Part shown: one piece after another, positions 1 through 64,000 of the stretch
Numbering within the stretch: the first letter of the stretch is position 1
How the letters are laid out: the number at the start of each line of letters is the position of its first letter
Origin: Rhodobacterales bacterium HKCCSP123
GTDB taxonomy: Bacteria; Pseudomonadota; Alphaproteobacteria; Rhodobacterales; Rhodobacteraceae
Direction of reading: 5' to 3'
DNA length: 64,000 nt
NCBI GenBank assembly: GCA_015689745.1
Contig: WVSO01000009.1
Span: forward strand, 1-64,000
Program-made: the position numbers and the translations under genes
Notes under the pieces: model-generated
Seen by the model: the letters and a program-made list of their open reading frames with translations, nothing else
The model's database searches: none
What the model was told of the DNA's origin: nothing

Positions 1-2
1 CC

Positions 3-770
3 CATGCGCGCGACGCCATGGCCGAGGGCAAGATCGCCGAGGCGACCCGCGACGCGGAAGCCGCGCAGCGCATGGCGCCGGGCCTTGTGCCCGCGGCGGT
101 GATGTCGGCGCGGCTGGCGATCGCCAATGACAGGCCCAAGGTGGCGACCAAGATCCTGAAAGCCGCCTGGGACACCGACCCGCACCCGGATATCGCGGCA
201 GCCTTCGCCGAGATCGCCCCGGACGAGACCCCCGCCGCGCGGCTCAAGCGTTTCCGCCCGCTGATCGCCAAGCACCCGGGCCACCCCGAGGCGAAGATGC
301 TCGAGGCCGAGCTGCAGATCGCGGCCGAGGATTTCCCCGCCGCACGGCGCGCCCTGGGCGACCTGCCCGAGACCGCGCCCACCGCGCGCTCGCTGACCAT
401 CATGGCCGCGATCGAGCGGGGCGAGGGCTCGGAGGACCGCATCGTGCGCGCCTGGCTGGCCAAGGCCGTGACCGCACCGCGCGGCATGCAGTGGGTCTGC
501 GACAACTGCGGTCATGTCCACGCCGAATGGCGCCCGGTCTGCGCGCATTGCAACGGCTTCGACAGCCTGAGCTGGCAGGAAGTGGCGCAGAGCGAGGCGG
601 CCCTGATGGGCCCCGCACAGATGCTGCCCCTGATCGTCGGCGCGCTGGAGGACAAGCGCGAACCCGAGGCCGAGGAGGCCGAAGTGGTCGAGGCGACGGA
701 GACGGACCAGGCCCCCGCGGCCGCCGCGGGCGGAGACGCGACGGCAGCGACGGCAGAGAGCCGAAATTAG
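3..770 (+). CDS. hemY: HemY-like TPR protein, C-terminal part (5' end outside window)
   Basis: The reading frame is open to the left edge, so the true start lies outside the window; about 255 residues of the C-terminal part are visible. The sequence is a chain of helical TPR-like repeats (residues 1-150 of the visible part), then a small zinc-ribbon-like CxxC-x10-CxxC motif (CDNC...CAHC), then an acidic and alanine-rich tail. This matches the C-terminus of alphaproteobacterial HemY, an inner-membrane TPR protein linked to haem synthesis whose exact role is unsettled. The zinc ribbon is a feature of the alphaproteobacterial form. It is the last gene before the tRNA-Thr locus and belongs to the core chromosome. 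Confidence 0.75.
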   Translation, partial: HARDAMAEGKIAEATRDAEAAQRMAPGLVPAAVMSARLAIANDRPKVATKILKAAWDTDPHPDIAAAFAEIAPDETPAARLKRFRPLIAKHPGHPEAKMLEAELQIAAEDFPAARRALGDLPETAPTARSLTIMAAIERGEGSEDRIVRAWLAKAVTAPRGMQWVCDNCGHVHAEWRPVCAHCNGFDSLSWQEVAQSEAALMGPAQMLPLIVGALEDKREPEAEEAEVVEATETDQAPAAAAGGDATAATAESRN

Positions 771-881
771 GGCTAGGAAACCCCAGCGCGGCTTGCTAAG
801 AGGCCGCGCGGCACGTCGGGGCGGCCACTCGGTTCCCTCCCGACGCGACGCCCGGGCGGCAGGCCCCGGACAGAGAAGAAT

Positions 882-920
882 GCCGGTGTAGCTCAGCTGG
901 TAGAGCACGTCATTCGTAAT
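882..920 (+). pseudogene. truncated tRNA-Thr copy (5' half only)
   Basis: Bases 882-920 are identical to the first 39 bases of the intact tRNA-Thr at 1017, and the identity extends upstream to 869 (52 bases, one mismatch, offset 135). It stops just after the anticodon loop, where unrelated sequence begins. The copy lacks the 3' half and cannot make a tRNA. The clean break at the anticodon loop suggests a scar of an earlier integration or a collapsed tandem duplication. Confidence 0.8.
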
Positions 921-1016
921 TAGCGGGTCCGCTCGCGAACTACGTTTGAGACCAGTTGGTTAGGCGCGGCGCGCTGTAACTAGTAGGGCCATAGTAGGGC
1001 CGCGACAGAGAAGGAT

Positions 1017-1092
1017 GCCGGTGTAGCTCAGCTGGTAGAGCACGTCATTCGTAATGATGGGGTCGGGGGTTCGAGTCCCTTCACCGGCACCA
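1017..1092 (+). tRNA. tRNA-Thr (anticodon CGU)
   Basis: The acceptor stem GCCGGTG pairs with CACCGGC at 1082-1088, followed by discriminator A and an encoded CCA at 1090-1092. The D arm, the anticodon arm with loop TTCGTAA (anticodon CGT, reads ACG) and the T arm with TTCGAGT are all present. It is the insertion site of the downstream island: its last bases are part of the 26-bp repeat found again at 30889. The tRNA stays intact because the island supplies an identical 3' end. Confidence 0.95.
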
Positions 1093-1102
1093 TTCTTCTC
1101 TC
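1077..1102 (+). repeat. attL core: 26-bp direct repeat at the left island end
   Basis: This 26-bp stretch covers the last 12 bases of tRNA-Thr, its discriminator and CCA, and ten bases of flank. It recurs perfectly and in the same orientation at 30889-30914. Repeats of a tRNA 3' end flanking a tyrosine recombinase gene are the classic signature of site-specific integration. Confidence 0.9.
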
Positions 1103-1147
1103 GATATCTCCAAGAAACCATTTGATTTTAGAAGCTTGATCGCGGTG

Positions 1148-1181
1148 CGGGACCATAATCGGGACCGCTTTCGGGACCACT
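1148..1181 (+). repeat. three 12-bp-spaced CGGGACC iterons, candidate integrase arm sites
   Basis: CGGGACC starts at 1148, 1160 and 1172, an exact 12-bp period. Bases 1162-1181 recur unchanged at 30808-30827 near the other end of the island. The position just inside both ends, about 80 bp from each att core, fits arm-type binding sites of the integrase or of an excisionase. Function is inferred from position and repetition only. Confidence 0.55.
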
Positions 1182-1265
1182 TGGGTCAAAAACGCCACCT
1201 CACTCGTCAGATTCGAACGGACGATCCGGCTTGCCTCCCGGCACACTCAAGCTGATGGTATCCGC

Positions 1266-2591
1266 ATGGGAGAGACTGAGGTGACACTGCCGCGCTACGT
1301 GTTCCGTCGAGCGAATGGGACGTATCGATACAAGCGCAATGTTCCCAAACGCCTGCGCAAGTACATCCGGAAGGCCACCCTCTACCGACAACTCGGGACA
1401 ACCTACAAGGAGGCGATGGACCGGCTCCCGAAGGTGCACCAGGAGATCGAAGACCTGTTCGCCTTCGAGAGGATGCTGTCTCCCGAGGAACGTGCCCGGG
1501 CCCTTGCTGTGCTGGAGTTTGGAGAGGCAGCCGTTCGCACGAGCGAGACAAAGGGCATGTATACGGTCGACGGTGAAGGGGAAGAGCTTCCCGACTTCGG
1601 GGAGTTCCACGACCTCGCGCTCGACTTGGAGGGGCAGGTTCCGATGGAGGTGCTGAGGAAGCTAGCCCAGGGGCAGTTCAGGTCTGATGCCATGACCCTG
1701 GAACGCACGTTCCTGCTCTATCGCAAGCATAAGGAAAGCACTGATCCCGACCCTGCACGGATGAAAGAACTTGAGGGGCGCCTGGATCGGCTCCGCAAAG
1801 ACATTACGGCTGCCCTCGGGGAAGCGTTCTACAAGGATACCAATCTTGCAGATCTGCGCCGTAGAGATGCCAACGCTCTTCGAGATCATATGCTGCGCAG
1901 GATGTCGGCCAATTCCGTACAGCGATACCTGAACATTCTGAAGGCGGCCGTGAACTACGTGATCCGGGAAGAGGATGTGGAGGCCAAGAACCCCTTCGCT
2001 GAGCTGCAGGTGGCAGGCGCGGGAACCAGCAAGCAGGACAGGTTGCCTCTGAGCGAGCAGGATTTCCAAGCGGCCATCCCCCACTTCCAGGGAAATCCCG
2101 ATGCGGAGCTTCTCTTCTGGCTCCTGGCTGATACCGGGGCCCGGTTGGGAGAGATCGTTGGGCTCGAGGCTCAGGACATCGATCTCGCAGCAGAGACAAT
2201 GCACCTGCGCCCCAATGCCATCAGAGGCCTGAAGACCAAGTCGTCTGAACGCATTCTCCCCTTGTCCAAACGCACCCAGGATCTCCTCTCATCACGTATC
2301 GAGCAGGCAGCTCCAAACACTGCCGTCTTCCCACGGTACGCCGCAAACCGCGGGGCCGATCGAGCCTCTGCAATGCTGATGAAGCGCCTTCGCAAGGCCA
2401 TCACCGACCCGAAGAAGAGCATGCACTCCCTGCGTCACCGAATGAAGGACGCGCTTCGGAACTCTGGCTGCCCTGAGGATCTGTCGCGGGCGATCCTGGG
2501 ACACTCCAACAACAGCATCGCAGCCAACTACGGATCGGGCTACGCCATCTCGGTGATGCGCGCGGCAATGGAGAAGGTCTGGGATAAGTGA
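1266..2591 (+). CDS. tyrosine recombinase, island integrase
   Basis: This 441-residue protein has an N-terminal arm-binding region, a central SAM-like core-binding region (about 140-245) and a C-terminal catalytic domain. The catalytic set is visible: R293 in ARLGE, the beta-hairpin Lys near 324, H387 and R390 in HSLR, H413 in GH, and nucleophile Y422. It lies 164 bp inside attL with the catalytic domain pointing away from the tRNA, so it is the natural enzyme for integration at tRNA-Thr. A GTG start at 1281 is also possible. Its stop codon overlaps the GTG start of the next gene, so the two are probably translated together. Confidence 0.93.
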   Translation: MGETEVTLPRYVFRRANGTYRYKRNVPKRLRKYIRKATLYRQLGTTYKEAMDRLPKVHQEIEDLFAFERMLSPEERARALAVLEFGEAAVRTSETKGMYTVDGEGEELPDFGEFHDLALDLEGQVPMEVLRKLAQGQFRSDAMTLERTFLLYRKHKESTDPDPARMKELEGRLDRLRKDITAALGEAFYKDTNLADLRRRDANALRDHMLRRMSANSVQRYLNILKAAVNYVIREEDVEAKNPFAELQVAGAGTSKQDRLPLSEQDFQAAIPHFQGNPDAELLFWLLADTGARLGEIVGLEAQDIDLAAETMHLRPNAIRGLKTKSSERILPLSKRTQDLLSSRIEQAAPNTAVFPRYAANRGADRASAMLMKRLRKAITDPKKSMHSLRHRMKDALRNSGCPEDLSRAILGHSNNSIAANYGSGYAISVMRAAMEKVWDK

Positions 2592-3880
2592 CCACCCCGA
2601 CGCCTGTTCCGAAGGTCAGAGCGTTCAACCCGTTCCTGCGCGCGGACTCCGAGCAGATGCGGACGCTGATTGCGGAGGTGCAGAGCCAGATCGAGGGCTA
2701 CGAGCACTTCTACAAGACGCGCCAAAACAAACGCAGGCCTGCAGATCTTCGCACCTTCGAACGGATGATCGAGGCCATCATCTGCGATCTATCCCTTGTG
2801 GAGCTGTCCAGTGACGTGGCCGCCGTCCACATACCCCGCAGCAACAAGGTCCTGCGGAAGCCGTCTCGCTACAAGGGTGAGGTCCTGTCAGGTAAGTTGC
2901 CAGACCTGCTGGATATCATGGCCGCACCTGAGATGGCGTTCGTGGAGATGACGCCCGGCTCGCAGTCCTTCAAACTCACAGCTGCCGGCCTCAGGATCGT
3001 ACCGACTGGTGGTACACAGACGACACTCGCTCCCGGAGCGAAGCTGGTCAGCCGCATCGCGCGATTCGGTATCACAGCGAGCGACATTGCACCCTCCCTT
3101 GACCAGGAGCCGATTGTGCTCCGGACTAGGAAAAAGCCGCGTCAGGATACGGCAGACCTTGTTGAGTACACCGACACCCCAGAGACCCAACGCCTGCGCA
3201 AAGAGATGCAGGACATCAATGCCTGGCTCGCTCAGGCAGACATTGAGTGTGGTCTATCGAACGTACACGCGAAGAACCGCTTTCTGAGGCGGATCTTCAA
3301 CAACGACACCTTCGAAGAGGGTGGCAGGCTCTACGGAGGGTTCTGGCAGGTCCTGTCCTCCAACGACCGCCTTACCGGTATCGCCATCAACGACGATGGC
3401 GTTGCCGAGTGCGACTATGGGCAGATGAGCCTCATGCTCCTCTATGCGGAAGCCGGAGAAACCCCACCAAAGGGCGACCTCTACGACCTCTCGGAGTATG
3501 GGATTCCGACTGACTGCAGGAAGGGCATCAAAAAAGTCATCCAGGCCATCATAAACAGCCCGAAGCTCCCTACCCGGATGCCAGGTGGTGCCCGAAAGCA
3601 CTTCCCGAAAAGGTACACCGTCAAGAAGGTGATCGAGGCCGTTCGCCTGAAGCATGATTGCGTGTTCGATCTGATGACGAGCAACGCGGGTCTCCGCCTC
3701 TTCCGGACGGAGTCCGACATACTGGTCGAGGTTCTGCTGACCCTCCGGGACCAAGGTGTTGTTGCCCTCCCGATCCATGACGGGGTCGTTGTCGCTGATA
3801 AGGACCGGGAGAAGACCATTCAGACCATGAAGAGTGTCTTCAAGAAGCAGACCGGGATCACTCCAGTGGTTCACTCTTAG
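2588..3880 (+). CDS. integrase-coupled protein with family-A DNA polymerase motifs
   Basis: This 430-residue protein starts with GTG inside a GTGA overlap with the integrase stop. The N-terminal 200 residues match nothing I know. From about 225 it carries what look like the three signatures of a family-A polymerase palm/fingers: motif A DYGQM with D276, followed by a LYAEAG helix and DLYDL; motif B with R311 and K315, the same four-residue spacing as the O-helix Arg and Lys of Pol I; and motif C LPIHDG with H397-D398. No 3'-5' exonuclease domain is visible, and the O-helix Phe and Tyr positions are Gln319 and Asn323, so activity may differ from Pol I. It may synthesise or repair DNA for the mobile element. 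Family assignment rests on motif reading only. Confidence 0.65.
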   Translation: MTTPTPVPKVRAFNPFLRADSEQMRTLIAEVQSQIEGYEHFYKTRQNKRRPADLRTFERMIEAIICDLSLVELSSDVAAVHIPRSNKVLRKPSRYKGEVLSGKLPDLLDIMAAPEMAFVEMTPGSQSFKLTAAGLRIVPTGGTQTTLAPGAKLVSRIARFGITASDIAPSLDQEPIVLRTRKKPRQDTADLVEYTDTPETQRLRKEMQDINAWLAQADIECGLSNVHAKNRFLRRIFNNDTFEEGGRLYGGFWQVLSSNDRLTGIAINDDGVAECDYGQMSLMLLYAEAGETPPKGDLYDLSEYGIPTDCRKGIKKVIQAIINSPKLPTRMPGGARKHFPKRYTVKKVIEAVRLKHDCVFDLMTSNAGLRLFRTESDILVEVLLTLRDQGVVALPIHDGVVVADKDREKTIQTMKSVFKKQTGITPVVHS

Positions 3881-4440
3881 GCCTAGGGGGAAGGTTTATC
3901 TTCACTAAGGATAAGCAACATAAACATTAATTATCAGGGGGGGTCTTCTACCCTCTTCATATAGGGGACAGGTTTTGGCTCTTCCCAGTGGGGCCGCATA
4001 GCTGCGAAAGGGCCTTCGTGGAGACTGTGCGAGAGTGGTCCGCAGTCAGGCCTCTGGGATGTGGATGGCCTCGTCATCCGGAGCTGGCTCTCGTCCGTCT
4101 CTGGTCCGCTCTGCAGCACTCTGGGTCACGTCTGGCCAAGACAGGCGGCCCTTAGAATCTGCGTGGGTAGTTTTTCAAACTTGGCATCCAATCGACCCAG
4201 AGAATCAACTAGGAAAACGGTGCCTAAGGCCATGAACGCCAAGGATAAGACGTCAGGGTATTCTGGGGCAGGTCGCGCAGGCTGCCTCGCAGTGCGGTTC
4301 GAGCAGGAACCTTGAGGCAACAGATCTCAACGGCGCAGAACCGTCACAGAGCGGTCATCTGATCAAAACGCTCGGATGACGACTTCGAGCCCGAAGCGGT
4401 CGTCTTGAAATCTCCGAAGAGGAGCATCCCAAAGGGGTCA
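3881..4440. other. 560 bp without a convincing gene; hairpin at 3896-3914
   Basis: Just after the polymerase-like gene, TTATCTT and AAGGATAA (3896-3914) form a 7-bp hairpin around a five-base loop, followed by an AT-rich stretch; it may end or stabilise the integrase transcript. The rest holds only short frames without a good ribosome binding site. A 64-residue minus-strand frame (4126-4320, TTG start) has a hydrophobic middle but no other support. Confidence 0.5.
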
Positions 4441-4929
4441 TCATAGACGGTGCGTCTGCATCGCCAACTGGTAGGACGGCCGGAGAGAAACCGCTCGACA
4501 CAGTTCGGCAAGGGCGGTTCGTTTGGCGAACAGCCCGCTCTTGTCTTCCGACCATTCGGTGAGCATTGCCAGATACAAGTCGAGCGCTGAAAAGCCGGAT
4601 GCGAGGAAGGTATTTCCTCCGCTTATCGCCGCTTCCATCAAATCGAAAAACGCCTCGAGGTCTTGGGCGGCTCGCTGTTCAACTTGGACTATGGCGGCCT
4701 CATCGAACGCATAGCGCTCGGGGTGCCCATGCCTCGCGACGGTCATATAGCCCGCGGTTGCCATCACGTTGAGCCAGAACAAGAACGCGCTCCGATCCGG
4801 AAATACTGGCCGCGGCGTAAGCCCCGAACCCGGGGCGCCCTCCCCCAGAACTATGACGATGGCCGCTGACTCTCCGATGGTCTCGCCTCCGGGAAGCGTG
4901 ATCGCAGGCGCGCGTCCCGCAACCGCTTG
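4441..4929 (-). pseudogene. glutathione S-transferase, 5'-truncated remnant
   Basis: Read from 4929 down to 4441, the frame gives about 160 residues that follow the second half of a GST: the end of the thioredoxin-like domain with the glutathione-binding ESAAI motif (residues about 17-21), then the all-helical C-terminal domain (FLFWLNVMAT onward). The first part of the thioredoxin fold, including the catalytic Ser/Cys/Tyr region, is missing. An in-frame TAG at 4930-4932 separates it from the fragment upstream, so it has no proper start. It is a remnant joined to a piece of an unrelated gene. Confidence 0.7.
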
Positions 4930-5124
4930 CTATATTATGTAGGACAATCGCCGGGTGGGGTTCGAGTCGGGCGCAATCCCCGATTGCCGGTAAAGGCCAT
5001 CGAGGGCTTGGTGCAATTCGATATCATGTGTCTGTTCCAACGTCACTCTCATCCAAGTTTGAATGACGTCCAGTCTTTCGGGGTTTGTTACAACAGGTGT
5101 TACAACGCGCACTGGTGTGGACAA
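4930..5124 (-). pseudogene. N-terminal fragment of a regulator paralogous to the one at 15004
   Basis: The 64 residues align over their full length with residues 1-64 of the TPR regulator at 15004: both begin MS, share VVTPVVT at the N-terminus and share a DSNP...L.Y pattern at the end. The frame then hits TAG exactly where the paralog continues into its DNA-binding-like domain, and the next codons belong to the GST remnant. The start is a weak TTG at 5124. This is the stump of a second regulator gene cut off by recombination. Confidence 0.6.
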
Positions 5125-5268
5125 TGCTCCTGCTCTTGGCTGGCGTGACGGCGATCGCCTCTAGGCGGTCAGCGCAAAGACCGCTGGTAGCACCGGTGCA
5201 ACCCTCCATGAGCGGACTGGACGCCACCTCATCAGAAAATTCCTTCCCACTAAAAGGTTAGACTGAAC

Positions 5269-5922
5269 ATGATTGATCGATCGACATCGCTCCGTGTCCG
5301 AGCCTTCAACAGATCGCTGGCTGGCAGTATCCTTGTTGTGCTGCTCTGGGTATCGATTTGGATTGGCGCATCGGCAGATGCCGGGCGTGCCTACGAGATC
5401 GAGGTGGGCGGGGATCACTATGACGTCACTGCAACAGGCTCGGGCGAGGCCTTCACCGCCATTGACCCCTCCCTCACCTACACGACGCCGTGGTGGAGTC
5501 AGGGGGAGCAGACGGCGCGGAACTTCGCCGAGGCCTATTGGAACACGCTCGGCAAAACCGTGCTCCCCTTCACGGAAACTGGCAATCAGGCCCTCGCCTT
5601 CGCGTACTTATTATCATCTACCGAGGTGAGTGCGATCCTCGTGGATGAGGACCTTGGTGTCGTGTCAAGTGCCCAGCAATACGACGCGGATACCGGAACG
5701 GCCAACCTTTGGTGGGCCGTCGGTTCCGCGGTGCCGGTGCCGGAGATCAACGGCAACTCGCTGTCTATGGCCCTGTTCTGCATTGCCGCCCTCGGCACCT
5801 TTCTTGCCGTGCGTCGGCAGAGGCACGGTCTGGCCGGGCGGCGGGTAGTCGTTCTTGCGCATTCTTGCACGGTCTTCGCTGCCGGAGATGAGGCCGTCAA
5901 AAAAAGCCCAGTACGGGGTTGA
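5269..5922 (+). CDS. secreted VPEID-CTERM-type surface protein
   Basis: The 217-residue protein has an N-terminal signal/transmembrane segment (about 17-36), a middle domain of about 120 residues I cannot place, and near the C-terminus the string VPEIN followed by a hydrophobic helix and RRQR. That arrangement matches the VPEID-CTERM sorting signal, which in Rhodobacteraceae is recognised by an exosortase/protease fusion (XrtE). The frame runs about 33 residues past the Arg cluster, longer than usual, so the 3' end may have been altered by a lost stop or frameshift. No exosortase gene lies in this window. The gene stands alone next to the degenerate region 4441-5124. Confidence 0.65.
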   Translation: MIDRSTSLRVRAFNRSLAGSILVVLLWVSIWIGASADAGRAYEIEVGGDHYDVTATGSGEAFTAIDPSLTYTTPWWSQGEQTARNFAEAYWNTLGKTVLPFTETGNQALAFAYLLSSTEVSAILVDEDLGVVSSAQQYDADTGTANLWWAVGSAVPVPEINGNSLSMALFCIAALGTFLAVRRQRHGLAGRRVVVLAHSCTVFAAGDEAVKKSPVRG

Positions 5923-6285
5923 AGGGAGGCGCGAGCCGGGCCAACGCCGGCCTTCCCGATCAAGGCGACATGTGTCGAGGCTGTCCGCGGATTGTCTCAG
6001 GAGGGGCGACCGCCGACCGGAGTGGCGCGCCGCAACCGGGCTACATGTTCATCTTTCGATCGCGTCATCGCGTGCTACGTCAAGTCGACTTCGGTCTCCG
6101 TTTAAAGCGGGTCGCGACGCGCCTTCTGCGTCATGATGAAAGTAGTTATTTGGTGGATACGGGGCCTGTTTTTGTGCACTTGAGGGCTCTTGAATGGCTG
6201 CCAAGTAGCGCATCAAACCATCGGTCGGGAACAGGCGGCGCCGCGTGACCGCTGATCGTCCGCCACTATTACGAGTTGCCCTTGC
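5923..6285. other. 363 bp between convergent genes, nothing recognised
   Basis: This stretch separates the VPEID-CTERM gene from the end of the minus-strand envelope cluster. Only short overlapping frames occur, and no clear terminator, repeat or RNA gene was seen. Confidence 0.5.
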
Positions 6286-6927
6286 TCAGCCGATTTCTTC
6301 GACGACACACCTCAATTCCGGTCCGCCCGGCTCGTTGAAGACCGCCTCATCACCTTGTGTCCAAAGCATGGATGTACCACCGTCCCAAATGTCGGTCTCG
6401 TATTTGCTGCCTGACCCCGAAGGGACGCGCGGCAGCACCATAGCGCGATCGAACCATGTCAGTGATACGAGAGACCGCTCGCCGTTCAGGAAGACTGCGC
6501 TCAAAAGGGCATCCATTCCATTGCAGCGCAGAGCGACCGGGCCGAGGCTGATGCCCGTCGCATCGTCGCGGCGTGCTTCTGCGTAGCTCTCACGAATTTC
6601 GTGGATCCGGAAGGCGTAGGCATTGGCGACACAGGTTTCGAGGCCGACACTCGCCCTCCAGCATTCACGCCGGTCCTGTATCCAGTCTCGCTCGGACTGC
6701 CGTAGTTCCTCGGCGCGGTCTTCGGTCATGTTGGGACCAGTCAAGGCAAGATGGTAAATTCGGCTCAGTTCGAGATCGAGTTCCGCAAGCCCTGTATCTT
6801 GGCAGATCGCGTCCTCGGCATCGCTATCGCTTCTGGAACAGTCGAAGGACGGCGCGAGCGTCTGAGCAGGGACCTGACCGGCTATGCAGAGCCCGATGGC
6901 CGCGAGGAGGGAGAGGGTGTAACGCAT
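6286..6927 (-). CDS. LprI-like plus MliC-like lysozyme-inhibitor fusion, secreted
   Basis: A Sec signal peptide (residues 1-22, cut after VPAQ) is followed by an LprI/DUF1311 region (about 28-120) with four cysteines and the LRQSERDW signature, and then by a MliC-like beta domain (about 130-213) with the paired cysteines LRC...ELRC that characterise C-type lysozyme inhibitors. Both parts belong to families known to inhibit lysozyme in the periplasm or at the outer membrane. The fusion of the two in one chain is notable. It is the last gene of the minus-strand cluster and starts two bases after the stop of the META-domain gene, so the two are surely co-transcribed. Confidence 0.8.
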   Translation of the reverse strand: MRYTLSLLAAIGLCIAGQVPAQTLAPSFDCSRSDSDAEDAICQDTGLAELDLELSRIYHLALTGPNMTEDRAEELRQSERDWIQDRRECWRASVGLETCVANAYAFRIHEIRESYAEARRDDATGISLGPVALRCNGMDALLSAVFLNGERSLVSLTWFDRAMVLPRVPSGSGSKYETDIWDGGTSMLWTQGDEAVFNEPGGPELRCVVEEIG

Positions 6928-6929
6928 GG

Positions 6930-7346
6930 CTATTCGCTCCTTTGGAGAACAAGACGGGTTCCGTCCGGTCCTGTCAGGACGATCTGATCACGTAGGACAT
7001 GATAGGACAGTGACAGCGGCTGCGAGAACAGACCGAAGAGGGCCTGTTCGTGCCCATCGGTGTCGGGTGGGCAGGCCATCCTTGCGGCCGCAATCGGTCC
7101 GAAAGTCAGGATGTTGCCGGATTGGGTGATAGTCGTATGGAAGCGGTTGCATCCCGACGATCCCGAGGCATTTCCATCGACGTCCAGCATGATATGGGCA
7201 TCCTCGGATGGGATCATTTCACGGATCTCGAGGATGGACCAGACCTGGGCGGACTCCGACTCAGCCATTGCCGCTTGACTTGCTGCTACGGAAAGCACTG
7301 CGCTGAGACTCTTGATGACCGTGGATGCTCGACCCGGGCGCGCCAT
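6930..7346 (-). CDS. META-domain (HslJ-like) secreted protein
   Basis: The start at 7346 is fixed by a TGATG overlap with the gene upstream; it gives 138 residues. A signal peptide (about 1-28, ending AMA) is followed by one META domain with the GSSGCNRF motif typical of HslJ and of MliC-linked proteins, and ACPP further on. META domains occur in heat-inducible outer-membrane and periplasmic proteins, often fused or linked to MliC domains. Here the next gene downstream is itself LprI-MliC, which supports a shared envelope role. Confidence 0.8.
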   Translation of the reverse strand: MARPGRASTVIKSLSAVLSVAASQAAMAESESAQVWSILEIREMIPSEDAHIMLDVDGNASGSSGCNRFHTTITQSGNILTFGPIAAARMACPPDTDGHEQALFGLFSQPLSLSYHVLRDQIVLTGPDGTRLVLQRSE

Positions 7347-7627
7347 CAGCCACCGGTCCTCACCATCTCGACGACATTGCCGAAGTCGTCGACCTCGCAA
7401 TTCGCCTGATACGCGCCGTCCGCCGTCTGGAGGAAGATTACGGTGTTTCCTGCCGGGGACTCGTCGTGGCCATTCACCCGGACCGAGGACATTTCGGCAT
7501 CAAACATCATCGAGAATTCACCCGCGCAGGCCTGTTCCTGGCCCACGATCCCGACCGGCTGCTGGGCGACCGCGGGCACCGCCAAAGCGAGGAATGATAC
7601 AACGATAGCAAGGTTCTTGGTGGGCAT
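7346..7627 (-). CDS. small secreted protein of a five-member family
   Basis: The 93-residue product has a signal peptide (ending AVA/QQ) and a core with two cysteines about 45 residues apart: ACAGEF, then VRVNG, PAGNTV, FLQTAD and CEVDDFGNV. The same core recurs at 14554, and in weaker form at 30130, 33601 and 40139. Function unknown; each copy sits beside lysozyme-inhibitor-like or SH3b genes. The start at 7627 gives a good signal peptide with a GAGAGAA-type ribosome site upstream, and its stop overlaps the META gene start (TGATG). Confidence 0.8.
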   Translation of the reverse strand: MPTKNLAIVVSFLALAVPAVAQQPVGIVGQEQACAGEFSMMFDAEMSSVRVNGHDESPAGNTVIFLQTADGAYQANCEVDDFGNVVEMVRTGG

Positions 7628-7727
7628 GAGGTTCTCTCCTCTTTTCATGCTTGCCGAGATGCTTTGGTCCTGCGTGACCTGGTCCGGCGCATTCCTGCGG
7701 CGTAGTCCGGCAGGAATGGGAATTGGC

Positions 7728-8120
7728 CTATCTTTCACAGGTTCCGACATAGACGTCGTATGTGTCGACCAACATAAACGGGATCGCGTCGTCGAACACG
7801 TAACGCACCCGGAACAACATCTGCCCGTCGTCGGTTGAGTAGACGAGATCCGCGCCCGTCGCGAGATCTGGGAGCGAACGCAGTCTCATGTCCGGGATAG
7901 GTTCGTCGCCTCTGCTGAACGTGCCCGCATCGGGATCCGCCCTCAGGTCCGACGCCCAGATGATACCGTAGAAGTCCTGCGGATGTGCGACCAGCCCGCT
8001 TTCCTCCAGGCGCCACGCTTCGGTAGATCGACAGGTCAGCGTTTCCGCCTCGGCTGCGCCGGCGCAGATCAACGCGGCGCCAATCATCAGATGTTTCTTC
8101 CGTCCAAGTGCACGCGTCAT
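7728..8120 (-). CDS. secreted protein of unknown function
   Basis: The start at 8120 gives 130 residues with a signal peptide (about 1-25, ending AEAE) and a mature domain of about 105 residues with one cysteine near each end (LTC, GTC), suggesting a disulphide. I do not recognise the family. It lies between the large hydrolase upstream (26 bp gap) and the small secreted protein downstream (100 bp gap), in the same minus-strand cluster. Confidence 0.7.
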   Translation of the reverse strand: MTRALGRKKHLMIGAALICAGAAEAETLTCRSTEAWRLEESGLVAHPQDFYGIIWASDLRADPDAGTFSRGDEPIPDMRLRSLPDLATGADLVYSTDDGQMLFRVRYVFDDAIPFMLVDTYDVYVGTCER

Positions 8121-8146
8121 TGTTCTCTGTCTCCCTAAGACTGAAA

Positions 8147-10126
8147 CTACTGCACCAGCATCACGAGGCTGATCGCCCCGAGTGCGGCGACGAGCGTCGT
8201 GAACGAAAACCCGACCCGTCCCGGTAGCGACCGCAGGCGGTGACGCCAAAGCACCACCGCGACGCCAGCCATTGCGGCGACGATCCCCACAACAACCCAT
8301 GGAAGGACCAGAACCGCTGCGAAGGAGCGCGGGATCGCTCCCATGATGCCGAGATACTCGTTCTTCATCATCGTTGAGGCCACGACGCCGGAAAGCGCGC
8401 CGATGGTTCCGAGTATCGCGATCCCTGCAAGGACCGTCATCCAGGGTGGTGCGGCCTCGGCCCAGCGCATGCCACCGTGGAGTTCAGCGCGAGGATGTCC
8501 CGCAAGACGACGGATCAGAAGCGCAATCGGATATAAGAGCCAGGCGAGGATCAAGAAAACGCCGATGACCAATGCCGGCAATTGCGCCATGGCGGCCTGC
8601 GCGACCCCCATGATCCCCGAGTTCGCGATTGAGCGGTTGAGAAGGCCGACGAAGATCACGTCCTCGTCCGTCACGAACTCCGGCGCGGCGGCCGGCAGGC
8701 ATTCGGTTGAAGGAATGCGGTCCGGCTCGTCGAGAAATGCAGCGATGATGCGGTTTGCGCAATCGCTGGTCACAGCCTGACCATGCGTGCCCCCGGGAAA
8801 CACGACATGCACGGCATTGGGGAATTGCGGCAGAAGGGTCTCGGCATAGACGGGAGGGGTGATCGGATCGAATTCGCCGGACAGGAGCAGCATGGGAGTG
8901 TCGCTCGTGACAGGTGCTACCAATTCGGCTGGAAGCGCATCTACACCCCAGGCATCGCAAGTCGCCTCTGCTGTGGCCGCGTCCCGCAGCGTGGTCTCGA
9001 CTAGACGCGGCAGGATTCCCGTAAAATCGGGTGCTGTGGTCGTCTTGCTCCGTTCGGCGCAGACGACCGTGATGTGCATTGCCTCGGCGATATCCGATGC
9101 TCCGAGTTGCGAGGGAAGCAGGACGGCGGCCGTCAGTGCGAAATCGCCCCTGTCCGCGCGGTCGACGATCAGTGGCACGATCGAAGTGATATTGCTGTAT
9201 AGCGCGGAAAACAGGGCGTTTTCGAACAGGTCCCCGGTCAGTTGCACCTGAATTTCCCGGCGCTCACCCTCAAGCGGATAGATCGTCAGGGGAACAGGAT
9301 CGGCATTAAGCCGGTCGATCATCGCAACATAACGTTCTGCCAGGTCGGGAAACGCGGCATCGCAAGTCGGATGATCGCGACATCCAAGCAGGTACTTTTC
9401 GCCGATCATTTGCTGGGCTCGGGCGGGCTCCGTAAGCAGGTCATAGCTGATCGGCACGACGGCATCGAGGATTGCCGAACGCACTACGGGCACCTCGCGG
9501 ATCACGAATTGCGCCAACTCCGAACCATAGGAAACGCCGTAGATGTTGATCGCATCAAAGCCGAAGGCCATGCGGATCGTATCGACGTCCCGGGCGTTCT
9601 CGACCGAGTTGAAGGCCGAGAGATCGACACCACTTTCTGCGAGACGCGCGCCGCAGGCGGACAAGGCGTTCAATTCCGCTGATGTCTCCTCCGTGGGATC
9701 CGCCGCCGCTACCTCGAGTTCCGCCTGCTGCAGTTCGGGGCAGTTCAGCAAGGGCCGAGAAAAGCCGGTGCCCCGTTGATCCCACAGCACGATTTCACGG
9801 TTTGCCGTGGGTCGGCTGTCAGGTGTGGAAACCAGATAGGTGGCATAGGTGCCGATGGTCGCGCCGCCGGGTCCCCCTTGTGCCATGAAGAGAGGATCGG
9901 CCGGGCCCTCCGTCTCCAGCGGAGCGATCCGGGCGACGGCGAGCGAGATCGACCCGCCGTCGGGCTCATCATGCCAGAGGGGAACTTCGACCCTGTAACA
10001 CGTGATCCCATCAGTCCCCTCCGGAAGCCCGAACTCGGTACAGTCTGCCGGAGCGGGCTGTTGCTGAGCTGACACCGGAAAGGAAAGGGCCAAAAGGACG
10101 GCCAAAAGAGCGAAGAATATCGTCAT
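8147..10126 (-). CDS. secreted alpha/beta hydrolase with C-terminal membrane domain
   Basis: The 659-residue protein has a signal peptide (1-20, ending VSAQ), an alpha/beta hydrolase fold with QGGPGG and WDQRGTG loops, nucleophile S199 in GVSYGS, the acid Asp in GEFDPITPP and the His in GGTHGQ. This is the layout of proline-iminopeptidase/TAP-type tripeptidyl hydrolases. Unlike usual members it continues with about 150 residues holding four hydrophobic segments, so the enzyme is probably anchored in the inner membrane facing the periplasm. Paralogs lie at 26750 and 34252 but lack this membrane part. Substrate unknown; a peptidase or esterase is likely. Confidence 0.82.
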   Translation of the reverse strand: MTIFFALLAVLLALSFPVSAQQQPAPADCTEFGLPEGTDGITCYRVEVPLWHDEPDGGSISLAVARIAPLETEGPADPLFMAQGGPGGATIGTYATYLVSTPDSRPTANREIVLWDQRGTGFSRPLLNCPELQQAELEVAAADPTEETSAELNALSACGARLAESGVDLSAFNSVENARDVDTIRMAFGFDAINIYGVSYGSELAQFVIREVPVVRSAILDAVVPISYDLLTEPARAQQMIGEKYLLGCRDHPTCDAAFPDLAERYVAMIDRLNADPVPLTIYPLEGERREIQVQLTGDLFENALFSALYSNITSIVPLIVDRADRGDFALTAAVLLPSQLGASDIAEAMHITVVCAERSKTTTAPDFTGILPRLVETTLRDAATAEATCDAWGVDALPAELVAPVTSDTPMLLLSGEFDPITPPVYAETLLPQFPNAVHVVFPGGTHGQAVTSDCANRIIAAFLDEPDRIPSTECLPAAAPEFVTDEDVIFVGLLNRSIANSGIMGVAQAAMAQLPALVIGVFLILAWLLYPIALLIRRLAGHPRAELHGGMRWAEAAPPWMTVLAGIAILGTIGALSGVVASTMMKNEYLGIMGAIPRSFAAVLVLPWVVVGIVAAMAGVAVVLWRHRLRSLPGRVGFSFTTLVAALGAISLVMLVQ

Positions 10127-10220
10127 CGATGCGATCCGTTCGTACGTTCAGCCAGGATTGAAGCTGCTCCAATCGGGCGGAGCCCTTCGGCACTCGACAA
10201 TCCATCTCTAGTGGCCTCGG

Positions 10221-11696
10221 TCATCGCGCCACCGCCAGGCTGCGCACGGCGATCTCAACCAACCGAGACAAGCGATCCAGCCTGTCGTAGTCGAGCTTGT
10301 CCGAGGTGTCGCCGGGTTGGTGGTAATCCGCGTGAAGCCCTCCGGTTAGCAGAACTGCGGGAACACCAGCCGTCAGGAACGGTATCTGGTCCGCCGGAGC
10401 GCCTCCGGTTCCTGTGCGTTGAGCTTCGCAGGATGCGGAAAGCGGCGCCAGGGCAGGCACATCGTCGAACCTCAAGATCCTGAGGCCGGTTTCGTGTGCG
10501 CCAACTTCCAGCGCATTCCCGATCGCGCGGAAGCATTCCACCGCAGAAGCGAAAATGCTGTCCGCAAATTCGGCCTGGTCGGCGAAAGGTCGACCGACGG
10601 CATCGACGTTGATGACGGCGCTATAACTCGACAACGAGATCGGCGGCGCTTCGACGAAGGCAGTGGAGCCGAGCAGGCCGTGTTCCTCGCCGGTGAATAA
10701 CACGACGTCGACGGCCACCTCGGCCGGATTTTCCGCGAGGCGTTGGATGGCACCAAGAAGCACCGCGACTCCGGAAGCGTTGTCGTCGGCTCCGGGAAAG
10801 ATCGTTCCGTCGATGTTCCCCAAGTGATCGTAGTGTGCGGTCAAAAGGATCCGCGTTTCTTGCGTCTCTGAACCCGGCACCGTTCCCGCGACATTGACCT
10901 CATCGAGTGCGCGGGACTGCACCTCATCCAGGCTGATCTCGAGGCGGACGGTCGATTCAAGCGTCCGGATCTCGATCGCGCCGCTATCGTTCACCGTGTC
11001 GGCGGCACCGAAGATGTCATCGATAACGCCCGCGTCGATACGGCCACCGAGCGCTTGGTCGGCAGCGGTCGCGAGACGGTACTTCCTGACACTCGCACCT
11101 GTCTCCACGTCGAGCAGATCGCGGAGATCGGGCGTAGCCGTCAGAACCGCCGCCGGTCGCGACGCCGCAAGCGTGCCCAGCAAGGCGCCAGCGCGATCGC
11201 CGAGTGGGGTCGAGGGCGGGTCCGCCCGCTGGGCGATGACGAGATGCCCGTTCAGGTCTTCCGGATCAAACCCCTCGGGAAACGATGTGCTGGTCGCCGT
11301 GTAGCGCACAAGGGTAACTGCGGCTTCGATTTCCACTGGCCCGACAAGCCCCTGGCTAACGGTCAGGTCACGGCCGAGCTCCGCAATCGGCTGCCCATCC
11401 GCCGACAGGCTGCCGGATGCACCGGACAACACGACCTCGTTGATGGCCACCGGCAGAAAGTATGTATTCCCGGCAAGCGGTACCGCTCGGACGTCCTCAA
11501 GACGACCGGCTAGGTATTCCGCTGCTTGCGCCGACCCCGGCGTGCCGATGCTTCGCCCGGCGAATGCCGTGGATGACAGGGTTTCGACATCCGTTCTCAG
11601 GATGTCTGCAGCAGCGATGCCACCGATACACAGGCTGATCGCAGCCATCTGGGCCAAGCAAACGCGACGCATCATCGCGATCCGATGGAGTTTCAT
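10221..11696 (-). CDS. secreted M28-family zinc aminopeptidase
   Basis: The start at 11696 is set by an ATGA overlap with the preceding gene and gives 491 residues. After a signal peptide (ending IAAAD) there is a PA-type insert (about 80-200) and the M28 domain with its metal ligands: His in LTAHYDH, Asp in GADDN, Glu-Glu in FTGEEHG, Asp in NVDAVG and a late His in HADYHQPGD. All five are present, so the enzyme should be active. It probably trims peptides in the periplasm. It follows the gene at 12316 in the envelope cluster. Confidence 0.88.
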   Translation of the reverse strand: MKLHRIAMMRRVCLAQMAAISLCIGGIAAADILRTDVETLSSTAFAGRSIGTPGSAQAAEYLAGRLEDVRAVPLAGNTYFLPVAINEVVLSGASGSLSADGQPIAELGRDLTVSQGLVGPVEIEAAVTLVRYTATSTSFPEGFDPEDLNGHLVIAQRADPPSTPLGDRAGALLGTLAASRPAAVLTATPDLRDLLDVETGASVRKYRLATAADQALGGRIDAGVIDDIFGAADTVNDSGAIEIRTLESTVRLEISLDEVQSRALDEVNVAGTVPGSETQETRILLTAHYDHLGNIDGTIFPGADDNASGVAVLLGAIQRLAENPAEVAVDVVLFTGEEHGLLGSTAFVEAPPISLSSYSAVINVDAVGRPFADQAEFADSIFASAVECFRAIGNALEVGAHETGLRILRFDDVPALAPLSASCEAQRTGTGGAPADQIPFLTAGVPAVLLTGGLHADYHQPGDTSDKLDYDRLDRLSRLVEIAVRSLAVAR

Positions 11697-12316
11697 TGGC
11701 CCTCTCCCAGTAGCAGCCGCTCGAGCGCAACCGGGCCCGGTTCGAGCGTCGAACGCCAGAGGTCCATGTCTCCTCCGGCACCCATGTATCCCGAATACAA
11801 CTTGGCAATCAGTTGCGGCGTTTCGGCAATCTCGGACCACGACAATTCTGCCAGACCGGGGTGACTGTCACGCAGCCAAGCGAGGTAAATTGCGGATTCC
11901 CAATCGCTGAGGACCGGTTGTTCGGCGAAATACGATATGGCCGCGTGGCTTGCTGCTTCGGTATCGCCGCGCAGGCGCAGATAGTCGGCGTCGATGGCCC
12001 ATCTCAGCAGGTCCTCGACGGTTCTCGCCTTCATTCGGTAGGGGCCCACAGAGAGGTTCAAACGGTAGACCAGACCAGGCGCTACGATTGCCAACGCGTC
12101 CTGTGTTTCTTCGGCGAGGCGGCGCCACAGCGGCTGTTGTGAATAGAACTCAGCCTCGGCGTTCCGGATGAGCTGCAGAACGATGGCTGGAACAGGTGGC
12201 TGAACGAGTTCGAACCGATAATGCGAAAGCCATTCCGCCTTGCGGGCCGCAAGCACGCCAACCAAGACCATGGTCAAAACGATACCTGTCGCGAGGCCGA
12301 TGATGAAAAGCTTCAT
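11693..12316 (-). CDS. membrane-anchored protein of unknown function
   Basis: The ATG at 12316 gives 207 residues starting MKLFIIG; an alternative ATG at 12325 adds three residues. One N-terminal transmembrane segment (about 3-24) anchors a helical domain with conserved-looking tryptophans (LLRWAIDADYL, DWESAIYLAWL) that I cannot place. It overlaps the M28 peptidase start by four bases, so the two are translationally coupled and may act together. Confidence 0.7.
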   Translation of the reverse strand: MKLFIIGLATGIVLTMVLVGVLAARKAEWLSHYRFELVQPPVPAIVLQLIRNAEAEFYSQQPLWRRLAEETQDALAIVAPGLVYRLNLSVGPYRMKARTVEDLLRWAIDADYLRLRGDTEAASHAAISYFAEQPVLSDWESAIYLAWLRDSHPGLAELSWSEIAETPQLIAKLYSGYMGAGGDMDLWRSTLEPGPVALERLLLGEGQ

Positions 12317-12386
12317 GCTTTCCATCGATCTGTTGTCCCAGGAACAATCGATGCAAACTTGGGTTGAAAGGGGGCCGCCGTGCAAC

Positions 12387-12620
12387 TCATCGTCGCCCCA
12401 TGATCAGCTTTTCGGCCAGCCATTCGTACAACCCTGCAAGCCCTAGCGCGATGAAAGCCAAAGCGAGAGTCCCGAGGACCACTAGAAAGGATCGAAGGGA
12501 AATGTTGCCTTCGAACACGGAAATGCCACCGATGATCAGAGCAACTGCGCAAAAAAAGAAAAAGCCGATCCGGCCCCAAAGCCGAAGCGCATTGATCAGT
12601 GAGTCCACGTCTTGTTCCAT
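12387..12620 (-). CDS. small membrane protein, two transmembrane helices
   Basis: The 77-residue product has two hydrophobic stretches (about 17-35 and 42-65) and a short basic C-terminus. No family recognised. It lies 70 bp upstream of the next gene and reads in the same direction as the whole cluster. Confidence 0.6.
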   Translation of the reverse strand: MEQDVDSLINALRLWGRIGFFFFCAVALIIGGISVFEGNISLRSFLVVLGTLALAFIALGLAGLYEWLAEKLIMGRR

Positions 12621-12723
12621 CTTCGTGCAGTGCTGGCACTTGTCATATCTTGGTCGGATTATTGCGAAAAAGGCCGGCGCACGAGGTATTGCCGCCGGCC
12701 TTGGAAACAGGTCTCCAACAGAA

Positions 12724-13236
12724 CTAGTTATTCGACGGGTACTGAACGGCTGAACTGACCTGTCTCAGCAGAGCCTGACCTGTTTCATTCGAATACTCGA
12801 CTGCATCCGTACAGAACGCCGCTTCGTCCGCTGCAGCTTCTTCGAGGATCAGGCCGACAAGAATGCCGAAGGAAATGAGAGAGAAATCCCTATGCTGTTC
12901 CGGCGTCAGGCTCGACCCCTCGGCAAGCGCGTTGTGACTCGACTCTGACAGAAGTCCGTACAGCCCCCCCTCATCGAGCGCCAGATCAGGGCACATGGCT
13001 CCCGCGGCAGCAGCGTAAGCGGCAAGATTCAAGACAATCTGCTCGTCATGGCTGACGTCCTGCAGAATCCGCGCCATTGCCACGTCATAGGCCCGCACAA
13101 AGGTGGGCGAGAACCCCATGGCCTCGGCCTCTTCAGCGTTGGTCGCCGGCGACTCGGACTGCGCATGCAGTGACACGGGGCTAAGCGCGAGCGCGACAGC
13201 GGCCGCGGAAATCAGTTTGAAAAACGATGTCTTCAT
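12724..13236 (-). CDS. secreted protein of unknown function
   Basis: The start at 13236 gives 170 residues with a clear signal peptide (KTSFFKLISAAAVALALSPV, cut after LHAQ). The mature part is helical with two cysteines (AMCPD, AFCTD). I do not recognise the family. The start lies four bases past the stop of the upstream gene, so the two are coupled. Confidence 0.75.
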   Translation of the reverse strand: MKTSFFKLISAAAVALALSPVSLHAQSESPATNAEEAEAMGFSPTFVRAYDVAMARILQDVSHDEQIVLNLAAYAAAAGAMCPDLALDEGGLYGLLSESSHNALAEGSSLTPEQHRDFSLISFGILVGLILEEAAADEAAFCTDAVEYSNETGQALLRQVSSAVQYPSNN

Positions 13237-13240
13237 TGGC

Positions 13241-13789
13241 TTAGCCTCCATAAATCCGATGGGTCCATTCAGCACTGTAACGACCCTGCTCTTGGCAGAT
13301 GCTTTGATAGGAATTGCAGCTAATATTGCCTTCGGGGCTCCACCAACCATCGTCCCTGGATTGGGTGTTCCCGTGACCGTTGTCGTCGATGGCATTGATG
13401 ATGGCACCTGCTATCGCAGCGCCGATGATCGCACCCACCACGTTGCCCGCGTCGTTACCGCCAGCGGAGCCCCCACCCGAGGTCCGGACCGACACATTCG
13501 TCGTGCGTCCGTTTCGGATGTTGTACACGCACTGGTAGCTGAACGCGGCGTTGCCGAAGCTGCCGTTGCCCGACACCCCTGTCTCCGCGTTCGAGACCTG
13601 GCGCAGGTTCGCACCTGAAAACGATACGCGACCTGCACCGCGCTGGTTGCGAAGTGCGCTGACTACGGCATCCTCACACGCTCCCCGGGCCACCGACCCG
13701 GGGTCCTGCGCGTATCCCGCGGTCGGCGCCATCGCGGCCGGAAAGGCCAGTGCGACAGACAGACCGAGCGACAGAACTGCTGTCTTCAT
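13241..13789 (-). CDS. secreted glycine-zipper protein of unknown function
   Basis: The 182-residue product has a signal peptide (ending GYAQ), a domain of about 80 residues with two cysteines (RGACEDAV, YQCVYN) and the strand NIRNGRTTNVSV, then a glycine-zipper segment (GNVVGAIIGAAIAGAII, about 122-138) that can insert in a membrane, and a tail with two more cysteines. Glycine zippers are common in outer-membrane-associated stress proteins. Exact function unknown. Confidence 0.75.
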   Translation of the reverse strand: MKTAVLSLGLSVALAFPAAMAPTAGYAQDPGSVARGACEDAVVSALRNQRGAGRVSFSGANLRQVSNAETGVSGNGSFGNAAFSYQCVYNIRNGRTTNVSVRTSGGGSAGGNDAGNVVGAIIGAAIAGAIINAIDDNGHGNTQSRDDGWWSPEGNISCNSYQSICQEQGRYSAEWTHRIYGG

Positions 13790-13830
13790 ATCTTTCTCCC
13801 TTGTGATGAATGATTTCAGGTTTTCGCGGG

Positions 13831-14337
13831 TCACGGAGCCGGCCCATACGCGTTGGTGCCTAGCTCGGACGGACGGGTCAGCCACCAAAGCATCAGGACC
13901 GAAACGGCGATCTGTATCGCCCCCATGATCATCAGGCCGCTCAGACCGATCAGTGAGAGCAGGCCGCGCGCTTCATCTCCGGCTGGTTCGCCGCCTTCGA
14001 CAACCACTGAGACCGCGAAGACGCCGAAGAGTGTGACCACCACAAATGCCAAGGAAAACAGCATTGGCAGCAGCGCGTACCAGCCCGGCCGGCCCGAATC
14101 CTGCAACCGGCGCCAGGCAGCCGCCAGAAGCGGAACGAACATGATGAGCTGGAAAATACCGGTCAGCGGCTGGCCACTGTTCTCTTCTGTGCTGAAGAGA
14201 ATGCTTTCAACCACGGACAGGACAACCGACGCGATGACCACGGCCAGAAGAAACCACCAATATTCCGAACGGCTGGCCCTGCCCGAAAAGGTTGCGAACT
14301 TCGACATGCATGTTCGGGTTGCTTCGATCAGTCCCAT
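13831..14337 (-). CDS. DUF805 inner-membrane protein
   Basis: The ATG at 14337 gives 168 residues that begin with the typical DUF805 signature: a short amphipathic start, FSGRASRSEYWWF, then four transmembrane segments, with the WRRLQDSGRPGWYAL loop between helices. DUF805 proteins are small membrane proteins of unknown role. It lies 41 bp upstream of the glycine-zipper gene. Confidence 0.85.
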   Translation of the reverse strand: MGLIEATRTCMSKFATFSGRASRSEYWWFLLAVVIASVVLSVVESILFSTEENSGQPLTGIFQLIMFVPLLAAAWRRLQDSGRPGWYALLPMLFSLAFVVVTLFGVFAVSVVVEGGEPAGDEARGLLSLIGLSGLMIMGAIQIAVSVLMLWWLTRPSELGTNAYGPAP

Positions 14338-14553
14338 ATCCAATTCCCTTTCGGAAGGTTCTCGCGAAACCAATTCAGACCGGCCCTGTAGCCACTCTGC
14401 AATTCGTCGGGACCAGCGGTATCGCGACCTTCGACGGAGCGCTCGCCGACCATCTGTAGAGGGTCTCCCTCTTGGTATCGGACGGGGGAACGAAGCGGCG
14501 GGTGTTTTCATCGCAACAAATGTAGCGACGATTGATGCTTGGCTCTGCACCGA

Positions 14554-14886
14554 TCAGCTGGTTGATACGATCGAAAGAACGTTTCCGAAGTCGTTGACCT
14601 CGCACGTCGCGCGCGAGAACAGATCTGCCGTCTGAAGGAACACAACGGTGTTGCCGCTAGGCGCGGTGTCGCGGCCGTTCACACGGATCGCCGAAATGGG
14701 GAGCCCTCGTTGGTCCGCAAATGCCGCAGCGCACACCTGTTCCTGCCCGTCGGCACCGACCGGAACGCGATCCGGCAGTTGACTGATCCCCCCTACCGGG
14801 ATCCGATCCGGCAACGGGCCGGCAGTTTCGACGCATCCTGCCAGGATAGGCAAGGCCAGCAGCATTGCTGTAAAGTGTCTTAGCAT
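14554..14886 (-). CDS. small lipoprotein, first gene of the envelope cluster
   Basis: The 110-residue protein has a lipobox (LAGC, Cys about 17) and is therefore a predicted lipoprotein. Its core (VCAAAF, IRVNG, PSGNTV, FLQTAD, CEVNDFGNV) closely matches the secreted protein at 7346 and more weakly those at 30130, 33601 and 40139. It is followed by a gap of about 216 bp. A GAGGAA ribosome site precedes the ATG. It is divergent from the regulator at 15004, with 117 bp between them that should hold the control region of the cluster. Confidence 0.8.
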   Translation of the reverse strand: MLRHFTAMLLALPILAGCVETAGPLPDRIPVGGISQLPDRVPVGADGQEQVCAAAFADQRGLPISAIRVNGRDTAPSGNTVVFLQTADLFSRATCEVNDFGNVLSIVSTS

Positions 14887-15003
14887 TTAAGCGTTCCTCG
14901 CCGATAAATCTAATTCGTGGTCGAACAGCCTACATCGCACAAGATGTGTCGATCATCCGCCAAACCGCCCTACGTTCGGTGACGAGACGTTGAGGACTGC
15001 AGC

Positions 15004-16674
15004 ATGTCCATGATCCGAGGTGTTGTAACACCCGTGGTAACGGAGCGGAGAACTCTGAAAGGCATGATTTCTCTGTCCTCGGCGGAGGCTGTTCCGGAGC
15101 TCGCCTCGGAGCTGTCGGAAGCAGTTGAGCGCATCATAGAGCGAACGGGCGTAGCACACGATTCGAACCCGGCCCGGCTGCTGGATTATGTCGTGACCGA
15201 AACAGCAAATGGTCGGGCCGACCGCCTGAAAGCCTTCACGATCGCGCAAGATGTCTTCCGCCGAGGTGATAATTTCGACGCGTCGAATGACAGCATCGTC
15301 CGCGTCGAGATGAAGCGCCTGCGAGAAATCCTTGATCACTACTATGCCACGGTCGGAGAGGAGGATCCGGTACGGATATCGGTCCCGAAAGGAACATACG
15401 TTCCTCAGATATCGAGACTGACGACCACGGCGCATAAGGCGGGTGAAGTCGAGGAGACGTCAGTGTCCGCCGGGCGTGCACGGCAGCTACGGCGCGGCAC
15501 TGTATTCAGTCTTGGTGCGGCGGGACTCTGCGCCATGGCCCTATTTGCCTGGATGAGCCTGGGCGGCGAAGTGGATTCGGGCGAGGGGGAACCGAGCATG
15601 CGGATCGAAGCCTCCGAAGGTACCGCACGAGCCGCGTATAGCGTGGCGGTGGACACCCTGTCGCATTTCAGCAACATCGAACTGTCGACGGGCGGCCTGT
15701 ATGCCGAGGCGGGTCGCGCGGCCAATTACCAACTCATACTGGCCCCGGCGGGTGCCCAGACGCTCGCCCAACTTCGTGTCAACGATACGGGCGAGGTGAT
15801 TTCGAGCCGGGTCTTTTCCGATGAGCAAATTACTGAAGAAGCCGACGCTTCGGAGCTCAGCGACTTTGAGGTCTGGCTGGGCCAGGTTGCAACCCGAAAC
15901 GGTCTCATCGAAGCCGACTTCATCCGTCGTGGAGCCTACTCGGGCGATTTCGCGTGTTCTGTGCTGACCGAGGCCTACTTCACGAACCAGACCGACGCCC
16001 GTCACTTGGCCGCCCGAGACTGTATTCTCGAACGGCTCAGTGCAGGTCACGATTCCGCGCGTCTGCGTATCGACCTTGCCAAACTCTATCGCGAGGAGCA
16101 TTCCGACCAGCGCAACCTGATGCCAGGCGATCCTCTTATGCGCGCTGCGCGAGAGGCGCGGGCAGCGATCGCACTCGATCGTTTTGACGCCAATGCCTAT
16201 TACGCCCTGATGAGTGTGCTTTTCGCATTGGGTGCCACAGAGGAAGGCATTGCAATGGGCGAGCGTTCTCTGGAACTCAATCCTTTCGACGGCGAGGCGG
16301 TGGGCGGGTTCGCGGCCAGGATCAACATCGTCGGTCAGCATGAGAGAGCGCTGGAGCTATTCGAGGTCTCTCGCAGGCTGACACCGGGTGGCGTTGCCTG
16401 GCGGGACTACGGCTACTTCCTCGCACATCTCGGCTTGGGCGACCTTCAGGCTGCAGCAGCCGCCGGTATCGGGCTCAGGGGCAGCGGCAATGAGCTTTAC
16501 CTGGCAGCCGTCGCAATCAGCGCGTCGATCCGTGGTGACGAGGCACTTGCGCGGGAGACCAAACAAATGCTGCTTGAGCAAGAGCCCGACATTCGCTGGA
16601 TGTACGAGCGCCGTGCGTACGATGCCGATCTGATCGACAAGATCATGATGCAACTGGAGGCAATTCAGGTTTGA
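15004..16674 (+). CDS. membrane-anchored TPR regulator, divergent from the envelope cluster
   Basis: The 556-residue protein has an N-terminal domain of about 140 residues with the pattern DRLKAF...AQDVF...FD...VRVEMKRLR...YY...DPVRI...KGTYVPQ, known from alphaproteobacterial signalling proteins where it precedes TPR or TolB-like parts. One transmembrane helix follows (about 165-185), then a TPR-rich periplasmic region (about 350-520). This layout recalls membrane-bound ToxR/CadC-like regulators. Divergence from the twelve-gene cluster suggests that it controls it. The first 60 residues contain repeated TTGTAACACC-type DNA shared with the stump at 5124; if that is operator DNA, the true start could be 15064. 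Confidence 0.7.
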   Translation: MSMIRGVVTPVVTERRTLKGMISLSSAEAVPELASELSEAVERIIERTGVAHDSNPARLLDYVVTETANGRADRLKAFTIAQDVFRRGDNFDASNDSIVRVEMKRLREILDHYYATVGEEDPVRISVPKGTYVPQISRLTTTAHKAGEVEETSVSAGRARQLRRGTVFSLGAAGLCAMALFAWMSLGGEVDSGEGEPSMRIEASEGTARAAYSVAVDTLSHFSNIELSTGGLYAEAGRAANYQLILAPAGAQTLAQLRVNDTGEVISSRVFSDEQITEEADASELSDFEVWLGQVATRNGLIEADFIRRGAYSGDFACSVLTEAYFTNQTDARHLAARDCILERLSAGHDSARLRIDLAKLYREEHSDQRNLMPGDPLMRAAREARAAIALDRFDANAYYALMSVLFALGATEEGIAMGERSLELNPFDGEAVGGFAARINIVGQHERALELFEVSRRLTPGGVAWRDYGYFLAHLGLGDLQAAAAAGIGLRGSGNELYLAAVAISASIRGDEALARETKQMLLEQEPDIRWMYERRAYDADLIDKIMMQLEAIQV

Positions 16675-17122
16675 TGCGAACGGGAAATCGAACCTGACGC
16701 TCGTCGAAATGGTGAACCGGATGATCCCGGTTCTGCGCGGCAACATCTGATGACATGCTCCCACTCGCGATCCATGATTGCGGATTGAGAAAGACGGGAA
16801 AGTGAGGCGCTGGCGGATCACCACCGGTAATGTTCAACGGACACGTTTGGACCCTGGAGCTTCTGCAAGATGGGACAAGTACTCCACGTTCATAAACGTG
16901 GCTTCGGGCTGTAGGGTGCGTCCTGTGAGCAATCAGAACGTGAATGTCCGCAACGCAGATCGGAGCGGACAATCTCGATCTATGATCGAATTGCGCCATA
17001 GTCCCGCATTCCTGCCAGAGGGATGGACCCAAGCCAACTTCCGCTTTTGGTAGCAGCCGACATTCGTGAGCCCTGAGCTTGCGGTCTAGCCCCCGGTCTG
17101 GAACTGTTTCCAAGGGCAACTG
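16675..17122. other. 448 bp between the regulator and the primase-helicase; hairpin at 16884-16901
   Basis: No gene is supported here. CCACGTT and AACGTGG (16884-16901) form a perfect 7-bp inverted repeat around CATA, which could be an operator or a weak terminator. The stretch is the likely left border of the replication-like module that begins at 17123. Confidence 0.45.
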
Positions 17123-18655
17123 TTGAGCGAAAGCGTCATGAGCGACGAGGACAATGAGCACGAGCCGCTGTCAGCCGAGGCCGAGGCTTATATCGAACGG
17201 TACGAGAGGCGCCTGGACCAAGGGCTTGGGCAGTTTCCATTTCCGGACGACGACCCACCCTTCACGAACCTCACCGACCCTCGAGCGCACTACACCGTTG
17301 AGGACATTGGCGAGGTCTCCTGGATCGTCTCGTCCTGGTTCGTGAAGAAGGCAAACTACTACCACGACGTCACCAACCTGCAGGTGAAATACCAGCCCCA
17401 CGACGTCAAACAGGTGATCGTCCATCGCATGCGCGAGGTCTTCCCAAAGTGGAAGCCATCAGAGCAGCTCTGGCGTGACTTCTTCAAGCTCCTCCTCGAC
17501 CCGCCAGTGGACAAGCTGCACCCGGAGAAGAGCATCCCGGTGTGGTCAGGGAAGCGTGTGTGCGTTCCGGCGAACCCGCAGCGGGTATTCTTTCGAGACG
17601 GAACCGCGACGGTGAACATCTGGGAGGAACCTGCCTATCGGCGGGCGAGCGCCAAGCCGGACACAGCTTTCGACACGTTCCTCGCCTATGTGATCCCCCG
17701 CGAGACCGAGCGGGAGGTCTTCCTCAACTGGCTTGCCTGGACGCTCCAGAATGAGGGCAAGAAACCCTCCTGGGCGATCATGCTCTACTCCGACAAGCAA
17801 GGGACCGGGAAATCCACCCTCGCGGATGTTCTCAAGGCGCTCTTCGGGGAACAGAACACAGGGCGCACGAATGGGGTGGGCAAGCTCGTCGGGCGCTTCA
17901 ACAAGGAGATCCTCGAGAACAAGCTCGTGATCGTCGAGGAGGTGGAGGTTCGGCGCGGATCGCCTCAGGCCAACAGCATCAAGAGCCTCATCACGGAGGA
18001 CAGCACGATGGTCGAGGCAAAGGGGCTACCCGCCTATGTCGAGCAGATCTACTGCGCCTTCGTCATGACCACGAACCATCTACCCCTATGGCTCGAGGCC
18101 TCCGATCGTCGCTTCTACATCCTGGACTTCGACCACCAGGGTTATACGAACGGCGGACAGGATTATGACACCTTCACAGCCATTGTCGCCAAGGTGAAGC
18201 GACAGATCGAGGACCCTGAACGCCTGAAGGGCATCTATGAGAGCCTGATAGCACGCGAGGTGCCCAAAGACTTCGGCGACAAGCTGGATATCCAGCGGTA
18301 CCGAACGGACATCATGGCCCAGTTGCAGGACCTATCGCCGGACGTGGCGGAACAGGTCATTGCAGAAGCTCTTGCCGAACGTAACATCGTCTTCATACCG
18401 GTCGAGCTCGCGCATCGGGTCATGGACAAGTTCGCGCGTCGGGAGATCAACGCCCAAACGCATCTGTTCACGCGACTTGGGTGGAAGAAGAAGAAGTTTG
18501 CATGGGATGGCGGACCTCAGAAGTACGCCTGGTACAAGGAAGTCGACCGCCGATACCCAGCAGGGCGCGGCAAGATCTGGTCCGGTCATAACTGGGATGA
18601 CATGGCGGCTCAGGTCAAAAAGCTGAACAGCTTCCTCCAGGAAGAGAGACCCTAG
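17123..18655 (+). CDS. DUF5906-type primase-helicase ATPase
   Basis: The 510-residue protein carries a helicase core of the superfamily-3 type found in DUF5906/NrS-1-polymerase-like proteins of phages and plasmids: Walker A GTGKST with K230, a Walker B strand LVIVEEVEV (about 268-276), and a sensor/Arg-finger region MTTNHLPLWL...DRRFY. No primase catalytic domain is obvious in the N-terminal 180 residues, so it may be the helicase half only. Start: TTG at 17123 has an AAGGG ribosome site seven bases upstream; ATG at 17138 is the alternative. It opens the module ending at 21392 and likely serves replication of the element. Confidence 0.82.
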   Translation: MSESVMSDEDNEHEPLSAEAEAYIERYERRLDQGLGQFPFPDDDPPFTNLTDPRAHYTVEDIGEVSWIVSSWFVKKANYYHDVTNLQVKYQPHDVKQVIVHRMREVFPKWKPSEQLWRDFFKLLLDPPVDKLHPEKSIPVWSGKRVCVPANPQRVFFRDGTATVNIWEEPAYRRASAKPDTAFDTFLAYVIPRETEREVFLNWLAWTLQNEGKKPSWAIMLYSDKQGTGKSTLADVLKALFGEQNTGRTNGVGKLVGRFNKEILENKLVIVEEVEVRRGSPQANSIKSLITEDSTMVEAKGLPAYVEQIYCAFVMTTNHLPLWLEASDRRFYILDFDHQGYTNGGQDYDTFTAIVAKVKRQIEDPERLKGIYESLIAREVPKDFGDKLDIQRYRTDIMAQLQDLSPDVAEQVIAEALAERNIVFIPVELAHRVMDKFARREINAQTHLFTRLGWKKKKFAWDGGPQKYAWYKEVDRRYPAGRGKIWSGHNWDDMAAQVKKLNSFLQEERP

Positions 18656-18657
18656 CT

Positions 18658-19290
18658 GTGAGCGCTCCCGTGCGGACAGCGGAGGACGAGGCTCTGGTCC
18701 AGGCGTGGATGGCGGAGGCAGAGACGAAGCTGCGAGCCTGGGCGCCAAGCCCGCTGAGTGACCTCCTCACAACGGACCGACGCCGCGCGTATCAATCGCT
18801 GATCGAGGATCCCGACGGCTCCCTGGAGTTCCTGAAGGGTTGCCTCTCGCGCGCCAAGGTGCGCCCTGCCCTCCCCTACCATATCCAGAACATCGAAGCG
18901 CCCGGCGGCTGTTGGGAGCTTGGCACGCAGATTGCACCGGGCAGGACACGGGTCACAGGCGAAGAGGGTGACGCGTTCACGACCTACACCTACCGCCTCG
19001 TCTTCATCCTGACCCGCGCGCTGGTGCTCGACGAGGACGATCATGTTCGGCACCTGTGCAACAACCGTGCCTGCATCCGGCCGGACCATCTCGAAGTAGG
19101 CTCAGCCCAACAGAACAGACAGGACGAGGAACGGCGTCGGTATGCGGGGAACTCCCCACAAGGCCGCGGTCAAACCCTGGAAGCTCACGTTCCAAAAGCA
19201 TTGCAACTCCGGCCAGACCCTTACGTTCCAGAGCCACTTGCACGCGACGAACAGGCTGGCCCCGCGAAGAAGCCGAAGTCCAAACCATAA
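18658..19290 (+). CDS. HNH endonuclease-like protein
   Basis: The 210-residue product starts with GTG two bases after the primase-helicase stop. Its centre has the phage-type HNH signature HLCNNRACIRPDHL (about 130-145), with the cysteines and histidines expected of a zinc-bound beta-beta-alpha metal finger. The N-terminal part is helical and the C-terminus basic. HNH proteins near replication genes of mobile elements nick or cut DNA. Tight spacing implies the same transcript as the helicase. Confidence 0.75.
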   Translation: MSAPVRTAEDEALVQAWMAEAETKLRAWAPSPLSDLLTTDRRRAYQSLIEDPDGSLEFLKGCLSRAKVRPALPYHIQNIEAPGGCWELGTQIAPGRTRVTGEEGDAFTTYTYRLVFILTRALVLDEDDHVRHLCNNRACIRPDHLEVGSAQQNRQDEERRRYAGNSPQGRGQTLEAHVPKALQLRPDPYVPEPLARDEQAGPAKKPKSKP

Positions 19291-19414
19291 GTGGTTTTGG
19301 CACTGGCTACTTGTCTACTTGGCTAGTTTGGACACTCACGTCGCCCGCGCAGCCCACGAAAACTGAGAAAAGACAGGCATCTATAGAAGACATCCGTCAA
19401 TAGGAGACATTCTG

Positions 19415-19660
19415 ATGCTGTCTACATTCTGGCTCCTCGCCCTCCTGGGTGGGGGGCTTCGCCTTGTCATGGGCCTACTGCTTCGGCGGTACACCCGATA
19501 CCGCCTCTCGATCTCGCAGCCGGTGGCCGGTGTCCTGATCATCCTGGCGGGGCTGCCGGGCTACGTGAGCCCCATCAGCTTCCCTATCCCTCTGAGCCTG
19601 ACGCTTGGCTTCCTTGGCGTGGATCTCATGATGCAACGCGTCGGGAGGGCTGGGGAATGA
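19415..19660 (+). CDS. small membrane protein of the mobile module
   Basis: The 81-residue protein has two or three hydrophobic segments and a basic loop (RRYTRYR). A TAGGAG ribosome site precedes the ATG. Its stop overlaps the next start (ATGA). Family unknown. Confidence 0.6.
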   Translation: MLSTFWLLALLGGGLRLVMGLLLRRYTRYRLSISQPVAGVLIILAGLPGYVSPISFPIPLSLTLGFLGVDLMMQRVGRAGE

Positions 19661-19872
19661 CCAGGCCACTTGATGAGACTGAGCCTCTGGAGATCCATCC
19701 AGGGGATGTCGTGGTGATCGACGCCTTCGATGACGTCCCGGAACACCTCTTCCAAGTCGAGGAGGTCCACGAGGACTGTGTCACCGGTATTGCCCTCTCG
19801 GGGCCTCTCTCTGGCTGCTACGGTGAGCCAGAGCGCGAGATGATCCTTCGGGTTCTCTCGGCGGACAGCTGA
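19657..19872 (+). CDS. small acidic cytoplasmic protein of the mobile module
   Basis: The 71-residue product is acidic with a predicted small beta-barrel pattern (GDVVVID...FQVEEV...CVTGIAL). It is coupled to the membrane protein upstream by a four-base overlap. No family recognised. Confidence 0.6.
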   Translation: MTRPLDETEPLEIHPGDVVVIDAFDDVPEHLFQVEEVHEDCVTGIALSGPLSGCYGEPEREMILRVLSADS

Positions 19873-19992
19873 GCCTGTCGCACAAGGATCAACCCGGCAG
19901 GGTTCATGCTTAACGAAGCACCTGCCTGATCCGTAACGAAAACTCCCTCAAATCCACCGAAACCGGGGCCGCTGCCCCAGTCAGGAGATCTC

Positions 19993-21207
19993 ATGTCGTC
20001 ACACATGAGCTACGCCCAGTTGCGTCATCGCACCTGGGTCTATCGTCGTACCTTCCCGAGAGATGTCCAACCGCTCCTGGGAACCGCGCTCAAGCGCTCC
20101 CTCAAAACCGGAGATGTCCGGGAGGCCAGGGCGCGGATTGCGCAGCTGAATGCCACCTTCGAGGAGATGGTGTCCGAGGCGCGCACTCGGATTGCCTCGG
20201 GCTACTACGGCAGATTGGACGAGGATGGACAGACGCTCCGCCTTCCCGTCGCTCTGCCACAGTTCCAACGCCGTCTGCGGCTGCTGGGCCAGGACAATGT
20301 GGGGGATCTGGCCAATCTGTTCCTGGAGCATCGGTCCACGGTCTTACGCCCCGAGACCTTCCAGGCTTTGCGTCATGCCCTGGGTCTCTTCGTATCGGCC
20401 TATGGGCAGCAGGCGATTGGGTCGCTGTCCAAGGCAGAGGGCAGAGCCTACCTGAGCCTTCTCGCCTCGCTTCCTGCTCGGGGGGCGAGAACGGGCGCGG
20501 GACAGCGTCTCTCTGGAACAACCCAAGCCCGCCTCTGGGGTGTCGTTCGGCAGTTCCTCTCCTGGGCCGTGACCGAAAGCTATCTGGCGCGTGATCCGTT
20601 CGAGGGCATCCCTGCCCCGAGGTTCTCTCATGCCTCCTACTCGGTCATGGAGGATGGAGAGGTCGCCACCCTGCTACAGTGCGGTCATCCCCTTCTGCGG
20701 CCTCTCCTGCTGCTCTGCTTGCTCTCTGGGCTTCGCTCCGGGGAAGCAACAGGGCTCCTCGTGGAGGACGTCATCCGGAAGGAGGGCAATCTCGGAGTGT
20801 TCCTCGCCGTCCGAGAGAATGGGCGTCGCTCGCTGAAGTCCAAGGCGGCGGAACGGGAGGTGCCTCTCCACGGGCTGCTCGAACGCCATCTGCTGCCCAC
20901 GCTACCGACATCGGGTCCCCTCTTTCCGGATCTCTTTGTCGATCGGGTCGTGAAGCTCTTCGCACGTGACAGGGCACGTCTCGGACTCAAGCGGCCGGGG
21001 CTTGTGTTCCACTCCACGAGGAAGTGGTTCACCACCCAATGTGAGCGGGCAGGTGTTCCAGAGCACTTCACTGCCTCCCTGGTCGGGCATCAGTCGGCAC
21101 GCTCTGCCAATCGTCTGACCTACGGGCTCTACTCGGCTGGGATCTCCGACAGGCAGAAGCGGGAGATCATCGATCAGATCACCCTCCCAGAGGGGATCGA
21201 GCTGTGA
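19993..21207 (+). CDS. second tyrosine recombinase
   Basis: The 404-residue protein is a phage-type integrase with N-terminal core-binding helices and a C-terminal catalytic domain showing the Arg in SGLRSGEA, HSTR (His and Arg of box II), GHQS and a following Tyr in the LTYGLY segment. It differs clearly in sequence from the integrase at 1266. It lies at the end of the helicase/HNH module rather than at an island end, so the module could be a smaller element that inserted into, or fused with, the island. Its stop overlaps the GTG of the next gene. Confidence 0.9.
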   Translation: MSSHMSYAQLRHRTWVYRRTFPRDVQPLLGTALKRSLKTGDVREARARIAQLNATFEEMVSEARTRIASGYYGRLDEDGQTLRLPVALPQFQRRLRLLGQDNVGDLANLFLEHRSTVLRPETFQALRHALGLFVSAYGQQAIGSLSKAEGRAYLSLLASLPARGARTGAGQRLSGTTQARLWGVVRQFLSWAVTESYLARDPFEGIPAPRFSHASYSVMEDGEVATLLQCGHPLLRPLLLLCLLSGLRSGEATGLLVEDVIRKEGNLGVFLAVRENGRRSLKSKAAEREVPLHGLLERHLLPTLPTSGPLFPDLFVDRVVKLFARDRARLGLKRPGLVFHSTRKWFTTQCERAGVPEHFTASLVGHQSARSANRLTYGLYSAGISDRQKREIIDQITLPEGIEL

Positions 21208-21392
21208 GGGATCGCACCCCGTTCCCAGACATCGAGGCCTTCGAGGAGCGCGCTGCCATTGCCGAGTATGATGGCGGCCTCTCCCGTCAGGCGGCCGAGG
21301 ACTTCGCGGCGCGCTGCCAGGGCTTCCGCTCTGCTGAGCATTATTGGGAGGTGCTCGCCTCCTACGTCCTCAACAAGAGCTTCGAGGGCTGA
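21204..21392 (+). CDS. small protein coupled to the second recombinase
   Basis: The 62-residue protein starts with GTG inside a GTGA overlap with the recombinase stop. The pattern EAFEERAAIAEYDGGLSRQAAEDFA resembles short helical proteins often seen on alphaproteobacterial plasmids and phages. Size and position would suit an excisionase or accessory factor, but no helix-turn-helix is evident, so this is only a guess. Confidence 0.65.
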   Translation: MRDRTPFPDIEAFEERAAIAEYDGGLSRQAAEDFAARCQGFRSAEHYWEVLASYVLNKSFEG

Positions 21393-21420
21393 CCGCCCAA
21401 TCGATCCTCACCAACACTCC

Positions 21421-21477
21421 CCCGTCCGGTGCCCCTCAGGGGGTGTCGGGCGGGGGGCAGTCTTTCTATTTTTTTTG
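21421..21477 (+). terminator. rho-independent terminator after the mobile module
   Basis: Bases 21421-21435 pair with 21440-21454 over 15 positions with some G-U pairs around a short loop. A T-rich run with TATTTTTTTT follows at 21461-21477. It lies 29 bp after the last module gene and should end the transcript from 17123. Confidence 0.8.
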
Positions 21478-21772
21478 CCATCAGGCGCCTCATGGAGTGC
21501 CTCAGTCCTGCACCTCACACTTGCTGGACCAAAACGCCACCGCGAAATGCGTCTGCTCTGGGCGCCAAAGCAGGCAGGGCGTCGTGCGTAGCTGAGGACC
21601 GGTAGGCGGACGAAGCTGCCATCGCTCTGCATTAAGGATTCCCACGGATGTTTAGTGAGATCTGCTTGCGCTGGGTGTCGGCTTCGGCGGCAAGATAATG
21701 ACTCATGTCAATGCAAGGTGATTAACTACCGCTATTATTTCTTCTGTATTCATTTTGAGGGAGGAGAGCCAA

Positions 21773-22213
21773 ATGTTCGAACGCTTCAGAAACATTGGGG
21801 CAGCTAGTGCGTTGGGTGCCATCATCCTTATGCCTGTTGCCTCGCTAGCCGATACAGCTGCCGATGAGGCCGCCATACGAGAGATTTGGTCGGCTTACAG
21901 CGCAGCGCGTGTGGCAGGGGATGCAGAGGCTTGGCTTGGACTGTGGGACACCGACGGTATTCGGATGCCACCGGGCGTTCCTGCCGTAGACTATGCCACG
22001 TTCGCTCCTGGGACGCCGGAACGCTTTGCAGATGCGCCAGACTCGATGAACATCATGGCCGAGGAAGTGGTGGTTGCAGGTGATTGGGCGTATTCGCGCG
22101 GCACATTCACAGTCAACGATGCCGTTGAGGGCAAGTTCTTGACGATCTTCCGGAGACAGGATGATGGGTCTTGGCGCATCTTCCGCGATGCGTTCAATTT
22201 CAACTCGGAATAG
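21773..22213 (+). CDS. secreted SnoaL/NTF2-like (DUF4440) protein
   Basis: The start at 21773 follows a GGGAGGAGAG ribosome site and gives 146 residues. A signal peptide (about 1-25, ending SLAD) is followed by one NTF2-like cone domain: EAAIREIWSAYSAA helix, AWLGLWDTDGIRMPPG, and the C-terminal strands FLTIFRRQDDGSWRIFRDAFN. Members include ketosteroid-isomerase-like enzymes and binding proteins; the substrate is not predictable. Expressed alone after the mobile module. Confidence 0.85.
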   Translation: MFERFRNIGAASALGAIILMPVASLADTAADEAAIREIWSAYSAARVAGDAEAWLGLWDTDGIRMPPGVPAVDYATFAPGTPERFADAPDSMNIMAEEVVVAGDWAYSRGTFTVNDAVEGKFLTIFRRQDDGSWRIFRDAFNFNSE

Positions 22214-22501
22214 TCCGATCACGCACGTGCGCTTGGTGCTTGCGGGGTCCACTCAGCCATCTGATCTCAGCTGATCATGCAAATGACGGTCAATGCAGGT
22301 GGTAGGGCGTCGCTCCAAGCCGGGCATCGCAAAAATAATGAACGGCGGTTTCGTTCAGAAACTGCCGTGCCTATCGGTTGCATTCAGCGACAGGGTTGCG
22401 GACAGAGCCCTCATTACTCGTTTGTTCCCCATCAATGACGCGGGGGCCGCTGCTTGTGAGTGTCAGCCAAATTGGCAGCAGCTTGGCGCAGGAGAATGCT
22501 G

Positions 22502-23431
22502 GTGCGAACCCTACGACCATTTCCTGTGGCGGGCATCCTGCAACGACGTGACTTCCTCACCGGCGCGGCAGCAGCCGCGTTTGCCGCACCAAGGTTTGCG
22601 TTTGCTCAAACTAGTCTTCAACAGCGGCTTGCGGGCGGCATGCCACCGCTGGTGATCGCCCATCGGGCCAGAGTAGGGAGGGCCCCATCAAACTCGCTTG
22701 CTGGCATCCAGAACGCGATTGATGCCGGGATCGACATGGTGGAGGTCGATGTGCAGGTCACGCGCGGAGGTGATCATATCCTCATGCATGATCCAACGCT
22801 CAGCACGACCACGAATGTCAGAGACGTATTCCCGGACGGGGCGCCAAGTCTAGAAACGGGAGACCCCGCTGCCCGCCGTCACTTGATTGCCGACTACACG
22901 CCCGGAGACATCTCGCAACTGCGGCTCAATGATCGAGAAGGTGGAGTACATCGCATTCCAACGCTAAGGGATGCACTCGATCTGGCAGAGAACAACCTCT
23001 TGATGATCCTCGACCTGAAGATCTGGAACAAAGACACCTTGGTGCCGTTGCTCCAAAGTCGGCCGACAGAGAACTTGTTGCTGTTCACCACGGCAAGTGA
23101 GAGCCAGTTGCTGGAGACCGCCGAGGCGACCGGCATTGGCGTCTTCATCGACCTGGAAGAGTTCACATCGACGGGCCGGGCCTTTGACCGGTCTGTCGAC
23201 CGATATGCATCTCGGCTGAAGATGGTGAGTGTGGGGCCCGACCAGTTCACACCGGAAGTTCGCGAGAGAGCCGAAGAGCACGAGGTGGCCGTGTGCATCA
23301 ATGGGTTCTCGCTCGATGATGCTGCACAACTTGGATCGGATTACAGTCCTTGGGCGAGAGCTTTGGCGGTCGGCGCTGACGCCTACATGACACGCTTGCC
23401 GATGGTGGTGCAGGACCTCTTGCGGCGATAG
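22502..23431 (+). CDS. Tat-exported glycerophosphodiester phosphodiesterase family protein
   Basis: The protein begins with a Tat signal (QRRDFL, then an alanine-rich helix) and continues as a GDPD TIM barrel: IAHR at the first strand, MVEVDVQ for the ExD metal pair, and LMHDPTL for the HD motif. The usual PENT segment reads PSNS, so that Glu is lost, but the core HR-ExD-HD set is complete and activity is plausible. Start choice: GTG at 22502 has GGAGA seven bases upstream; ATG 22496 and GTG 22460 are in frame. A degenerate paralog is at 54639. Confidence 0.8.
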   Translation: MRTLRPFPVAGILQRRDFLTGAAAAAFAAPRFAFAQTSLQQRLAGGMPPLVIAHRARVGRAPSNSLAGIQNAIDAGIDMVEVDVQVTRGGDHILMHDPTLSTTTNVRDVFPDGAPSLETGDPAARRHLIADYTPGDISQLRLNDREGGVHRIPTLRDALDLAENNLLMILDLKIWNKDTLVPLLQSRPTENLLLFTTASESQLLETAEATGIGVFIDLEEFTSTGRAFDRSVDRYASRLKMVSVGPDQFTPEVRERAEEHEVAVCINGFSLDDAAQLGSDYSPWARALAVGADAYMTRLPMVVQDLLRR

Positions 23432-23559
23432 ATTTTGGCTGGCCGCTTCCGGGCATATCTGAACCGGTTAGGCTGAAGGTCCGCTGCTGCATAGAGCAGC
23501 CGTCGTCATCGGCGGCCGAGATCGGCGGCTACGCGGACAAAACGGCTATCTGGGCGATG

Positions 23560-23961
23560 CTATCTCGAAGAGTTCGATCTTGCGAAGACGCTTACGAGAA
23601 ACGCCGTCGACATTCCGAACCCCAGGATACCGGCGAATGCAGCCATCGCACCTAGGATACGTGACCCAGAGCCGAGAGTAAGATCTCCGTATCCGACAGT
23701 CGTGTATGTCACCAGAGTGAAGTAGAAGGCATCGGAAAACACTGCCAGCGCAGGGACGATGATCCACAGAGCCAAGGCCCAAAGCGCAATCTGAAGTAGG
23801 TGTATCGAGACAATCACAGCGAGCAAGCGAGCAATCCGAGCAGTTCCGAGCGACTCCGTTTCTTGCGCGACGTTCGATAGCCTAACCAGGCTAGCAAGCT
23901 GCAAGAATGCCGCGACAAGGAATAGGCCTGTGCCTACTAGGACTTGAAGAGCTAGATTCAT
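23560..23961 (-). CDS. two-helix potassium channel
   Basis: The ATG at 23961 gives 133 residues (GTG at 23976 adds five). It has a hydrophobic N-terminal helix, further helices, a pore loop with the K+ selectivity filter TTVGYGD and a last helix, the layout of Ion_trans_2 channels. No cytoplasmic regulatory (RCK) domain is attached. Convergent with the GDPD gene. Confidence 0.85.
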   Translation of the reverse strand: MNLALQVLVGTGLFLVAAFLQLASLVRLSNVAQETESLGTARIARLLAVIVSIHLLQIALWALALWIIVPALAVFSDAFYFTLVTYTTVGYGDLTLGSGSRILGAMAAFAGILGFGMSTAFLVSVFARSNSSR

Positions 23962-24282
23962 TCCCAGTTGCTCCACTCAAAACCGAAGGCGTTGCCGCTG
24001 CTGGTCAAATTGTATCAGAACGGCCCCCGGAGCCGAGTTCAGTGAAGCATGCCGCATATCAAGTTGGCCACCCTCAAGACTGGCTTTCATGGCGCCTTGG
24101 TCACTAGTTGGGTAATCGCCGTAGCCGCTATGATTGTGGGCTGTACCTGAGAGCAGACTCAGATAAGCAACGCAGCCCGATTTTTTCTCCGGTGTGCATG
24201 ACCTCGTTCGGCACCTGCCAGATCCCATTCAAGGGAGGAGCCCCCTGATCCAGAGGGCGCGGGCCTGAACTAATTTGAAAGA
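23962..24282. other. about 320 bp between divergent genes, nothing recognised
   Basis: It should hold the promoters of the channel gene and of the small genes at 24283 and 24525, but no clear motif was seen. Confidence 0.4.
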
Positions 24283-24510
24283 ATGACCGGGCGGGACTGG
24301 CTCGAGGTGTATTTCCGCGCCTTGGAGGAAGCCGGAGGGCAGCTTGTCTTGTCAGAGGTCGAACCGGAGGCCTTGGAAACGCTGAGGTCAAAGGGCTTCA
24401 CCCCCGAGGTGCTTGTCGCCTATCTTAGGCAGACCGTTGCGCTTGCGGCGACAGAAGAGGCGCTCGTGTTTGCACGCAACTCGACCGGCGCTCCGATGCC
24501 GGTCCCCTAA
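24283..24510 (+). CDS. small protein of unknown function
   Basis: The 75-residue protein is soluble and mostly helical (WLEVYFRALEEAGG, PEVLVAYLRQTVALAATEEALVFA). The ribosome site is weak. It reads toward a small membrane protein 14 bp downstream, which supports a real gene pair. Confidence 0.5.
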   Translation: MTGRDWLEVYFRALEEAGGQLVLSEVEPEALETLRSKGFTPEVLVAYLRQTVALAATEEALVFARNSTGAPMPVP

Positions 24511-24524
24511 GGCGAAAGGACCTT

Positions 24525-24713
24525 ATGATGCATTTCGACCTTGCGCATGCGCTCGTAGCAGGGCTGCTGATTGTCGCCGTGATCTACGGCATGGAGCGGG
24601 CCGGCCTCTACGTGCGGCATAAGGATGGCGGCCCGCGCTGGAGCTGGCCACTTTTTGGAGCGGTCTTTGTGGTCATGTTGGTCTTCAATATTCTCTGGCC
24701 GTTTGTCCACTAG
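24525..24713 (+). CDS. small membrane protein, two helices
   Basis: The 62-residue protein has two transmembrane stretches with a short loop containing RHKDGGPRWSW. An AAAGGA ribosome site precedes the start. Family unknown; it is probably co-transcribed with 24283. Confidence 0.6.
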   Translation: MMHFDLAHALVAGLLIVAVIYGMERAGLYVRHKDGGPRWSWPLFGAVFVVMLVFNILWPFVH

Positions 24714-24783
24714 GCCGCTGCCGGTCGACGGCCGGGCCGCTGCGTCAATGCGCAATGCACCGACCGGGACTTAGTAGGGTGCC

Positions 24784-26322
24784 ATGCTAAAGCGTATCAT
24801 CAGATTCGCCGCGCTTGCCGGGGCATCATTCCTGGGGCTCTACATGCTCTCACTCTCCAGCTGCACCTTCGTGCCTTTCGACGCAGAGAGGGACGTGACC
24901 CGGGCCCTTTCCGGCGAAGGCACTTACGCCGCGGAGTTCGCAACGCGGCTCGCGGCCGGGCGTGATGGTGATGCCGGGTTCGTTCCCTTGCTCAGCGGGA
25001 GGGATGCGCTCGGGGCAAGGCTGCGGATGATCGAGGCCGCCGAGCGTTCGATCGACCTGCAGACCTTCCTAATCAAACCGGACGCGGCCGGCACGCTGGT
25101 ATGGCTTGAACTGTACGAGGCCGCCGAACGCGGCGTCCGGATCAGGCTGCTGTTCGACGATGTGTTCACAACGGCCCGCGATAATCAGATCGCCACACTG
25201 GATGCCCATCCGAATGTCGAGATCCGGGTCTTCAACCCGCTGTCGCGGAACAGCACGACGGCGATGAACTTCGTCTTGGACTTCGCCCGGGTGAACCGAC
25301 GCATGCACAACAAGGCCATGGTGGTTGACGGATCCCTTGCCATCATCGGAGGGCGCAACATCGCCGATGAGTACTACCAGATCGGAACGGATCACGAGTT
25401 TGCCGATTTCGATATGCTGGTGACCGGACCTGTGACCAGCGAAGTCTCGGACGCGTTTGACCTTTATTGGAACGATCGATGGTCGGTGCCACTTGAACAC
25501 CTCGCAACGGCCGACGCCGCACCGCTGGAGGACGTGGCCACCCGGTTCCGCAACCAGTCCGAGACAGAATTATTCTCGATCTATTCTGGAGCGATCTCGT
25601 CTACGTTCCTTCAATCCGTGGCGGACGGGTCCGTACCGGCCCATGAAGGAGCTGGACGTATCGTCGTCGATCATCCTGACAAACTGCGGTCCAGACCGGG
25701 GCACGGGCCTGCCGCCGTCGCCCAAGCCTTCTACGACACTCTCGAGGCGGCCCGCGACGACATCCTGATCATGACACCCTACTTCGTGCCGCAGCAGGCC
25801 ATTGCGGACCTGCTTATGACACAGGCGGAACAAGGGGTACGGGTCAGGATCGTGACGAACTCCCTGGCATCCACCAATCACGCCTATGTCCACGGCGGCT
25901 ACTCAGGTTACAGATCGCGCCTTCTGTCTGCTGGTGTCGAGTTTCTAGAAGTGCGTGCCGATGCTCCGGCCTTGGTAACCGGGCACTCAACACCGCTGAC
26001 CATGCACACCAAGCTCGCGGTCATTGACGGGCGGACCATCTTTACCGGATCCACGAACGTGGACCCAAGGTCCTTCCGGCTCAACACCGAAATCGCGATG
26101 GTGATCCAGAGCCCGAGCATTGGCCAAAATATACTATCGCGTATTGATGCTCTTGCGCCGGACTACGCCTTCGAGGTCCGTCAGGGCCAGGATGGCGACC
26201 TGCTTTGGTACTACACTGGGGACGCGGGGCCAGAGACCTTCAACGCAGAACCCGGCGCCCGTTTTCTGGATCGCGTACTCTCGAGGGTCACTGGATGGCT
26301 TCCCGTTGAAGGGCAGCTCTAG
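24784..26322 (+). CDS. phospholipase D / cardiolipin synthase-like lipoprotein
   Basis: The 512-residue protein has an N-terminal lipoprotein-type signal (LSLSSC, Cys about 27) and two PLD domains, each with an HKD motif: HNKAMVVD followed by GGRN, and HTKLAVID followed by GSTN. The paired motifs form one active site that moves or cleaves phosphatidyl groups through a phosphohistidine. Length and layout fit the ClsC/YmdC branch. Likely role: cardiolipin synthesis or phospholipid turnover on the periplasmic side. The 70 bp upstream hold its own promoter region. Confidence 0.88.
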   Translation: MLKRIIRFAALAGASFLGLYMLSLSSCTFVPFDAERDVTRALSGEGTYAAEFATRLAAGRDGDAGFVPLLSGRDALGARLRMIEAAERSIDLQTFLIKPDAAGTLVWLELYEAAERGVRIRLLFDDVFTTARDNQIATLDAHPNVEIRVFNPLSRNSTTAMNFVLDFARVNRRMHNKAMVVDGSLAIIGGRNIADEYYQIGTDHEFADFDMLVTGPVTSEVSDAFDLYWNDRWSVPLEHLATADAAPLEDVATRFRNQSETELFSIYSGAISSTFLQSVADGSVPAHEGAGRIVVDHPDKLRSRPGHGPAAVAQAFYDTLEAARDDILIMTPYFVPQQAIADLLMTQAEQGVRVRIVTNSLASTNHAYVHGGYSGYRSRLLSAGVEFLEVRADAPALVTGHSTPLTMHTKLAVIDGRTIFTGSTNVDPRSFRLNTEIAMVIQSPSIGQNILSRIDALAPDYAFEVRQGQDGDLLWYYTGDAGPETFNAEPGARFLDRVLSRVTGWLPVEGQL

Positions 26323-26749
26323 CTGGCTAGCCGGCCATGTCAGTCATCCACCTTAAAAAATCCTGCCAGTCTTAATACGGATTCCGCAGGCAGGGGCCTT
26401 CATGCGACGTACGAAAAGACAGGCTACATTCAGCACCAGCGGCCGCACTTTATCTGCAACGCATCTCATTACTACCATGTCTTTGTTGCTGCCCGCTGCA
26501 GCATTCTAAACCTTCCACATCCCTGCAGACCCAAGCTAGTGTCTGTGTCATTTCACAAGACGACCTTGTTGGAGTGGAGCGCCCTTCCTGCCGGGGCCTC
26601 GACTCAAATCTACCGGCAGTATTCAGGCGCGGCGGCGTGATCGCCCGAGACGAAACCCATGGACCTCGTAGAGGTGCTCCACTTCATACCCTTGCCAAAA
26701 CAGGCGCCAAGTGTTGCTTTATGTCATGGCAATGGCATGAGGAAACCCA
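26323..26749. other. 427 bp without a gene
   Basis: An imperfect inverted repeat CCTGCC...GGCAGG follows the phospholipase gene and may act as a terminator. The rest should hold the promoter of the hydrolase at 26750. No transposase remnant or RNA gene was recognised. Confidence 0.4.
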
Positions 26750-28762
26750 ATGAGACCTACGCATTCTTCCTGCAAAATGCTTGGCGTGCTTGCCTTTACA
26801 GGTCTGTCACTGGGATCAGTACCGGCTTTCGGGCAGGTTGGTTTGGGCAACCCTCTGCCGTTGAGTGCTGAGACGATACCCTGCCCGATGTCCCTTCCCG
26901 CCGGCGACATTGACGGCGAAACCATGGTTTGCGGTCAGATCGAGGTTCCAGAGAACTGGGATGATCCGGGTGACCGAACGCTTCTGATCACATACGCGAT
27001 CGCCAAGGCTCGCAATGAGGCGCCCTTCGCGGACCCAATCCTGTATTTCGAAGGCGGCCCGGGCATCTCCGCTCTTGAGGAAATCGAGTGGCTCGATGGA
27101 AATACAAGTCGCCTGCGGCAGACCCGCGACATCATCTTCTTTGATCAGCGGGGTATTCGGTACAGTTCTGCGCTCGAGTGCCCCCCTGAAGTCAATAGCA
27201 CTGTGAACGAGATTGTATTCCCGGAAGGCTTCGACCTGGAGGCGCTAGACAGCACGATTAGCAACATAACCCCGGACTCTGACGAAGATGCTCTGCTGGA
27301 AGCGGCCGAAATTCTGGGACCCGGTGACGACGCTCTCAACTGCGCACCCTACTTCGAAGAGCAGGGCATCGATCTGAGCCAATATAGCTCCTACAGCAAT
27401 GCGCTGGATGCAATCGCCCTGATGAACGCGCTCAACTACCCGTCCTACAACCTGTACGGCATTTCCTACGGCTCGAACCACACGATGGAGGTGATGCGCT
27501 ACTACGACGAGAATGACAGTGTGAACTTTCCTGTGATTCGAAGCGTAGTCATCGACGGCGTCGTAGGCACCTGGGTCGATTGGCTCGCCGTCTTGGTTGC
27601 CTTTCCAAATGTCATACTCGATGCGTTTGAGCAGTGCGAAGCGGATGACGCATGCTTGGCCAGCTACCCGAACATTCGCCAGCGCGCGATCGATCTGGTG
27701 GAGATGATAGCGGCTGACCCGCTTACCGTCGGCGAGTCGACGACCATTACGATCGACGATCTACGCGGCATACTGAGAAGGTATGCTTTTCGTAACGAAG
27801 CACGTGTCTACTTTCCGCGCTTGATCGATGAGCTGGAGCGAGGAGAAACAGAGTTGTACCTGCGTTTGCAGGATGAAACGCTACCCATCGTTTCTGATGC
27901 AGACCTGCCAGAGTTGAGCACCCCATTCGAGCCGATCGCGGTGGAAGCGAATGATATTGCGGACCAGATGCGCGTTCTGGCAGATGAAGTCGAGAACCTG
28001 GCCGCTCAAAGTCGGCGTCTGAGCGAGGCATACGATCGTGGCGTGCCTCTGCCCCAATTCTTTGCGGACGAATTCGCGAATAGCGCCGAACAACTCCCGG
28101 GTGCAGTTCAGCAGCAAGTTAACCTGTTCTTAGTAAATATGCGGACGACCTCGGGCGATCGGGAACAGCTGTTGCAGATAGTTACGGTGTTTTCCCCGTC
28201 AGAGCGAAACTTGTTGCTTAGCTTGCTTAGCTTGATGGATGACGACGATATTGCGGAACTATACTCGATACTTGCTGATCCGCTTTACAGCGAACGCTTC
28301 GTCAGTCTTTTTTCCATTATTCAAACCGTAATCCATTGTAATGACCGTGTATTCGACTTGAGGAAGACATTCGAAACCCTGCGCGCCAACGATGCTCCTC
28401 AGTTGATCCCCGGCGGCGCAGGCGCCGTCGACTTTGGCTTTGGTGCCAGATGTGCGGCATATGGTTTGAGTGCCAACCCGTCAGAGCCAATTTCCAATTC
28501 CAGTCGGTTTCCTGTTCTGGTCTCAAATGGCAGCCTGGATAGCAACACTCCGGCTATCTGGGGTGAGACAGTTTTTGAAGGTCTGGAGAATGCGCAAATG
28601 GTGACTTTCCCTAGCAGTGCCCACGGCGCGACCCGCGATACTAACTGCGCGAGAGATATCACGAACGCCTTCTTCATGTACCCGGAAGAGGAGCTCAACT
28701 TGAGCTGCGTTGATGATTTGCGCCCAGTCTTCGTGCTGCCAGACGATCCACTGCCGGAATAG
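26750..28762 (+). CDS. secreted TAP-type alpha/beta hydrolase
   Basis: The 670-residue protein has a signal peptide (ending AFGQ), the loops FEGGPG and FDQRGIRY, nucleophile S239 in GISYGS, an acid Asp in NGSLDSNTP and the His in SSAHGATR. It contains a long insert (about 300-570) with acidic helices that forms a large lid. Layout is that of secreted tripeptidyl aminopeptidase-like hydrolases. It resembles 8147 and 34252 but lacks the membrane tail of 8147. The downstream PliG-SH3b gene is 45 bp away, so the pair is likely co-transcribed. Confidence 0.85.
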   Translation: MRPTHSSCKMLGVLAFTGLSLGSVPAFGQVGLGNPLPLSAETIPCPMSLPAGDIDGETMVCGQIEVPENWDDPGDRTLLITYAIAKARNEAPFADPILYFEGGPGISALEEIEWLDGNTSRLRQTRDIIFFDQRGIRYSSALECPPEVNSTVNEIVFPEGFDLEALDSTISNITPDSDEDALLEAAEILGPGDDALNCAPYFEEQGIDLSQYSSYSNALDAIALMNALNYPSYNLYGISYGSNHTMEVMRYYDENDSVNFPVIRSVVIDGVVGTWVDWLAVLVAFPNVILDAFEQCEADDACLASYPNIRQRAIDLVEMIAADPLTVGESTTITIDDLRGILRRYAFRNEARVYFPRLIDELERGETELYLRLQDETLPIVSDADLPELSTPFEPIAVEANDIADQMRVLADEVENLAAQSRRLSEAYDRGVPLPQFFADEFANSAEQLPGAVQQQVNLFLVNMRTTSGDREQLLQIVTVFSPSERNLLLSLLSLMDDDDIAELYSILADPLYSERFVSLFSIIQTVIHCNDRVFDLRKTFETLRANDAPQLIPGGAGAVDFGFGARCAAYGLSANPSEPISNSSRFPVLVSNGSLDSNTPAIWGETVFEGLENAQMVTFPSSAHGATRDTNCARDITNAFFMYPEEELNLSCVDDLRPVFVLPDDPLPE

Positions 28763-28807
28763 GTTCGCACAAGCAGACACCGAGCTTGCCCCCAGGGAGG
28801 ACGCCCC

Positions 28808-30052
28808 ATGATCACAAGAAGAAGACGCATCGCCACGCTGTTCGCCGCTGTGTTCAGCCTTTCCGCCCTGGCCTTCGGGAGCGCCACCTCTCCCGCACTG
28901 GCGCAGGACAGCGTGCGCGTTCAATTCCCGTCGGGGGCCACGAGCACGACGATCAATGGCACGATCATCGGCAACGAATACATCGACTACGTGCTCGGGG
29001 CGCGGGCGGGCCAGACCATGGTCGTGTCGCTTGCAGTCACAGGGACGAATGGCAACGGCTCGGCCTTCTTCAACATCCTGCCTGCCGGGCAGGACTTTCC
29101 GGCTCTCTACAACGGCAGCACGGACAGCGACCGGCGCGCCGAGGTAACCTTGCCCGAAACCCGTGACTGGGCGATCCGGGTCTATCTGATGGGCAATGAC
29201 GCCGACACCGGACGCACCGTGGGCTATTCGATCGACGTATACATCGCGCCTGGCGGCGGATCGCAGGGCGCGGGTTCGCCCGGGGCGGGTTCGGGTCCGC
29301 TTCCCGAGGAGGATTTCTTCGTGGTGCGTACCACGGGTAGTCCGCTGAACGTTCGCGACGCCCCACGGGCAAGCGCGCAGAAGATCGGCGAGCATCGCAA
29401 CGGCACGGTGCTGCGGAACGTCGGCGGCTGCACGATGTCGAATGGTCAGCAGTGGTGCCAGGTCCAGGCCTCAAGCGGGGGTGTGATTGGCTGGGTGTCC
29501 GCAAGGTTCCTCGGCCTTCCCGGACCTGGCGACCAGGGCTCGGCGTCACCCGGCGGCGGCAACATGGTTCGTGTTGCAGGTGTACCGGCCAATGACGTGC
29601 TCAACGTTCGCAGCGGACCGGGCACAGGTAACCGGATCGTTGGCGCACTGGCAAATGGTGACCGTGTCCGGATGCTCGGCTGCCAGAACGTCGGTAGCGC
29701 GCGCTGGTGCGAGATCGAGATGCAGTCCGACATGCGCGAGCGTGGCTGGGTCAACGCTCGGTATCTCGCCGGAGGTGGCACCGCCTCGGCGCCAACCGCG
29801 CCCCGGCCGCCTGCAACCCAGCTGCCCGAGGCCCCGCCATCGCTGCCCGTCTTCGGACAGGGTTTTCCAAATCCGGGCGATCCGTGCCGCAATGTCGGCG
29901 AAAGCGCTCTCACTCAAGCGTATCTGGGCGATACGGTCACCCTCGTGGCCTGTCCGCCCAGTACCGATGCCGGACTGTTCGCGTTCACCTACAATGCGAG
30001 GGAGCTGACACGGGTTCAGGGCTGGGTTCTGTTCGCCGTTCCGCGTCGGTGA
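28808..30052 (+). CDS. secreted PliG-like domain plus two SH3b domains
   Basis: After a signal peptide (ending ALAQ), residues about 36-145 form a domain like PliG, the periplasmic inhibitor of goose-type lysozyme (VQFPSGAT, INGTIIGNEYIDYVLGA, TLPETRDWAIRVY). Two bacterial SH3 domains follow (about 163-232 and 246-318), each with LNVR and a W/C-containing strand (QQWCQV, RWCEIE). A proline-rich linker and a tail of about 70 residues with two cysteines end the protein. SH3b domains bind peptidoglycan or peptides. The combination suggests a wall-bound lysozyme inhibitor. An AGGGAGG ribosome site supports the ATG. Confidence 0.8.
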   Translation: MITRRRRIATLFAAVFSLSALAFGSATSPALAQDSVRVQFPSGATSTTINGTIIGNEYIDYVLGARAGQTMVVSLAVTGTNGNGSAFFNILPAGQDFPALYNGSTDSDRRAEVTLPETRDWAIRVYLMGNDADTGRTVGYSIDVYIAPGGGSQGAGSPGAGSGPLPEEDFFVVRTTGSPLNVRDAPRASAQKIGEHRNGTVLRNVGGCTMSNGQQWCQVQASSGGVIGWVSARFLGLPGPGDQGSASPGGGNMVRVAGVPANDVLNVRSGPGTGNRIVGALANGDRVRMLGCQNVGSARWCEIEMQSDMRERGWVNARYLAGGGTASAPTAPRPPATQLPEAPPSLPVFGQGFPNPGDPCRNVGESALTQAYLGDTVTLVACPPSTDAGLFAFTYNARELTRVQGWVLFAVPRR

Positions 30053-30129
30053 TGGTGTCTCGCATCGAAGAAGGTGCTCCTAAGCCCCCCACGACCACCA
30101 TCTGCAACTAGAAAAGAGAGGATAGCAGA

Positions 30130-30432
30130 ATGAACCATCTCAAGATCACGGCATTCGCGGTCGTCACCGCCGGCCTTGCAGGCTGCGTCGACATGGGCGG
30201 CGCGCCCAGTGATGGCTTGAGCGGAACGGAAGCTCAGTTCAACAGCATGACGGCTCCATGCATTGACCAGGCGGCCCGCTTCAGCGGATATCCCGCGATC
30301 GACATTAACATCGTGGATCGCATCCAGACCGGCGGCGGACCGCTACTCGTGCTCGATGCCGGAGGGCAGCGCCTGAGCTGCCGGCTCGAGGCTGACGGTA
30401 GCGTGACCGTGTTCAGCGAGTTCGCGAACTAG
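30130..30432 (+). CDS. small lipoprotein, companion of the PliG-SH3b protein
   Basis: The 100-residue protein has a lipobox (LAGC, Cys about 18). Its core has two cysteines about 45 residues apart (APCIDQAARFSGYP...LSCRLEADGSV), the pattern shared with 7346, 14554, 33601 and 40139. It lies 77 bp after the PliG-SH3b gene with a GAGAGGA ribosome site. Function unknown; constant pairing with lysozyme-inhibitor-like genes suggests an outer-membrane or periplasmic partner. Confidence 0.75.
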   Translation: MNHLKITAFAVVTAGLAGCVDMGGAPSDGLSGTEAQFNSMTAPCIDQAARFSGYPAIDINIVDRIQTGGGPLLVLDAGGQRLSCRLEADGSVTVFSEFAN

Positions 30433-30888
30433 CGGGCACTGGGGGGGGCGGTCTTGCACATAGGCCGCTCCTCTTGGCCTTGAATTGGCACCCCCGGATG
30501 TCTCGATGGGTAGCGGATCAAAGACGGCAGACAGGCGCAACCGGAACTAAGACGTTTGGCCAACTTGGATCACGCCATGCGTGCATGCCCCGTCCGATCT
30601 TTCCGCGACTCCCGCATACGCATCAATCGCAGCCGACCCCCGGCTACCGCCCTTCTGTCGCGTTCAGAGCACTGCAGAGAATGGCGGCTATGGGCTCGTT
30701 CGGGACATCTGAGCGTTCTGGTCTGATGACTGCTTCGGACCCGAATTCGGGCATCCAATCGTGTTCGAAGCTCCAATAACGCCGGAGTCGATTGATGCCC
30801 AACATGTGGACCGCTTTCGGGACCACTCCGATCTAGAAGACACCGCACAACACTCTGTTACTAGGTTATATTCTTGCAGGTTGGGGCG
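30433..30888. other. right end of the island, no gene; carries a 20-bp repeat of the left end
   Basis: Bases 30808-30827 repeat 1162-1181 exactly and in the same direction, 62 bp before attR. The rest has no supported gene. It is probably the element's right attachment region with recombinase-binding sites. Confidence 0.55.
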
Positions 30889-30914
30889 CCCTTCACCGGC
30901 ACCATTCTTCTCTC
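30889..30914 (+). repeat. attR core: 26-bp direct repeat at the right island end
   Basis: Perfect copy of 1077-1102, including the last bases of tRNA-Thr. Only this 3' tip of the tRNA is present here, as expected for the displaced original chromosomal end. Sequence after 30914 is the former downstream flank of the tRNA. Confidence 0.9.
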
Positions 30915-31739
30915 CGAAATGTCCGATGACATGCTCAAGCGCCTGATTTCACAGGGGACCTTTCTTCCCCCTCGTCGGTCGTTGCCGCGCAGGACCGGAA
31001 TGGTCGCCCGCTGCCCGAACCCGGCGGTCGGCGCAGCCTTCCGCCAAGCCGTCGCCATCGGAGTTGGCGGGACCGAGCCAGCCCCCGCGATGGGGTGAAT
31101 GCGCCGACCGTGACACCGCGCGTGGCGATCAGGGTCGTGACGCGAGCCACGGCATGCCGTCATTCCGCGGGACCGTCAGGCCCCCGGGGCAGACCGCCCT
31201 TGCATGGCGTGTCCGGGACCCTGCGCGATCGGCGGCATTGGCGCCCGGGGCAAGGACGGCCCATCCATCATCGTCGATGGCCCGCCGTCTGCGAGAGTCG
31301 ACAGGAACGTCCGTGTTCAATGCCCGGACACACGGGCCGTCTGATCCGTCATGCCACTTCTCGCCCGGTCCGCCCAGAAGACGCGTTCGGTGTCCGTCGG
31401 CCAGAGGCCATCACCGCGACGTCCCGGACACAAGGCGGCGCGGTCATCAGGGTCGGAAATCGGCGGGCTCCGGCACGAAGACCCACTTCGGCAGCGCCTT
31501 CTTCAGGCAGCAGGGGACCGGCGCAGGATCCCGCCCGGCGCGGGCGCGGGAGCGGCCGTCGAGATCGTGATCGCAGGACGCATGATCCTTTTCGAAACGC
31601 ATATTCCCGCCCTTCCACCTCGCCGGTTGTCGAGGCTTACCAATTTCAAAAGCAACAGTTGAGGCGTCGAATCGGCGGCAGCGTCCGACCGACGCTCCAC
31701 CAGGCGCGGCGCGCGGCGACACCCAAGGGGCACAGGCAG
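30915..31739. other. 825 bp of chromosome after attR without a convincing gene
   Basis: Long frames cross this stretch on both strands, but all are arginine-rich with no family resemblance, as expected of empty high-GC DNA. The in-frame extension upstream of the next gene is of this kind. A decayed gene cannot be excluded. Confidence 0.5.
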
Positions 31740-32819
31740 ATGACCGGACCGATCTCGACGACGACACGGCGCATCCCGGCGCCCGCGGCTGCGCTTGCTT
31801 CGGGTGCCGTGGCGACCGGAGGCCCGGGCGCCGAGGCGCCTGCGCATCGACCTCTGCGGGGCTCTCGGCGGGCCCTGCGCATCGTGCGGGGGGTGGTTCA
31901 GTCGCTGGTCGCGGTGCTGTGGGTTTCCGCAGCCGCCGCGCAATCCCCTGACTTCATGATGAACGAGTGCTCCAGCGCGGGTCAGACGTATTTCAGGGAT
32001 TTCACGGCGCGCACCGCGATGCAGTACAATGGCCAGCGCGTCGACGGCACCCACGCGATCAACGGTCGGATCTACCTTGAGACGCGGTTCGAGGATTTCG
32101 CCTGCTCCTACGACCGCAACGGGCGGCGGATGGTCGATTTCTTCGCCCAGGGACGGTCGCGTCCCAATCCTCTTCCGGGTGGCGGCGGCGGTGGCGCCGG
32201 TGTCCCCGGAGCGGGTGACATCGCCACGGTCATCGGGCTGTCGGCGGGCGACACGCTCAACGTGCGGAGCGGGCCGGGCACGACGTTCCGGATCATCGGC
32301 GCACTCCGGAATGGCGACCGCGTGAGGCGCCTGCGCTGCGAAACGCCGTCGCGCACGACCTGGTGCGAGATCGAGATGCTGACCGACATGCGCGAGCGCG
32401 GATGGGTCAGCGCCCGCTACCTGACGCCCGGCGGAGCGGGGCAGGGTCAGGGTCAGGGTGGAACGGCGACGCAACTGCCGAGCCCGCCGCCCGTGGCGGG
32501 CACCGGTCAGACCACGACGGTCGTCGTCCGGTTTCCCGCCGGGGCGACGGGGACCGAGCTTCGCGAACAGCTCGCCCCGAATGCCACGCGACGCTACGTG
32601 CTCAACGCGCGCAGCGGGCAGTTCCTGACCTTCGGGCTCATGTCGGGCGATCCGGGCATGTCGTGGCGCATCCTCAACCCCGACAGCACGCTTCTCGACC
32701 GGCAGCCCGCCTTCCGAGGCTATCGCGGCCAGCTGTGGCAGAGCGGAAACCACGTGATCGAGGTCATCAATTCGACCAACCGATCCCAATCCTACACCGT
32801 CACCTTCCGCATCAACTGA
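31740..32819 (+). CDS. secreted protein: N-terminal CxxA domain, SH3b, PliG-like domain
   Basis: From ATG 31740 (AGGGG upstream) the product has 359 residues. A long N-terminal stretch ends in a signal-like helix cut after AAAQ; GTG 31884 would give a more normal signal peptide. Then come a domain of about 65 residues with two cysteines (ECSSAG...FACSYDRNG) shared with 32843 and 39265, a glycine-rich linker, one SH3b domain (LNVRSGPGTT...TWCEIE), and a C-terminal PliG-like domain (VVRFPAGATG...LWQSGNHVIEV). It opens the chromosomal set of these genes just outside attR. Confidence 0.72.
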   Translation: MTGPISTTTRRIPAPAAALASGAVATGGPGAEAPAHRPLRGSRRALRIVRGVVQSLVAVLWVSAAAAQSPDFMMNECSSAGQTYFRDFTARTAMQYNGQRVDGTHAINGRIYLETRFEDFACSYDRNGRRMVDFFAQGRSRPNPLPGGGGGGAGVPGAGDIATVIGLSAGDTLNVRSGPGTTFRIIGALRNGDRVRRLRCETPSRTTWCEIEMLTDMRERGWVSARYLTPGGAGQGQGQGGTATQLPSPPPVAGTGQTTTVVVRFPAGATGTELREQLAPNATRRYVLNARSGQFLTFGLMSGDPGMSWRILNPDSTLLDRQPAFRGYRGQLWQSGNHVIEVINSTNRSQSYTVTFRIN

Positions 32820-32842
32820 GACAGTTCCGGAGGAGAAACCCG

Positions 32843-33541
32843 ATGTCCGGTATCAATGAGACCAGGAACGGCAAGCGCCACCTGACGCTTGCCCTGTGCG
32901 CCGCTGCCTTCGTCGCGGGCGTCGCGGGGCCCGCGGCCGCGCAAGGCCCGGCCGAGCTGGTGGCCGCCTGCGGCGATGCCGCCCGGCAGTTCTTCGGCAG
33001 TTTCGATGCGCCGACCGACATGCGGGCCGACGACCCGCGCGTGGACGGCTCGCGCACCGCGGGGGGGACGATCGACCTCGGCAACTACGTGGCGGAGGTC
33101 CGCTGCGGTTTCCCTGCCAATGAGTTCCGGCTGACCGAGTTCTACGTGGATGGCGCCGACAGGCTGGCGCAGCTGCAAGGCGGCGGGGGCGCATCATCCG
33201 GGTCCATGCCCAACTATGACCGCCCCCTGGGGGGCGTCCTGCCGGCGGGGTCCAGCTTTTCCGCCTCGTCGATCATCCCCTGCGAGCGCCCGGGCACCGG
33301 GGCGTCCCAATGCGATGCCGGCGTCGTCCGCGAAGGCAATGGCAACGGCTTCGTCATGGTCTTCTGGCCCGATGCGGGCAGCCGGGTCCTCTACTTCGAG
33401 AACGGCGAGATCATCCGCTACGACCAGTCCGAGGCCGATGGCGGCGCCATGCTGGGCGTCACGCGACTTGGCGACGTGCAGATCGTCACGGTCGGCGATG
33501 CGCGGTTCGAGGTCTTCGACGCCCTGCTGATCGGCGGCTGA
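32843..33541 (+). CDS. secreted two-domain protein: CxxA domain and VREGNGNG domain
   Basis: A GGAGGAG ribosome site precedes ATG 32843; the protein has 232 residues. A signal peptide (ending AAAQ) leads into the same N-terminal domain as 31740 and 39265 (ACGDAARQFFG...VRCGFPANEFR) and then a domain of about 90 residues with CDAGVVREGNGNGFV, YDQSEADGG and VGDARFEV. The second domain occurs twice at the C-terminus of 37134. It lies 23 bp after the previous stop, clearly in the same transcript. Function unknown; probably periplasmic. Confidence 0.78.
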   Translation: MSGINETRNGKRHLTLALCAAAFVAGVAGPAAAQGPAELVAACGDAARQFFGSFDAPTDMRADDPRVDGSRTAGGTIDLGNYVAEVRCGFPANEFRLTEFYVDGADRLAQLQGGGGASSGSMPNYDRPLGGVLPAGSSFSASSIIPCERPGTGASQCDAGVVREGNGNGFVMVFWPDAGSRVLYFENGEIIRYDQSEADGGAMLGVTRLGDVQIVTVGDARFEVFDALLIGG

Positions 33542-33600
33542 CCCCGGATCGAGGGCGGGCGACGGCGACGACACATGGAACGACTGACGGAGGAATGACG

Positions 33601-33915
33601 ATGGATCACAAGACCAAGCTTGCAGTCGGCGCGCTCGCGCTCACGGCCCTTGCCGGATGTGTCGAGACCGGCGGCACCGCCTCGGTGGGCGGCGGCACGC
33701 AGTTCCTGGCGGAACAGCGCTGTATCGAGGCCGTGGCGGTCATGACCAATCCCGACGTCCGGGTGGAAAGGGCCACCGCGATGATGAGCGGCGAGTACGA
33801 GGTCATCCTGAGCGTGGGCGGCACAAGCGGCCCGCGCGCGGCCTGGCGCTGCATCGGCGCACCGGACGGCAGCACGCGCGCCGTCAGCTTCCTTGGCAGC
33901 GAAGGCGCGGCGTGA
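33601..33915 (+). CDS. small lipoprotein of the five-member family
   Basis: The 104-residue product has a lipobox (LAGC) and the two-cysteine core (QRCIEAVAV...WRCIGAPDGS) of the family. The ATG at 33601 is preferred over 33595 because the GGAGGA site would overlap the latter. Third gene of the transcript beginning at 31740. Confidence 0.78.
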   Translation: MDHKTKLAVGALALTALAGCVETGGTASVGGGTQFLAEQRCIEAVAVMTNPDVRVERATAMMSGEYEVILSVGGTSGPRAAWRCIGAPDGSTRAVSFLGSEGAA

Positions 33916-34251
33916 TCGGAAGGGCAGACCGTCCGCCCGGACGGCGAAGCGCTGTATACGGACAGCGTTGGCCGGGGGGCCTGACACGCGTGCGGATGGG
34001 CCACACGCTTGTAGGCGCGTTATCCGCCTCAGCGCGGGGGCCGATGTTCCGATGTCGATCGGAAAGTTCGATGCCTTCCCAGTCGCGGCGGTTCGCGCTG
34101 GTTCTCTCGGTCATTGTGAGCACGTTCTCCGTGGCCCTCATCGCTGGGCGGACACACGCGCGGGAAAACATTTGCTCGGCGCGCCTCCGGCTGTCCTTTC
34201 ACGTCTGACCGACGCCGGACGAGGGTTCGGCAGAACGACCGGGGAACACCA
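33916..34251. other. 336 bp between a lipoprotein gene and a hydrolase gene, nothing recognised
   Basis: Overlapping short frames only. It should contain the promoter of the hydrolase at 34252. Confidence 0.4.
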
Positions 34252-35832
34252 ATGACCACAGCTTCGTCCAGCGTCTCTGCGATCTCGGGCCTTCTGGGCC
34301 TGTTCCTGTTTGCGGGCACCGCCTCCTCCGTGCTTGCCGATGTCGGGGTCGACCTGCTGGACGACTGTTTCGTCCAGCCGACGGCGGACATGTCGGAACA
34401 GATCGGTCCGTTCGACTGCGGTTACGTGATCGTGCCCGAAGACCACGGCGGCGGCGACGGTCCGACCGTGCGGCTCGGTTTCGTGCGGCTGCCCGCGCGT
34501 GGCGAGGCCTCGGAGGCGCCGATGTTCATGCTGTCGGGCGGGCCGGGCAGCACGCTGCTCAGTCCGATCACCTTCAGCCTGTTTTCCGACGAGTTCCTGG
34601 GTCCGCTTCGCGAGAACCGGGACATCGTCATCCTGGAAGAGCGCGGCTCGTTTCACAGCGTGCCCATGCTCGACTGTCCCGCCCTGCATCGCCTGCCCTG
34701 GACGGCGAACCGGTATGGCCTCGACCGGGAGGCATCTCGCGCGCTCCATCGAGAGGTGTTCGCCGACTGCGTCCTGCAGGCTCGGGCGCACGGGATAGAT
34801 CTTGCCCGATACAACAGCCTCGCCATGGCGGCGGATATCGACGCGGCGCGGCAGGTCCTGGGCTATGACCGGATCCTGTACTACGGGGCGTCCTACGGCT
34901 CGCAATTGGGCCAGCACATGATGCGAGACTACCCGGAGACCCTGGAAGCCGTGATCCTCGACGGGGCGAGCGCGCTGTCGGTGCGCAGCTGGATGCAGGA
35001 CCGCGTCGTCAATGTCGAAGATGGTGTCGAGCATCTTGTCGCCACCTGCGAGGCGGATGGGAGATGCGCCGAGGCCTACGACATCCGCGCGCTTCTCGAT
35101 CAGGCAATGGCCCTGTTCGACGAGGGGCCGATCGCGACCACCTTCACCGATCCGAATGATCCCGGAACCTCGATCGAGCTGGTGCTCACCGAGGAAGATC
35201 TCGCCATGGCCATCTTCGAGATGCAGACGGGCCAGGTTTTCATCAGGACGCTCCCGGCGATGCTGCACATGTCCGTCGCCGAAGGCCGGCAGTCGATGGC
35301 GACCGTGCTGGGTGACATGGTCGGGCGGAAGATCATCGCCTCACGCGATGCGACCGGCGGCGGGATCGCGACGCTCATGCACGCTGCGGTCGTCTGTTCC
35401 GACGATCCCGTGACCTCGGTGGACGACATGATCGTGCCGGAGGGCGCATCGCGATTCGCGCGGGTCTTCGGCCAGGCGGTCCTGGAGGAATACCTGCTTC
35501 TCTGCGACGTCGTGGATGTCCCGGAACTGCCCGACGGGACCGACGTCGATCCGGTCGTGGATGTCCCGACGCTGGTTCTGAGCGGCTGGCTCGACGTTCG
35601 CACGCCGACGGCCCGCAGCCTCGAGGTGGCGCGGGCCTTGCCGAATGCGACGCTCGTGACGTTCTGGGAAGGCACGCATGTGCAGCTCGGCGAGGTCAAC
35701 CAGTGCGCGGGGCAGATCGTGCGGGATTTCGTCGCCGATCCTTCCTCGGAAATCGACCCGAGCTGTGTCGAGGAAATTCCGGCACGGGGCTTTGTCCTTC
35801 CCGACTTTTCGATTAGCGTGGAGGTGCCTTGA
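34252..35832 (+). CDS. secreted TAP-type alpha/beta hydrolase
   Basis: The 526-residue protein has a signal peptide (ending VLAD), the SGGPGS loop, nucleophile S214 in GASYGS, Asp in SGWLDVRTP and His in EGTHVQ. The DQRG loop of the relatives reads EERGS here, so substrate handling may differ. Paralog of 8147 and 26750, shorter and without membrane part. It is followed 25 bp later by a regulator gene. Confidence 0.85.
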   Translation: MTTASSSVSAISGLLGLFLFAGTASSVLADVGVDLLDDCFVQPTADMSEQIGPFDCGYVIVPEDHGGGDGPTVRLGFVRLPARGEASEAPMFMLSGGPGSTLLSPITFSLFSDEFLGPLRENRDIVILEERGSFHSVPMLDCPALHRLPWTANRYGLDREASRALHREVFADCVLQARAHGIDLARYNSLAMAADIDAARQVLGYDRILYYGASYGSQLGQHMMRDYPETLEAVILDGASALSVRSWMQDRVVNVEDGVEHLVATCEADGRCAEAYDIRALLDQAMALFDEGPIATTFTDPNDPGTSIELVLTEEDLAMAIFEMQTGQVFIRTLPAMLHMSVAEGRQSMATVLGDMVGRKIIASRDATGGGIATLMHAAVVCSDDPVTSVDDMIVPEGASRFARVFGQAVLEEYLLLCDVVDVPELPDGTDVDPVVDVPTLVLSGWLDVRTPTARSLEVARALPNATLVTFWEGTHVQLGEVNQCAGQIVRDFVADPSSEIDPSCVEEIPARGFVLPDFSISVEVP

Positions 35833-35857
35833 ACCGAGCACCGGACATGGGGTGGAC

Positions 35858-36496
35858 ATGGACGGACCAGCACTCCGCAGGCGCCGCATGCGACTTGGCC
35901 TGACGCAGCGTCAAGTCGCCGACGCGCTCGACGTGGACCAGGGCACGGTCAGCCGCTGGGAGCGCGGGATCGAAGCGCCGCGCCCCGGACGCATTGCCGC
36001 GCTTCATGCGCTGCTGGGCCCGAATGCCGGGGCGCTTCACGTCGCGCGCTGTCATGCGATGGTACGCCATAACCTCGCCGCGGCGACGCTGATGGATGCC
36101 CAGCACCGGATGCGTGCGATGTCGGACCAGGCGCGCGCGCATTTCCTTGCCCGCGGCCGCGACCCCGATGAACTGATCGGCACCGGCTTCGAGGATTACG
36201 TGGAGCGCCAGGGCATCCCCGAACTGGCCGGTTTCCTGTCGGAGTGCGGCTTCGCCGAGGGGGATGTTCTGTTCTTCACCTTCACGATGAACATGCGGGG
36301 ATACGGCCACACGACGGTCTACGAACCGATGTTCGAGGACGGCGTGTACCGCGGCGCCCTGAACTTCATCGCCACGCAATTCGACCTTCCCAAGACCGAC
36401 GCGCCGGTACTGGAACGTGTGGGCTTCGTCACGGTCGATGACCCGGACACGCTGGCGGTGCTGCAGCGCGGTCCGCATGCCGACCGGATTCCCTGA
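35858..36496 (+). CDS. XRE-family regulator with C-terminal sensor-like domain
   Basis: From ATG 35858 the product has 212 residues: a classic Cro/C1 helix-turn-helix (about 5-48, LGLTQRQVADAL...QGTVSRWERG) and a domain of about 140 residues that resembles a PAS-like fold with FFTFTMNMRGYG and TTVYEPMF. Such XRE-PAS-like proteins occur in alphaproteobacteria; the ligand is unknown. It probably controls a neighbouring transcript. Confidence 0.82.
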   Translation: MDGPALRRRRMRLGLTQRQVADALDVDQGTVSRWERGIEAPRPGRIAALHALLGPNAGALHVARCHAMVRHNLAAATLMDAQHRMRAMSDQARAHFLARGRDPDELIGTGFEDYVERQGIPELAGFLSECGFAEGDVLFFTFTMNMRGYGHTTVYEPMFEDGVYRGALNFIATQFDLPKTDAPVLERVGFVTVDDPDTLAVLQRGPHADRIP

Positions 36497-36711
36497 CGCG
36501 GCGGATGGGCGCCGCGAGGCCCGTTGCGCGGTCCCGCGAAACCGATGAAAGCGTAAAGGATTTTATCCCAAACGCATATTTGCGCCCTTCTGTGCATCTG
36601 GTGGGCGCGGTTTAATGTTACGGATTGAAACTGTTTCCGTGCCCTTTATGGCAGGCCTCCGACGGGGCCGCCCGGAGAAGGACGGGGCGGCCCAGACTGG
36701 AGCACCAGCAC

Positions 36712-37098
36712 ATGACCAGACCTTTCACGCCGCCACAGCGGCGCAGCCTTGCCGTTGCAACGACGCTCGCGGTCCCGGGGCTCGCGACGGCCGCCGCAGC
36801 GCAAGGCACGGGCGCCGAGGCGTTCGGCGCCGGGATGGGGGCCTTGATCGGCCTTCTGCTGGCCGTGATCGTGGGCGCCGTGGTGGGATGGCTTGCCGGT
36901 CTGATCGTGAAGGGCGGCGGCTCGGGCTTTTTCGGAAACGTTCTCTACGGAATCGGCGGATCGATGCTGGCCAGTTACGTGCTGCCCATGCTCGGGGTTT
37001 CCCTTGGCTCCGGCTGGGTCGGCCCGCTGGTGGCCGCGGTGGCCGGCGCGGTTGCGCTCATCCTGATCGTCCGGCTGATCCGCAAGGCCGCCGGATGA
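36712..37098 (+). CDS. GlsB/YeaQ/YmgE-type membrane protein
   Basis: The 128-residue protein has a signal-like first helix (ending AAAQ) and three further transmembrane segments rich in glycine, with GWLAGLIVKGGGSGFFGN, the hallmark of the transglycosylase-associated/GlsB stress family. Role in envelope stress is suspected in the family but not defined. The 5' leader contains a long GGGCCGCCC/GGGCGGCCC inverted repeat (36665-36693) that could influence expression. It precedes the 683-residue SH3b protein by 35 bp. Confidence 0.82.
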   Translation: MTRPFTPPQRRSLAVATTLAVPGLATAAAAQGTGAEAFGAGMGALIGLLLAVIVGAVVGWLAGLIVKGGGSGFFGNVLYGIGGSMLASYVLPMLGVSLGSGWVGPLVAAVAGAVALILIVRLIRKAAG

Positions 37099-37133
37099 GC
37101 CGTCACACAGCTTTCAAAACGAGGAGAATTGCA

Positions 37134-39185
37134 ATGATGAGGGCCATGAGCCTGTCAATGATGGTCGTCGGCCTGCTGATGACCGCACCCGTTTCGGCGC
37201 AGACCGACCTGGATCTGCGCCGCGCCAATGTCGATTTCGGCGGCTGGACCGGAGCCGCGATCGAGGGCGAGATCGTCGGGCGCGATTTCGTGCAGTACGA
37301 ACTGAGCGCCGTCGCGGGCGACACGCTGACCGTGCGGCTCCAGACGCCGCACACCGGCACCTATTTCAACGTCTACGGCCCGGGCCGCGGGCCGGGCGAT
37401 GAAGCGCTGGCCAATGGCAGCCTGGTGGGCGGCCCCATGCTCGACCTCAACGAGTTCAGCGGCACCCTGCCGGAGACCGGCATCTACACGGTGACCGTCT
37501 ACATGGTGCGCGCTGCCGCCCGCCGCGACGAGGTCGCCCCCTACACGATCGAGTTCGACCTCCTGTCGCCCACCACCGCGGCCGATGCCGACGGGGACGC
37601 GCGTTTCTTCCAGGTGCGCACCCGAACCTCGGGCGGGCACCTGAACGTCCACACCGGCCCCTCGACCGAGGCGCCGCGCGTCGGGCGCTATGACAACGGT
37701 GCGGTTCTGCGCGACATCGGCGGCTGCGAAGCGGCCGGCGGGCGGGAATGGTGCGAGGTGATGGCCGCCGAGGGTGGCCTTGCGGGCTATGTCGCGCGCG
37801 AGTTCCTCGCGCCGGTTTCGCCGCGCCACGCGGCGGCCCCCGTGACGCATCCGCGTCCGCATTCGACCCTGCCGAGCGCGCCGCCGGCACCGACCGCGCG
37901 TTTGCCGATCAGCACGACCTCGGACTTCTTCCACGTGCACCTGACCGATCCGCGCGGGCACCTCAACGTGCATGCCGAGCCTTCGGCGCGTTCGGTGCGC
38001 GTCGGCCGCCTGCCCGACGGGTCGGACCTCCGCAACATCGGCGGCTGCGTCGTCTCCGAGGGGCGCAACTGGTGCGACGTGATGCAGGCCGGCGGTGGCG
38101 TCTCGGGCTGGGTCGCAGCCGAGTACCTGCGCGACGGCCATCCGCCCGCAGCGGCGATGACGACCTCCAGCGGCGCACCGCGTCCTGTCACCAGCGATTT
38201 CGCCGATGGCATGGCAGGCGGCCCGGACTGGTGGGAGGTCGACCTGGATCGCTCGGGCAGCGCCTTGCGCGTGCATACCCAACCTTCGACCCGCGCACCG
38301 ATCTTCGCCCGTTTCCACGACGGCGCGACGCTGCGCAACGCCGGGGGCTGCCGCATGTCCGAAGGGGCACGCTGGTGCTATGTCAGCTCGGTCTCGGGCG
38401 ACGTGACCGGCTGGGTCGCGGGCGACTACCTGGTCGAGGGCAGTGCGCCGGGCGTCGCCACGCACCTGCCGACGCCGGTGCCGGAGTTCCCGGTCGAGAC
38501 GATCCCCACGCCCGAGGTGCTGGGGCCCGCCTATGACGCGACCGGGCGGCTCACCTGCTACGCTGACCGCGACGCGGGCCAGTCCGAGTGCAGCTACGGC
38601 ACCGTCCACGAGGGCAGCGGAAACGGCTACCTGCAGATCACCGAGCCCGGCTACAATGGCCGCGCGATCACCTTCGAGAACGGCGCGCCCGCCTATTTCG
38701 ACTGGTCGCAGGCAGATGGCGACCTGACGATGAACGTGGCCCGGCAGGGCGACCTCTGGATCGTGTCGATCGGCGAGCGGCGGTTCGAGATCCCGGTGGC
38801 GCTCTTCGGCGCGCATGCCGAGGTGGGCGCAGGCCTTGGCGCACCGCTCGTCGCGCCGCCCGCGGCAGAGGACGCGACCGTGGCGGACACCGGCTTCAAC
38901 GCCACCACCCAGGTCGCCTGCGTGCGAGACCGCGACGCGGCCGAGGCGATGTGCGAGGCGGGTGTCGTCCGCGAGGGGAACGGCAACGGGTTCGTCGTGA
39001 TCTCCTGGCCTGACGGCGGGGCGCGGGCGATCTTCTTCGAGGGCAACGTTCCGCATCACTACGACGAGTCCGAGGCCGATGGCGGGGCCGTGATGACAGT
39101 GTCGCGCGACGACCGGGACAACTTCATCGTCTTCGTCGGCGAGGCCCGCTTCGTGATCCCCGAAGCCCTGCTGACCGGCGGCTGA
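37134..39185 (+). CDS. 683-residue secreted protein: PliG-like, three SH3b, two VREGNGNG-type domains
   Basis: A GAGGAG site precedes ATG 37134. After a signal peptide (ending VSAQ) come a PliG-like domain (about 24-143), three SH3b domains (about 160-222, 265-325, 365-440), each with an H/R-x-LNVH or LRVH strand, GGC and a WC(D/E/Y)V strand, and two copies of the 90-residue VREGNGNG domain (about 470-560 and 595-683). The three SH3b copies use LNVH/LRVH instead of the usual LNVR. It is the largest member of this family in the window and probably spans or decorates the periplasm. A terminator follows at 39203. Confidence 0.82.
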   Translation: MMRAMSLSMMVVGLLMTAPVSAQTDLDLRRANVDFGGWTGAAIEGEIVGRDFVQYELSAVAGDTLTVRLQTPHTGTYFNVYGPGRGPGDEALANGSLVGGPMLDLNEFSGTLPETGIYTVTVYMVRAAARRDEVAPYTIEFDLLSPTTAADADGDARFFQVRTRTSGGHLNVHTGPSTEAPRVGRYDNGAVLRDIGGCEAAGGREWCEVMAAEGGLAGYVAREFLAPVSPRHAAAPVTHPRPHSTLPSAPPAPTARLPISTTSDFFHVHLTDPRGHLNVHAEPSARSVRVGRLPDGSDLRNIGGCVVSEGRNWCDVMQAGGGVSGWVAAEYLRDGHPPAAAMTTSSGAPRPVTSDFADGMAGGPDWWEVDLDRSGSALRVHTQPSTRAPIFARFHDGATLRNAGGCRMSEGARWCYVSSVSGDVTGWVAGDYLVEGSAPGVATHLPTPVPEFPVETIPTPEVLGPAYDATGRLTCYADRDAGQSECSYGTVHEGSGNGYLQITEPGYNGRAITFENGAPAYFDWSQADGDLTMNVARQGDLWIVSIGERRFEIPVALFGAHAEVGAGLGAPLVAPPAAEDATVADTGFNATTQVACVRDRDAAEAMCEAGVVREGNGNGFVVISWPDGGARAIFFEGNVPHHYDESEADGGAVMTVSRDDRDNFIVFVGEARFVIPEALLTGG

Positions 39186-39202
39186 CGCCCTGCCGCCGTC
39201 AT

Positions 39203-39235
39203 CCCCGGTCCGCGCCTTCGCGGGCCGGGGTTCTT
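39203..39235 (+). terminator. rho-independent-type terminator after the 683-residue protein
   Basis: A 12-bp stem (39203-39214 with 39219-39230, one G-U pair) closes on the loop CCTT and is followed by TTCTT. It lies 17 bp after the stop codon. Confidence 0.7.
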
Positions 39236-39264
39236 GCCCTTCCAGACATCCGGAGCTTTACGCC

Positions 39265-39936
39265 ATGTCCATTCGACCCGCTCTTCTCACCCTCGCTCTC
39301 GGCATTGCCGCCGCAGCGCCGATCCCTGCCGCCGCGCAATCGGTCGGCGTCCTTCTGGACCGCTGCGCCGGCGTGGCGCAGGACTACTTCGGCGCGCCCC
39401 GCGCCCAGACCAACATGCGCTACAACGGGGCACGCGTGGACGGCACCGAAACCGTCGGCGGCGAGATCTACCTGCGCGGCCGCGCCCCCTACATCGCCTG
39501 CGCCTTCACCCGGCCCGGCCTGCGCCAGACCGAGTTCTTCGTCGACGGGCAGGACCAGAGCGGCTTCCTGCGCGTCTCGGGCGGTGGCGGCGGCGGCGGT
39601 GGCGGCGGGGCCGGCGCGGGTCAGACCGACACCGTTCGCGTGCAGTTCCCCGCGGGCAGCAGCGGGACCGAGCTGTCCGACAACCTCGCCCCCGGTGCCA
39701 GCCGCCGCTACGTGCTCGGCGCGGGCGACGGTCAGTTCCTCTATGTCCGCGTGGCCCCGTGGAACGGGTCGCTCGAGTACCAGATCTTCAACCCCGACAA
39801 CAGTTTCCTGCTCGACCTGATCCCGGCCCGGCAGGAGTATCGCGGCCAGCTCTGGCAAAGCGGCGACCACGTTGTCGAAGTGGTCAACCGGAGCAACGCG
39901 ACGGTCTCCTACAACGTGATCTTCGGCATCCGGTGA
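39265..39936 (+). CDS. secreted protein: CxxA domain plus PliG-like domain
   Basis: The 223-residue product has a signal peptide (ending AAAQ), the N-terminal two-cysteine domain (RCAGVAQDYFG...IACAFTRPG) shared with 31740 and 32843, a run of glycines, and a C-terminal PliG-like domain (VQFPAGSSG...LWQSGDHVVEV). It equals 31740 without the SH3b domain. Followed by the companion lipoprotein at 40139. Confidence 0.78.
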   Translation: MSIRPALLTLALGIAAAAPIPAAAQSVGVLLDRCAGVAQDYFGAPRAQTNMRYNGARVDGTETVGGEIYLRGRAPYIACAFTRPGLRQTEFFVDGQDQSGFLRVSGGGGGGGGGGAGAGQTDTVRVQFPAGSSGTELSDNLAPGASRRYVLGAGDGQFLYVRVAPWNGSLEYQIFNPDNSFLLDLIPARQEYRGQLWQSGDHVVEVVNRSNATVSYNVIFGIR

Positions 39937-40138
39937 CCCCAGGCGGCATGTCCGAGAGACCGCGATACCCGATGAAGACCTTCCGCGTGACCGGGGCGTC
40001 GATGGCTGTGGCCCGGGGCCGCGGTCACTTCACCGGGATCGCCCCCTCGGGCGGCCGCTCTTCCACCATCCTCATGCTGCTCGCCGGGACTGTCCGAGGC
40101 GGGCTCACCCAGTCCAACGACCGTAGAAAGGAAACGGA

Positions 40139-40456
40139 ATGACGAAGACCATGACCCTCGCCGCGGGCCTCGCGGCAATGACGATGCTGGCGGGGTGCAT
40201 CGAGATGGATGCCGGGATGGGCGGCGACACCGGCGCCGGCAATTCCGCCGAGGCCGCCGCTCGCCAGGCCTGCCTGCGGGACGTCTCGGCCCAGACCGGC
40301 AACTACGACGCGGCTGTCCTTTCCTCGTCCTTCTCGGAGGCCGGGACCGAGGTCATCGTGGGCATCGGACCGCAGCGCGCCCAGTGGCGCTGCATCGCGT
40401 ATCGCGACGGGAGCACCGCAGGCATCACGTCGCTGACCAACGAGGGTTTCCTCTGA
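40139..40456 (+). CDS. small lipoprotein of the five-member family
   Basis: The 105-residue protein has a lipobox (LAGC) and the two-cysteine core (QACLRDVSAQTG...WRCIAYRDGS), closest to 33601. AAAGGAA precedes the ATG. It follows the PliG-type gene by about 200 bp, repeating the arrangement seen at 28808-30432 and 31740-33915. Confidence 0.8.
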   Translation: MTKTMTLAAGLAAMTMLAGCIEMDAGMGGDTGAGNSAEAAARQACLRDVSAQTGNYDAAVLSSSFSEAGTEVIVGIGPQRAQWRCIAYRDGSTAGITSLTNEGFL

Positions 40457-40462
40457 GGTCAC

Positions 40463-40512
40463 CATGGGCGCGCTGACGGGAGCTACCTCGTCTCCCTGAG
40501 CGCGCGCCCATG
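40463..40512. repeat. 50-bp inverted repeat after the lipoprotein gene
   Basis: CATGGGCGCGCT and a GGGAG block pair with CTCCC and AGCGCGCGCCCATG across a short loop, with a two-base bulge. No T-run follows, so it may be an mRNA-stabilising structure or a factor-dependent terminator. Confidence 0.5.
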
Positions 40513-40578
40513 CCTGTCGGGGCGATGCGCAGGACATGCCGTCGCCCCGACCACCCCTCGTGTCCGGAGGTCGGACCC

Positions 40579-40851
40579 ATGGCACATGGCATCTGCAGAA
40601 CCGTCCTGATCCTGTTCGTGCTGCTGTACCTGGGCGCGGTCTTCCTGTTGCTGGTCGGAACCTTCGGTTGGTTCGGCCAGGAAAGGGACCCGCTTTCGGG
40701 AGTGTTCCTGCTGCCGCTGGGCCTGCCCTGGAACCAGTTCACCGGTGGCCTGCCGGAGAGCCTGCTGCCCTGGGCGGCCATCGTGGCACCGCTTCTCAAC
40801 ATCGCCCTGCTGTCCGCCCTCTGCGGCAGGATGAAACGAGGGCGCGCCTGA
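40579..40851 (+). CDS. small membrane protein of unknown function
   Basis: ATG 40579 gives 90 residues with a first helix (VLILFVLLYLGAVFLLLVG), a second near the C-terminus and a basic end (RMKRGRA). No family recognised. Confidence 0.55.
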   Translation: MAHGICRTVLILFVLLYLGAVFLLLVGTFGWFGQERDPLSGVFLLPLGLPWNQFTGGLPESLLPWAAIVAPLLNIALLSALCGRMKRGRA

Positions 40852-41046
40852 CCTGCGGCGCTCCACACCGGGCCGCCTCGGCCGTGACCGGCCCTGCGAT
40901 CACCCGTCCGACCCGGCGCGGATTCGCCCCGTGAGACGCCCGGCAGGGCCGTCGGACGCAGCAAGCTTCATCAGCACCTTCGCGCTGGTGTTCATTCCCA
41001 ACCTCGTCGGGCCCAACGGGTCGGGCACCTGAACCGGAGACAGAAA

Positions 41047-41352
41047 ATGGGACGCATTCTATTCGGCCTCGTCGGCCTCATCCTCGGGCTTGTCGGCGGA
41101 ACCATGTTCGGCGGCGCGCTGCTTGGCGGCTCGGCTGCGGGCATCGGTATCGCGACGGGCATGACGGCGGGTGTCTGCACCACCGTCATGGCAGCGACGG
41201 AGGAAGGCTTGCTGACGGCAGAGCAGGTGGAGCAGGTGATGGCACGTGCCGCGGCCGATCTCGGCGCCGCGACCGAGGCCACACCCGAGGCCAGCACGGT
41301 CGCGCAATGCGAGGAGTTCATGGAGAACCTGATGAATGCAAGCGACGGGTAA
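41047..41352 (+). CDS. small membrane protein with glycine-rich helix
   Basis: The 101-residue product starts with one or two glycine-rich transmembrane helices (about 5-50), followed by an acidic soluble helix with a cysteine (AQCEEFM). A GGAGACAG site precedes the ATG. Convergent with the regulator at 41402. Family unknown. Confidence 0.6.
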   Translation: MGRILFGLVGLILGLVGGTMFGGALLGGSAAGIGIATGMTAGVCTTVMAATEEGLLTAEQVEQVMARAAADLGAATEATPEASTVAQCEEFMENLMNASDG

Positions 41353-41401
41353 TCCCCGTCCGGTCACAGGCCGGCTCCCGGCGTGACAGGGCCGTTCGGC
41401 G

Positions 41402-41899
41402 TCACGCCTCCCGGTCGGCAACCTCTTCGTAGGCGATGAAAAGGGCCGCGATATAGGCGACGCTGTGGCCCGTCGCACCCTCGAGGTCGGCGGCCGCCTT
41501 GGGCGTCACGGAGAGATGTCCGTTGGCGTGCCGGGCGATCCATCCCCTGCGCCGAAGGACCATGATCTTCCGGCGGACGGTTTCGCGCGGGATCCCGGTG
41601 AAATCGGCAACCGACTGGATGTTGATCGGGCGCTGGCTCAGGTCGCGCGAGAGGTCCTGCATGAGTTCCCGCAAGGAGAGCGCCTCGGAAACCCAGGCTT
41701 CGACGGGCGTGCGTTCGGCGATCGCGAGAAGGATGACGAGCAGGTCGAGATCGCCGTCGAAACTGTCGCGCAGGGCGCGCAGAAGGCGCGAGAACGCCTC
41801 GAGATGAGCGGGCCAGATCCGACCGAAATTCTGCCGTACGAACTGTCCCTGCGGGCTGTCACGTGTCGGCATGGATCGCTCCGGGGATTGCGCGCTCAT
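41402..41899 (-). CDS. winged-helix transcriptional regulator
   Basis: The 165-residue protein has an N-terminal helical part and a winged helix-turn-helix (about 98-135, IQSVADFTGIPRETVRRKIMVLRRRGWI) like MarR/IclR-type regulators that recognise DNA through the third helix. It is divergent from the outer-membrane protein at 41969, with about 70 bp between the starts, and may control it. Confidence 0.75.
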   Translation of the reverse strand: MSAQSPERSMPTRDSPQGQFVRQNFGRIWPAHLEAFSRLLRALRDSFDGDLDLLVILLAIAERTPVEAWVSEALSLRELMQDLSRDLSQRPINIQSVADFTGIPRETVRRKIMVLRRRGWIARHANGHLSVTPKAAADLEGATGHSVAYIAALFIAYEEVADREA

Positions 41900-41968
41900 T
41901 TTGGGTGACCGTCCAGTTGTCGAATGACATCGTTCAACTATGATCTTCGTATATCAGTGGAGGGACCG

Positions 41969-43456
41969 ATGCACACGCCCGATCTTGCCTTGCCGGGTTT
42001 TCGCGTGGCTTGCCCGGTGCTTGAGCATCCGGATCACCATCCTGCCGGACGCGGCGCCATCGCGCTGGCCGTGATCCTCGGGCTCGTCATGGCGGGCGAC
42101 CGGGCCGGCGCGGAAGAGGCCGATCCCTGGCTCTTCTACGACGCCAACGGCACGACCGTGCGCGCAACGCTTCAATTCGGTGCGAACCTCGTCAGCGAAA
42201 GCAACCTGTTCTGGAACCTGTCGGACTTCGCCGCGCCCGATTCAGGGTTCGATCCGGATGCGACCTGGCTGGAGGTCTATGTCAAACCCGGCTTGAATTT
42301 CGAGACGGCCCTGGACAACGGCGTCGAGATCTACGGCCGCGTTTCTGCCGTCGGGTCCTACACCTTCGGGACGGATGCCTTCGATACCGGCGACACCGGT
42401 CGGCTGACACTCGAGGAAAGCTACGCCGGCCTGCGCATGCCGATCGGCGACGAGGCGGAACTGGACCTGTCCTTCGGCGCGCGGGAGTTGCGGCTGGGAA
42501 CGGGCATGCTGATCTCGGACGGGGCATCGGACGGGTTCGAGCGCGGTGCGCTGAAGTTCGGTCCGCGCCGGGCCTGGGAACTGGCCGGCATCGCAAGGCT
42601 GACCTCGGGCGACTTCACCGGCACCCTGTTCTACATCGACCCCCGCGAGCTGCCCGGCAGCGACAACGGCAACGCGCTTGGCGGGTTGGACCTGCGCTAC
42701 GATTTCCCCGAGGGCGGATTTCTCGGGATGACCTATGTCAACGTGCTCGAGTCGGCTGCGCCCTATCCGCAGGCCATTGCTCCAAGGATCATCGAGGGCG
42801 GGCGCGACGGGACCGAGACGATCAGCCTCTACGGCCGCACCAATCCCTTCGAAGGGGCGCTCGAGAACTTCTTCTTCGCCGGCGACCTGGCCTACCAGTG
42901 GAACGACCGGATCGACCTCGAGGCCTGGGCCGGGCGCCTCCAGGTCGGCTATACCTTCGCCGACGCGCCCTGGTCGCCCGCGCTGACCTACAGCTACCAG
43001 AGCTTCTCCGGCGACGATCCGAACACACCCACGCTCGAGCGGTTCGACCCGCTCTATTACGACGGCTCGCCCAGTGCATGGGCCACCGGGTCGAAGTCGG
43101 CGATGGTCTTCATCAATTCCAACGTGCAGTCGCACAACATCTCGCTGTCGGTGCGGCCGACGCAGCGCGACACGATCACGCTTCGGTACGCACATGTGCG
43201 CGCGAACGAGTTGAACAGCCCGATCCAGTTCGGGCAGGCGACCACCTTCGACCCGGTGGAGGGCGTGGTGCAGACCGGCGTTTCGGACGCGCATCTCTCG
43301 GATGATTTCTTCATCGAGTACAGCCGCATCATCAACCGGAACACCTTCCTGACCGCGGGTGTGAGCATCGCCCTGCCGGGCGAAGGGATCCAAGACTTTC
43401 CTGGGAATGACCCCAACTGGGTAGGAGGCTTTGTTAATGTCGTATTCAACTTCTAG
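41969..43456 (+). CDS. outer-membrane beta-barrel protein
   Basis: ATG 41969 after GTGGAGGGA gives 495 residues with a long signal region (cut near GAEEAD). The mature part consists of alternating amphipathic strands, many aromatic girdle residues, and ends in NVVFNF, the C-terminal Phe signature for barrel assembly. Pattern (LYGR, GLDLRYDF, SLSVRPT) resembles alginate-export-type porins. The cargo is unknown. Its end overlaps the start of the next gene by 20 bp, so the two are coupled. Confidence 0.75.
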   Translation: MHTPDLALPGFRVACPVLEHPDHHPAGRGAIALAVILGLVMAGDRAGAEEADPWLFYDANGTTVRATLQFGANLVSESNLFWNLSDFAAPDSGFDPDATWLEVYVKPGLNFETALDNGVEIYGRVSAVGSYTFGTDAFDTGDTGRLTLEESYAGLRMPIGDEAELDLSFGARELRLGTGMLISDGASDGFERGALKFGPRRAWELAGIARLTSGDFTGTLFYIDPRELPGSDNGNALGGLDLRYDFPEGGFLGMTYVNVLESAAPYPQAIAPRIIEGGRDGTETISLYGRTNPFEGALENFFFAGDLAYQWNDRIDLEAWAGRLQVGYTFADAPWSPALTYSYQSFSGDDPNTPTLERFDPLYYDGSPSAWATGSKSAMVFINSNVQSHNISLSVRPTQRDTITLRYAHVRANELNSPIQFGQATTFDPVEGVVQTGVSDAHLSDDFFIEYSRIINRNTFLTAGVSIALPGEGIQDFPGNDPNWVGGFVNVVFNF

Positions 43457-44777
43457 GCTCATCGCCGCGGCGGCCTGTCTCGCGGCGGGACTGATGGCAT
43501 CGACCGCCGAGCTGCGGGCGCAGGCCACCGGCTACCCGACGGCAGAGGAATCCGACCCCAACGCGCTGGGCTGGATGGAGGGCTTCCCGCCGCCGCCCGA
43601 GCTGCGCATCACCAACCCGGACTCCGTCTTCTTCAGCTTCCCGCGCCTGCGCTGGTCGGTCTGTCACCTGCGCGAGTTCCTTCCGACCGAACAGGTCAGC
43701 CGCGGCCTCGGCGCGCCGATCCCGTTCGAATACGCCCTCGATGACGGGATCGACGCCGTGACCTTCCGGCCGCTGCGCGGCGAAATCGAGGAAATGACCT
43801 GGGAAGAGTCGCTGGCGGCCAACTACACCGACGGCATGCTGATCCTTCACGAGGGGCGCATCGTCTACGAGCGCTACTTCGGCTGCCTGGACGAGGCGGG
43901 CCAGCACGCGGCGATGTCGATGACCAAGTCCTTCACCGGCACGCTGGCCGAGATCCTGGTCGCGGAGGGCACGCTGGACGACACCGCGCTTGTCCGCGAC
44001 ATCATCCCCGAGCTGGAGATCAGCGCCTTCGGCTCGGCCACGGTGCGCCAGGTCATGGACATGACCACGGCCTTCGAGTTCAGCGAGGATTACGGCGATC
44101 CGAACGCGGCGATCTGGGTCTACAACGCGGCGGCCAGCCCCTTCCCCCGGTCCGCCGATTACAGCGGGCCGAACGGCTATTTCGAGTTCCTGCAGACCGT
44201 CGGCCCCGATCCCGAGGGCATCCGGCACGGGGATGAGTTCCACTATCGCACGCCCAACTCGGATGTCCTGGGCTGGATCATCAGCCGCGTCAGCGGGATG
44301 GAAGTGACCGAGCTTCTGTCCGAGCGGATCTGGAGCCGCATGGGCGCCGAACAGGACGCCTACATGACGGTCGACGGTGTCGGCACGCCCTTTGCGGGTG
44401 GCGGGCTCTCGGCCGGTCTGCGCGATCTCGGGCGGTTCGGCCAGATGATGCTGAACGGCGGCGAGTGGCATGGCGAGCAGCTGGTGCCCGCGGCGGCCGT
44501 CGAGAGCATCCGCGGCGGTGGCGGCCTCGAGGAGTTCGCGGCGGCGGGCTACGCCGACCTTGCGGGCGGCAGCTATCGCGGCCAGTGGTGGATCTTCAAC
44601 AACGCGCACGGCGCCTTCGCCGCGCGGGGCGTGCATGGTCAGACGATCTACATCGATCCGACGGCGGACATGGTGATCGTGCGCTTCTCGTCCTTCCCGA
44701 TCGCCTTCAACAGCCGGATCGACCCGACCTCGCTTCCGGCCTACCAGGCCGTCGCCGAGTACCTGATGGCGCAATGA
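43437..44777 (+). CDS. serine hydrolase of the beta-lactamase fold
   Basis: A TAGGAGG site precedes ATG 43437, inside the preceding barrel gene. The 446-residue product has a signal peptide (ending LRAQ) and the class-C beta-lactamase motifs: SMTKS (SxxK nucleophile), YRTPNSD (YxN) and GVHGQTIY in place of KTG. The HxG form of the third motif is typical of esterases and 6-aminohexanoate-dimer hydrolases rather than beta-lactamases. Co-translation with the barrel suggests it processes what the barrel imports or exports. Confidence 0.85.
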   Translation: MSYSTSRLIAAAACLAAGLMASTAELRAQATGYPTAEESDPNALGWMEGFPPPPELRITNPDSVFFSFPRLRWSVCHLREFLPTEQVSRGLGAPIPFEYALDDGIDAVTFRPLRGEIEEMTWEESLAANYTDGMLILHEGRIVYERYFGCLDEAGQHAAMSMTKSFTGTLAEILVAEGTLDDTALVRDIIPELEISAFGSATVRQVMDMTTAFEFSEDYGDPNAAIWVYNAAASPFPRSADYSGPNGYFEFLQTVGPDPEGIRHGDEFHYRTPNSDVLGWIISRVSGMEVTELLSERIWSRMGAEQDAYMTVDGVGTPFAGGGLSAGLRDLGRFGQMMLNGGEWHGEQLVPAAAVESIRGGGGLEEFAAAGYADLAGGSYRGQWWIFNNAHGAFAARGVHGQTIYIDPTADMVIVRFSSFPIAFNSRIDPTSLPAYQAVAEYLMAQ

Positions 44778-44781
44778 CGCC

Positions 44782-44806
44782 CCGGGGGGCGGCAACCGCC
44801 CCCCGG
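44782..44806. terminator. perfect 11-bp GC hairpin after the serine hydrolase
   Basis: CCGGGGGGCGG and CCGCCCCCCGG close on the loop CAA five bases after the stop. There is no T-run, so the structure may stop transcription weakly or protect the mRNA end. Confidence 0.5.
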
Positions 44807-44841
44807 CACTGTCCCGCCCCGGCGCAAGGGGGAACGCGCCC

Positions 44842-45381
44842 ATGACACGCATGCTCAAGGCCCTGTTCGCCGCCATGCTCTTCGCGGCCTCGCTCGCGGC
44901 CCCCGCCCTCGCGCAGGACCAGGGCGCGCGCGTGGTGGTGCCGGGCGGCCCGCAGGGCGGCGCCTTCGTCGACGGGTGCTACCGCGTCGACCGTCCGCTC
45001 TACGGCCCGTACCGGCTTCGCCTGTGCTTCGGGAACAGGGGGCAGGGTTCCTATGCCGTCCAGGGTCCGCAGCTGGTCTGCGAGGGACGGCTGGGCTGGA
45101 GGATCTCGGGGGACACGGTCAGCATCTCGCTCAGGCGCCAGTCCTGCAACCTCGGGCGGGCCTGGGCCGCGGCCGAGATCACCTGCCGTCCGCGCGGCCT
45201 TGTCAGCGTGCTGCTCGACGAGCTGATCCGCGAAATGACGGGCCAGCAGGGCGGACGGCCGCGTGTCGTGGTGCCGGACCGGCCGACCGTGGGCCGCCTG
45301 ACCTGCACTTATCTCCCGACCGTGGCCGGTGCCCCGTCGCGCCCGTTCTTCGCGAACCGCATCCTGCAGGAACCGCGATGA
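44842..45381 (+). CDS. secreted cysteine-containing protein of unknown function
   Basis: The 179-residue product has a clear signal peptide (ending ALAQ) and a mature part with several cysteines (GCYRV, RLCFG, LVCEG, SCNLG, ITCRP, LTCTY) that could form three disulphides. Family unknown. It lies 64 bp after the serine hydrolase. Confidence 0.7.
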   Translation: MTRMLKALFAAMLFAASLAAPALAQDQGARVVVPGGPQGGAFVDGCYRVDRPLYGPYRLRLCFGNRGQGSYAVQGPQLVCEGRLGWRISGDTVSISLRRQSCNLGRAWAAAEITCRPRGLVSVLLDELIREMTGQQGGRPRVVVPDRPTVGRLTCTYLPTVAGAPSRPFFANRILQEPR

Positions 45382-45485
45382 CGATGAGACAGGGGATGGC
45401 GCGCGCGCGCCGCACGGTTCCGGGCCCGGCGGCGGCGCATCGCCCCGCCTGCCCGTTCCCGGTTCCGCGCCGCTAGGGCCCCGCG

Positions 45486-45992
45486 ATGGCAGCAGTTCGA
45501 ACCGACGGCCAGGGCGGCTGGCACCGCATCGACCGGGCGGCCTTCGGGCTTGTCTACGGGGCGATCACGGTGCTGAGCCTGCTGATGGCGATGGGCGACC
45601 ACCCGGAAGCCCCGTTCGAGACCGCGGCGATCCTGTTCGGCTCGGTCCTGGCGGTGACGCTGGCCAAGGCCTTTGCCGAGCTTGTCGGCCATGCCATCGA
45701 CAAGGGCGAGCGCGTGACCCGTACGTCCTGGCAGGCCGCCTGGCGTCACAGTGCGCCGACGCTTGCGGTCGCGAACCTGCCCACGCTTCTCTTCGTCGCT
45801 GCGGGGCTTGGCTGGCTGTCGGTGGAAACGGCCGGGGGCCTGTCGCAGGGCGTCTGCGTGCTGGTGCTGATGGCCGTCGGCGCGCGCCTGGGCTGGGTGG
45901 TCGAGCGCCGGCCCGTGCCCGCGCTGGGGGGCGCGGTCTTCGCGGGGGGAATCGGGCTGGCCCTGGCCGTGGTGAAGTTCGTCATTCACTGA
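45486..45992 (+). CDS. inner-membrane protein, four helices
   Basis: The 168-residue protein has four hydrophobic segments with short loops and no signal peptide. No family recognised. Convergent with the hydrolase at 46034. Confidence 0.7.
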   Translation: MAAVRTDGQGGWHRIDRAAFGLVYGAITVLSLLMAMGDHPEAPFETAAILFGSVLAVTLAKAFAELVGHAIDKGERVTRTSWQAAWRHSAPTLAVANLPTLLFVAAGLGWLSVETAGGLSQGVCVLVLMAVGARLGWVVERRPVPALGGAVFAGGIGLALAVVKFVIH

Positions 45993-46033
45993 CGGGCCGG
46001 GCCCGATCCGACCTTCCCGGCACCGCGGCCGCG

Positions 46034-47710
46034 TCAACGCTGGCTGTTGGCACAGCCCAGCTGGTAGCCGACATCGCAATGCTCGATCAGGCGCGCCGTA
46101 TCCTCGGGCGTCCATCGCTCCGGGGCGGTGACCTGAACCCAGGGCCCGATATAGTCCTCGGCATAATAGGCATGACCGTGACCGGGCGGTGCGCCGAAGG
46201 ACAGCGCCATGTCGAGCGCCAGCTGGAATTGCGTCACGACCGGCATGAAGAAAAGGTGATCCGACACGTCCTCGGCCGGGGGCTCGAGCATCCAGGGCGG
46301 TGCGCGCCAAAGCGACCGCGGGTCGTAGAAGACGACGGGGTCGCTGGAATACTGCAGGAACGCGATGCGCATCTCGCCCCAGTCGGCGCTGGCTTCCGAG
46401 GCGTCCGCCGTGTTCGAGGCATAGCGCACCAGCGACCCGTTCCCGATCGTCGGCAGGACCCAGGGCGTGCCCGGGTTGCGCTGGTTCTGGACGTAGTTCC
46501 AGAAGGCCGAGGGGAAGGGCGGCCCGACCCAGTACGCGCCGTCGATCGGATCGTCGAGCAAGCGGAACATGTTCGTCGCATGCATCGACGACCACGCCCC
46601 GAGGCTCAGCCCGTTGGCGTAGAACCGCGGGCGGGCATCCTCGGGCAGCGTTCTCCAGTAGCCGTGGATCGCGTCCTGCAGCGCCATGGCCTGCTCGAGG
46701 CCGGTGCTGGTCTCGAGGATCAGCGCCAGCGGCGATTGCAGGTAGGAATATTGCGCCACGACCGTGGCGATATCCCCGTCATGCATGTATTCGACCGGGT
46801 CCTGCATCCCCGGATCGATCCAGCCGGTCCCGGTGGGGCTTGCCACGATCAGCACCTCGCGCTCGAAGCCGCCCTGGCGGATGAGCTCGGCCAGCGCCAG
46901 CTCGGCCCGCTCCTGCGGCGTGGCGCCATTGGCGCGCCCCACGTAGACGCGGATCGGGTCGAGCGCGGGCCGACCGGTGAAACCCGCGATATCCCCGGCC
47001 GTGGGTCCGGTGGTGATGAAGTCCCGCCCCGGCTGGCCCATCGCCGCCCAGTCGATCAGCGAGGCGGCGCTGCCGGTCATGCCCGGATCGCCCGGCGGAG
47101 GAGGCGCGTTCTGGAAGAGCATCTGCGCGGCCTCGTAGCTTTCGTCCACGCCCGTCACCACGCGGTCGACGATGCCGTCGCGCGTGACGACGAAAAGGAT
47201 CAAGACCACCGCGACGAAGCCCAGGACGTTGGCGCGGCGCGGCGGCATGATGCGATAGAAGAACGCGCGGATCAGCCGGAACAGCGAGGCGACGAGACGC
47301 CCCAGCGCGAAGGCGACGGCGAAGGTCGCGACGGCGACAAGCAGGATCGTCGCGAGGTGGAGCGCATCGGCCGGCTCCATCCCCATCTTGGTGCGGATGT
47401 CGTTCTGCCAGGTCCTGCTGTATCCGAGCACCCAGAAGAAGAAGCCGAGAAGCGGGACCGAGATCACGGTCGTCAGCACCAGGGCCGGCCGCCCGGACAG
47501 CCGCGGAAGATCGGCCGCCCGCCACAAGAGCGCGACGACCTGGCCGATCAGGTAGCCGATCGCGGTGACGAGGCCGCCGAGAATGCCCTGCACGGCAGGT
47601 CCGCGCGGAATGAGCGACGGCGTCAGCGACGCCGCGAAGAACAGCAGGCCGAGCAGAAGGCAGGGAACGGAGAAGGGTCCCATGATCCTGGCCAGTCGCC
47701 GATTGCCCAT
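46034..47710 (-). CDS. membrane-bound alpha/beta hydrolase (Abhydrolase_9 type)
   Basis: The 558-residue protein has five N-terminal transmembrane helices with SLTPSLIPRGPAVQG, the start typical of the Abhydrolase_9 N-terminal domain, then a long soluble domain with nucleophile in GLSLGAW and a late GHGHAY. The family occurs in actinobacteria and alphaproteobacteria and is thought to contain lipid or wax hydrolases. GGAGGAAGA precedes the ATG. It is divergent from the gene at 47882. Confidence 0.82.
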   Translation of the reverse strand: MGNRRLARIMGPFSVPCLLLGLLFFAASLTPSLIPRGPAVQGILGGLVTAIGYLIGQVVALLWRAADLPRLSGRPALVLTTVISVPLLGFFFWVLGYSRTWQNDIRTKMGMEPADALHLATILLVAVATFAVAFALGRLVASLFRLIRAFFYRIMPPRRANVLGFVAVVLILFVVTRDGIVDRVVTGVDESYEAAQMLFQNAPPPPGDPGMTGSAASLIDWAAMGQPGRDFITTGPTAGDIAGFTGRPALDPIRVYVGRANGATPQERAELALAELIRQGGFEREVLIVASPTGTGWIDPGMQDPVEYMHDGDIATVVAQYSYLQSPLALILETSTGLEQAMALQDAIHGYWRTLPEDARPRFYANGLSLGAWSSMHATNMFRLLDDPIDGAYWVGPPFPSAFWNYVQNQRNPGTPWVLPTIGNGSLVRYASNTADASEASADWGEMRIAFLQYSSDPVVFYDPRSLWRAPPWMLEPPAEDVSDHLFFMPVVTQFQLALDMALSFGAPPGHGHAYYAEDYIGPWVQVTAPERWTPEDTARLIEHCDVGYQLGCANSQR

Positions 47711-47881
47711 TCTTCCTCCGAATTGCTTGCTCGCGCCGATATTTGCGACATTGTCACGTCAAACGGCGATCCGCCAAGGGCCTACACGACGGGCAAGGCG
47801 CATGAGTGACGTGTTGCATGCAGCGGGGCATCCGTGTCGCGGCCCTACCCCGGTGGGGCGCATCTCGCGTATGAAACGGGA

Positions 47882-48937
47882 ATGATGATGGTTCGGTCCC
47901 CCCTCCTCCGCCGTCTCGGCGCGATCCTCTTGCTCTGCGTCCCGGTCGGCGCCCTTCCCGTGCCGTCCATGGCCCAGACGGAGACCCGGAGCCTCGAGTT
48001 CCCCTTCGTCACGCTGCGCAACAGGACGAACTCGCCCGAACCCGGCGAGGCCTATGGCGGCGAACGGAGCGGGCTGAGCGCGGGCCTCTGCGCGGTCGGG
48101 GAGCTCAACCTGGGCGTGCTGTCGCCCCTGGCCGACATGGCCCCGAACTTCCTCGAGGAAGAACTCCTGCGCGTGCAGGCCGTTCGGGTGATGGACCCGG
48201 AAGCAGTTCTTGACGGGCTCGAGGCGACGACGGGTGCCCGTGGCCCCGCGCTTTACGTGCACGGCTACTACATCGACTTCGAAAAGGGGTGCCGACGGGC
48301 GGCCCTCCTGCAGCGCAATGCCGGGCTGGAGGGGCGGTTCCTGTGGTTCAGCTGGCCATCGGACGGTGCCGCGGCGCTCTATACCCATGACGAGGCGGAC
48401 CTCTACTGGAGCCTGCCGGACCTGGCCGACACCATCATCGAACTGGAGCAGCGGTTCGAATCCGGGGCCGTCGATGTGATCGGGCACAGCCTTGGCGCGC
48501 GCGGCGTCGTGCTGGCGCTGGCCGAGGTGGCCTACCGGCGCCCCGACATCAGGCTCGGCCGGGTCGTGCTGCTGGCGCCGGACATGGATTTCGGGATCTT
48601 CGAGCGCATCCTGCCGCGCATCGCGCCGATCGCGGCAAGCCTGACGGTCTACGCCACGACCGGAGACCGGCCGCTGGCCCTCTCGGCGCAGCTCCACGGC
48701 TATCCCAGGCTGGGCGAGTCCGGCAACGATGTCTCGGGGCTGTCCGGTGTCGAGGTCATCGACCTCAGCGATCTGCCGTCCGAGGGTCCCACCGGGCATC
48801 TCTATCACATCTACAGCCGGGCGGTGGGCGAGGACCTGAACCGCCTCCTGAACGAGGGCGAAAGCGCCGCCACCCGCGAGGGCCTGGTGGCGGAAGGCGA
48901 AAACCTCTGGCGCCTCAGGCCGGTGCCCGAGGAGTAG
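47882..48937 (+). CDS. DUF900-type alpha/beta hydrolase, secreted
   Basis: Three consecutive ATGs (47882, 47885, 47888) open the 351-residue product; a signal peptide ends near SMAQ. The fold shows the DUF900 pattern: LYVHGYYIDF at the oxyanion strand, WFSWPSDG, and nucleophile in GHSLGAR. Substrate unknown; esterase or lipase is likely. Confidence 0.8.
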   Translation: MMMVRSPLLRRLGAILLLCVPVGALPVPSMAQTETRSLEFPFVTLRNRTNSPEPGEAYGGERSGLSAGLCAVGELNLGVLSPLADMAPNFLEEELLRVQAVRVMDPEAVLDGLEATTGARGPALYVHGYYIDFEKGCRRAALLQRNAGLEGRFLWFSWPSDGAAALYTHDEADLYWSLPDLADTIIELEQRFESGAVDVIGHSLGARGVVLALAEVAYRRPDIRLGRVVLLAPDMDFGIFERILPRIAPIAASLTVYATTGDRPLALSAQLHGYPRLGESGNDVSGLSGVEVIDLSDLPSEGPTGHLYHIYSRAVGEDLNRLLNEGESAATREGLVAEGENLWRLRPVPEE

Positions 48938-49105
48938 CGCCGCCCCGGGTCCGCCTCCGCCGAAGGCCCGTGCCCATGATCCTTGTGCCGGCGCCGGCGC
49001 CGGCGCCGGGCGCGCGGCGGGGCGGACCGGAGCGATGGTCGGGATTTCGCGGGCGCAAGTCGCTTTCCTGTCGGGCTCTGCCGGGAAATGCGGTATTCCG
49101 TGCCC

Positions 49106-50521
49106 ATGTTCCTTAGCGTCTTCGACATCTTCAAGATCGGCGTCGGCCCGTCCTCGTCCCACACGATGGGGCCGATGACCGCCGCCGCGCGCTTCCTCGC
49201 CGACCTGCGCGGCGGGCGCGAGAAGGAACCCGGCGCGGGGGAGCTTGCCGCGCTCTCGGCCTCGCTCCACGGCTCGCTCGCCTTCACCGGCAAGGGGCAC
49301 GCGACCGACCGCGCGGTGATCCTGGGCTTCGCGGGCTTCGAACCCGCAACGCTGGACCCCGACCGTGCCGAGTCACTGGAGGCCGAGATCCGCGCGACGC
49401 GGAGGGTCGCACCACCGGGCCTGCCGCCGCTGCGGTTCGACCCCGAGACGGACCTCGTCTTCGACTACGGCCCGCCCCTTCCGGGGCATGCGAATGGCTT
49501 GATCCTGCGCGCCCATGACGGGGCCGGGAACCTCTACCTCGAGGAAACCTACTACTCGGTCGGGGGCGGCTTCATCGCCACCGCGAAGGAGCTTGAGGCG
49601 CAGTCACAAGGCGGCGCGCAGGCGTTCCACGAGGAGAAGGAGGCCGCGGGCTACCCCTATCCCTTCGGCTCGGCCGCCGAGATGCTGGAGATGGGCCGCC
49701 GCGCGGGCAAGACCGTCGCCGAGATGAAATGGGCCAACGAAACGGCCCGTCACTCGGCCAGCGACGTGCGCGCGCGGCTCGACGCGGTCTGGCAGGCGAT
49801 GGACGATTGCATCGATCGCGGCTTGCGCATGGAGGGGGAGTTGCCCGGCGGGCTGCGGGTGAAACGGCGCGCGAAGAAGATCCACGATCAACTGCTGGCC
49901 GAGCGCGGCTCGAACCTTACGCAGCCGCATACGGTGAACGACTGGCTCTCGGTCTATGCCATGGCGGTGAACGAGGAGAATGCCGCGGGCGGCCGCGTCG
50001 TGACTTCGCCCACCAACGGGGCGGCGGGGGTGGTGCCCGCCGTGCTGCGCTACTACCGCGACCATTGCATCGGCGCGACGGAAGACGGGCGGCGGCGGTT
50101 CCTGATGGCGGCCTCGGCCATCGGCGGGCTGATCAAGCACAACGCCAGCATCTCGGGGGCCGAGGTGGGCTGCCAGGGCGAGGTCGGGTCAGCCTCTGCC
50201 ATGGCCGCGGCCGGGCTTTGCGCGGCGCTTGGAGGGACGAACGAGCAGGTCGAGAATGCCGCCGAGATCGCGCTCGAGCATCACCTCGGCATGACCTGCG
50301 ACCCGGTCGGCGGTCTGGTGCAGGTGCCCTGCATCGAGCGCAACGGGCTGGGTGCGATCAAGGCCGTCTCGGCGGCCTCTCTGGCGCTCCGGGGGGACGG
50401 CACGCATTTCATGCCGCTCGACAATTGCATCGAGGCGATGCGCCAGACCGGGATCGACATGTCGACGAAATATAAAGAGACAAGCCTCGGCGGGCTGGCG
50501 GTGAACCTGCCGGAGTGCTGA
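49106..50521 (+). CDS. sdaA: L-serine dehydratase (ammonia-lyase), iron-sulphur type
   Basis: The 471-residue protein begins with the family start [18 protein letters not shown] and carries both halves of the single-chain enzyme, including the conserved cysteines that hold the 4Fe-4S cluster in [17 protein letters not shown] and VPCIERN. It converts L-serine to pyruvate and ammonia in the cytoplasm. ATG 49106 is preferred; 49088 is in frame. Full family length, no defects seen. Confidence 0.95.
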
Positions 50522-50562
50522 GGGGCGTTGCCAAGGGCATCGGGGCTACGTAGCCTCGGGCC

Positions 50563-50955
50563 ATGTCAGTTATCAGTCACATCACCCTGGGCACCAATGA
50601 CACCGACCGCGCGGGGCGGTTCTACGATGCCGTTCTCGGCACGCTCGGCTTCGCGCGCCTGCCCAAGCCCCCCGGCAAGCCGCCCGCCTATGAAAAGGGC
50701 GGCGGGATGCCTACGATCTACCTCTATCCGCCCGAGGATGGCCGCCCCGCGACTTGGGGCAACGGCACGCATGTGGCCTTTGTCGCCGAGAGCCGTGACG
50801 CCGTGCATGCCTTCCACGCCACCGCGTTGCGCGAGGGCGGCAGCTGCGCCGGCCCGCCCGGCCCGCGCCCGCAATACGGGGCGGAGTATTACGCGGCCTA
50901 TGTCCGCGACCCGGACGGCAACAAGCTTCAGGCGGTGTGTTACGGGGCTGATTGA
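50563..50955 (+). CDS. VOC-family (glyoxalase-like) protein
   Basis: The 130-residue protein shows the paired beta-alpha-beta-beta-beta modules of VOC proteins: ISHITLGTNDTDRAGRFYD at the start and YVRDPDGNKLQ at the end, with metal-ligand candidates His6 and the late Glu/Gln position. Likely a metal-dependent lyase or dioxygenase of unknown substrate. Its end overlaps that of the convergent PrpD-family gene by 16 bp. Confidence 0.88.
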   Translation: MSVISHITLGTNDTDRAGRFYDAVLGTLGFARLPKPPGKPPAYEKGGGMPTIYLYPPEDGRPATWGNGTHVAFVAESRDAVHAFHATALREGGSCAGPPGPRPQYGAEYYAAYVRDPDGNKLQAVCYGAD

Positions 50956-52277
50956 GGGGCCGTGACCGCGTCAAGGAACGCGGCCATGCCCGAGCCGTCG
51001 CCGAGGCCCGTCACCGCGGCCTCCAGCGCCCCGGTGCGAGCCTGGCCGAGAACCGGCGTCGCGTAGCGGCGGAACTTCGCGACGATCTCGGCGGCCTCCA
51101 CGGGCGCCTCGGGATCGCCACGTGCCTCGGTGTCCGCCGAGGTCAGCCTGCGCCCATCGGCGAGGTGCAGCGTCACGCGGGCGATGCGCCGGGCCGGGAA
51201 GGCGGCGCTGAAGCCGTCGTCCTCGGTGATGATCATGGTTTCGGCGAGCCGCCGGATCTGCGCGTCGGCGAAGCTGTCTTCCGCGATATCCTCGGGGTCG
51301 CACCTGCCGCGCACCATGGCGACTGCGGCGGGATAGGCGGTGGAATATTGCGCTTCTTCGGTGGTGCGGGGCCGCGTGGAGGCGAGGCGGCGGCTTTCGT
51401 GGAAGGTGACGACCTCGATCCGGGCGACATCCGCAGCGCTCAGCCCATGCGCCGTGCGAAGGTCGAGCACCGCCTGCATCGCGGGCTGCGCCCAGCGGCA
51501 GACCGGGTAGGCTTTGAAATACTGTTCATGGATGCGCCAGCGCGTGCCCAGATCCGACCAGAGATCGTCCACCTCGGCCCCCGTCACGGTCACGGCGGGC
51601 CCGCCGGTAAAGCCGCCGCGGGCCAGGTATGCGGCGGAAACCCCCGCCATCGCGCCCCATCCCGAGCCGTCCTTGACCATGGTCGGATGGTCGATGCAGC
51701 GCATCATCTGGCTGCGCGGGCCGTGGTATTCGGCGATGCCCATCGCCTCGTGAAGCTGCGCGGGGGAAAGCCCCATGACCCGGGCCCCCAGGGCAGCGCT
51801 GGCAACGGCGACCCATGCGCCCGATGTGTGGTAGTCGCAGGCCGTGCGATGCAGCGCGATGCCCGCCCGCGTGCCGATCTCGTAGCCGACGACAAGCGCG
51901 GTCAGGAATGCGCGGTCATCCCATGCGGCCTCTGCCTCGGACACCGCGAGAAGCGCGGGCAGGACGCCGCAGCCGACATGCCCCTTGGTCAGCTTGTGCC
52001 CGTCATGCCCGTCGACGGCGTCGATCGTCATGCCGCCCGCCAGCGCGGCCCCCGCGGGGCTGACGGCGCGGCCGTCCATCAGCATCCGCACAGGTGCCGC
52101 GCCTGCGCCGAACTGTCCCGCTGCATGGTCGCGGATGATGCGCGACAGACGCGTTTGCGACCCGGCGGCGGCCACGCCGCAGAGGTCCAGCAGCCAGAGC
52201 CGCGCCGCCCTGTGCGCGGCCTCGGGGATGTCCGGCCAGGTGGTATCGAGGATGAAATCACCGGTCTGACGTGCCAT
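50940..52277 (-). CDS. MmgE/PrpD family protein
   Basis: The 445-residue protein matches the 2-methylcitrate dehydratase (PrpD)/MmgE family over its length, with DGHDGHKLTKGH and the EYHGPRSQMMRC segment typical of the helical core, and AYPVCRWAQPAM. Members dehydrate 2-methylcitrate or related acids, or are uncharacterised. The other methylcitrate genes are absent, so the substrate is open. It is preceded by the LacI regulator on the same strand. Confidence 0.85.
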   Translation of the reverse strand: MARQTGDFILDTTWPDIPEAAHRAARLWLLDLCGVAAAGSQTRLSRIIRDHAAGQFGAGAAPVRMLMDGRAVSPAGAALAGGMTIDAVDGHDGHKLTKGHVGCGVLPALLAVSEAEAAWDDRAFLTALVVGYEIGTRAGIALHRTACDYHTSGAWVAVASAALGARVMGLSPAQLHEAMGIAEYHGPRSQMMRCIDHPTMVKDGSGWGAMAGVSAAYLARGGFTGGPAVTVTGAEVDDLWSDLGTRWRIHEQYFKAYPVCRWAQPAMQAVLDLRTAHGLSAADVARIEVVTFHESRRLASTRPRTTEEAQYSTAYPAAVAMVRGRCDPEDIAEDSFADAQIRRLAETMIITEDDGFSAAFPARRIARVTLHLADGRRLTSADTEARGDPEAPVEAAEIVAKFRRYATPVLGQARTGALEAAVTGLGDGSGMAAFLDAVTAPQSAP

Positions 52278-52369
52278 GCGGCCCTCCCCGTCACGGCATC
52301 AGGCAAGCACGGGCGCGGGCGACGCACTTGTCCGTTCCCGACATGCGCCGCGGCGAATTGCAGGCGTAG

Positions 52370-52409
52370 GGTGGGGTTCCACCCCACCTTGGTGGGCAGA
52401 ATGCCCACC
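52370..52409. repeat. REP-like double hairpin between the LacI and PrpD genes
   Basis: Two perfect 8-bp stems stand side by side: GGTGGGGT/ACCCCACC (52370-52388, loop TCC) and GGTGGGCA/TGCCCACC (52391-52409, loop GAA). Similar GTAGGGTGGG...GGTGGGCA units are dispersed in many Rhodobacteraceae intergenic regions, as I recall. It may be a mobile REP element or a transcript-end structure. Confidence 0.65.
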
Positions 52410-52435
52410 CTCCGGCGTGGCAGGCAAGCCGGGCA

Positions 52436-53458
52436 TCAGCCCGCGCGGATCGTGTCGCCGGGCAGGAAGACGGGGGCGAGCGTGACGATCTCGTCGGTCA
52501 GCGCATTGGCCGCGATCAGCTCGGCGGCGCGGCGGCCGATCTCGTGGCGCTGGCTGTCCATCGTGGCGATGCGCATCGGCAAGCCGTCCAGCACCTCGAA
52601 GGAGTTGAAGCCGGCCAGCCCGATCCGGCCGGGGATATCCATCCCCTTCTCGAGACAATAGAGCAGCCCGCCCGCCGCGTTGATGTCGCTGTTGTAGTAG
52701 AGGAAATCGAGGTCTGGCGTCCGGCCGAGGATCTCGGCGGTCATGCCGCGGCCCGTGCCGAAACCCGAGGTCCCGGCATAGAGGCAGGCATCGGCGAGCG
52801 ACAGCCCCGCCTCGGCCAGCCCCTGCTCGAAGCCCTGCCGCCGTTTCTGCGCGCGGTGGTCGTTGAGCGAGGAGGAGCCGCAATACCCGATCCGCCGGTA
52901 CCCGCGCGCCGCGATCTCGCGCGCCATCTGGCGACCGGCCTCGATATGGCTGATGCCGACGCAGGCGGCGACCGGGTCGCCGTCGACATCCATCACCTCG
53001 ACGACGGGGATGCCGGCGTTGGCCATCATCGCGCGGGCGGCCTCGTTATGCTCGAGCCCCGCCACGATCAGGCCCGAGGGCCGCCAGCTGAGCATTTCGT
53101 AGATCACGTTCTCTTCGTGCTGGTCGTCGTATTTCGACGTGCCGATCACCGGCTGAAGGGGCGTTTCGTCCAGCACCTCGCCGATGCCCGACAGAACGTC
53201 GGGAAAGACCATGTTCGACAAGGACGGGATGACCACACCCACCAGGTTCACCCGGTTCGAGGCGAGCGCCCCCGCGATCTTGTTCGGAACGTAGCCAAGC
53301 CGCCGCGCCGCGCCGAAGACCCGCTCTCGCGTCTTGTCCGAGACGTCGCCCCGATTGCGCAGCACACGGCTGACCGTCATCTCCGAGACGCCCGCGGCAT
53401 CGGCCACGTCGCGAAGTGTCATCTGGGGCTTGCCGTCGAAAGGGTTGCGTCCGCGCAA
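52436..53458 (-). CDS. LacI-family transcriptional regulator
   Basis: The 340-residue protein has an N-terminal LacI helix-turn-helix (about 13-60, MTLRDVADAAGVSEMTVSRVLRN with the hinge helix KIAGALASNR) and a periplasmic-binding-protein-like sensor domain (about 70-340). Closest in style to GntR-type (gluconate) LacI members. TTG at 53458 has AAGGA eight to nine bases upstream; ATG 53422 is possible. A candidate operator lies 23 bp upstream, pointing to autoregulation, and the PrpD gene 159 bp downstream is a likely target. Confidence 0.9.
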   Translation of the reverse strand: MRGRNPFDGKPQMTLRDVADAAGVSEMTVSRVLRNRGDVSDKTRERVFGAARRLGYVPNKIAGALASNRVNLVGVVIPSLSNMVFPDVLSGIGEVLDETPLQPVIGTSKYDDQHEENVIYEMLSWRPSGLIVAGLEHNEAARAMMANAGIPVVEVMDVDGDPVAACVGISHIEAGRQMAREIAARGYRRIGYCGSSSLNDHRAQKRRQGFEQGLAEAGLSLADACLYAGTSGFGTGRGMTAEILGRTPDLDFLYYNSDINAAGGLLYCLEKGMDIPGRIGLAGFNSFEVLDGLPMRIATMDSQRHEIGRRAAELIAANALTDEIVTLAPVFLPGDTIRAG

Positions 53459-53480
53459 AAGGCCGGTCCTTCAGGGGGGA

Positions 53481-53492
53481 GGTAGCGCTATC
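53481..53492. promoter_or_regulatory. candidate LacI-type operator
   Basis: The palindrome GGTAGCGCTATC has the central CG step and TAGCGCTA core typical of LacI-family operators. It lies 23 bp upstream of the LacI-family gene start. No second copy was seen in the window. Confidence 0.55.
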
Positions 53493-53586
53493 AGTCCTTG
53501 ATAGGCGTCGCTTGGAAGGGCTGCAAGCGCGATGGCGCTTTCCGGGTTGCCCGGTCGGCCGGAATGGCCGAAAACCGGGATCGCGT

Positions 53587-53663
53587 GGCCCCGTGGCTCA
53601 ACTGGATAGAGCAGCCCCCTCCTAAGGGGCAGGTTGCAGGTTCGAATCCTGCCGGGGTCACCA
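53587..53663 (+). tRNA. tRNA-Arg (anticodon CCU)
   Basis: Acceptor GGCCCCG pairs with CGGGGTC before discriminator A at 53660 and an encoded CCA. The anticodon stem GCCCC/GGGGC closes loop CTCCTAA, giving anticodon CCT for AGG. D arm and T arm (TTCGAAT) are intact. No integrase or truncated copy was found beside it. Confidence 0.95.
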
Positions 53664-53815
53664 GAACACCGCGTATGGATGTGAGTGGCGGATCTGCCGG
53701 GGAAGCCGGATCAGGCCCCGTTGCCGCGCCATCAGGGCGGCGGAGCTTCAACATCGACCCGGCGGTGGAGCAACCGGGGCAATCCGCGCCCGGTCCGTGT
53801 CCGACCCCGGGACCG

Positions 53816-54505
53816 TCACCGAAACGGAATGTCGAATAGGACGTCCCCCTCGACGATCTCGGAAATGAGACCGCAGGGGTCCTCCTGTTGCGAGAGATAT
53901 GCGTGGGCATTCCGGAGGAAGGTCTCGGGCGACATCATCAGAACAAGCACGTTCAGGCTGTCGCTCGTGACGGGTCCACCGGTTTCTGTCGCGAACCGGT
54001 CGAAAGGCGCACGTTCGGCCTCGGACAGGAACCGGATCTGCATGGCATACGCGACGAATTCCTGCGTGGCGGGACAACCGTCATACGGGCACGGCATGAC
54101 GTCGAGCGCCGCGTGGGCAAGCTCGTGGCGCAGGACGCTGTTGAAGAACGCCTCGGGGTCCAGATGGCCGAACGGGCTGTCGGGATGTCCGGACAGGAAG
54201 CCGGAATAGGCGCTAAGCGGAAGAAGCTGGATCAGATCGTCGTCGCAATGGTAGAGGCCGTAGCACCCACCGGACAATCCAAGGGTGACCTCGACGGTCA
54301 CGGCCTGTGTCACCGGCAGGTTGCAGCTGGCAAGCTGCGCCCTGGCCTCGGCCGCCGCCTCGCAGATGTCCTCGGCTCGTTCACCTCCGCCCTGAACGAG
54401 CACGGTGCCGCCGGGGCAGAGGAAATCCTCGGCGCGAACCGGCGCGGCGATGCAGAGGGCTGCAGCCACCAGTCTCGGAAGGTGTTTCGCTGACACAGGA
54501 TACAA
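53816..54505 (-). CDS. secreted HExxH metallopeptidase-like protein
   Basis: The 229-residue protein has a signal peptide (ending VRAED) and an HELAHAALD segment (about 127-135), the zincin HExxH pattern, with FVAYAMQI further on. Cysteines CYGLYHC and CPYDGC suggest disulphides. I recall similar unnamed proteins in Rhodobacteraceae (DUF6639-like), but cannot confirm this. The third zinc ligand is not obvious. TTG at 54505 has GGGAG seven bases upstream; GTG 54496 is the alternative. Confidence 0.7.
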   Translation of the reverse strand: MYPVSAKHLPRLVAAALCIAAPVRAEDFLCPGGTVLVQGGGERAEDICEAAAEARAQLASCNLPVTQAVTVEVTLGLSGGCYGLYHCDDDLIQLLPLSAYSGFLSGHPDSPFGHLDPEAFFNSVLRHELAHAALDVMPCPYDGCPATQEFVAYAMQIRFLSEAERAPFDRFATETGGPVTSDSLNVLVLMMSPETFLRNAHAYLSQQEDPCGLISEIVEGDVLFDIPFR

Positions 54506-54638
54506 GCGCGGCTCCCTTTTCAGGCGACGTGACCCCCATCCCGATCACCCCGACAAGGCTGGCGTCCTCCCGTCCCGGGGTCAACACGCAGCGTCCAGTC
54601 GGCAGGCCATGCATCACGCCTGGCCCGCCTTGGCACGC

Positions 54639-55559
54639 CTACCTTTCGAGCATCTCCAGCACCTGCTCGGGGTGGGTCGTCCAGAAGACGGCCGCGTCCG
54701 TCACGAGGGCGTCCCGCCAGGGGGCCGAATTGCCGTCCTCGAGGGCGAAATCCTCTCGGCCTCCCCTGACGGAGAGCCGCACGCCCACTTCCGCCGCACG
54801 CGCCACGAGTTCCGGTGTCATGAGACTGGTCCCGTTGATATGGGCAATGGCGATCGACGCGCCGAGCAACGCGTGGTGCGCGTCGAGGATCGCCACGTTG
54901 TCCGACGTGTCGAACACCCTGGATCTCCGGATCGAGACGAAGGCCGGCAGGTTCGTTGCCGCCACCACCTCCTGCAGGATCGCGGGATCGACATTGTAGA
55001 CCAGCAGGTGACCGGTCGGCCGTCCCGCCAGGTCCGCCACCAGCCCATCGAGATCGAAATCGTTGAGCGTCAGGAGCCCAAGGCTCTGTTCCGCGATCAG
55101 GTCCAGGGCCTCGTCCAGGGTCGGGATGCCATGCGCGCTCGGGACGCCGTCCACCATGAGGCGCAGCTGGCGCAGATCGGCAAGCGTGTAGTCGCTCAGG
55201 TAATCCCGCCCGGCGCGTTCGGCGCGTGTCGGGCCGCCCGGAGCGCCACGCTCGAAAACCGCTTCCACATCGGTCATGCGGTTCAGGAACTGGTCGTGGA
55301 ACACGACGTGGTGCCCGTCCGCCGTGATCTGGACCTGGATGTCGATCAGTCCCGCGCCGATCGAGACCGCCTCCCTCATTCCGGCCAGCGAGCTTTCGGG
55401 ATGCCCCCCTGCCACGCCACGGAAGGGCGCAATCAACGGCGGATGCCCTTGTGCCAGCCAGGCCTCGACGCTTGCCTGCGCCGAGGCGAAGGACCCCCAA
55501 AGGCCGCAAGCCACGGCAACCGCGAAACCGGCCACCCGCCGCGCTGACCGATGGTTCAT
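54639..55559 (-). CDS. GDPD-fold protein with altered catalytic residues
   Basis: ATG 55559 has AGGAGG upstream; the product has 306 residues with a signal peptide (ending ASAQ). It aligns with the GDPD at 22502 over the barrel, but the catalytic His of the HR motif is Phe (IAPFRG), the metal pair ExD reads DIQ, while PESS and FHDQFL remain. Loss of these residues argues for a pseudoenzyme or a changed activity. A perfect FNR-like box lies about 70 bp upstream. Confidence 0.75.
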   Translation of the reverse strand: MNHRSARRVAGFAVAVACGLWGSFASAQASVEAWLAQGHPPLIAPFRGVAGGHPESSLAGMREAVSIGAGLIDIQVQITADGHHVVFHDQFLNRMTDVEAVFERGAPGGPTRAERAGRDYLSDYTLADLRQLRLMVDGVPSAHGIPTLDEALDLIAEQSLGLLTLNDFDLDGLVADLAGRPTGHLLVYNVDPAILQEVVAATNLPAFVSIRRSRVFDTSDNVAILDAHHALLGASIAIAHINGTSLMTPELVARAAEVGVRLSVRGGREDFALEDGNSAPWRDALVTDAAVFWTTHPEQVLEMLER

Positions 55560-55631
55560 CACTTGGCCTCCTGTTGCCGACGCCCGGAGTGAACGTTTGT
55601 CCAGTCAACCAGCACGGCGCGCCAATGCGCC

Positions 55632-55645
55632 TTGATCGTGATCAA
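55632..55645. promoter_or_regulatory. perfect FNR/FnrL-type box
   Basis: TTGATCGTGATCAA matches the FNR/Dnr consensus TTGAT-N4-ATCAA at all ten conserved positions. It lies 73 bp upstream of the GDPD-like gene on the minus strand and downstream of cysK, so it most likely regulates the former in response to low oxygen. Confidence 0.6.
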
Positions 55646-55792
55646 GGGGCGTCCGCGCGCGCCGCTGTCACCTGCAGGGCGCGGACCAGGCAGGGGGCAT
55701 CCGCCAGCCCCCTGCATGGCCAGGCCGGACCCGCGGCGCGGGCCCGACAGGCATCACGCTTTCACGACCGTCACGTGTCTTCGGCCGCGGCC

Positions 55793-56863
55793 TCACTCCA
55801 TCTGCGCCGAAGGCGTCGAGCGGGAGATGGCCCGCTCTTCCTCGGTCATGTCTTCCTCGACCCCCTCGAACAGCGGCGTGGACAGGTACCGCTCGCCCGT
55901 GTCCGGCAGCATGACCAGCATCACCGAGCCTTCCGGTGCGGTCTCGGCCAGCCGCATGGCGACCGCGAAGGTCGCGCCGCCGGAAATCCCGGTGAAGATG
56001 CCCTCTTCCCGCGCAAGTCGGCGGGACCACGCGATGCCCTCGGGTCCGGGGATCGGAACAAGTTCGTCGTAATAGGACCCGTCGATCGCTTCCTGCAGAA
56101 CCCAGGGAATGAAATCCGGGGTCCAGCCCTGGATCGGATGCGGCTCGAAATCGGGGTGGCTCCCGGTCGGCTGGTGGCTTTCGTTACGCGCATTCACGTG
56201 GCCCGACGAGACGATCGCGGCGTTGGCGGGTTCGGTCAGAACGATCTTCGTCTCCGGTCGCTCCTGTCGCAGACGCCGCGCCACGCCCGACACCGTTCCG
56301 CCCGTCCCGTAGCCCGTCACCCAGTAGTCGAGCCGCTCGCCCTCGAAATCCGCGAGGATCTCCCGGGCGGTCGTGGCTTCGTGGATATCCGCGTTGTCCT
56401 TGGTCTCGAACTGGCTGGCAAGGAACCAGCCGTTCTGCTCGGCGAGCTCCTTGGCCTTCGTGTACATCCCGAAGCCTTTCAGCGCGCGCGGGGTCAGCAC
56501 CACCTTGGCGCCGAGAAAGCGCATCAGTTTGCGGCGCTCGACCGAGAAGCTGTCGGCCATGGTGACGACAAGGGGATATCCCTTCGCGGCACAGACCATG
56601 GCAAGCCCGATGCCGGTGTTTCCGGACGTCGCCTCGACCACGGTCTGTCCGGGCTTGAGGCGGCCCTCGCGCTCGGCGGCTTCGATGATGTTGAGGGCCA
56701 GCCGATCCTTGATCGAACCGGCGGGATTGAACGCCTCGAACTTCACATAGACGGTGACATGTCCGGGCGAGACCCGGTTGACGCGTACGGCAGGCGTGTT
56801 TCCGACCGTGTCGAGAATGCTGTCATAGAGGCGTTTGCGCCCTTCTGTGGTTCGAATAGTCAT
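55793..56863 (-). CDS. cysK: cysteine synthase (PLP-dependent)
   Basis: The 356-residue protein has the PLP lysine in NPAGSIKDR, the substrate loop EATSGNTGIGLA, and the phosphate-binding GTGGT. It is about 30-40 residues longer than typical CysK, with an acidic C-terminal tail after the ERYLST segment. It makes L-cysteine from O-acetylserine and sulphide in the cytoplasm. A cystathionine-beta-synthase-like specificity cannot be excluded from sequence alone. Confidence 0.92.
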   Translation of the reverse strand: MTIRTTEGRKRLYDSILDTVGNTPAVRVNRVSPGHVTVYVKFEAFNPAGSIKDRLALNIIEAAEREGRLKPGQTVVEATSGNTGIGLAMVCAAKGYPLVVTMADSFSVERRKLMRFLGAKVVLTPRALKGFGMYTKAKELAEQNGWFLASQFETKDNADIHEATTAREILADFEGERLDYWVTGYGTGGTVSGVARRLRQERPETKIVLTEPANAAIVSSGHVNARNESHQPTGSHPDFEPHPIQGWTPDFIPWVLQEAIDGSYYDELVPIPGPEGIAWSRRLAREEGIFTGISGGATFAVAMRLAETAPEGSVMLVMLPDTGERYLSTPLFEGVEEDMTEEERAISRSTPSAQME

Positions 56864-57080
56864 CGCTCACCTTCCGTGTTGCTGTCCTGCGAGCATGTCA
56901 CACAATGCCGACCGTCGATACACTCAGTTCGGCATCGTCTCCGGCGCGATCACCCGCCCTGCCCGGTATCGCTGTGCGCGCGTCTTCGGCGACTGGCCCG
57001 CGCGATGCGTCGCCCCCGGCCGGTCGGACGGTGCGAGCGGCGCGTTGACCGACGCCCGGCCCGTCACCTAGTGTCGCCGC

Positions 57081-57533
57081 ATGACGGGAGGCAAATACTT
57101 CGACGATCTGTCTGTCGGCGAGACCTTCGAGACAGGGGGCATCACCCTTACCGAAAGCGCCATCGTCGACTTCGCGCTGACCTACGACCCGCAACCGTTC
57201 CACGTGAACAGGGTGGCCGCGACCGGGTCGATCTTCGGCGGCCTCATCGCCAGCGGGTTCCAGACCCTCGCCATGACCTTCCGGCTTTTCCGTGACACCG
57301 GCGTTTTGACCGGCACGAACCTCGGGGGGCATGGCATGGACGAGGTTCGGTGGCTCGCCCCCGTCCGTCCCGGCGACACGATCCGCGCGCGCGTCACCGT
57401 GGAAAGGATGACCCCGTCACGCTCGAAGCCCGACCGTGGCGTGGTCCGGTTCCGGTACCGAACCTACAACCAGGACGATGTCGAGGTGCTTTCTGCGGTC
57501 ATGGATCACGTGATGGCACGCAGGACGTCCTGA
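57081..57533 (+). CDS. MaoC-like hot-dog hydratase
   Basis: The 150-residue protein shows the MaoC/R-hydratase features: YFDDLSVGETFETGG, the catalytic Asp-His pair in DPQPFHVN, and FGGLIASGFQT. It probably hydrates enoyl-CoA esters. Divergent from cysK (217 bp between starts) and convergent with the TPR gene. Confidence 0.9.
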   Translation: MTGGKYFDDLSVGETFETGGITLTESAIVDFALTYDPQPFHVNRVAATGSIFGGLIASGFQTLAMTFRLFRDTGVLTGTNLGGHGMDEVRWLAPVRPGDTIRARVTVERMTPSRSKPDRGVVRFRYRTYNQDDVEVLSAVMDHVMARRTS

Positions 57534-57606
57534 CGGCACGGACGCCCGACGCGCGGAGCGGGGACATGTCGGACAAGGGCAGAGGGCGCTCGGCCGTCCA
57601 GACCGG

Positions 57607-59241
57607 TCAGGCGGCGCTGGCGCGGCAGAGGCAGCTTGCGCGGATCGGTATGTCGGCACGGGCCACGGCCTGATCCAGCTGCAGCCTGACATGGGGCAGC
57701 TCGACGGTCTCGCCGCGCCGAGCCAGGCATTCGTGCAGGCCGTGCAGCGCCCAGACATTGCGCGGATGCTGGCTCGGCCGCGGAAGTTGGCCGTCAAGGC
57801 CGAGGTCGGCCCGGTAGACGGCCTCGGCTTCCTCGTATTCCCCCGCCTCCAGCAAGAGCGCGCCGAGGGCATGCCGGGTCGGCTGCGGCCATGACCACGG
57901 CTCTTCGTATTCGAGGTTGTCATCCAGATCGACGGCCTTGCGGAGATGATCCAATCCCTCCTCGCGCCGCCCGGCCTTGAAGGCGATCTCGCCCTTCATC
58001 ATCTCCTCGCCCACCGCAAGAACATCGCGCGCGGTGTTGTTGAAGAGCATCCGCGTATCCGGAACCTCGGCATAGGCGGCGGTGAAATCGACCATGGCGG
58101 CCTTCGCCTCCTCGTGGCGCCCGAGGTTCGCCAGCGCCACGGCCTTTGCATAGTGGATCAGCGCATTGGTCGTGACGTACAGCTCCTTGTCCTCCGGCTG
58201 CTCGAGCTCGAGGATCTCCGACCACATCCCGAAGCGGATATAGACATGGGGCGCGGCCGCGACGAAGGTCTCGAAGATGTCGGGATACGCGCGGACGATC
58301 TCGTCGGGGACCTCCTCCCGCAGCCGCCGGGCGGCCTCGATCGCGGCTGCCTTCTGCCCCAGGAACATGGCGCCATAAGCGGCGAAATGCAGGTTGTGGA
58401 TGCGGTAGAGCGCATAGAAGTTCGCGGCCCCGGCGTAGTCCTTGAAGACGTCGTCCACCCTGGCGGCGGCAAGATTGCGGTGCAGGACGTTGTGATACTC
58501 GCCGCACAGGACGTCGATGTGGGTTGCCATGTGCACGAGATGACCGGCATCGGGCACAAGGTCCGTCAGGCGATCGCCATGACGCAGTGCGCGCTCGGGG
58601 TGCGGCGACATCTCCATGAGATGAATGTACATGTGCAGAAGCCCCGGATGATCCCAGGCGCCCGGCGTCTGGTCGAACGCACGTTCCATCACGGCCATCG
58701 CCTCGGATGTCGATGCATCGGGGTTCGGCACGCCCCGGTGAAAATCCCAAAGCTGCCAGGGCGTGCGGTTCATCATGGCCTCGGCGTAGACGAAGACGAC
58801 GTCGAGATCCTCGGGGTGAGCCTCGTAGACCGGCTTCATGGCTGCCGAGAATCCGTCATTGAACGGCTGATAATCCTCGATCCCCGGATCGGTCGGATAT
58901 CGCGACGCGAGGGCTTCGATCAGGGCACGCTCCGCCGGCCTGGCTGTCTTCAGCGAGAGGCCGGCTTGAAGCGCTTCATGCGCGCGTTTCAGCGCAGGCG
59001 CTTTCTCCTCGGGGGTGAACACTTCCCAGGGCTTGTTGTAATTCGGGCCAAGGGCATAGGCCACGCCCCAATGCGCCAGCGCGCAGGACGGGTCGGCCTT
59101 GAGCGCCTTTTCGAAGCACTGGATGGCTTCCTCGTGGTTGTAGGCAAACAGCCAGACCATGCCGCGATCGAACCATGTCTGTGCGTCCGGTTCGGCGCTG
59201 GCGGGACGCGTGTAGCTCCCGAGATCGAAATAGTCCGACAT
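57607..59241 (-). CDS. soluble TPR protein, last gene of the TRAP operon
   Basis: ATG 59241 gives 544 residues without signal peptide. The protein is a tetratricopeptide-type solenoid with repeats such as WFDRGMVWLFAYNHEEAIQCFEKAL and HLRKAVDLDD. It resembles TPR proteins found across proteobacteria with two histidine-rich stretches (HMYIHLMEMSPH, HLVHMATHID) that could bind metal. It follows dctM by 90 bp on the same strand. Confidence 0.82.
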   Translation of the reverse strand: MSDYFDLGSYTRPASAEPDAQTWFDRGMVWLFAYNHEEAIQCFEKALKADPSCALAHWGVAYALGPNYNKPWEVFTPEEKAPALKRAHEALQAGLSLKTARPAERALIEALASRYPTDPGIEDYQPFNDGFSAAMKPVYEAHPEDLDVVFVYAEAMMNRTPWQLWDFHRGVPNPDASTSEAMAVMERAFDQTPGAWDHPGLLHMYIHLMEMSPHPERALRHGDRLTDLVPDAGHLVHMATHIDVLCGEYHNVLHRNLAAARVDDVFKDYAGAANFYALYRIHNLHFAAYGAMFLGQKAAAIEAARRLREEVPDEIVRAYPDIFETFVAAAPHVYIRFGMWSEILELEQPEDKELYVTTNALIHYAKAVALANLGRHEEAKAAMVDFTAAYAEVPDTRMLFNNTARDVLAVGEEMMKGEIAFKAGRREEGLDHLRKAVDLDDNLEYEEPWSWPQPTRHALGALLLEAGEYEEAEAVYRADLGLDGQLPRPSQHPRNVWALHGLHECLARRGETVELPHVRLQLDQAVARADIPIRASCLCRASAA

Positions 59242-59331
59242 TGGCTTCCCCCCAAAGAACCTGAAGGGGAGCCTATCATAGTTTACAGCGACCACATAAC
59301 GGCGCCGCCGGGACGCCCGAGGCGCCGAGGC

Positions 59332-60642
59332 TCAGCCGACGCCCGGGAGCCAGGTCGCGAGAGCGGGAAAGACGATCAGGAGCGCCACGAGCAGGAGCGA
59401 GCACAGGATGAACGGGAACGCCGCGCGGTAGATGTCGCGCATCGTCGTGTCCGGCGGCGCGACGCCCTTCATCACGAACAGAAGCAGCCCGAATGGCGGC
59501 GTGGTGAAACTGATCTCGAGGGCGAGCAGCATGATCAGCCCGAACCAGATCGGATCGAATCCAAGCTGCGTGGCAAGCGGGAAGAAGATCGGCACCGTCA
59601 GGAGCATGATCGAGATCTGCTCCATGAACATGCCCAGAACGAGCAGAACCCCGAACATCACCAGCAGCATCATGACGGGTTCGAGGTCGAAGCCGGTCGC
59701 CCAGGTGATGAGACCGCGCGACGCACCGGAGAAGGCGAGGATCTGGCTGAACGTCGCGGACCCGAAGACGATGAGATAGGCCATCAGCGTCACCCGCAAG
59801 GCCCCGCGGACCGATTTCCGGATCGCTTCCCAGCTGAGGCACCGGTAGAGCGCGGCAAGGATCAGCACGCCCAGCGCGCCGAAGGCGGCCGCCTCGGAGG
59901 GGGTGACGATTCCGTTGATCATCATGATGACGATCACCACCATCAGCCCGATCATCGGCACGACGTCGCGCAGCAGAAGCATGAGCTTCTCGCCCGCCGT
60001 GATCGGCGGCACGTCGTAGGCGGGCGCGGCTTCGGGATCCAGCCGCGTCTGCAGGTAGATCGTGCCGACGTAGAAGCACGCAAGGATCAGGCCGGGGATG
60101 ACGCCCGCGATCAGGAGCGCGCCGACATCGATCTGCGCAAGCGTGGCCAGAAGCACCGCAAGCGCCGAGGGCGGGATGATGATCGCCAGTCCGCCCGTGC
60201 CGAGGATCGGCCCGATCGACATGTGCTTCTTGTAGCCCCGCCGCCCCATCTCGGGCACCATCAGCGACCCCATCAGGGCCGTCGACCCCATCGACGAGCC
60301 CGACAGCGTGGAAAAGCCCGTCCCTCCCAGCACGGTGACATAGCTCAGGCGTCCGGGCAGCCGGCCGAGCAGGCGGTCGATGGCCGAGAACATGCGCTGC
60401 CCCAGGCCGGTCTGGAAGAACACCTCGCCCATCAGAAGAAAGAGGGGGATCGGCACCAGCGCGAAGGTTGTGAGCGCCCCCCAGCCGTTGTTGAGCAGAC
60501 CCACGACGCCCCGTTCACCGCCCATGAACACCCAGGCGCCGAGGATGTTGGCCGCGAGGAATGCCAGCGCGACCGGCATGCCGAGCGCCATGAGCAGCAT
60601 GATGCTGCCGACAAGCAGGCCGAGCGCTTCGAACCATTCCAT
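59332..60642 (-). CDS. dctM: TRAP transporter large permease subunit
   Basis: ATG 60642 overlaps the stop of dctQ (TAATG). The 436-residue product has the 12-helix DctM fold, with GLLVGSIMLLMALGMPVALA at the start, the STLSGSSMGSTALMGS signature and TTPPFGLLLFVMKG near the end. It forms the Na+-dependent transport channel with DctQ, fed by the periplasmic DctP. Substrate probably a carboxylate. Confidence 0.93.
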   Translation of the reverse strand: MEWFEALGLLVGSIMLLMALGMPVALAFLAANILGAWVFMGGERGVVGLLNNGWGALTTFALVPIPLFLLMGEVFFQTGLGQRMFSAIDRLLGRLPGRLSYVTVLGGTGFSTLSGSSMGSTALMGSLMVPEMGRRGYKKHMSIGPILGTGGLAIIIPPSALAVLLATLAQIDVGALLIAGVIPGLILACFYVGTIYLQTRLDPEAAPAYDVPPITAGEKLMLLLRDVVPMIGLMVVIVIMMINGIVTPSEAAAFGALGVLILAALYRCLSWEAIRKSVRGALRVTLMAYLIVFGSATFSQILAFSGASRGLITWATGFDLEPVMMLLVMFGVLLVLGMFMEQISIMLLTVPIFFPLATQLGFDPIWFGLIMLLALEISFTTPPFGLLLFVMKGVAPPDTTMRDIYRAAFPFILCSLLLVALLIVFPALATWLPGVG

Positions 60643-61148
60643 TATTCGTGAATCCCCGCTTCGCCGGAGTGCAGAAGTTCTTTCCCGAAGACGAACCGGG
60701 AGAACTCGATCGCCATCAGGCTGAAGGCGATCGGAAAGGTGATCGTCAGCATCCAGCGTGGGTAGAAATAGGCGCGCACGTCGTAATCGTTGCGCTCGAT
60801 GTTGGTCAGGAACAGCTCGAGCCCGTACCACGCAAGCGCCAGCGAGACCGCCACGCAGGCGAGAGAGACGCCCCGGCTGACGACGCGTCGGACAGCGGGC
60901 GGCAGGGCCGCCGTCACAAGCTCGATATGCACGTGCCCACGCTCGCGCACGAGCCAGGGCGCGCCCAGCATCGTCATGTAGAGAAGCCCGTATTCGGCCG
61001 AGGTGAACAGCCACGCGAAGGGTTGCAGCCCGAGATTGCGCATGGCGACCGACACCACGACCGAGACCATGAGCCAGACAAGCGAGAGCGCCGCGATGAA
61101 GGCCATCGCGTAGAGGAGCGCATCATAGGCTCGGATGACGTGACGCAT
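60642..61148 (-). CDS. dctQ: TRAP transporter small permease subunit
   Basis: ATG 61148 gives 168 residues with four transmembrane helices and the conserved AWLVRERGHVHIE-type segment after helix 2. It lies between dctP (73 bp upstream) and dctM (overlap), the standard DctPQM order. Confidence 0.92.
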   Translation of the reverse strand: MRHVIRAYDALLYAMAFIAALSLVWLMVSVVVSVAMRNLGLQPFAWLFTSAEYGLLYMTMLGAPWLVRERGHVHIELVTAALPPAVRRVVSRGVSLACVAVSLALAWYGLELFLTNIERNDYDVRAYFYPRWMLTITFPIAFSLMAIEFSRFVFGKELLHSGEAGIHE

Positions 61149-61221
61149 GGGGCCTCCGTGGCGTGGAGTGGCCGGGGCGCACGGACACATCGCCGCGCGC
61201 CCCGGCCGGGAGCATCAGGGA

Positions 61222-62232
61222 TCAGTCGAGCGCCGGATCGTAGAACAGCTCGATCAGGCGGTCATAATCCGAGGACGGCGCCGGGTTCTGCTCCATCAGC
61301 TCGCGCATCCGGTCCCAGGTCGTGGAACGGGCGGCGGCAAGGTAGTTCGCGCGCGCCTCGCCCTCGAGTTCGACGACCTGCATGCCGGCGGCCTCGAGCG
61401 CGGCGAAATCCTCGTCCCGCTTGGCGCGGAGCGCGTTCACGCTGTCGATCTCGTGCTGGATCGCGACGTTCTGGAGGATCTCCTGCGCCTCGGGCGTCAG
61501 GCTTTCCCAGGTCTCGAGGTTGATGATCACGCCGAGGTCGGTCGAGAAGAAGCAGGGCTCGATCCGGTAGTTGAGGAACTCGTTCCAGCGCAGGTCGATC
61601 AGGCCGATCTGGGTCCAGCCGGTTGCATCGACGACACCGTTCTGCAGCGCGGTGTAGACATCGCCCGTGGGCAGGTCGATCACCTGGGCTTCGAGATAGT
61701 TGGTGAAGAAGGCATTGTAGACGGCATTGCCGCGAAGACGCAGCCCGTCGACCTCGAGATTGCCCTCGGCGTCGAAGGTCGGCTCGTTCCGGGTCCAGAG
61801 GTTGTAGCACACGCCGCTGTCGAACCAGCCGAGATACATGACGCCCATGCGCTCGCGGTGGATCTGGTCGATCAGCGCGATGCCGCCATTCTGGCGGGCT
61901 TCGATGGCGGTCAGGTTCGACGCCACCAGCGCATCCTTCTCGGGCAGCGCGCCGCCGTAGAACGATCCCGGCGTGTAGACCATGTCGACGATCCCGTCGC
62001 GCACCGCGTCGGGCTGCTGGGACATGCCGATGGCCTCGGGGCCGCCGCGCACGTCGATCTGGATCACGCCTTCGCCGGCTTCGTTGACCGCGTCCACGAA
62101 GGACAGGAAGCTCTGCGTGTAGATCAGCGTTTCGGGAAACGCGTGCACGGCGGTGATCGTCTGCTGGGCCTGCGCGGAAGCGCCGACCAGCGATGCGCCG
62201 GCAAGGACGCCGGCCATAAGATGCATTTTCAT
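61222..62232 (-). CDS. dctP: TRAP transporter solute-binding protein
   Basis: The 336-residue protein has a signal peptide (ending AQAQ) and the DctP fold; the ligand-Arg region is probably LRLRGNAVYN (about 180), where the family binds the substrate carboxylate. GATGWTQIGL and the TWDRMRELMEQ tail are also typical. The ligand is unknown; co-transcription with leuCD-like genes suggests a branched hydroxy or dicarboxylic acid. Confidence 0.92.
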   Translation of the reverse strand: MKMHLMAGVLAGASLVGASAQAQQTITAVHAFPETLIYTQSFLSFVDAVNEAGEGVIQIDVRGGPEAIGMSQQPDAVRDGIVDMVYTPGSFYGGALPEKDALVASNLTAIEARQNGGIALIDQIHRERMGVMYLGWFDSGVCYNLWTRNEPTFDAEGNLEVDGLRLRGNAVYNAFFTNYLEAQVIDLPTGDVYTALQNGVVDATGWTQIGLIDLRWNEFLNYRIEPCFFSTDLGVIINLETWESLTPEAQEILQNVAIQHEIDSVNALRAKRDEDFAALEAAGMQVVELEGEARANYLAAARSTTWDRMRELMEQNPAPSSDYDRLIELFYDPALD

Positions 62233-62303
62233 GGGTTGGGTTCTCCTCTCCCTGTTGCCAGTGCCCTGGCCATCATTCTGCGCGACGGTTGCCCACCGCG
62301 CCC

Positions 62304-62921
62304 TTATCGGGCCGCCTCCCCTCGCGGAATAGCCCAAGGCTGGTGCCGCGCGCGGGCTGCGCGATGGGCCGCGATGGCCCCGGCATGTGTACGGGTCAGG
62401 TCGATGTCGTCCCAACCGTTGATGAGTTTCTCGCGCCAGACCGCGTCGATCTCGAACGGAACGGTCAGGTCCCCGAGCGAAACGGTCAGGTCCTCGAGGG
62501 ACACCTGCACGGTTGCATCCGCCCCGGCCAACCGGGCGGCAAGCCCGGCCGCGGCCGCAGCATCGACGCGGGCCGGCAGAAGTCCGTTGTTCACCGCGTT
62601 CGAGGCGAAGATGTCGCCAAAGCTCGGGGCCACCACGACCCGGATGCCGAAATCGACCAGCGCATAGACCGCCGCCTCGCGGGAAGAACCGCTGCCGAAG
62701 TTCCGCCCCGCGATCAGCACCGACGGCCCCGTCACGCGGTTCAGCGCGAACTCCGGCCGTTCCCGGCCCTCCGCGTCGTACCGGAGATCGTGCAGGAGAA
62801 ACCGGCCATAGCCTTCGCTGCGCGGCGTCGACATGAAGCGCGCCGGGATGAGCTGGTCGGTGTCGATATTGTCCCGATCGAGGGCGACGCCGGTGCCCGT
62901 ATGGGTTGTCCATCCGCTCAT
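62304..62921 (-). CDS. leuD: 3-isopropylmalate dehydratase small subunit
   Basis: The 205-residue product shows the LeuD swivel domain: [15 protein letters not shown] at the start and [13 protein letters not shown] in the middle. It overlaps the end of leuC by four bases (ATGA). With LeuC it isomerises 2- and 3-isopropylmalate, or acts on a related acid. It stands 71 bp upstream of dctP on the same strand. Confidence 0.93.
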
Positions 62922-64000
62922 GACGCCGCCCTCCCCTCGAGCAGCGGGCGCACGTCGGTCAGGTGACCTGTCACCGCGGCGGCCGCCACCATGGCGGGCG
63001 ACATCAGGTGCGTGCGCGAGTCGCGTCCCTGCCGGCCCCGGAAATTGCGGTTCGTGGTCGAGGCACAGCGCTTGCCCGGCGCCACGGTATCGCCGTTCAT
63101 CGCCACGCACATGGAACAGCCGGCGCCCACCCAATCGAGGCCGGCCTCGGTGAAGATGCGATCAAGCCCCTCGGCCTCGGCCTGCGCCTTGACCTGTCTC
63201 GAACCGGGCGAGACGAGGCCCGGCACCTTCGCCCTGCGCCCCGCAAGCACGGCCGCGGCCGCCCTGAGGTCTTCGATCCGCGCATTGGTGCAGGACCCGA
63301 TGAAGACCTGGTCGATGGCGATATCCGAGATGCGCTGGCCCGGGCTCAGGCCCATGTAGTCCAGCGCGGCGCGGATGCGCGCAGCCGCCTCGGCGGGTGC
63401 CCGCCCGGGGTCCGGAACCGTCGCCGTCACCGGCAGGGCATCCTCGGGCGAGGTGCCCCAGGTGACGATCGGCGCGATCTCGGCCGCGTCGATCGTGATG
63501 TCCCGGGAAAACCGCGCATCCGCATCGCTCGGAAGCGCCGACCATGCATCCACCGCGCGGTCCCAATCGTCGCCGGACGGTGCGAAGGGGCGCCCCTTCA
63601 GGTAGTCGAAGGTCACGTCGTCCGGGGCGATCATGCCGAAGCGCGCGCCCCCCTCGATCGACAGGTTGCAAAGCGTCATGCGCGCTTCCATCGACAGGGA
63701 TTGCACCGTGGCCCCCGCGTATTCGATGGCATGTCCGCGCGCGCCGTCCGCGCCCAGCCTGGCAATCCAGGCAAGCGCCAGGTCCTTCGCCCCCACGCCG
63801 GGACCGAGGCGGCCCGTCACGGTGATCCGCATGGCGGCCGGTTTCTTCTGCCAGACCGTCTGGGTGGCGAGGACATGCGCCACCTCGGTCGCGCCGATCC
63901 CGAAGGCCAGCGCCCCGAAGGCACCGTGGGTGGAGGTGTGGCTGTCACCGCAGTTGATCATGAGGCCGGGCAGCGTGAGACCCTGTTCCGGTCCGATCAC
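62918..64000 (-). CDS. leuC: 3-isopropylmalate dehydratase large subunit, C-terminal part (start outside window)
   Basis: The frame is open to the right edge, so the N-terminal roughly 100 residues lie beyond it. Visible parts include [21 protein letters not shown] and the 4Fe-4S cluster cysteines in GSCTN and AGCSMC, with [10 protein letters not shown], all typical of bacterial LeuC. It forms the dehydratase with the overlapping leuD. Placement before a TRAP transporter leaves open whether this is the leucine-pathway enzyme or a catabolic paralog. Confidence 0.93.

Follow-up and report, generated by a model that had tools for sequence, protein, structure and literature searches.

A TV-Pol-type minimal polymerase coupled to the integrase of a tRNA-Thr-borne element in a Rhodobacterales bacterium

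The TV-Pol family was described in 2008 by Iyer, Abhiman and Aravind as a group of predicted primase-polymerases of mobile elements, one branch of which is tied to a gamma-delta resolvase, a lambda-type integrase or a transposase; the family alignment includes proteins from Rhodobacterales and other alphaproteobacteria (PMC2579912). CCPol, a polymerase counted among the TV-Pols, has been demonstrated to act as a DNA primase together with MP (PMC7581432); without this partner, which it needs for priming, it only extends primers (PMC10061031). Phage members of the family are known as PHROG 4756 and, since 2024, as “divPolA2”; the main text of the divPolA2 report uses the term “TV-Pol” once, in its background, while “resolvase” and “bacterial genomes” do not occur in it (PMC11348598). 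Relative to that text, the tie between divPolA2 and TV-Pol that is drawn here is new. Our literature search found no assay for members of the resolvase/integrase-linked TV-Pol branch. Here we describe a further member of this already known TV-Pol-type family, encoded in a 64,000-nucleotide stretch of DNA (the window) from Rhodobacterales bacterium HKCCSP123. The initial annotation considered such proteins unnamed and knew of no described function, a view that the TV-Pol (PMC2579912) and divPolA2 (PMC11348598) descriptions supersede.

The polymerase gene is an intact open reading frame at positions 2588-3880 of the forward strand that begins with GTG and encodes 430 residues. It directly follows a tyrosine integrase gene of the same strand (1266-2591; DUF6538 and Phage_integrase domains, PF20172 1.8e-6 and PF00589 1e-17), and the integrase stop codon (TGA, 2589-2591) and the polymerase start codon (GTG, 2588-2590) both lie within a single GTGA, as had been noted initially. 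Upstream of the GTG are a GGAG at 14 nt and an AAGG at 10 nt. Both genes are part of a 29.8-kb element that is integrated at a tRNA-Thr gene (CGT; 1017-1092, forward strand, located with ARAGORN) and is bounded by identical 26-bp direct repeats, attL (1077-1102, forward strand), which covers the 3' end of the tRNA gene, and attR (30889-30914, forward strand). Inside these ends, a 40-nt stretch at 1153-1192 is 78% like positions 30799-30838, and the two may be arm-type sites of the integrase at the left and right ends, respectively. The uninterrupted site is present in some relatives, where tRNA-Thr is directly followed by the right flank of attR. Additionally, HTCC2083 has two copies that are 99.87% identical over 5.2 kb. 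Of this duplicate, 1.38 kb at the right end is a repeat that is present once more in inverted orientation, so the copying may have another cause. All listed open reading frames that start between 3881 and 5268 are shorter than 115 residues, and the gene upstream is the integrase. A helicase gene is absent next to the polymerase, nor did we recognize an MP-like partner beside it. The same element does encode a DUF5906 protein with a Walker A motif (17123-18655, forward strand; PF19263 2.1e-22), which is probably an SF3-like helicase, 13 kb from the polymerase gene and beside a second integrase.

Searches of Pfam, NCBIfam and PADLOC gave no meaningful family match to the polymerase, and PDB sequence searches gave no significant one. 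It does match PHROG 4756 (E 2.7e-26), annotated as “unknown function”, as do 17 of 17 members of a member set. The family is present in 13 of 101 genomes examined, the window's own genome included, and in 32 of the 385 genomes sampled from the class (E <= 1e-3). The count of 13 rather than 15 reflects the removal of two genomes (G036 and G053) because matches at query residues 14-93 in four frames of about 580 residues (L014, L015, L022 and L025) were discarded as chance; from their sequence we presume these to be NAD-formate-dehydrogenase-type subunits. Phages also carry the family. Barbavirus proteins match the window polymerase by tblastn (E 4e-4 to 6e-4 among the matches listed), the barbavirus protein Barba31A matches its fold (E 2.1e-19), and the family profile matches the KASIA record. 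The fold is also matched by the replication protein of Zamilon virus (E 1.3e-3), which we take to be a TV-Pol. A single-protein scan of viral contigs with the window polymerase returned 18 stretches, none of which was confirmed. Phage Ma-LMM01, a named TV-Pol record, gave no HMM match to the family and, once every filter was switched off, nothing under E 0.45; by hhalign its ORF at 22749-24293 ranks first of 78, with GxRxY and D-x4-H aligned, at a probability of 4% and with fingers lacking RxxxK. The family profile had no match in the T7 and N4 records, and hhalign of the family against known profiles gave no significant probability for PolA (3%), T7 RNAP (0.6%) or N4 gp16 (1.1%).

Conservation within the family indicates that the polymerase gene is real and well conserved. 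In an alignment of the window protein with 50 relatives (51 sequences), R235, G246, R247, R261, D276, D297, R311, K315, P395, H397, D398 and M414 are invariant. Across the wider set, the motif A aspartate D276 of DYGQM (3413-3415) is present in 100 of 100 aligned members, and motif C H397-D398 (3776-3781) is retained at H397 in 93 and at D398 in 98 of the 98 members that reach the position. In the fingers, D297 is found in 94/100 members, and R311-x3-K315 (3518-3532) is conserved at 96/97 and 95/100, respectively. R247 of the GGR hairpin (3326-3328) is present in 96 of the 99 members with a residue there, with the three exceptions (L150-L152) being rows from one divergent clade. The motif residues named in the initial annotation are at their proposed positions, and the conservation of the acidic residues on which it staked its proposal holds. 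The family is under purifying selection: dN/dS is 0.09-0.18 in seven pairs of relatives, none involving the window gene and two with dS above 1.7, and is 0.21 between the window gene and relative L055 at a dS of 2.0; two further pairs were saturated. A quick family tree, from which copies and rows shorter than 300 residues had been removed beforehand, has long branches.

The AlphaFold2 model (pLDDT 94.5, pTM 0.90) consists of a family-A palm and fingers with no exonuclease and no extra domain, and together with VIA-align and Foldseek bears out the compact, exonuclease-free family-A-type polymerase proposed at the outset, palm fold included. A scan of 17 members for Pfam nuclease domains at E <= 0.1 likewise found none; few loci were Pfam-scanned for linked genes. 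The N-terminal domain (residues 1-166; 2588-3085, forward strand; pLDDT 93.0) has best VIA-align matches of Z <= 5.5, mostly to winged-helix regulators but also to the T7 RNAP N-domain (Z 5.5), Alba and others, and its sequence profile had no PDB match below E 0.5. The N-terminal half therefore looks weakly winged-helix-like, while Z scores in this range say neither that it is novel, as had been proposed, nor that it is not.

A tyrosine or serine recombinase is encoded within 5 kb of the polymerase in 28 of 36 distinct genome loci and in 7 of 23 distinct viral-contig loci. The integrase profile behind these counts was grown from the window integrase using these very loci, and the resolvase profile (one member Pfam-confirmed) was likewise built from them, so the counts are not independent of the set. 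As background, the host genome has 17 plus 2 such recombinase genes in 3.97 Mb (Pfam). The recombinase neighbor varies within the window polymerase's own clade: in L054 and L055, its closest relatives, a different integrase lies downstream that is 22.7-29.2% identical to the window integrase in the matched part, and L055 retains only a 26-residue scrap resembling the C-terminus of the window integrase ahead of its polymerase. Rhizobial relatives have a conserved Cys/His-rich neighbor that is absent from the window and for which PDB sequences gave nothing below E 0.3. A search of relatives' flanks (L029-L155) with the window helicase found none, although distant helicases would escape this single query. 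Some relatives adjoin type I restriction-modification genes.

These neighborhoods bear on the suggestion that the protein is a primer-dependent repair or gap-filling DNA polymerase that finishes DNA after integration or single-strand entry. Strand exchange by tyrosine and serine recombinases leaves no gap, so that filling gaps at recombination sites, a role suggested initially, is not something the integrase would need, and the recombinase neighbor is neither constant within the clade nor frequent in the viral loci. The Pol I-like palm and fingers and the overlap with the integrase gene speak for such a polymerase, as does the primer extension by CCPol alone (PMC10061031), yet we consider this role rather unlikely.

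The fold also raises the question of whether “DNA polymerase” is too narrow a label, as the model is about equally near to RNA polymerases and Pol I, and this may be the case. Yeast mitochondrial RNAP (Z 14.4, 3.2 A over 239 residues) and T7 RNAP (Z 13.9) lead the VIA-align rows, with apPol (Z 13.7) so close that RNAP and Pol I scores are tied within 1 Z; in contrast, among 45 PDB matches by Foldseek at E <= 1e-3, rows 1-33 are all family-A DNA polymerases and the first RNAP has rank 34. By a gapless alignment of motif A, the steric-gate Glu710 of Pol I corresponds to S281 (3428-3430), and Glu is present there in 0 of 100 members, an absence of the ribonucleotide-excluding residue that is new here. 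Pol I Glu883 is replaced in all members reaching that position (Ser in 55/98, as in T7 RNAP) and Tyr766 in all members but one. Because of these replacements the polymerase may accept ribonucleotides. These substitutions could be explained if the protein were a single-subunit RNA polymerase whose N-domain reads a promoter and which transcribes genes of the element, along with the T7 RNAP N-domain among the top N-domain rows and weak matches to PF00940 (best 0.012) and RNA polymerase PHROG 414 (best 3.9e-4), each in two of 17 members. However, the position of T7 RNAP Tyr639 is Asn in 62/99 and Phe in 21/99 members, the protein has only 430 residues, and the tie and the Foldseek ranking do not single out an RNA polymerase; we judge this explanation unlikely. 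It has been raised for divPolA2 (PMC11348598). Barbaviruses with divPolA2 also encode a regular PolB, and the neighborhoods of the divPolA2 gene are variable (PMC11348598), which would suit repair or transcription as well. A defense or conflict polymerase that senses or copies invader DNA, as initially entertained, is improbable: the restriction-modification neighbors and a possibility mentioned for PolA-SSB primases (PMC10061031) favor it, but none of 17 members matched PADLOC (5027 models, E <= 0.1) and phages too carry the family.

We favor, with a little more than even confidence, a minimal polymerase of the family-A superfamily, from the resolvase/integrase-linked TV-Pol branch, that is most likely the element's primase-polymerase. 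The integrase from the same operon would excise the element as a circle, or the element would enter a cell as single strands. The winged-helix-like N-terminal domain would then position the template, and palm and fingers would synthesize a primer de novo and extend it, thereby copying the element ahead of re-integration. The computations establish the intact gene, its fold and conserved active site, the family's purifying selection, the ends of the element and the recombinase linkage, whereas we infer primer synthesis, the replication role and DNA recognition by the N-domain. CCPol-MP provides a precedent for this reading; counting against it are the lack of a recognized MP-like partner, the position of the element's helicase 13 kb away, the negative flank search with that one helicase sequence, the missing Cys/His-rich neighbor, the Ma-LMM01 outcome and the indistinct thumb. 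A broader proposal, which we regard as doubtful, is that integrase/resolvase-linked TV-Pols and divPolA2 form a single family, widespread and made up of primase-polymerases that need no partner: without the Pol I ribonucleotide gate, they would start chains on their own with NTPs, and a built-in winged-helix domain would take the part that MP plays for CCPol or the N-domain for T7 RNAP. Such a family would be a living intermediate between Pol I-type DNA polymerases and T7-type RNA polymerases. Should NTP priming be true, it would bear on the relationship of Pol I-type and T7-type polymerases and on self-copying of integrative elements. A polymerase predicted from context in 2008 is not rare among the sampled genomes, is under purifying selection and spans integrative elements and phages, while libraries list it as “unknown” (PHROG) or have no convincing match (Pfam, NCBIfam).

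Comparison with known systems places the window protein as follows. It shares the palm/fingers fold and motifs A, B and C with Pol I and T7-like RNAPs, but is far shorter, has neither the exonuclease domain nor the steric-gate Glu of classical Pol I, and has the Tyr766/Tyr639 position mostly replaced. With TV-Pols it shares a minimal superfamily-A core of 400-600 residues without a nuclease, an RRM-type palm with two catalytic aspartates (D276 and D398), the hairpin Arg, the fingers Asp with RxxxK, and mobile elements with a gamma-delta resolvase or lambda-type integrase, here seen in the integrase overlap and the recombinase-linked loci (PMC2579912). Three of four TV-Pol core features are thus present; for the fourth, a two-helix (bihelical coiled-coil) thumb, the model has one long helix (198-216) ahead of the hairpin (strand 245-250) and no distinct pair. 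The TV-Pol N-terminal domain is predicted to be all-helical (PMC2579912) while that of the window model has helices and strands, and a D5 helicase adjoins TV-Pols but not the window polymerase. Overall the protein fits the resolvase/integrase-linked branch, an assignment made from features and context rather than from that branch's sequences. CCPol-MP and the PolA-SSB primases of SCCmec-type elements resemble it in combining a family-A polymerase with integrative elements and site-specific recombinases; in the part of the report drawn on, however, those PolA-SSB primases whose model includes a complete polymerase domain retain, partly or entirely, the 3'-5' exonuclease domain that the window protein lacks, their operons mostly also encode a helicase and an OB-fold partner, and the examples are all Bacillota (PMC10061031). 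Finally, divPolA2 of barbaviruses shares the RNAP-or-Pol I ambiguity of the window protein, but those are phage copies whereas the window copy resides on a bacterial integrative element (PMC11348598).

The pol gene is the second gene, behind an integrase gene, at the left end of a 29.8-kb integrated element. This assignment follows from the combination of repeats at a tRNA-Thr gene, a step in G+C and an uninterrupted site in relatives. A 26-bp repeat is present in two copies, 1077-1102, at the tRNA-Thr(CGT) gene (1017-1092), and 30889-30914, and its 21-base core has no further copy in the window even when 5 mismatches are allowed. G+C is mostly 0.56-0.63 between the repeats and mostly 0.65-0.71 to the right. 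A search for an uninterrupted site covered 41 genomes, including 12 other genomes of the same genus. In that genus the tRNA-Thr gene runs directly into the attR right flank clearly in G005 (69 bp, 89%), G006 and G009 (57 bp) and more weakly in G004 (44 bp), with the matched stretch at this junction in G002 and G011 too short to judge. Just inside both ends is a second repeat pair of 40 nt (1153-1192 and 30799-30838, 78% alike) that could be integrase arm sites. Since it also encodes, in a row at 17123-21207, a DUF5906 protein carrying a Walker A motif, an HNH protein and another tyrosine integrase of the DUF6538 type, the element may be composite, and these three possibly make up a nested second element. 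Just ahead of the intact tRNA gene, a 69-nt partial copy (861-929, 90%) of its start and upstream stretch (996-1064) is perhaps the scar of an older insertion. A PLD-family protein (24784-26322) matches DrmC models (E 4.4e-20), with no match to Drm models in the other nine proteins scanned, and two TAP-like proteins on opposite strands of the element, 8147-10126 (-) and 26750-28762 (+), share PADLOC model C3a206.

The start codon of the pol ORF (2588-3880, +), GTG, overlaps the stop codon TGA of the integrase gene (1266-2591), whose product matches Phage_integrase and DUF6538 in Pfam. The 430-residue Pol protein, P0001, has no convincing match in Pfam, NCBIfam or PADLOC, and its one clear family match is PHROG 4756, labelled function unknown. 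Every catalytic and motif residue cited in the initial annotation is present in its sequence. Among 100 aligned members (the window gene and 99 relatives of at least 300 aa), D276 is invariant (100/100), as is D398 in the 98 rows reaching that position, and conservation is high at R247 (96/99), R311 (96/97), K315 (95/100), D297 (94/100) and H397 (93/98). Many of the exceptions at these five positions come from four rows, L150-L153. These loci, in four small (1.4 Mb) genomes, retain the two catalytic Asp but have lost the majority of the other active-site residues, and may represent a domesticated form.

AlphaFold2 modeled P0001 with a mean pLDDT of 94.5 and a pTM of 0.90. Foldseek against the PDB gave 45 matches at E <= 1e-3, of which ranks 1-33 are all family-A DNA polymerases and the earliest RNA polymerase is rank 34; TM-scores by query are low (0.26-0.37), presumably because only palm and fingers are common to both. 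By VIA-align, the scores of this predicted model against RNA polymerases and apPol are a tie (yeast mitochondrial RNAP, Z 14.4, 3.2 A over 239 residues; T7 RNAP, 13.9; apPol, 13.7). Among viral models the best matches were phage proteins of similar size, one of which (Barba31A) is named DNA polymerase, with a Zamilon virus replication protein ranking lower (E 1.3e-3). The N-terminal 166 residues modeled alone (pLDDT 93.0) have no Foldseek match at E <= 1e-3, and the best 50 VIA-align rows, of which most are winged-helix regulators and one of the highest is the T7 RNAP N-domain, have Z 4.3-5.5, which is under a trustworthy level.

PMC10639073, citing work on Klenow, gives a Glu as the steric gate of family A. 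When the Klenow Glu710 position is placed by a gapless match of DYGQMS to DYSQIE, none of the 100 members has Glu there; the residue is His in 49, Phe in 14, Gly in 9, Gln in 7, Asn in 5, Ser in 4 (window gene included) and others in the remainder. The Tyr766 position holds Asn in 62/99, Phe in 21/99 and Tyr in 1/99, and the Glu883 position holds Ser (55), Ala (26), Gly (12), Lys (4) or Cys (1) and never Glu, with reference numbering verified on E. coli PolA, T7 RNAP and T7 gp5 and the register of distant rows alignment-dependent. The tied fold scores and the missing gate keep an RNA polymerase in consideration, as an unlikely identity for P0001.

Searching with P0001 gave matches in 15/101 genomes (own and relatives), two of which matched solely in a stretch taken as chance, leaving 13, own included; a profile of 17 members matched 32/385 sampled genomes of the class, some partially. 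Three copies occur in the own genome, each in a different part of the 100-row tree, which mixes 24 viral with 76 cellular rows through 13 label changes, at least 5 of them forced by starred forks. A genome-contig scan found 44 loci, mostly in alphaproteobacteria; others come from a Cupriavidus isolate and from MAG contigs labelled Planctomycetota and Nitrospira. Matches occur in 134/50,697 phage records (115 of them Rheinheimera) and 3/72,556 plasmid records. Shewanella phage KASIA encodes a relative alongside annotated DNA polymerase I, primase, helicase and RNA polymerase. In viral contigs L115, L117, L118, L120 and L121, some near copies of one another, a relative of 371-372 aa is flanked in 5/5 by a UvsW-type helicase (one small gene between) and, on the other side, a PTPS-family gene. 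Among relatives other than the window gene, seven pairs give dN/dS 0.089-0.183, with dS >1.7 in two; the window gene versus L055 gives 0.207 at dS 2.0, and two additional pairs were saturated. The G050 copy is interrupted by a stop and the G025 copy is matched in its C-terminal part only, broken or partial copies being usual in mobile genes.

Linkage to recombinases is frequent. After removal of copies and pol pieces <200 aa, 36 distinct genome loci of the 44 remained; within 5 kb, 18 have a tyrosine integrase, 19 a serine resolvase and 28 at least one, as do 7/23 distinct viral-contig loci. Where 4.5 kb was available on each side in both sets, a recombinase occurs in 21/28 loci, flanks being cut in many others. 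The own genome (3.97 Mb) has 17 matches to Phage_integrase and 2 to Resolvase, so that about 0.05 per 11 kb is expected if that rate applies elsewhere. Several loci have an integrase gene immediately ahead of pol and in the same orientation: the window (overlap), L059 (34 bp), L049 (9), L037 (94) and L144 (131); in L089 one overlaps a truncated pol. The pairing varies: in L054 and L055, the nearest relatives, a different integrase lies downstream of pol, and L055 keeps just ahead of pol 26 residues resembling the window integrase C-terminus (14/26 identical). The two copies in HTCC2083 share a 5.2-kb block at 99.87% identity, and the last 1.38 kb of this block is itself a repeat with one more, inverted copy. 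Next to pol, rhizobial relatives often encode a Cys/His-rich protein, A6, that the window lacks. It is mostly 210-290 aa, with motifs C-x4-C ... C-x2-H and HGS, lies upstream or downstream of pol at loci between L062 and L094 plus L050, and had no Pfam match for the single member scanned. Gap filling at recombination sites, one of the roles initially proposed, is disfavored, since strand exchange by tyrosine recombinases is conservative and close relatives have different recombinases next to pol.

We lean toward P0001 being the primase-polymerase of its element. Against this reading weigh the lack of a recognized partner protein or helicase adjoining the pol gene, a TV-Pol two-helix thumb that was not confirmed in the full model, and the absence of a significant link between the Ma-LMM01 TV-Pol and the P0001 family. 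By title and abstract start, with subscription journals mostly outside the search, no paper was found linking TV-Pol with divPolA2 or assaying the resolvase/integrase-linked branch of TV-Pol. The phage paper naming divPolA2 suggests a repair or RNA polymerase role, and its main text lacks "resolvase" and has "TV-Pol" once, in background (PMC11348598). CCPol-MP, a polymerase with its partner, was shown to be a DNA primase by Bebel et al. 2020 (PMC7581432), a finding that Rice 2023 widens to PolA-SSB pairs (PMC10061031). The features that Iyer et al. 2008 (PMC2579912) give for TV-Pol are an Arg in a hairpin, two Asp in the palm, an Asp and RxxxK in the fingers, and the two-helix thumb; the authors predict a primase plus polymerase and report that a subset has an additional N-terminal domain and adjoins gamma-delta resolvases, lambda-type integrases or transposases.
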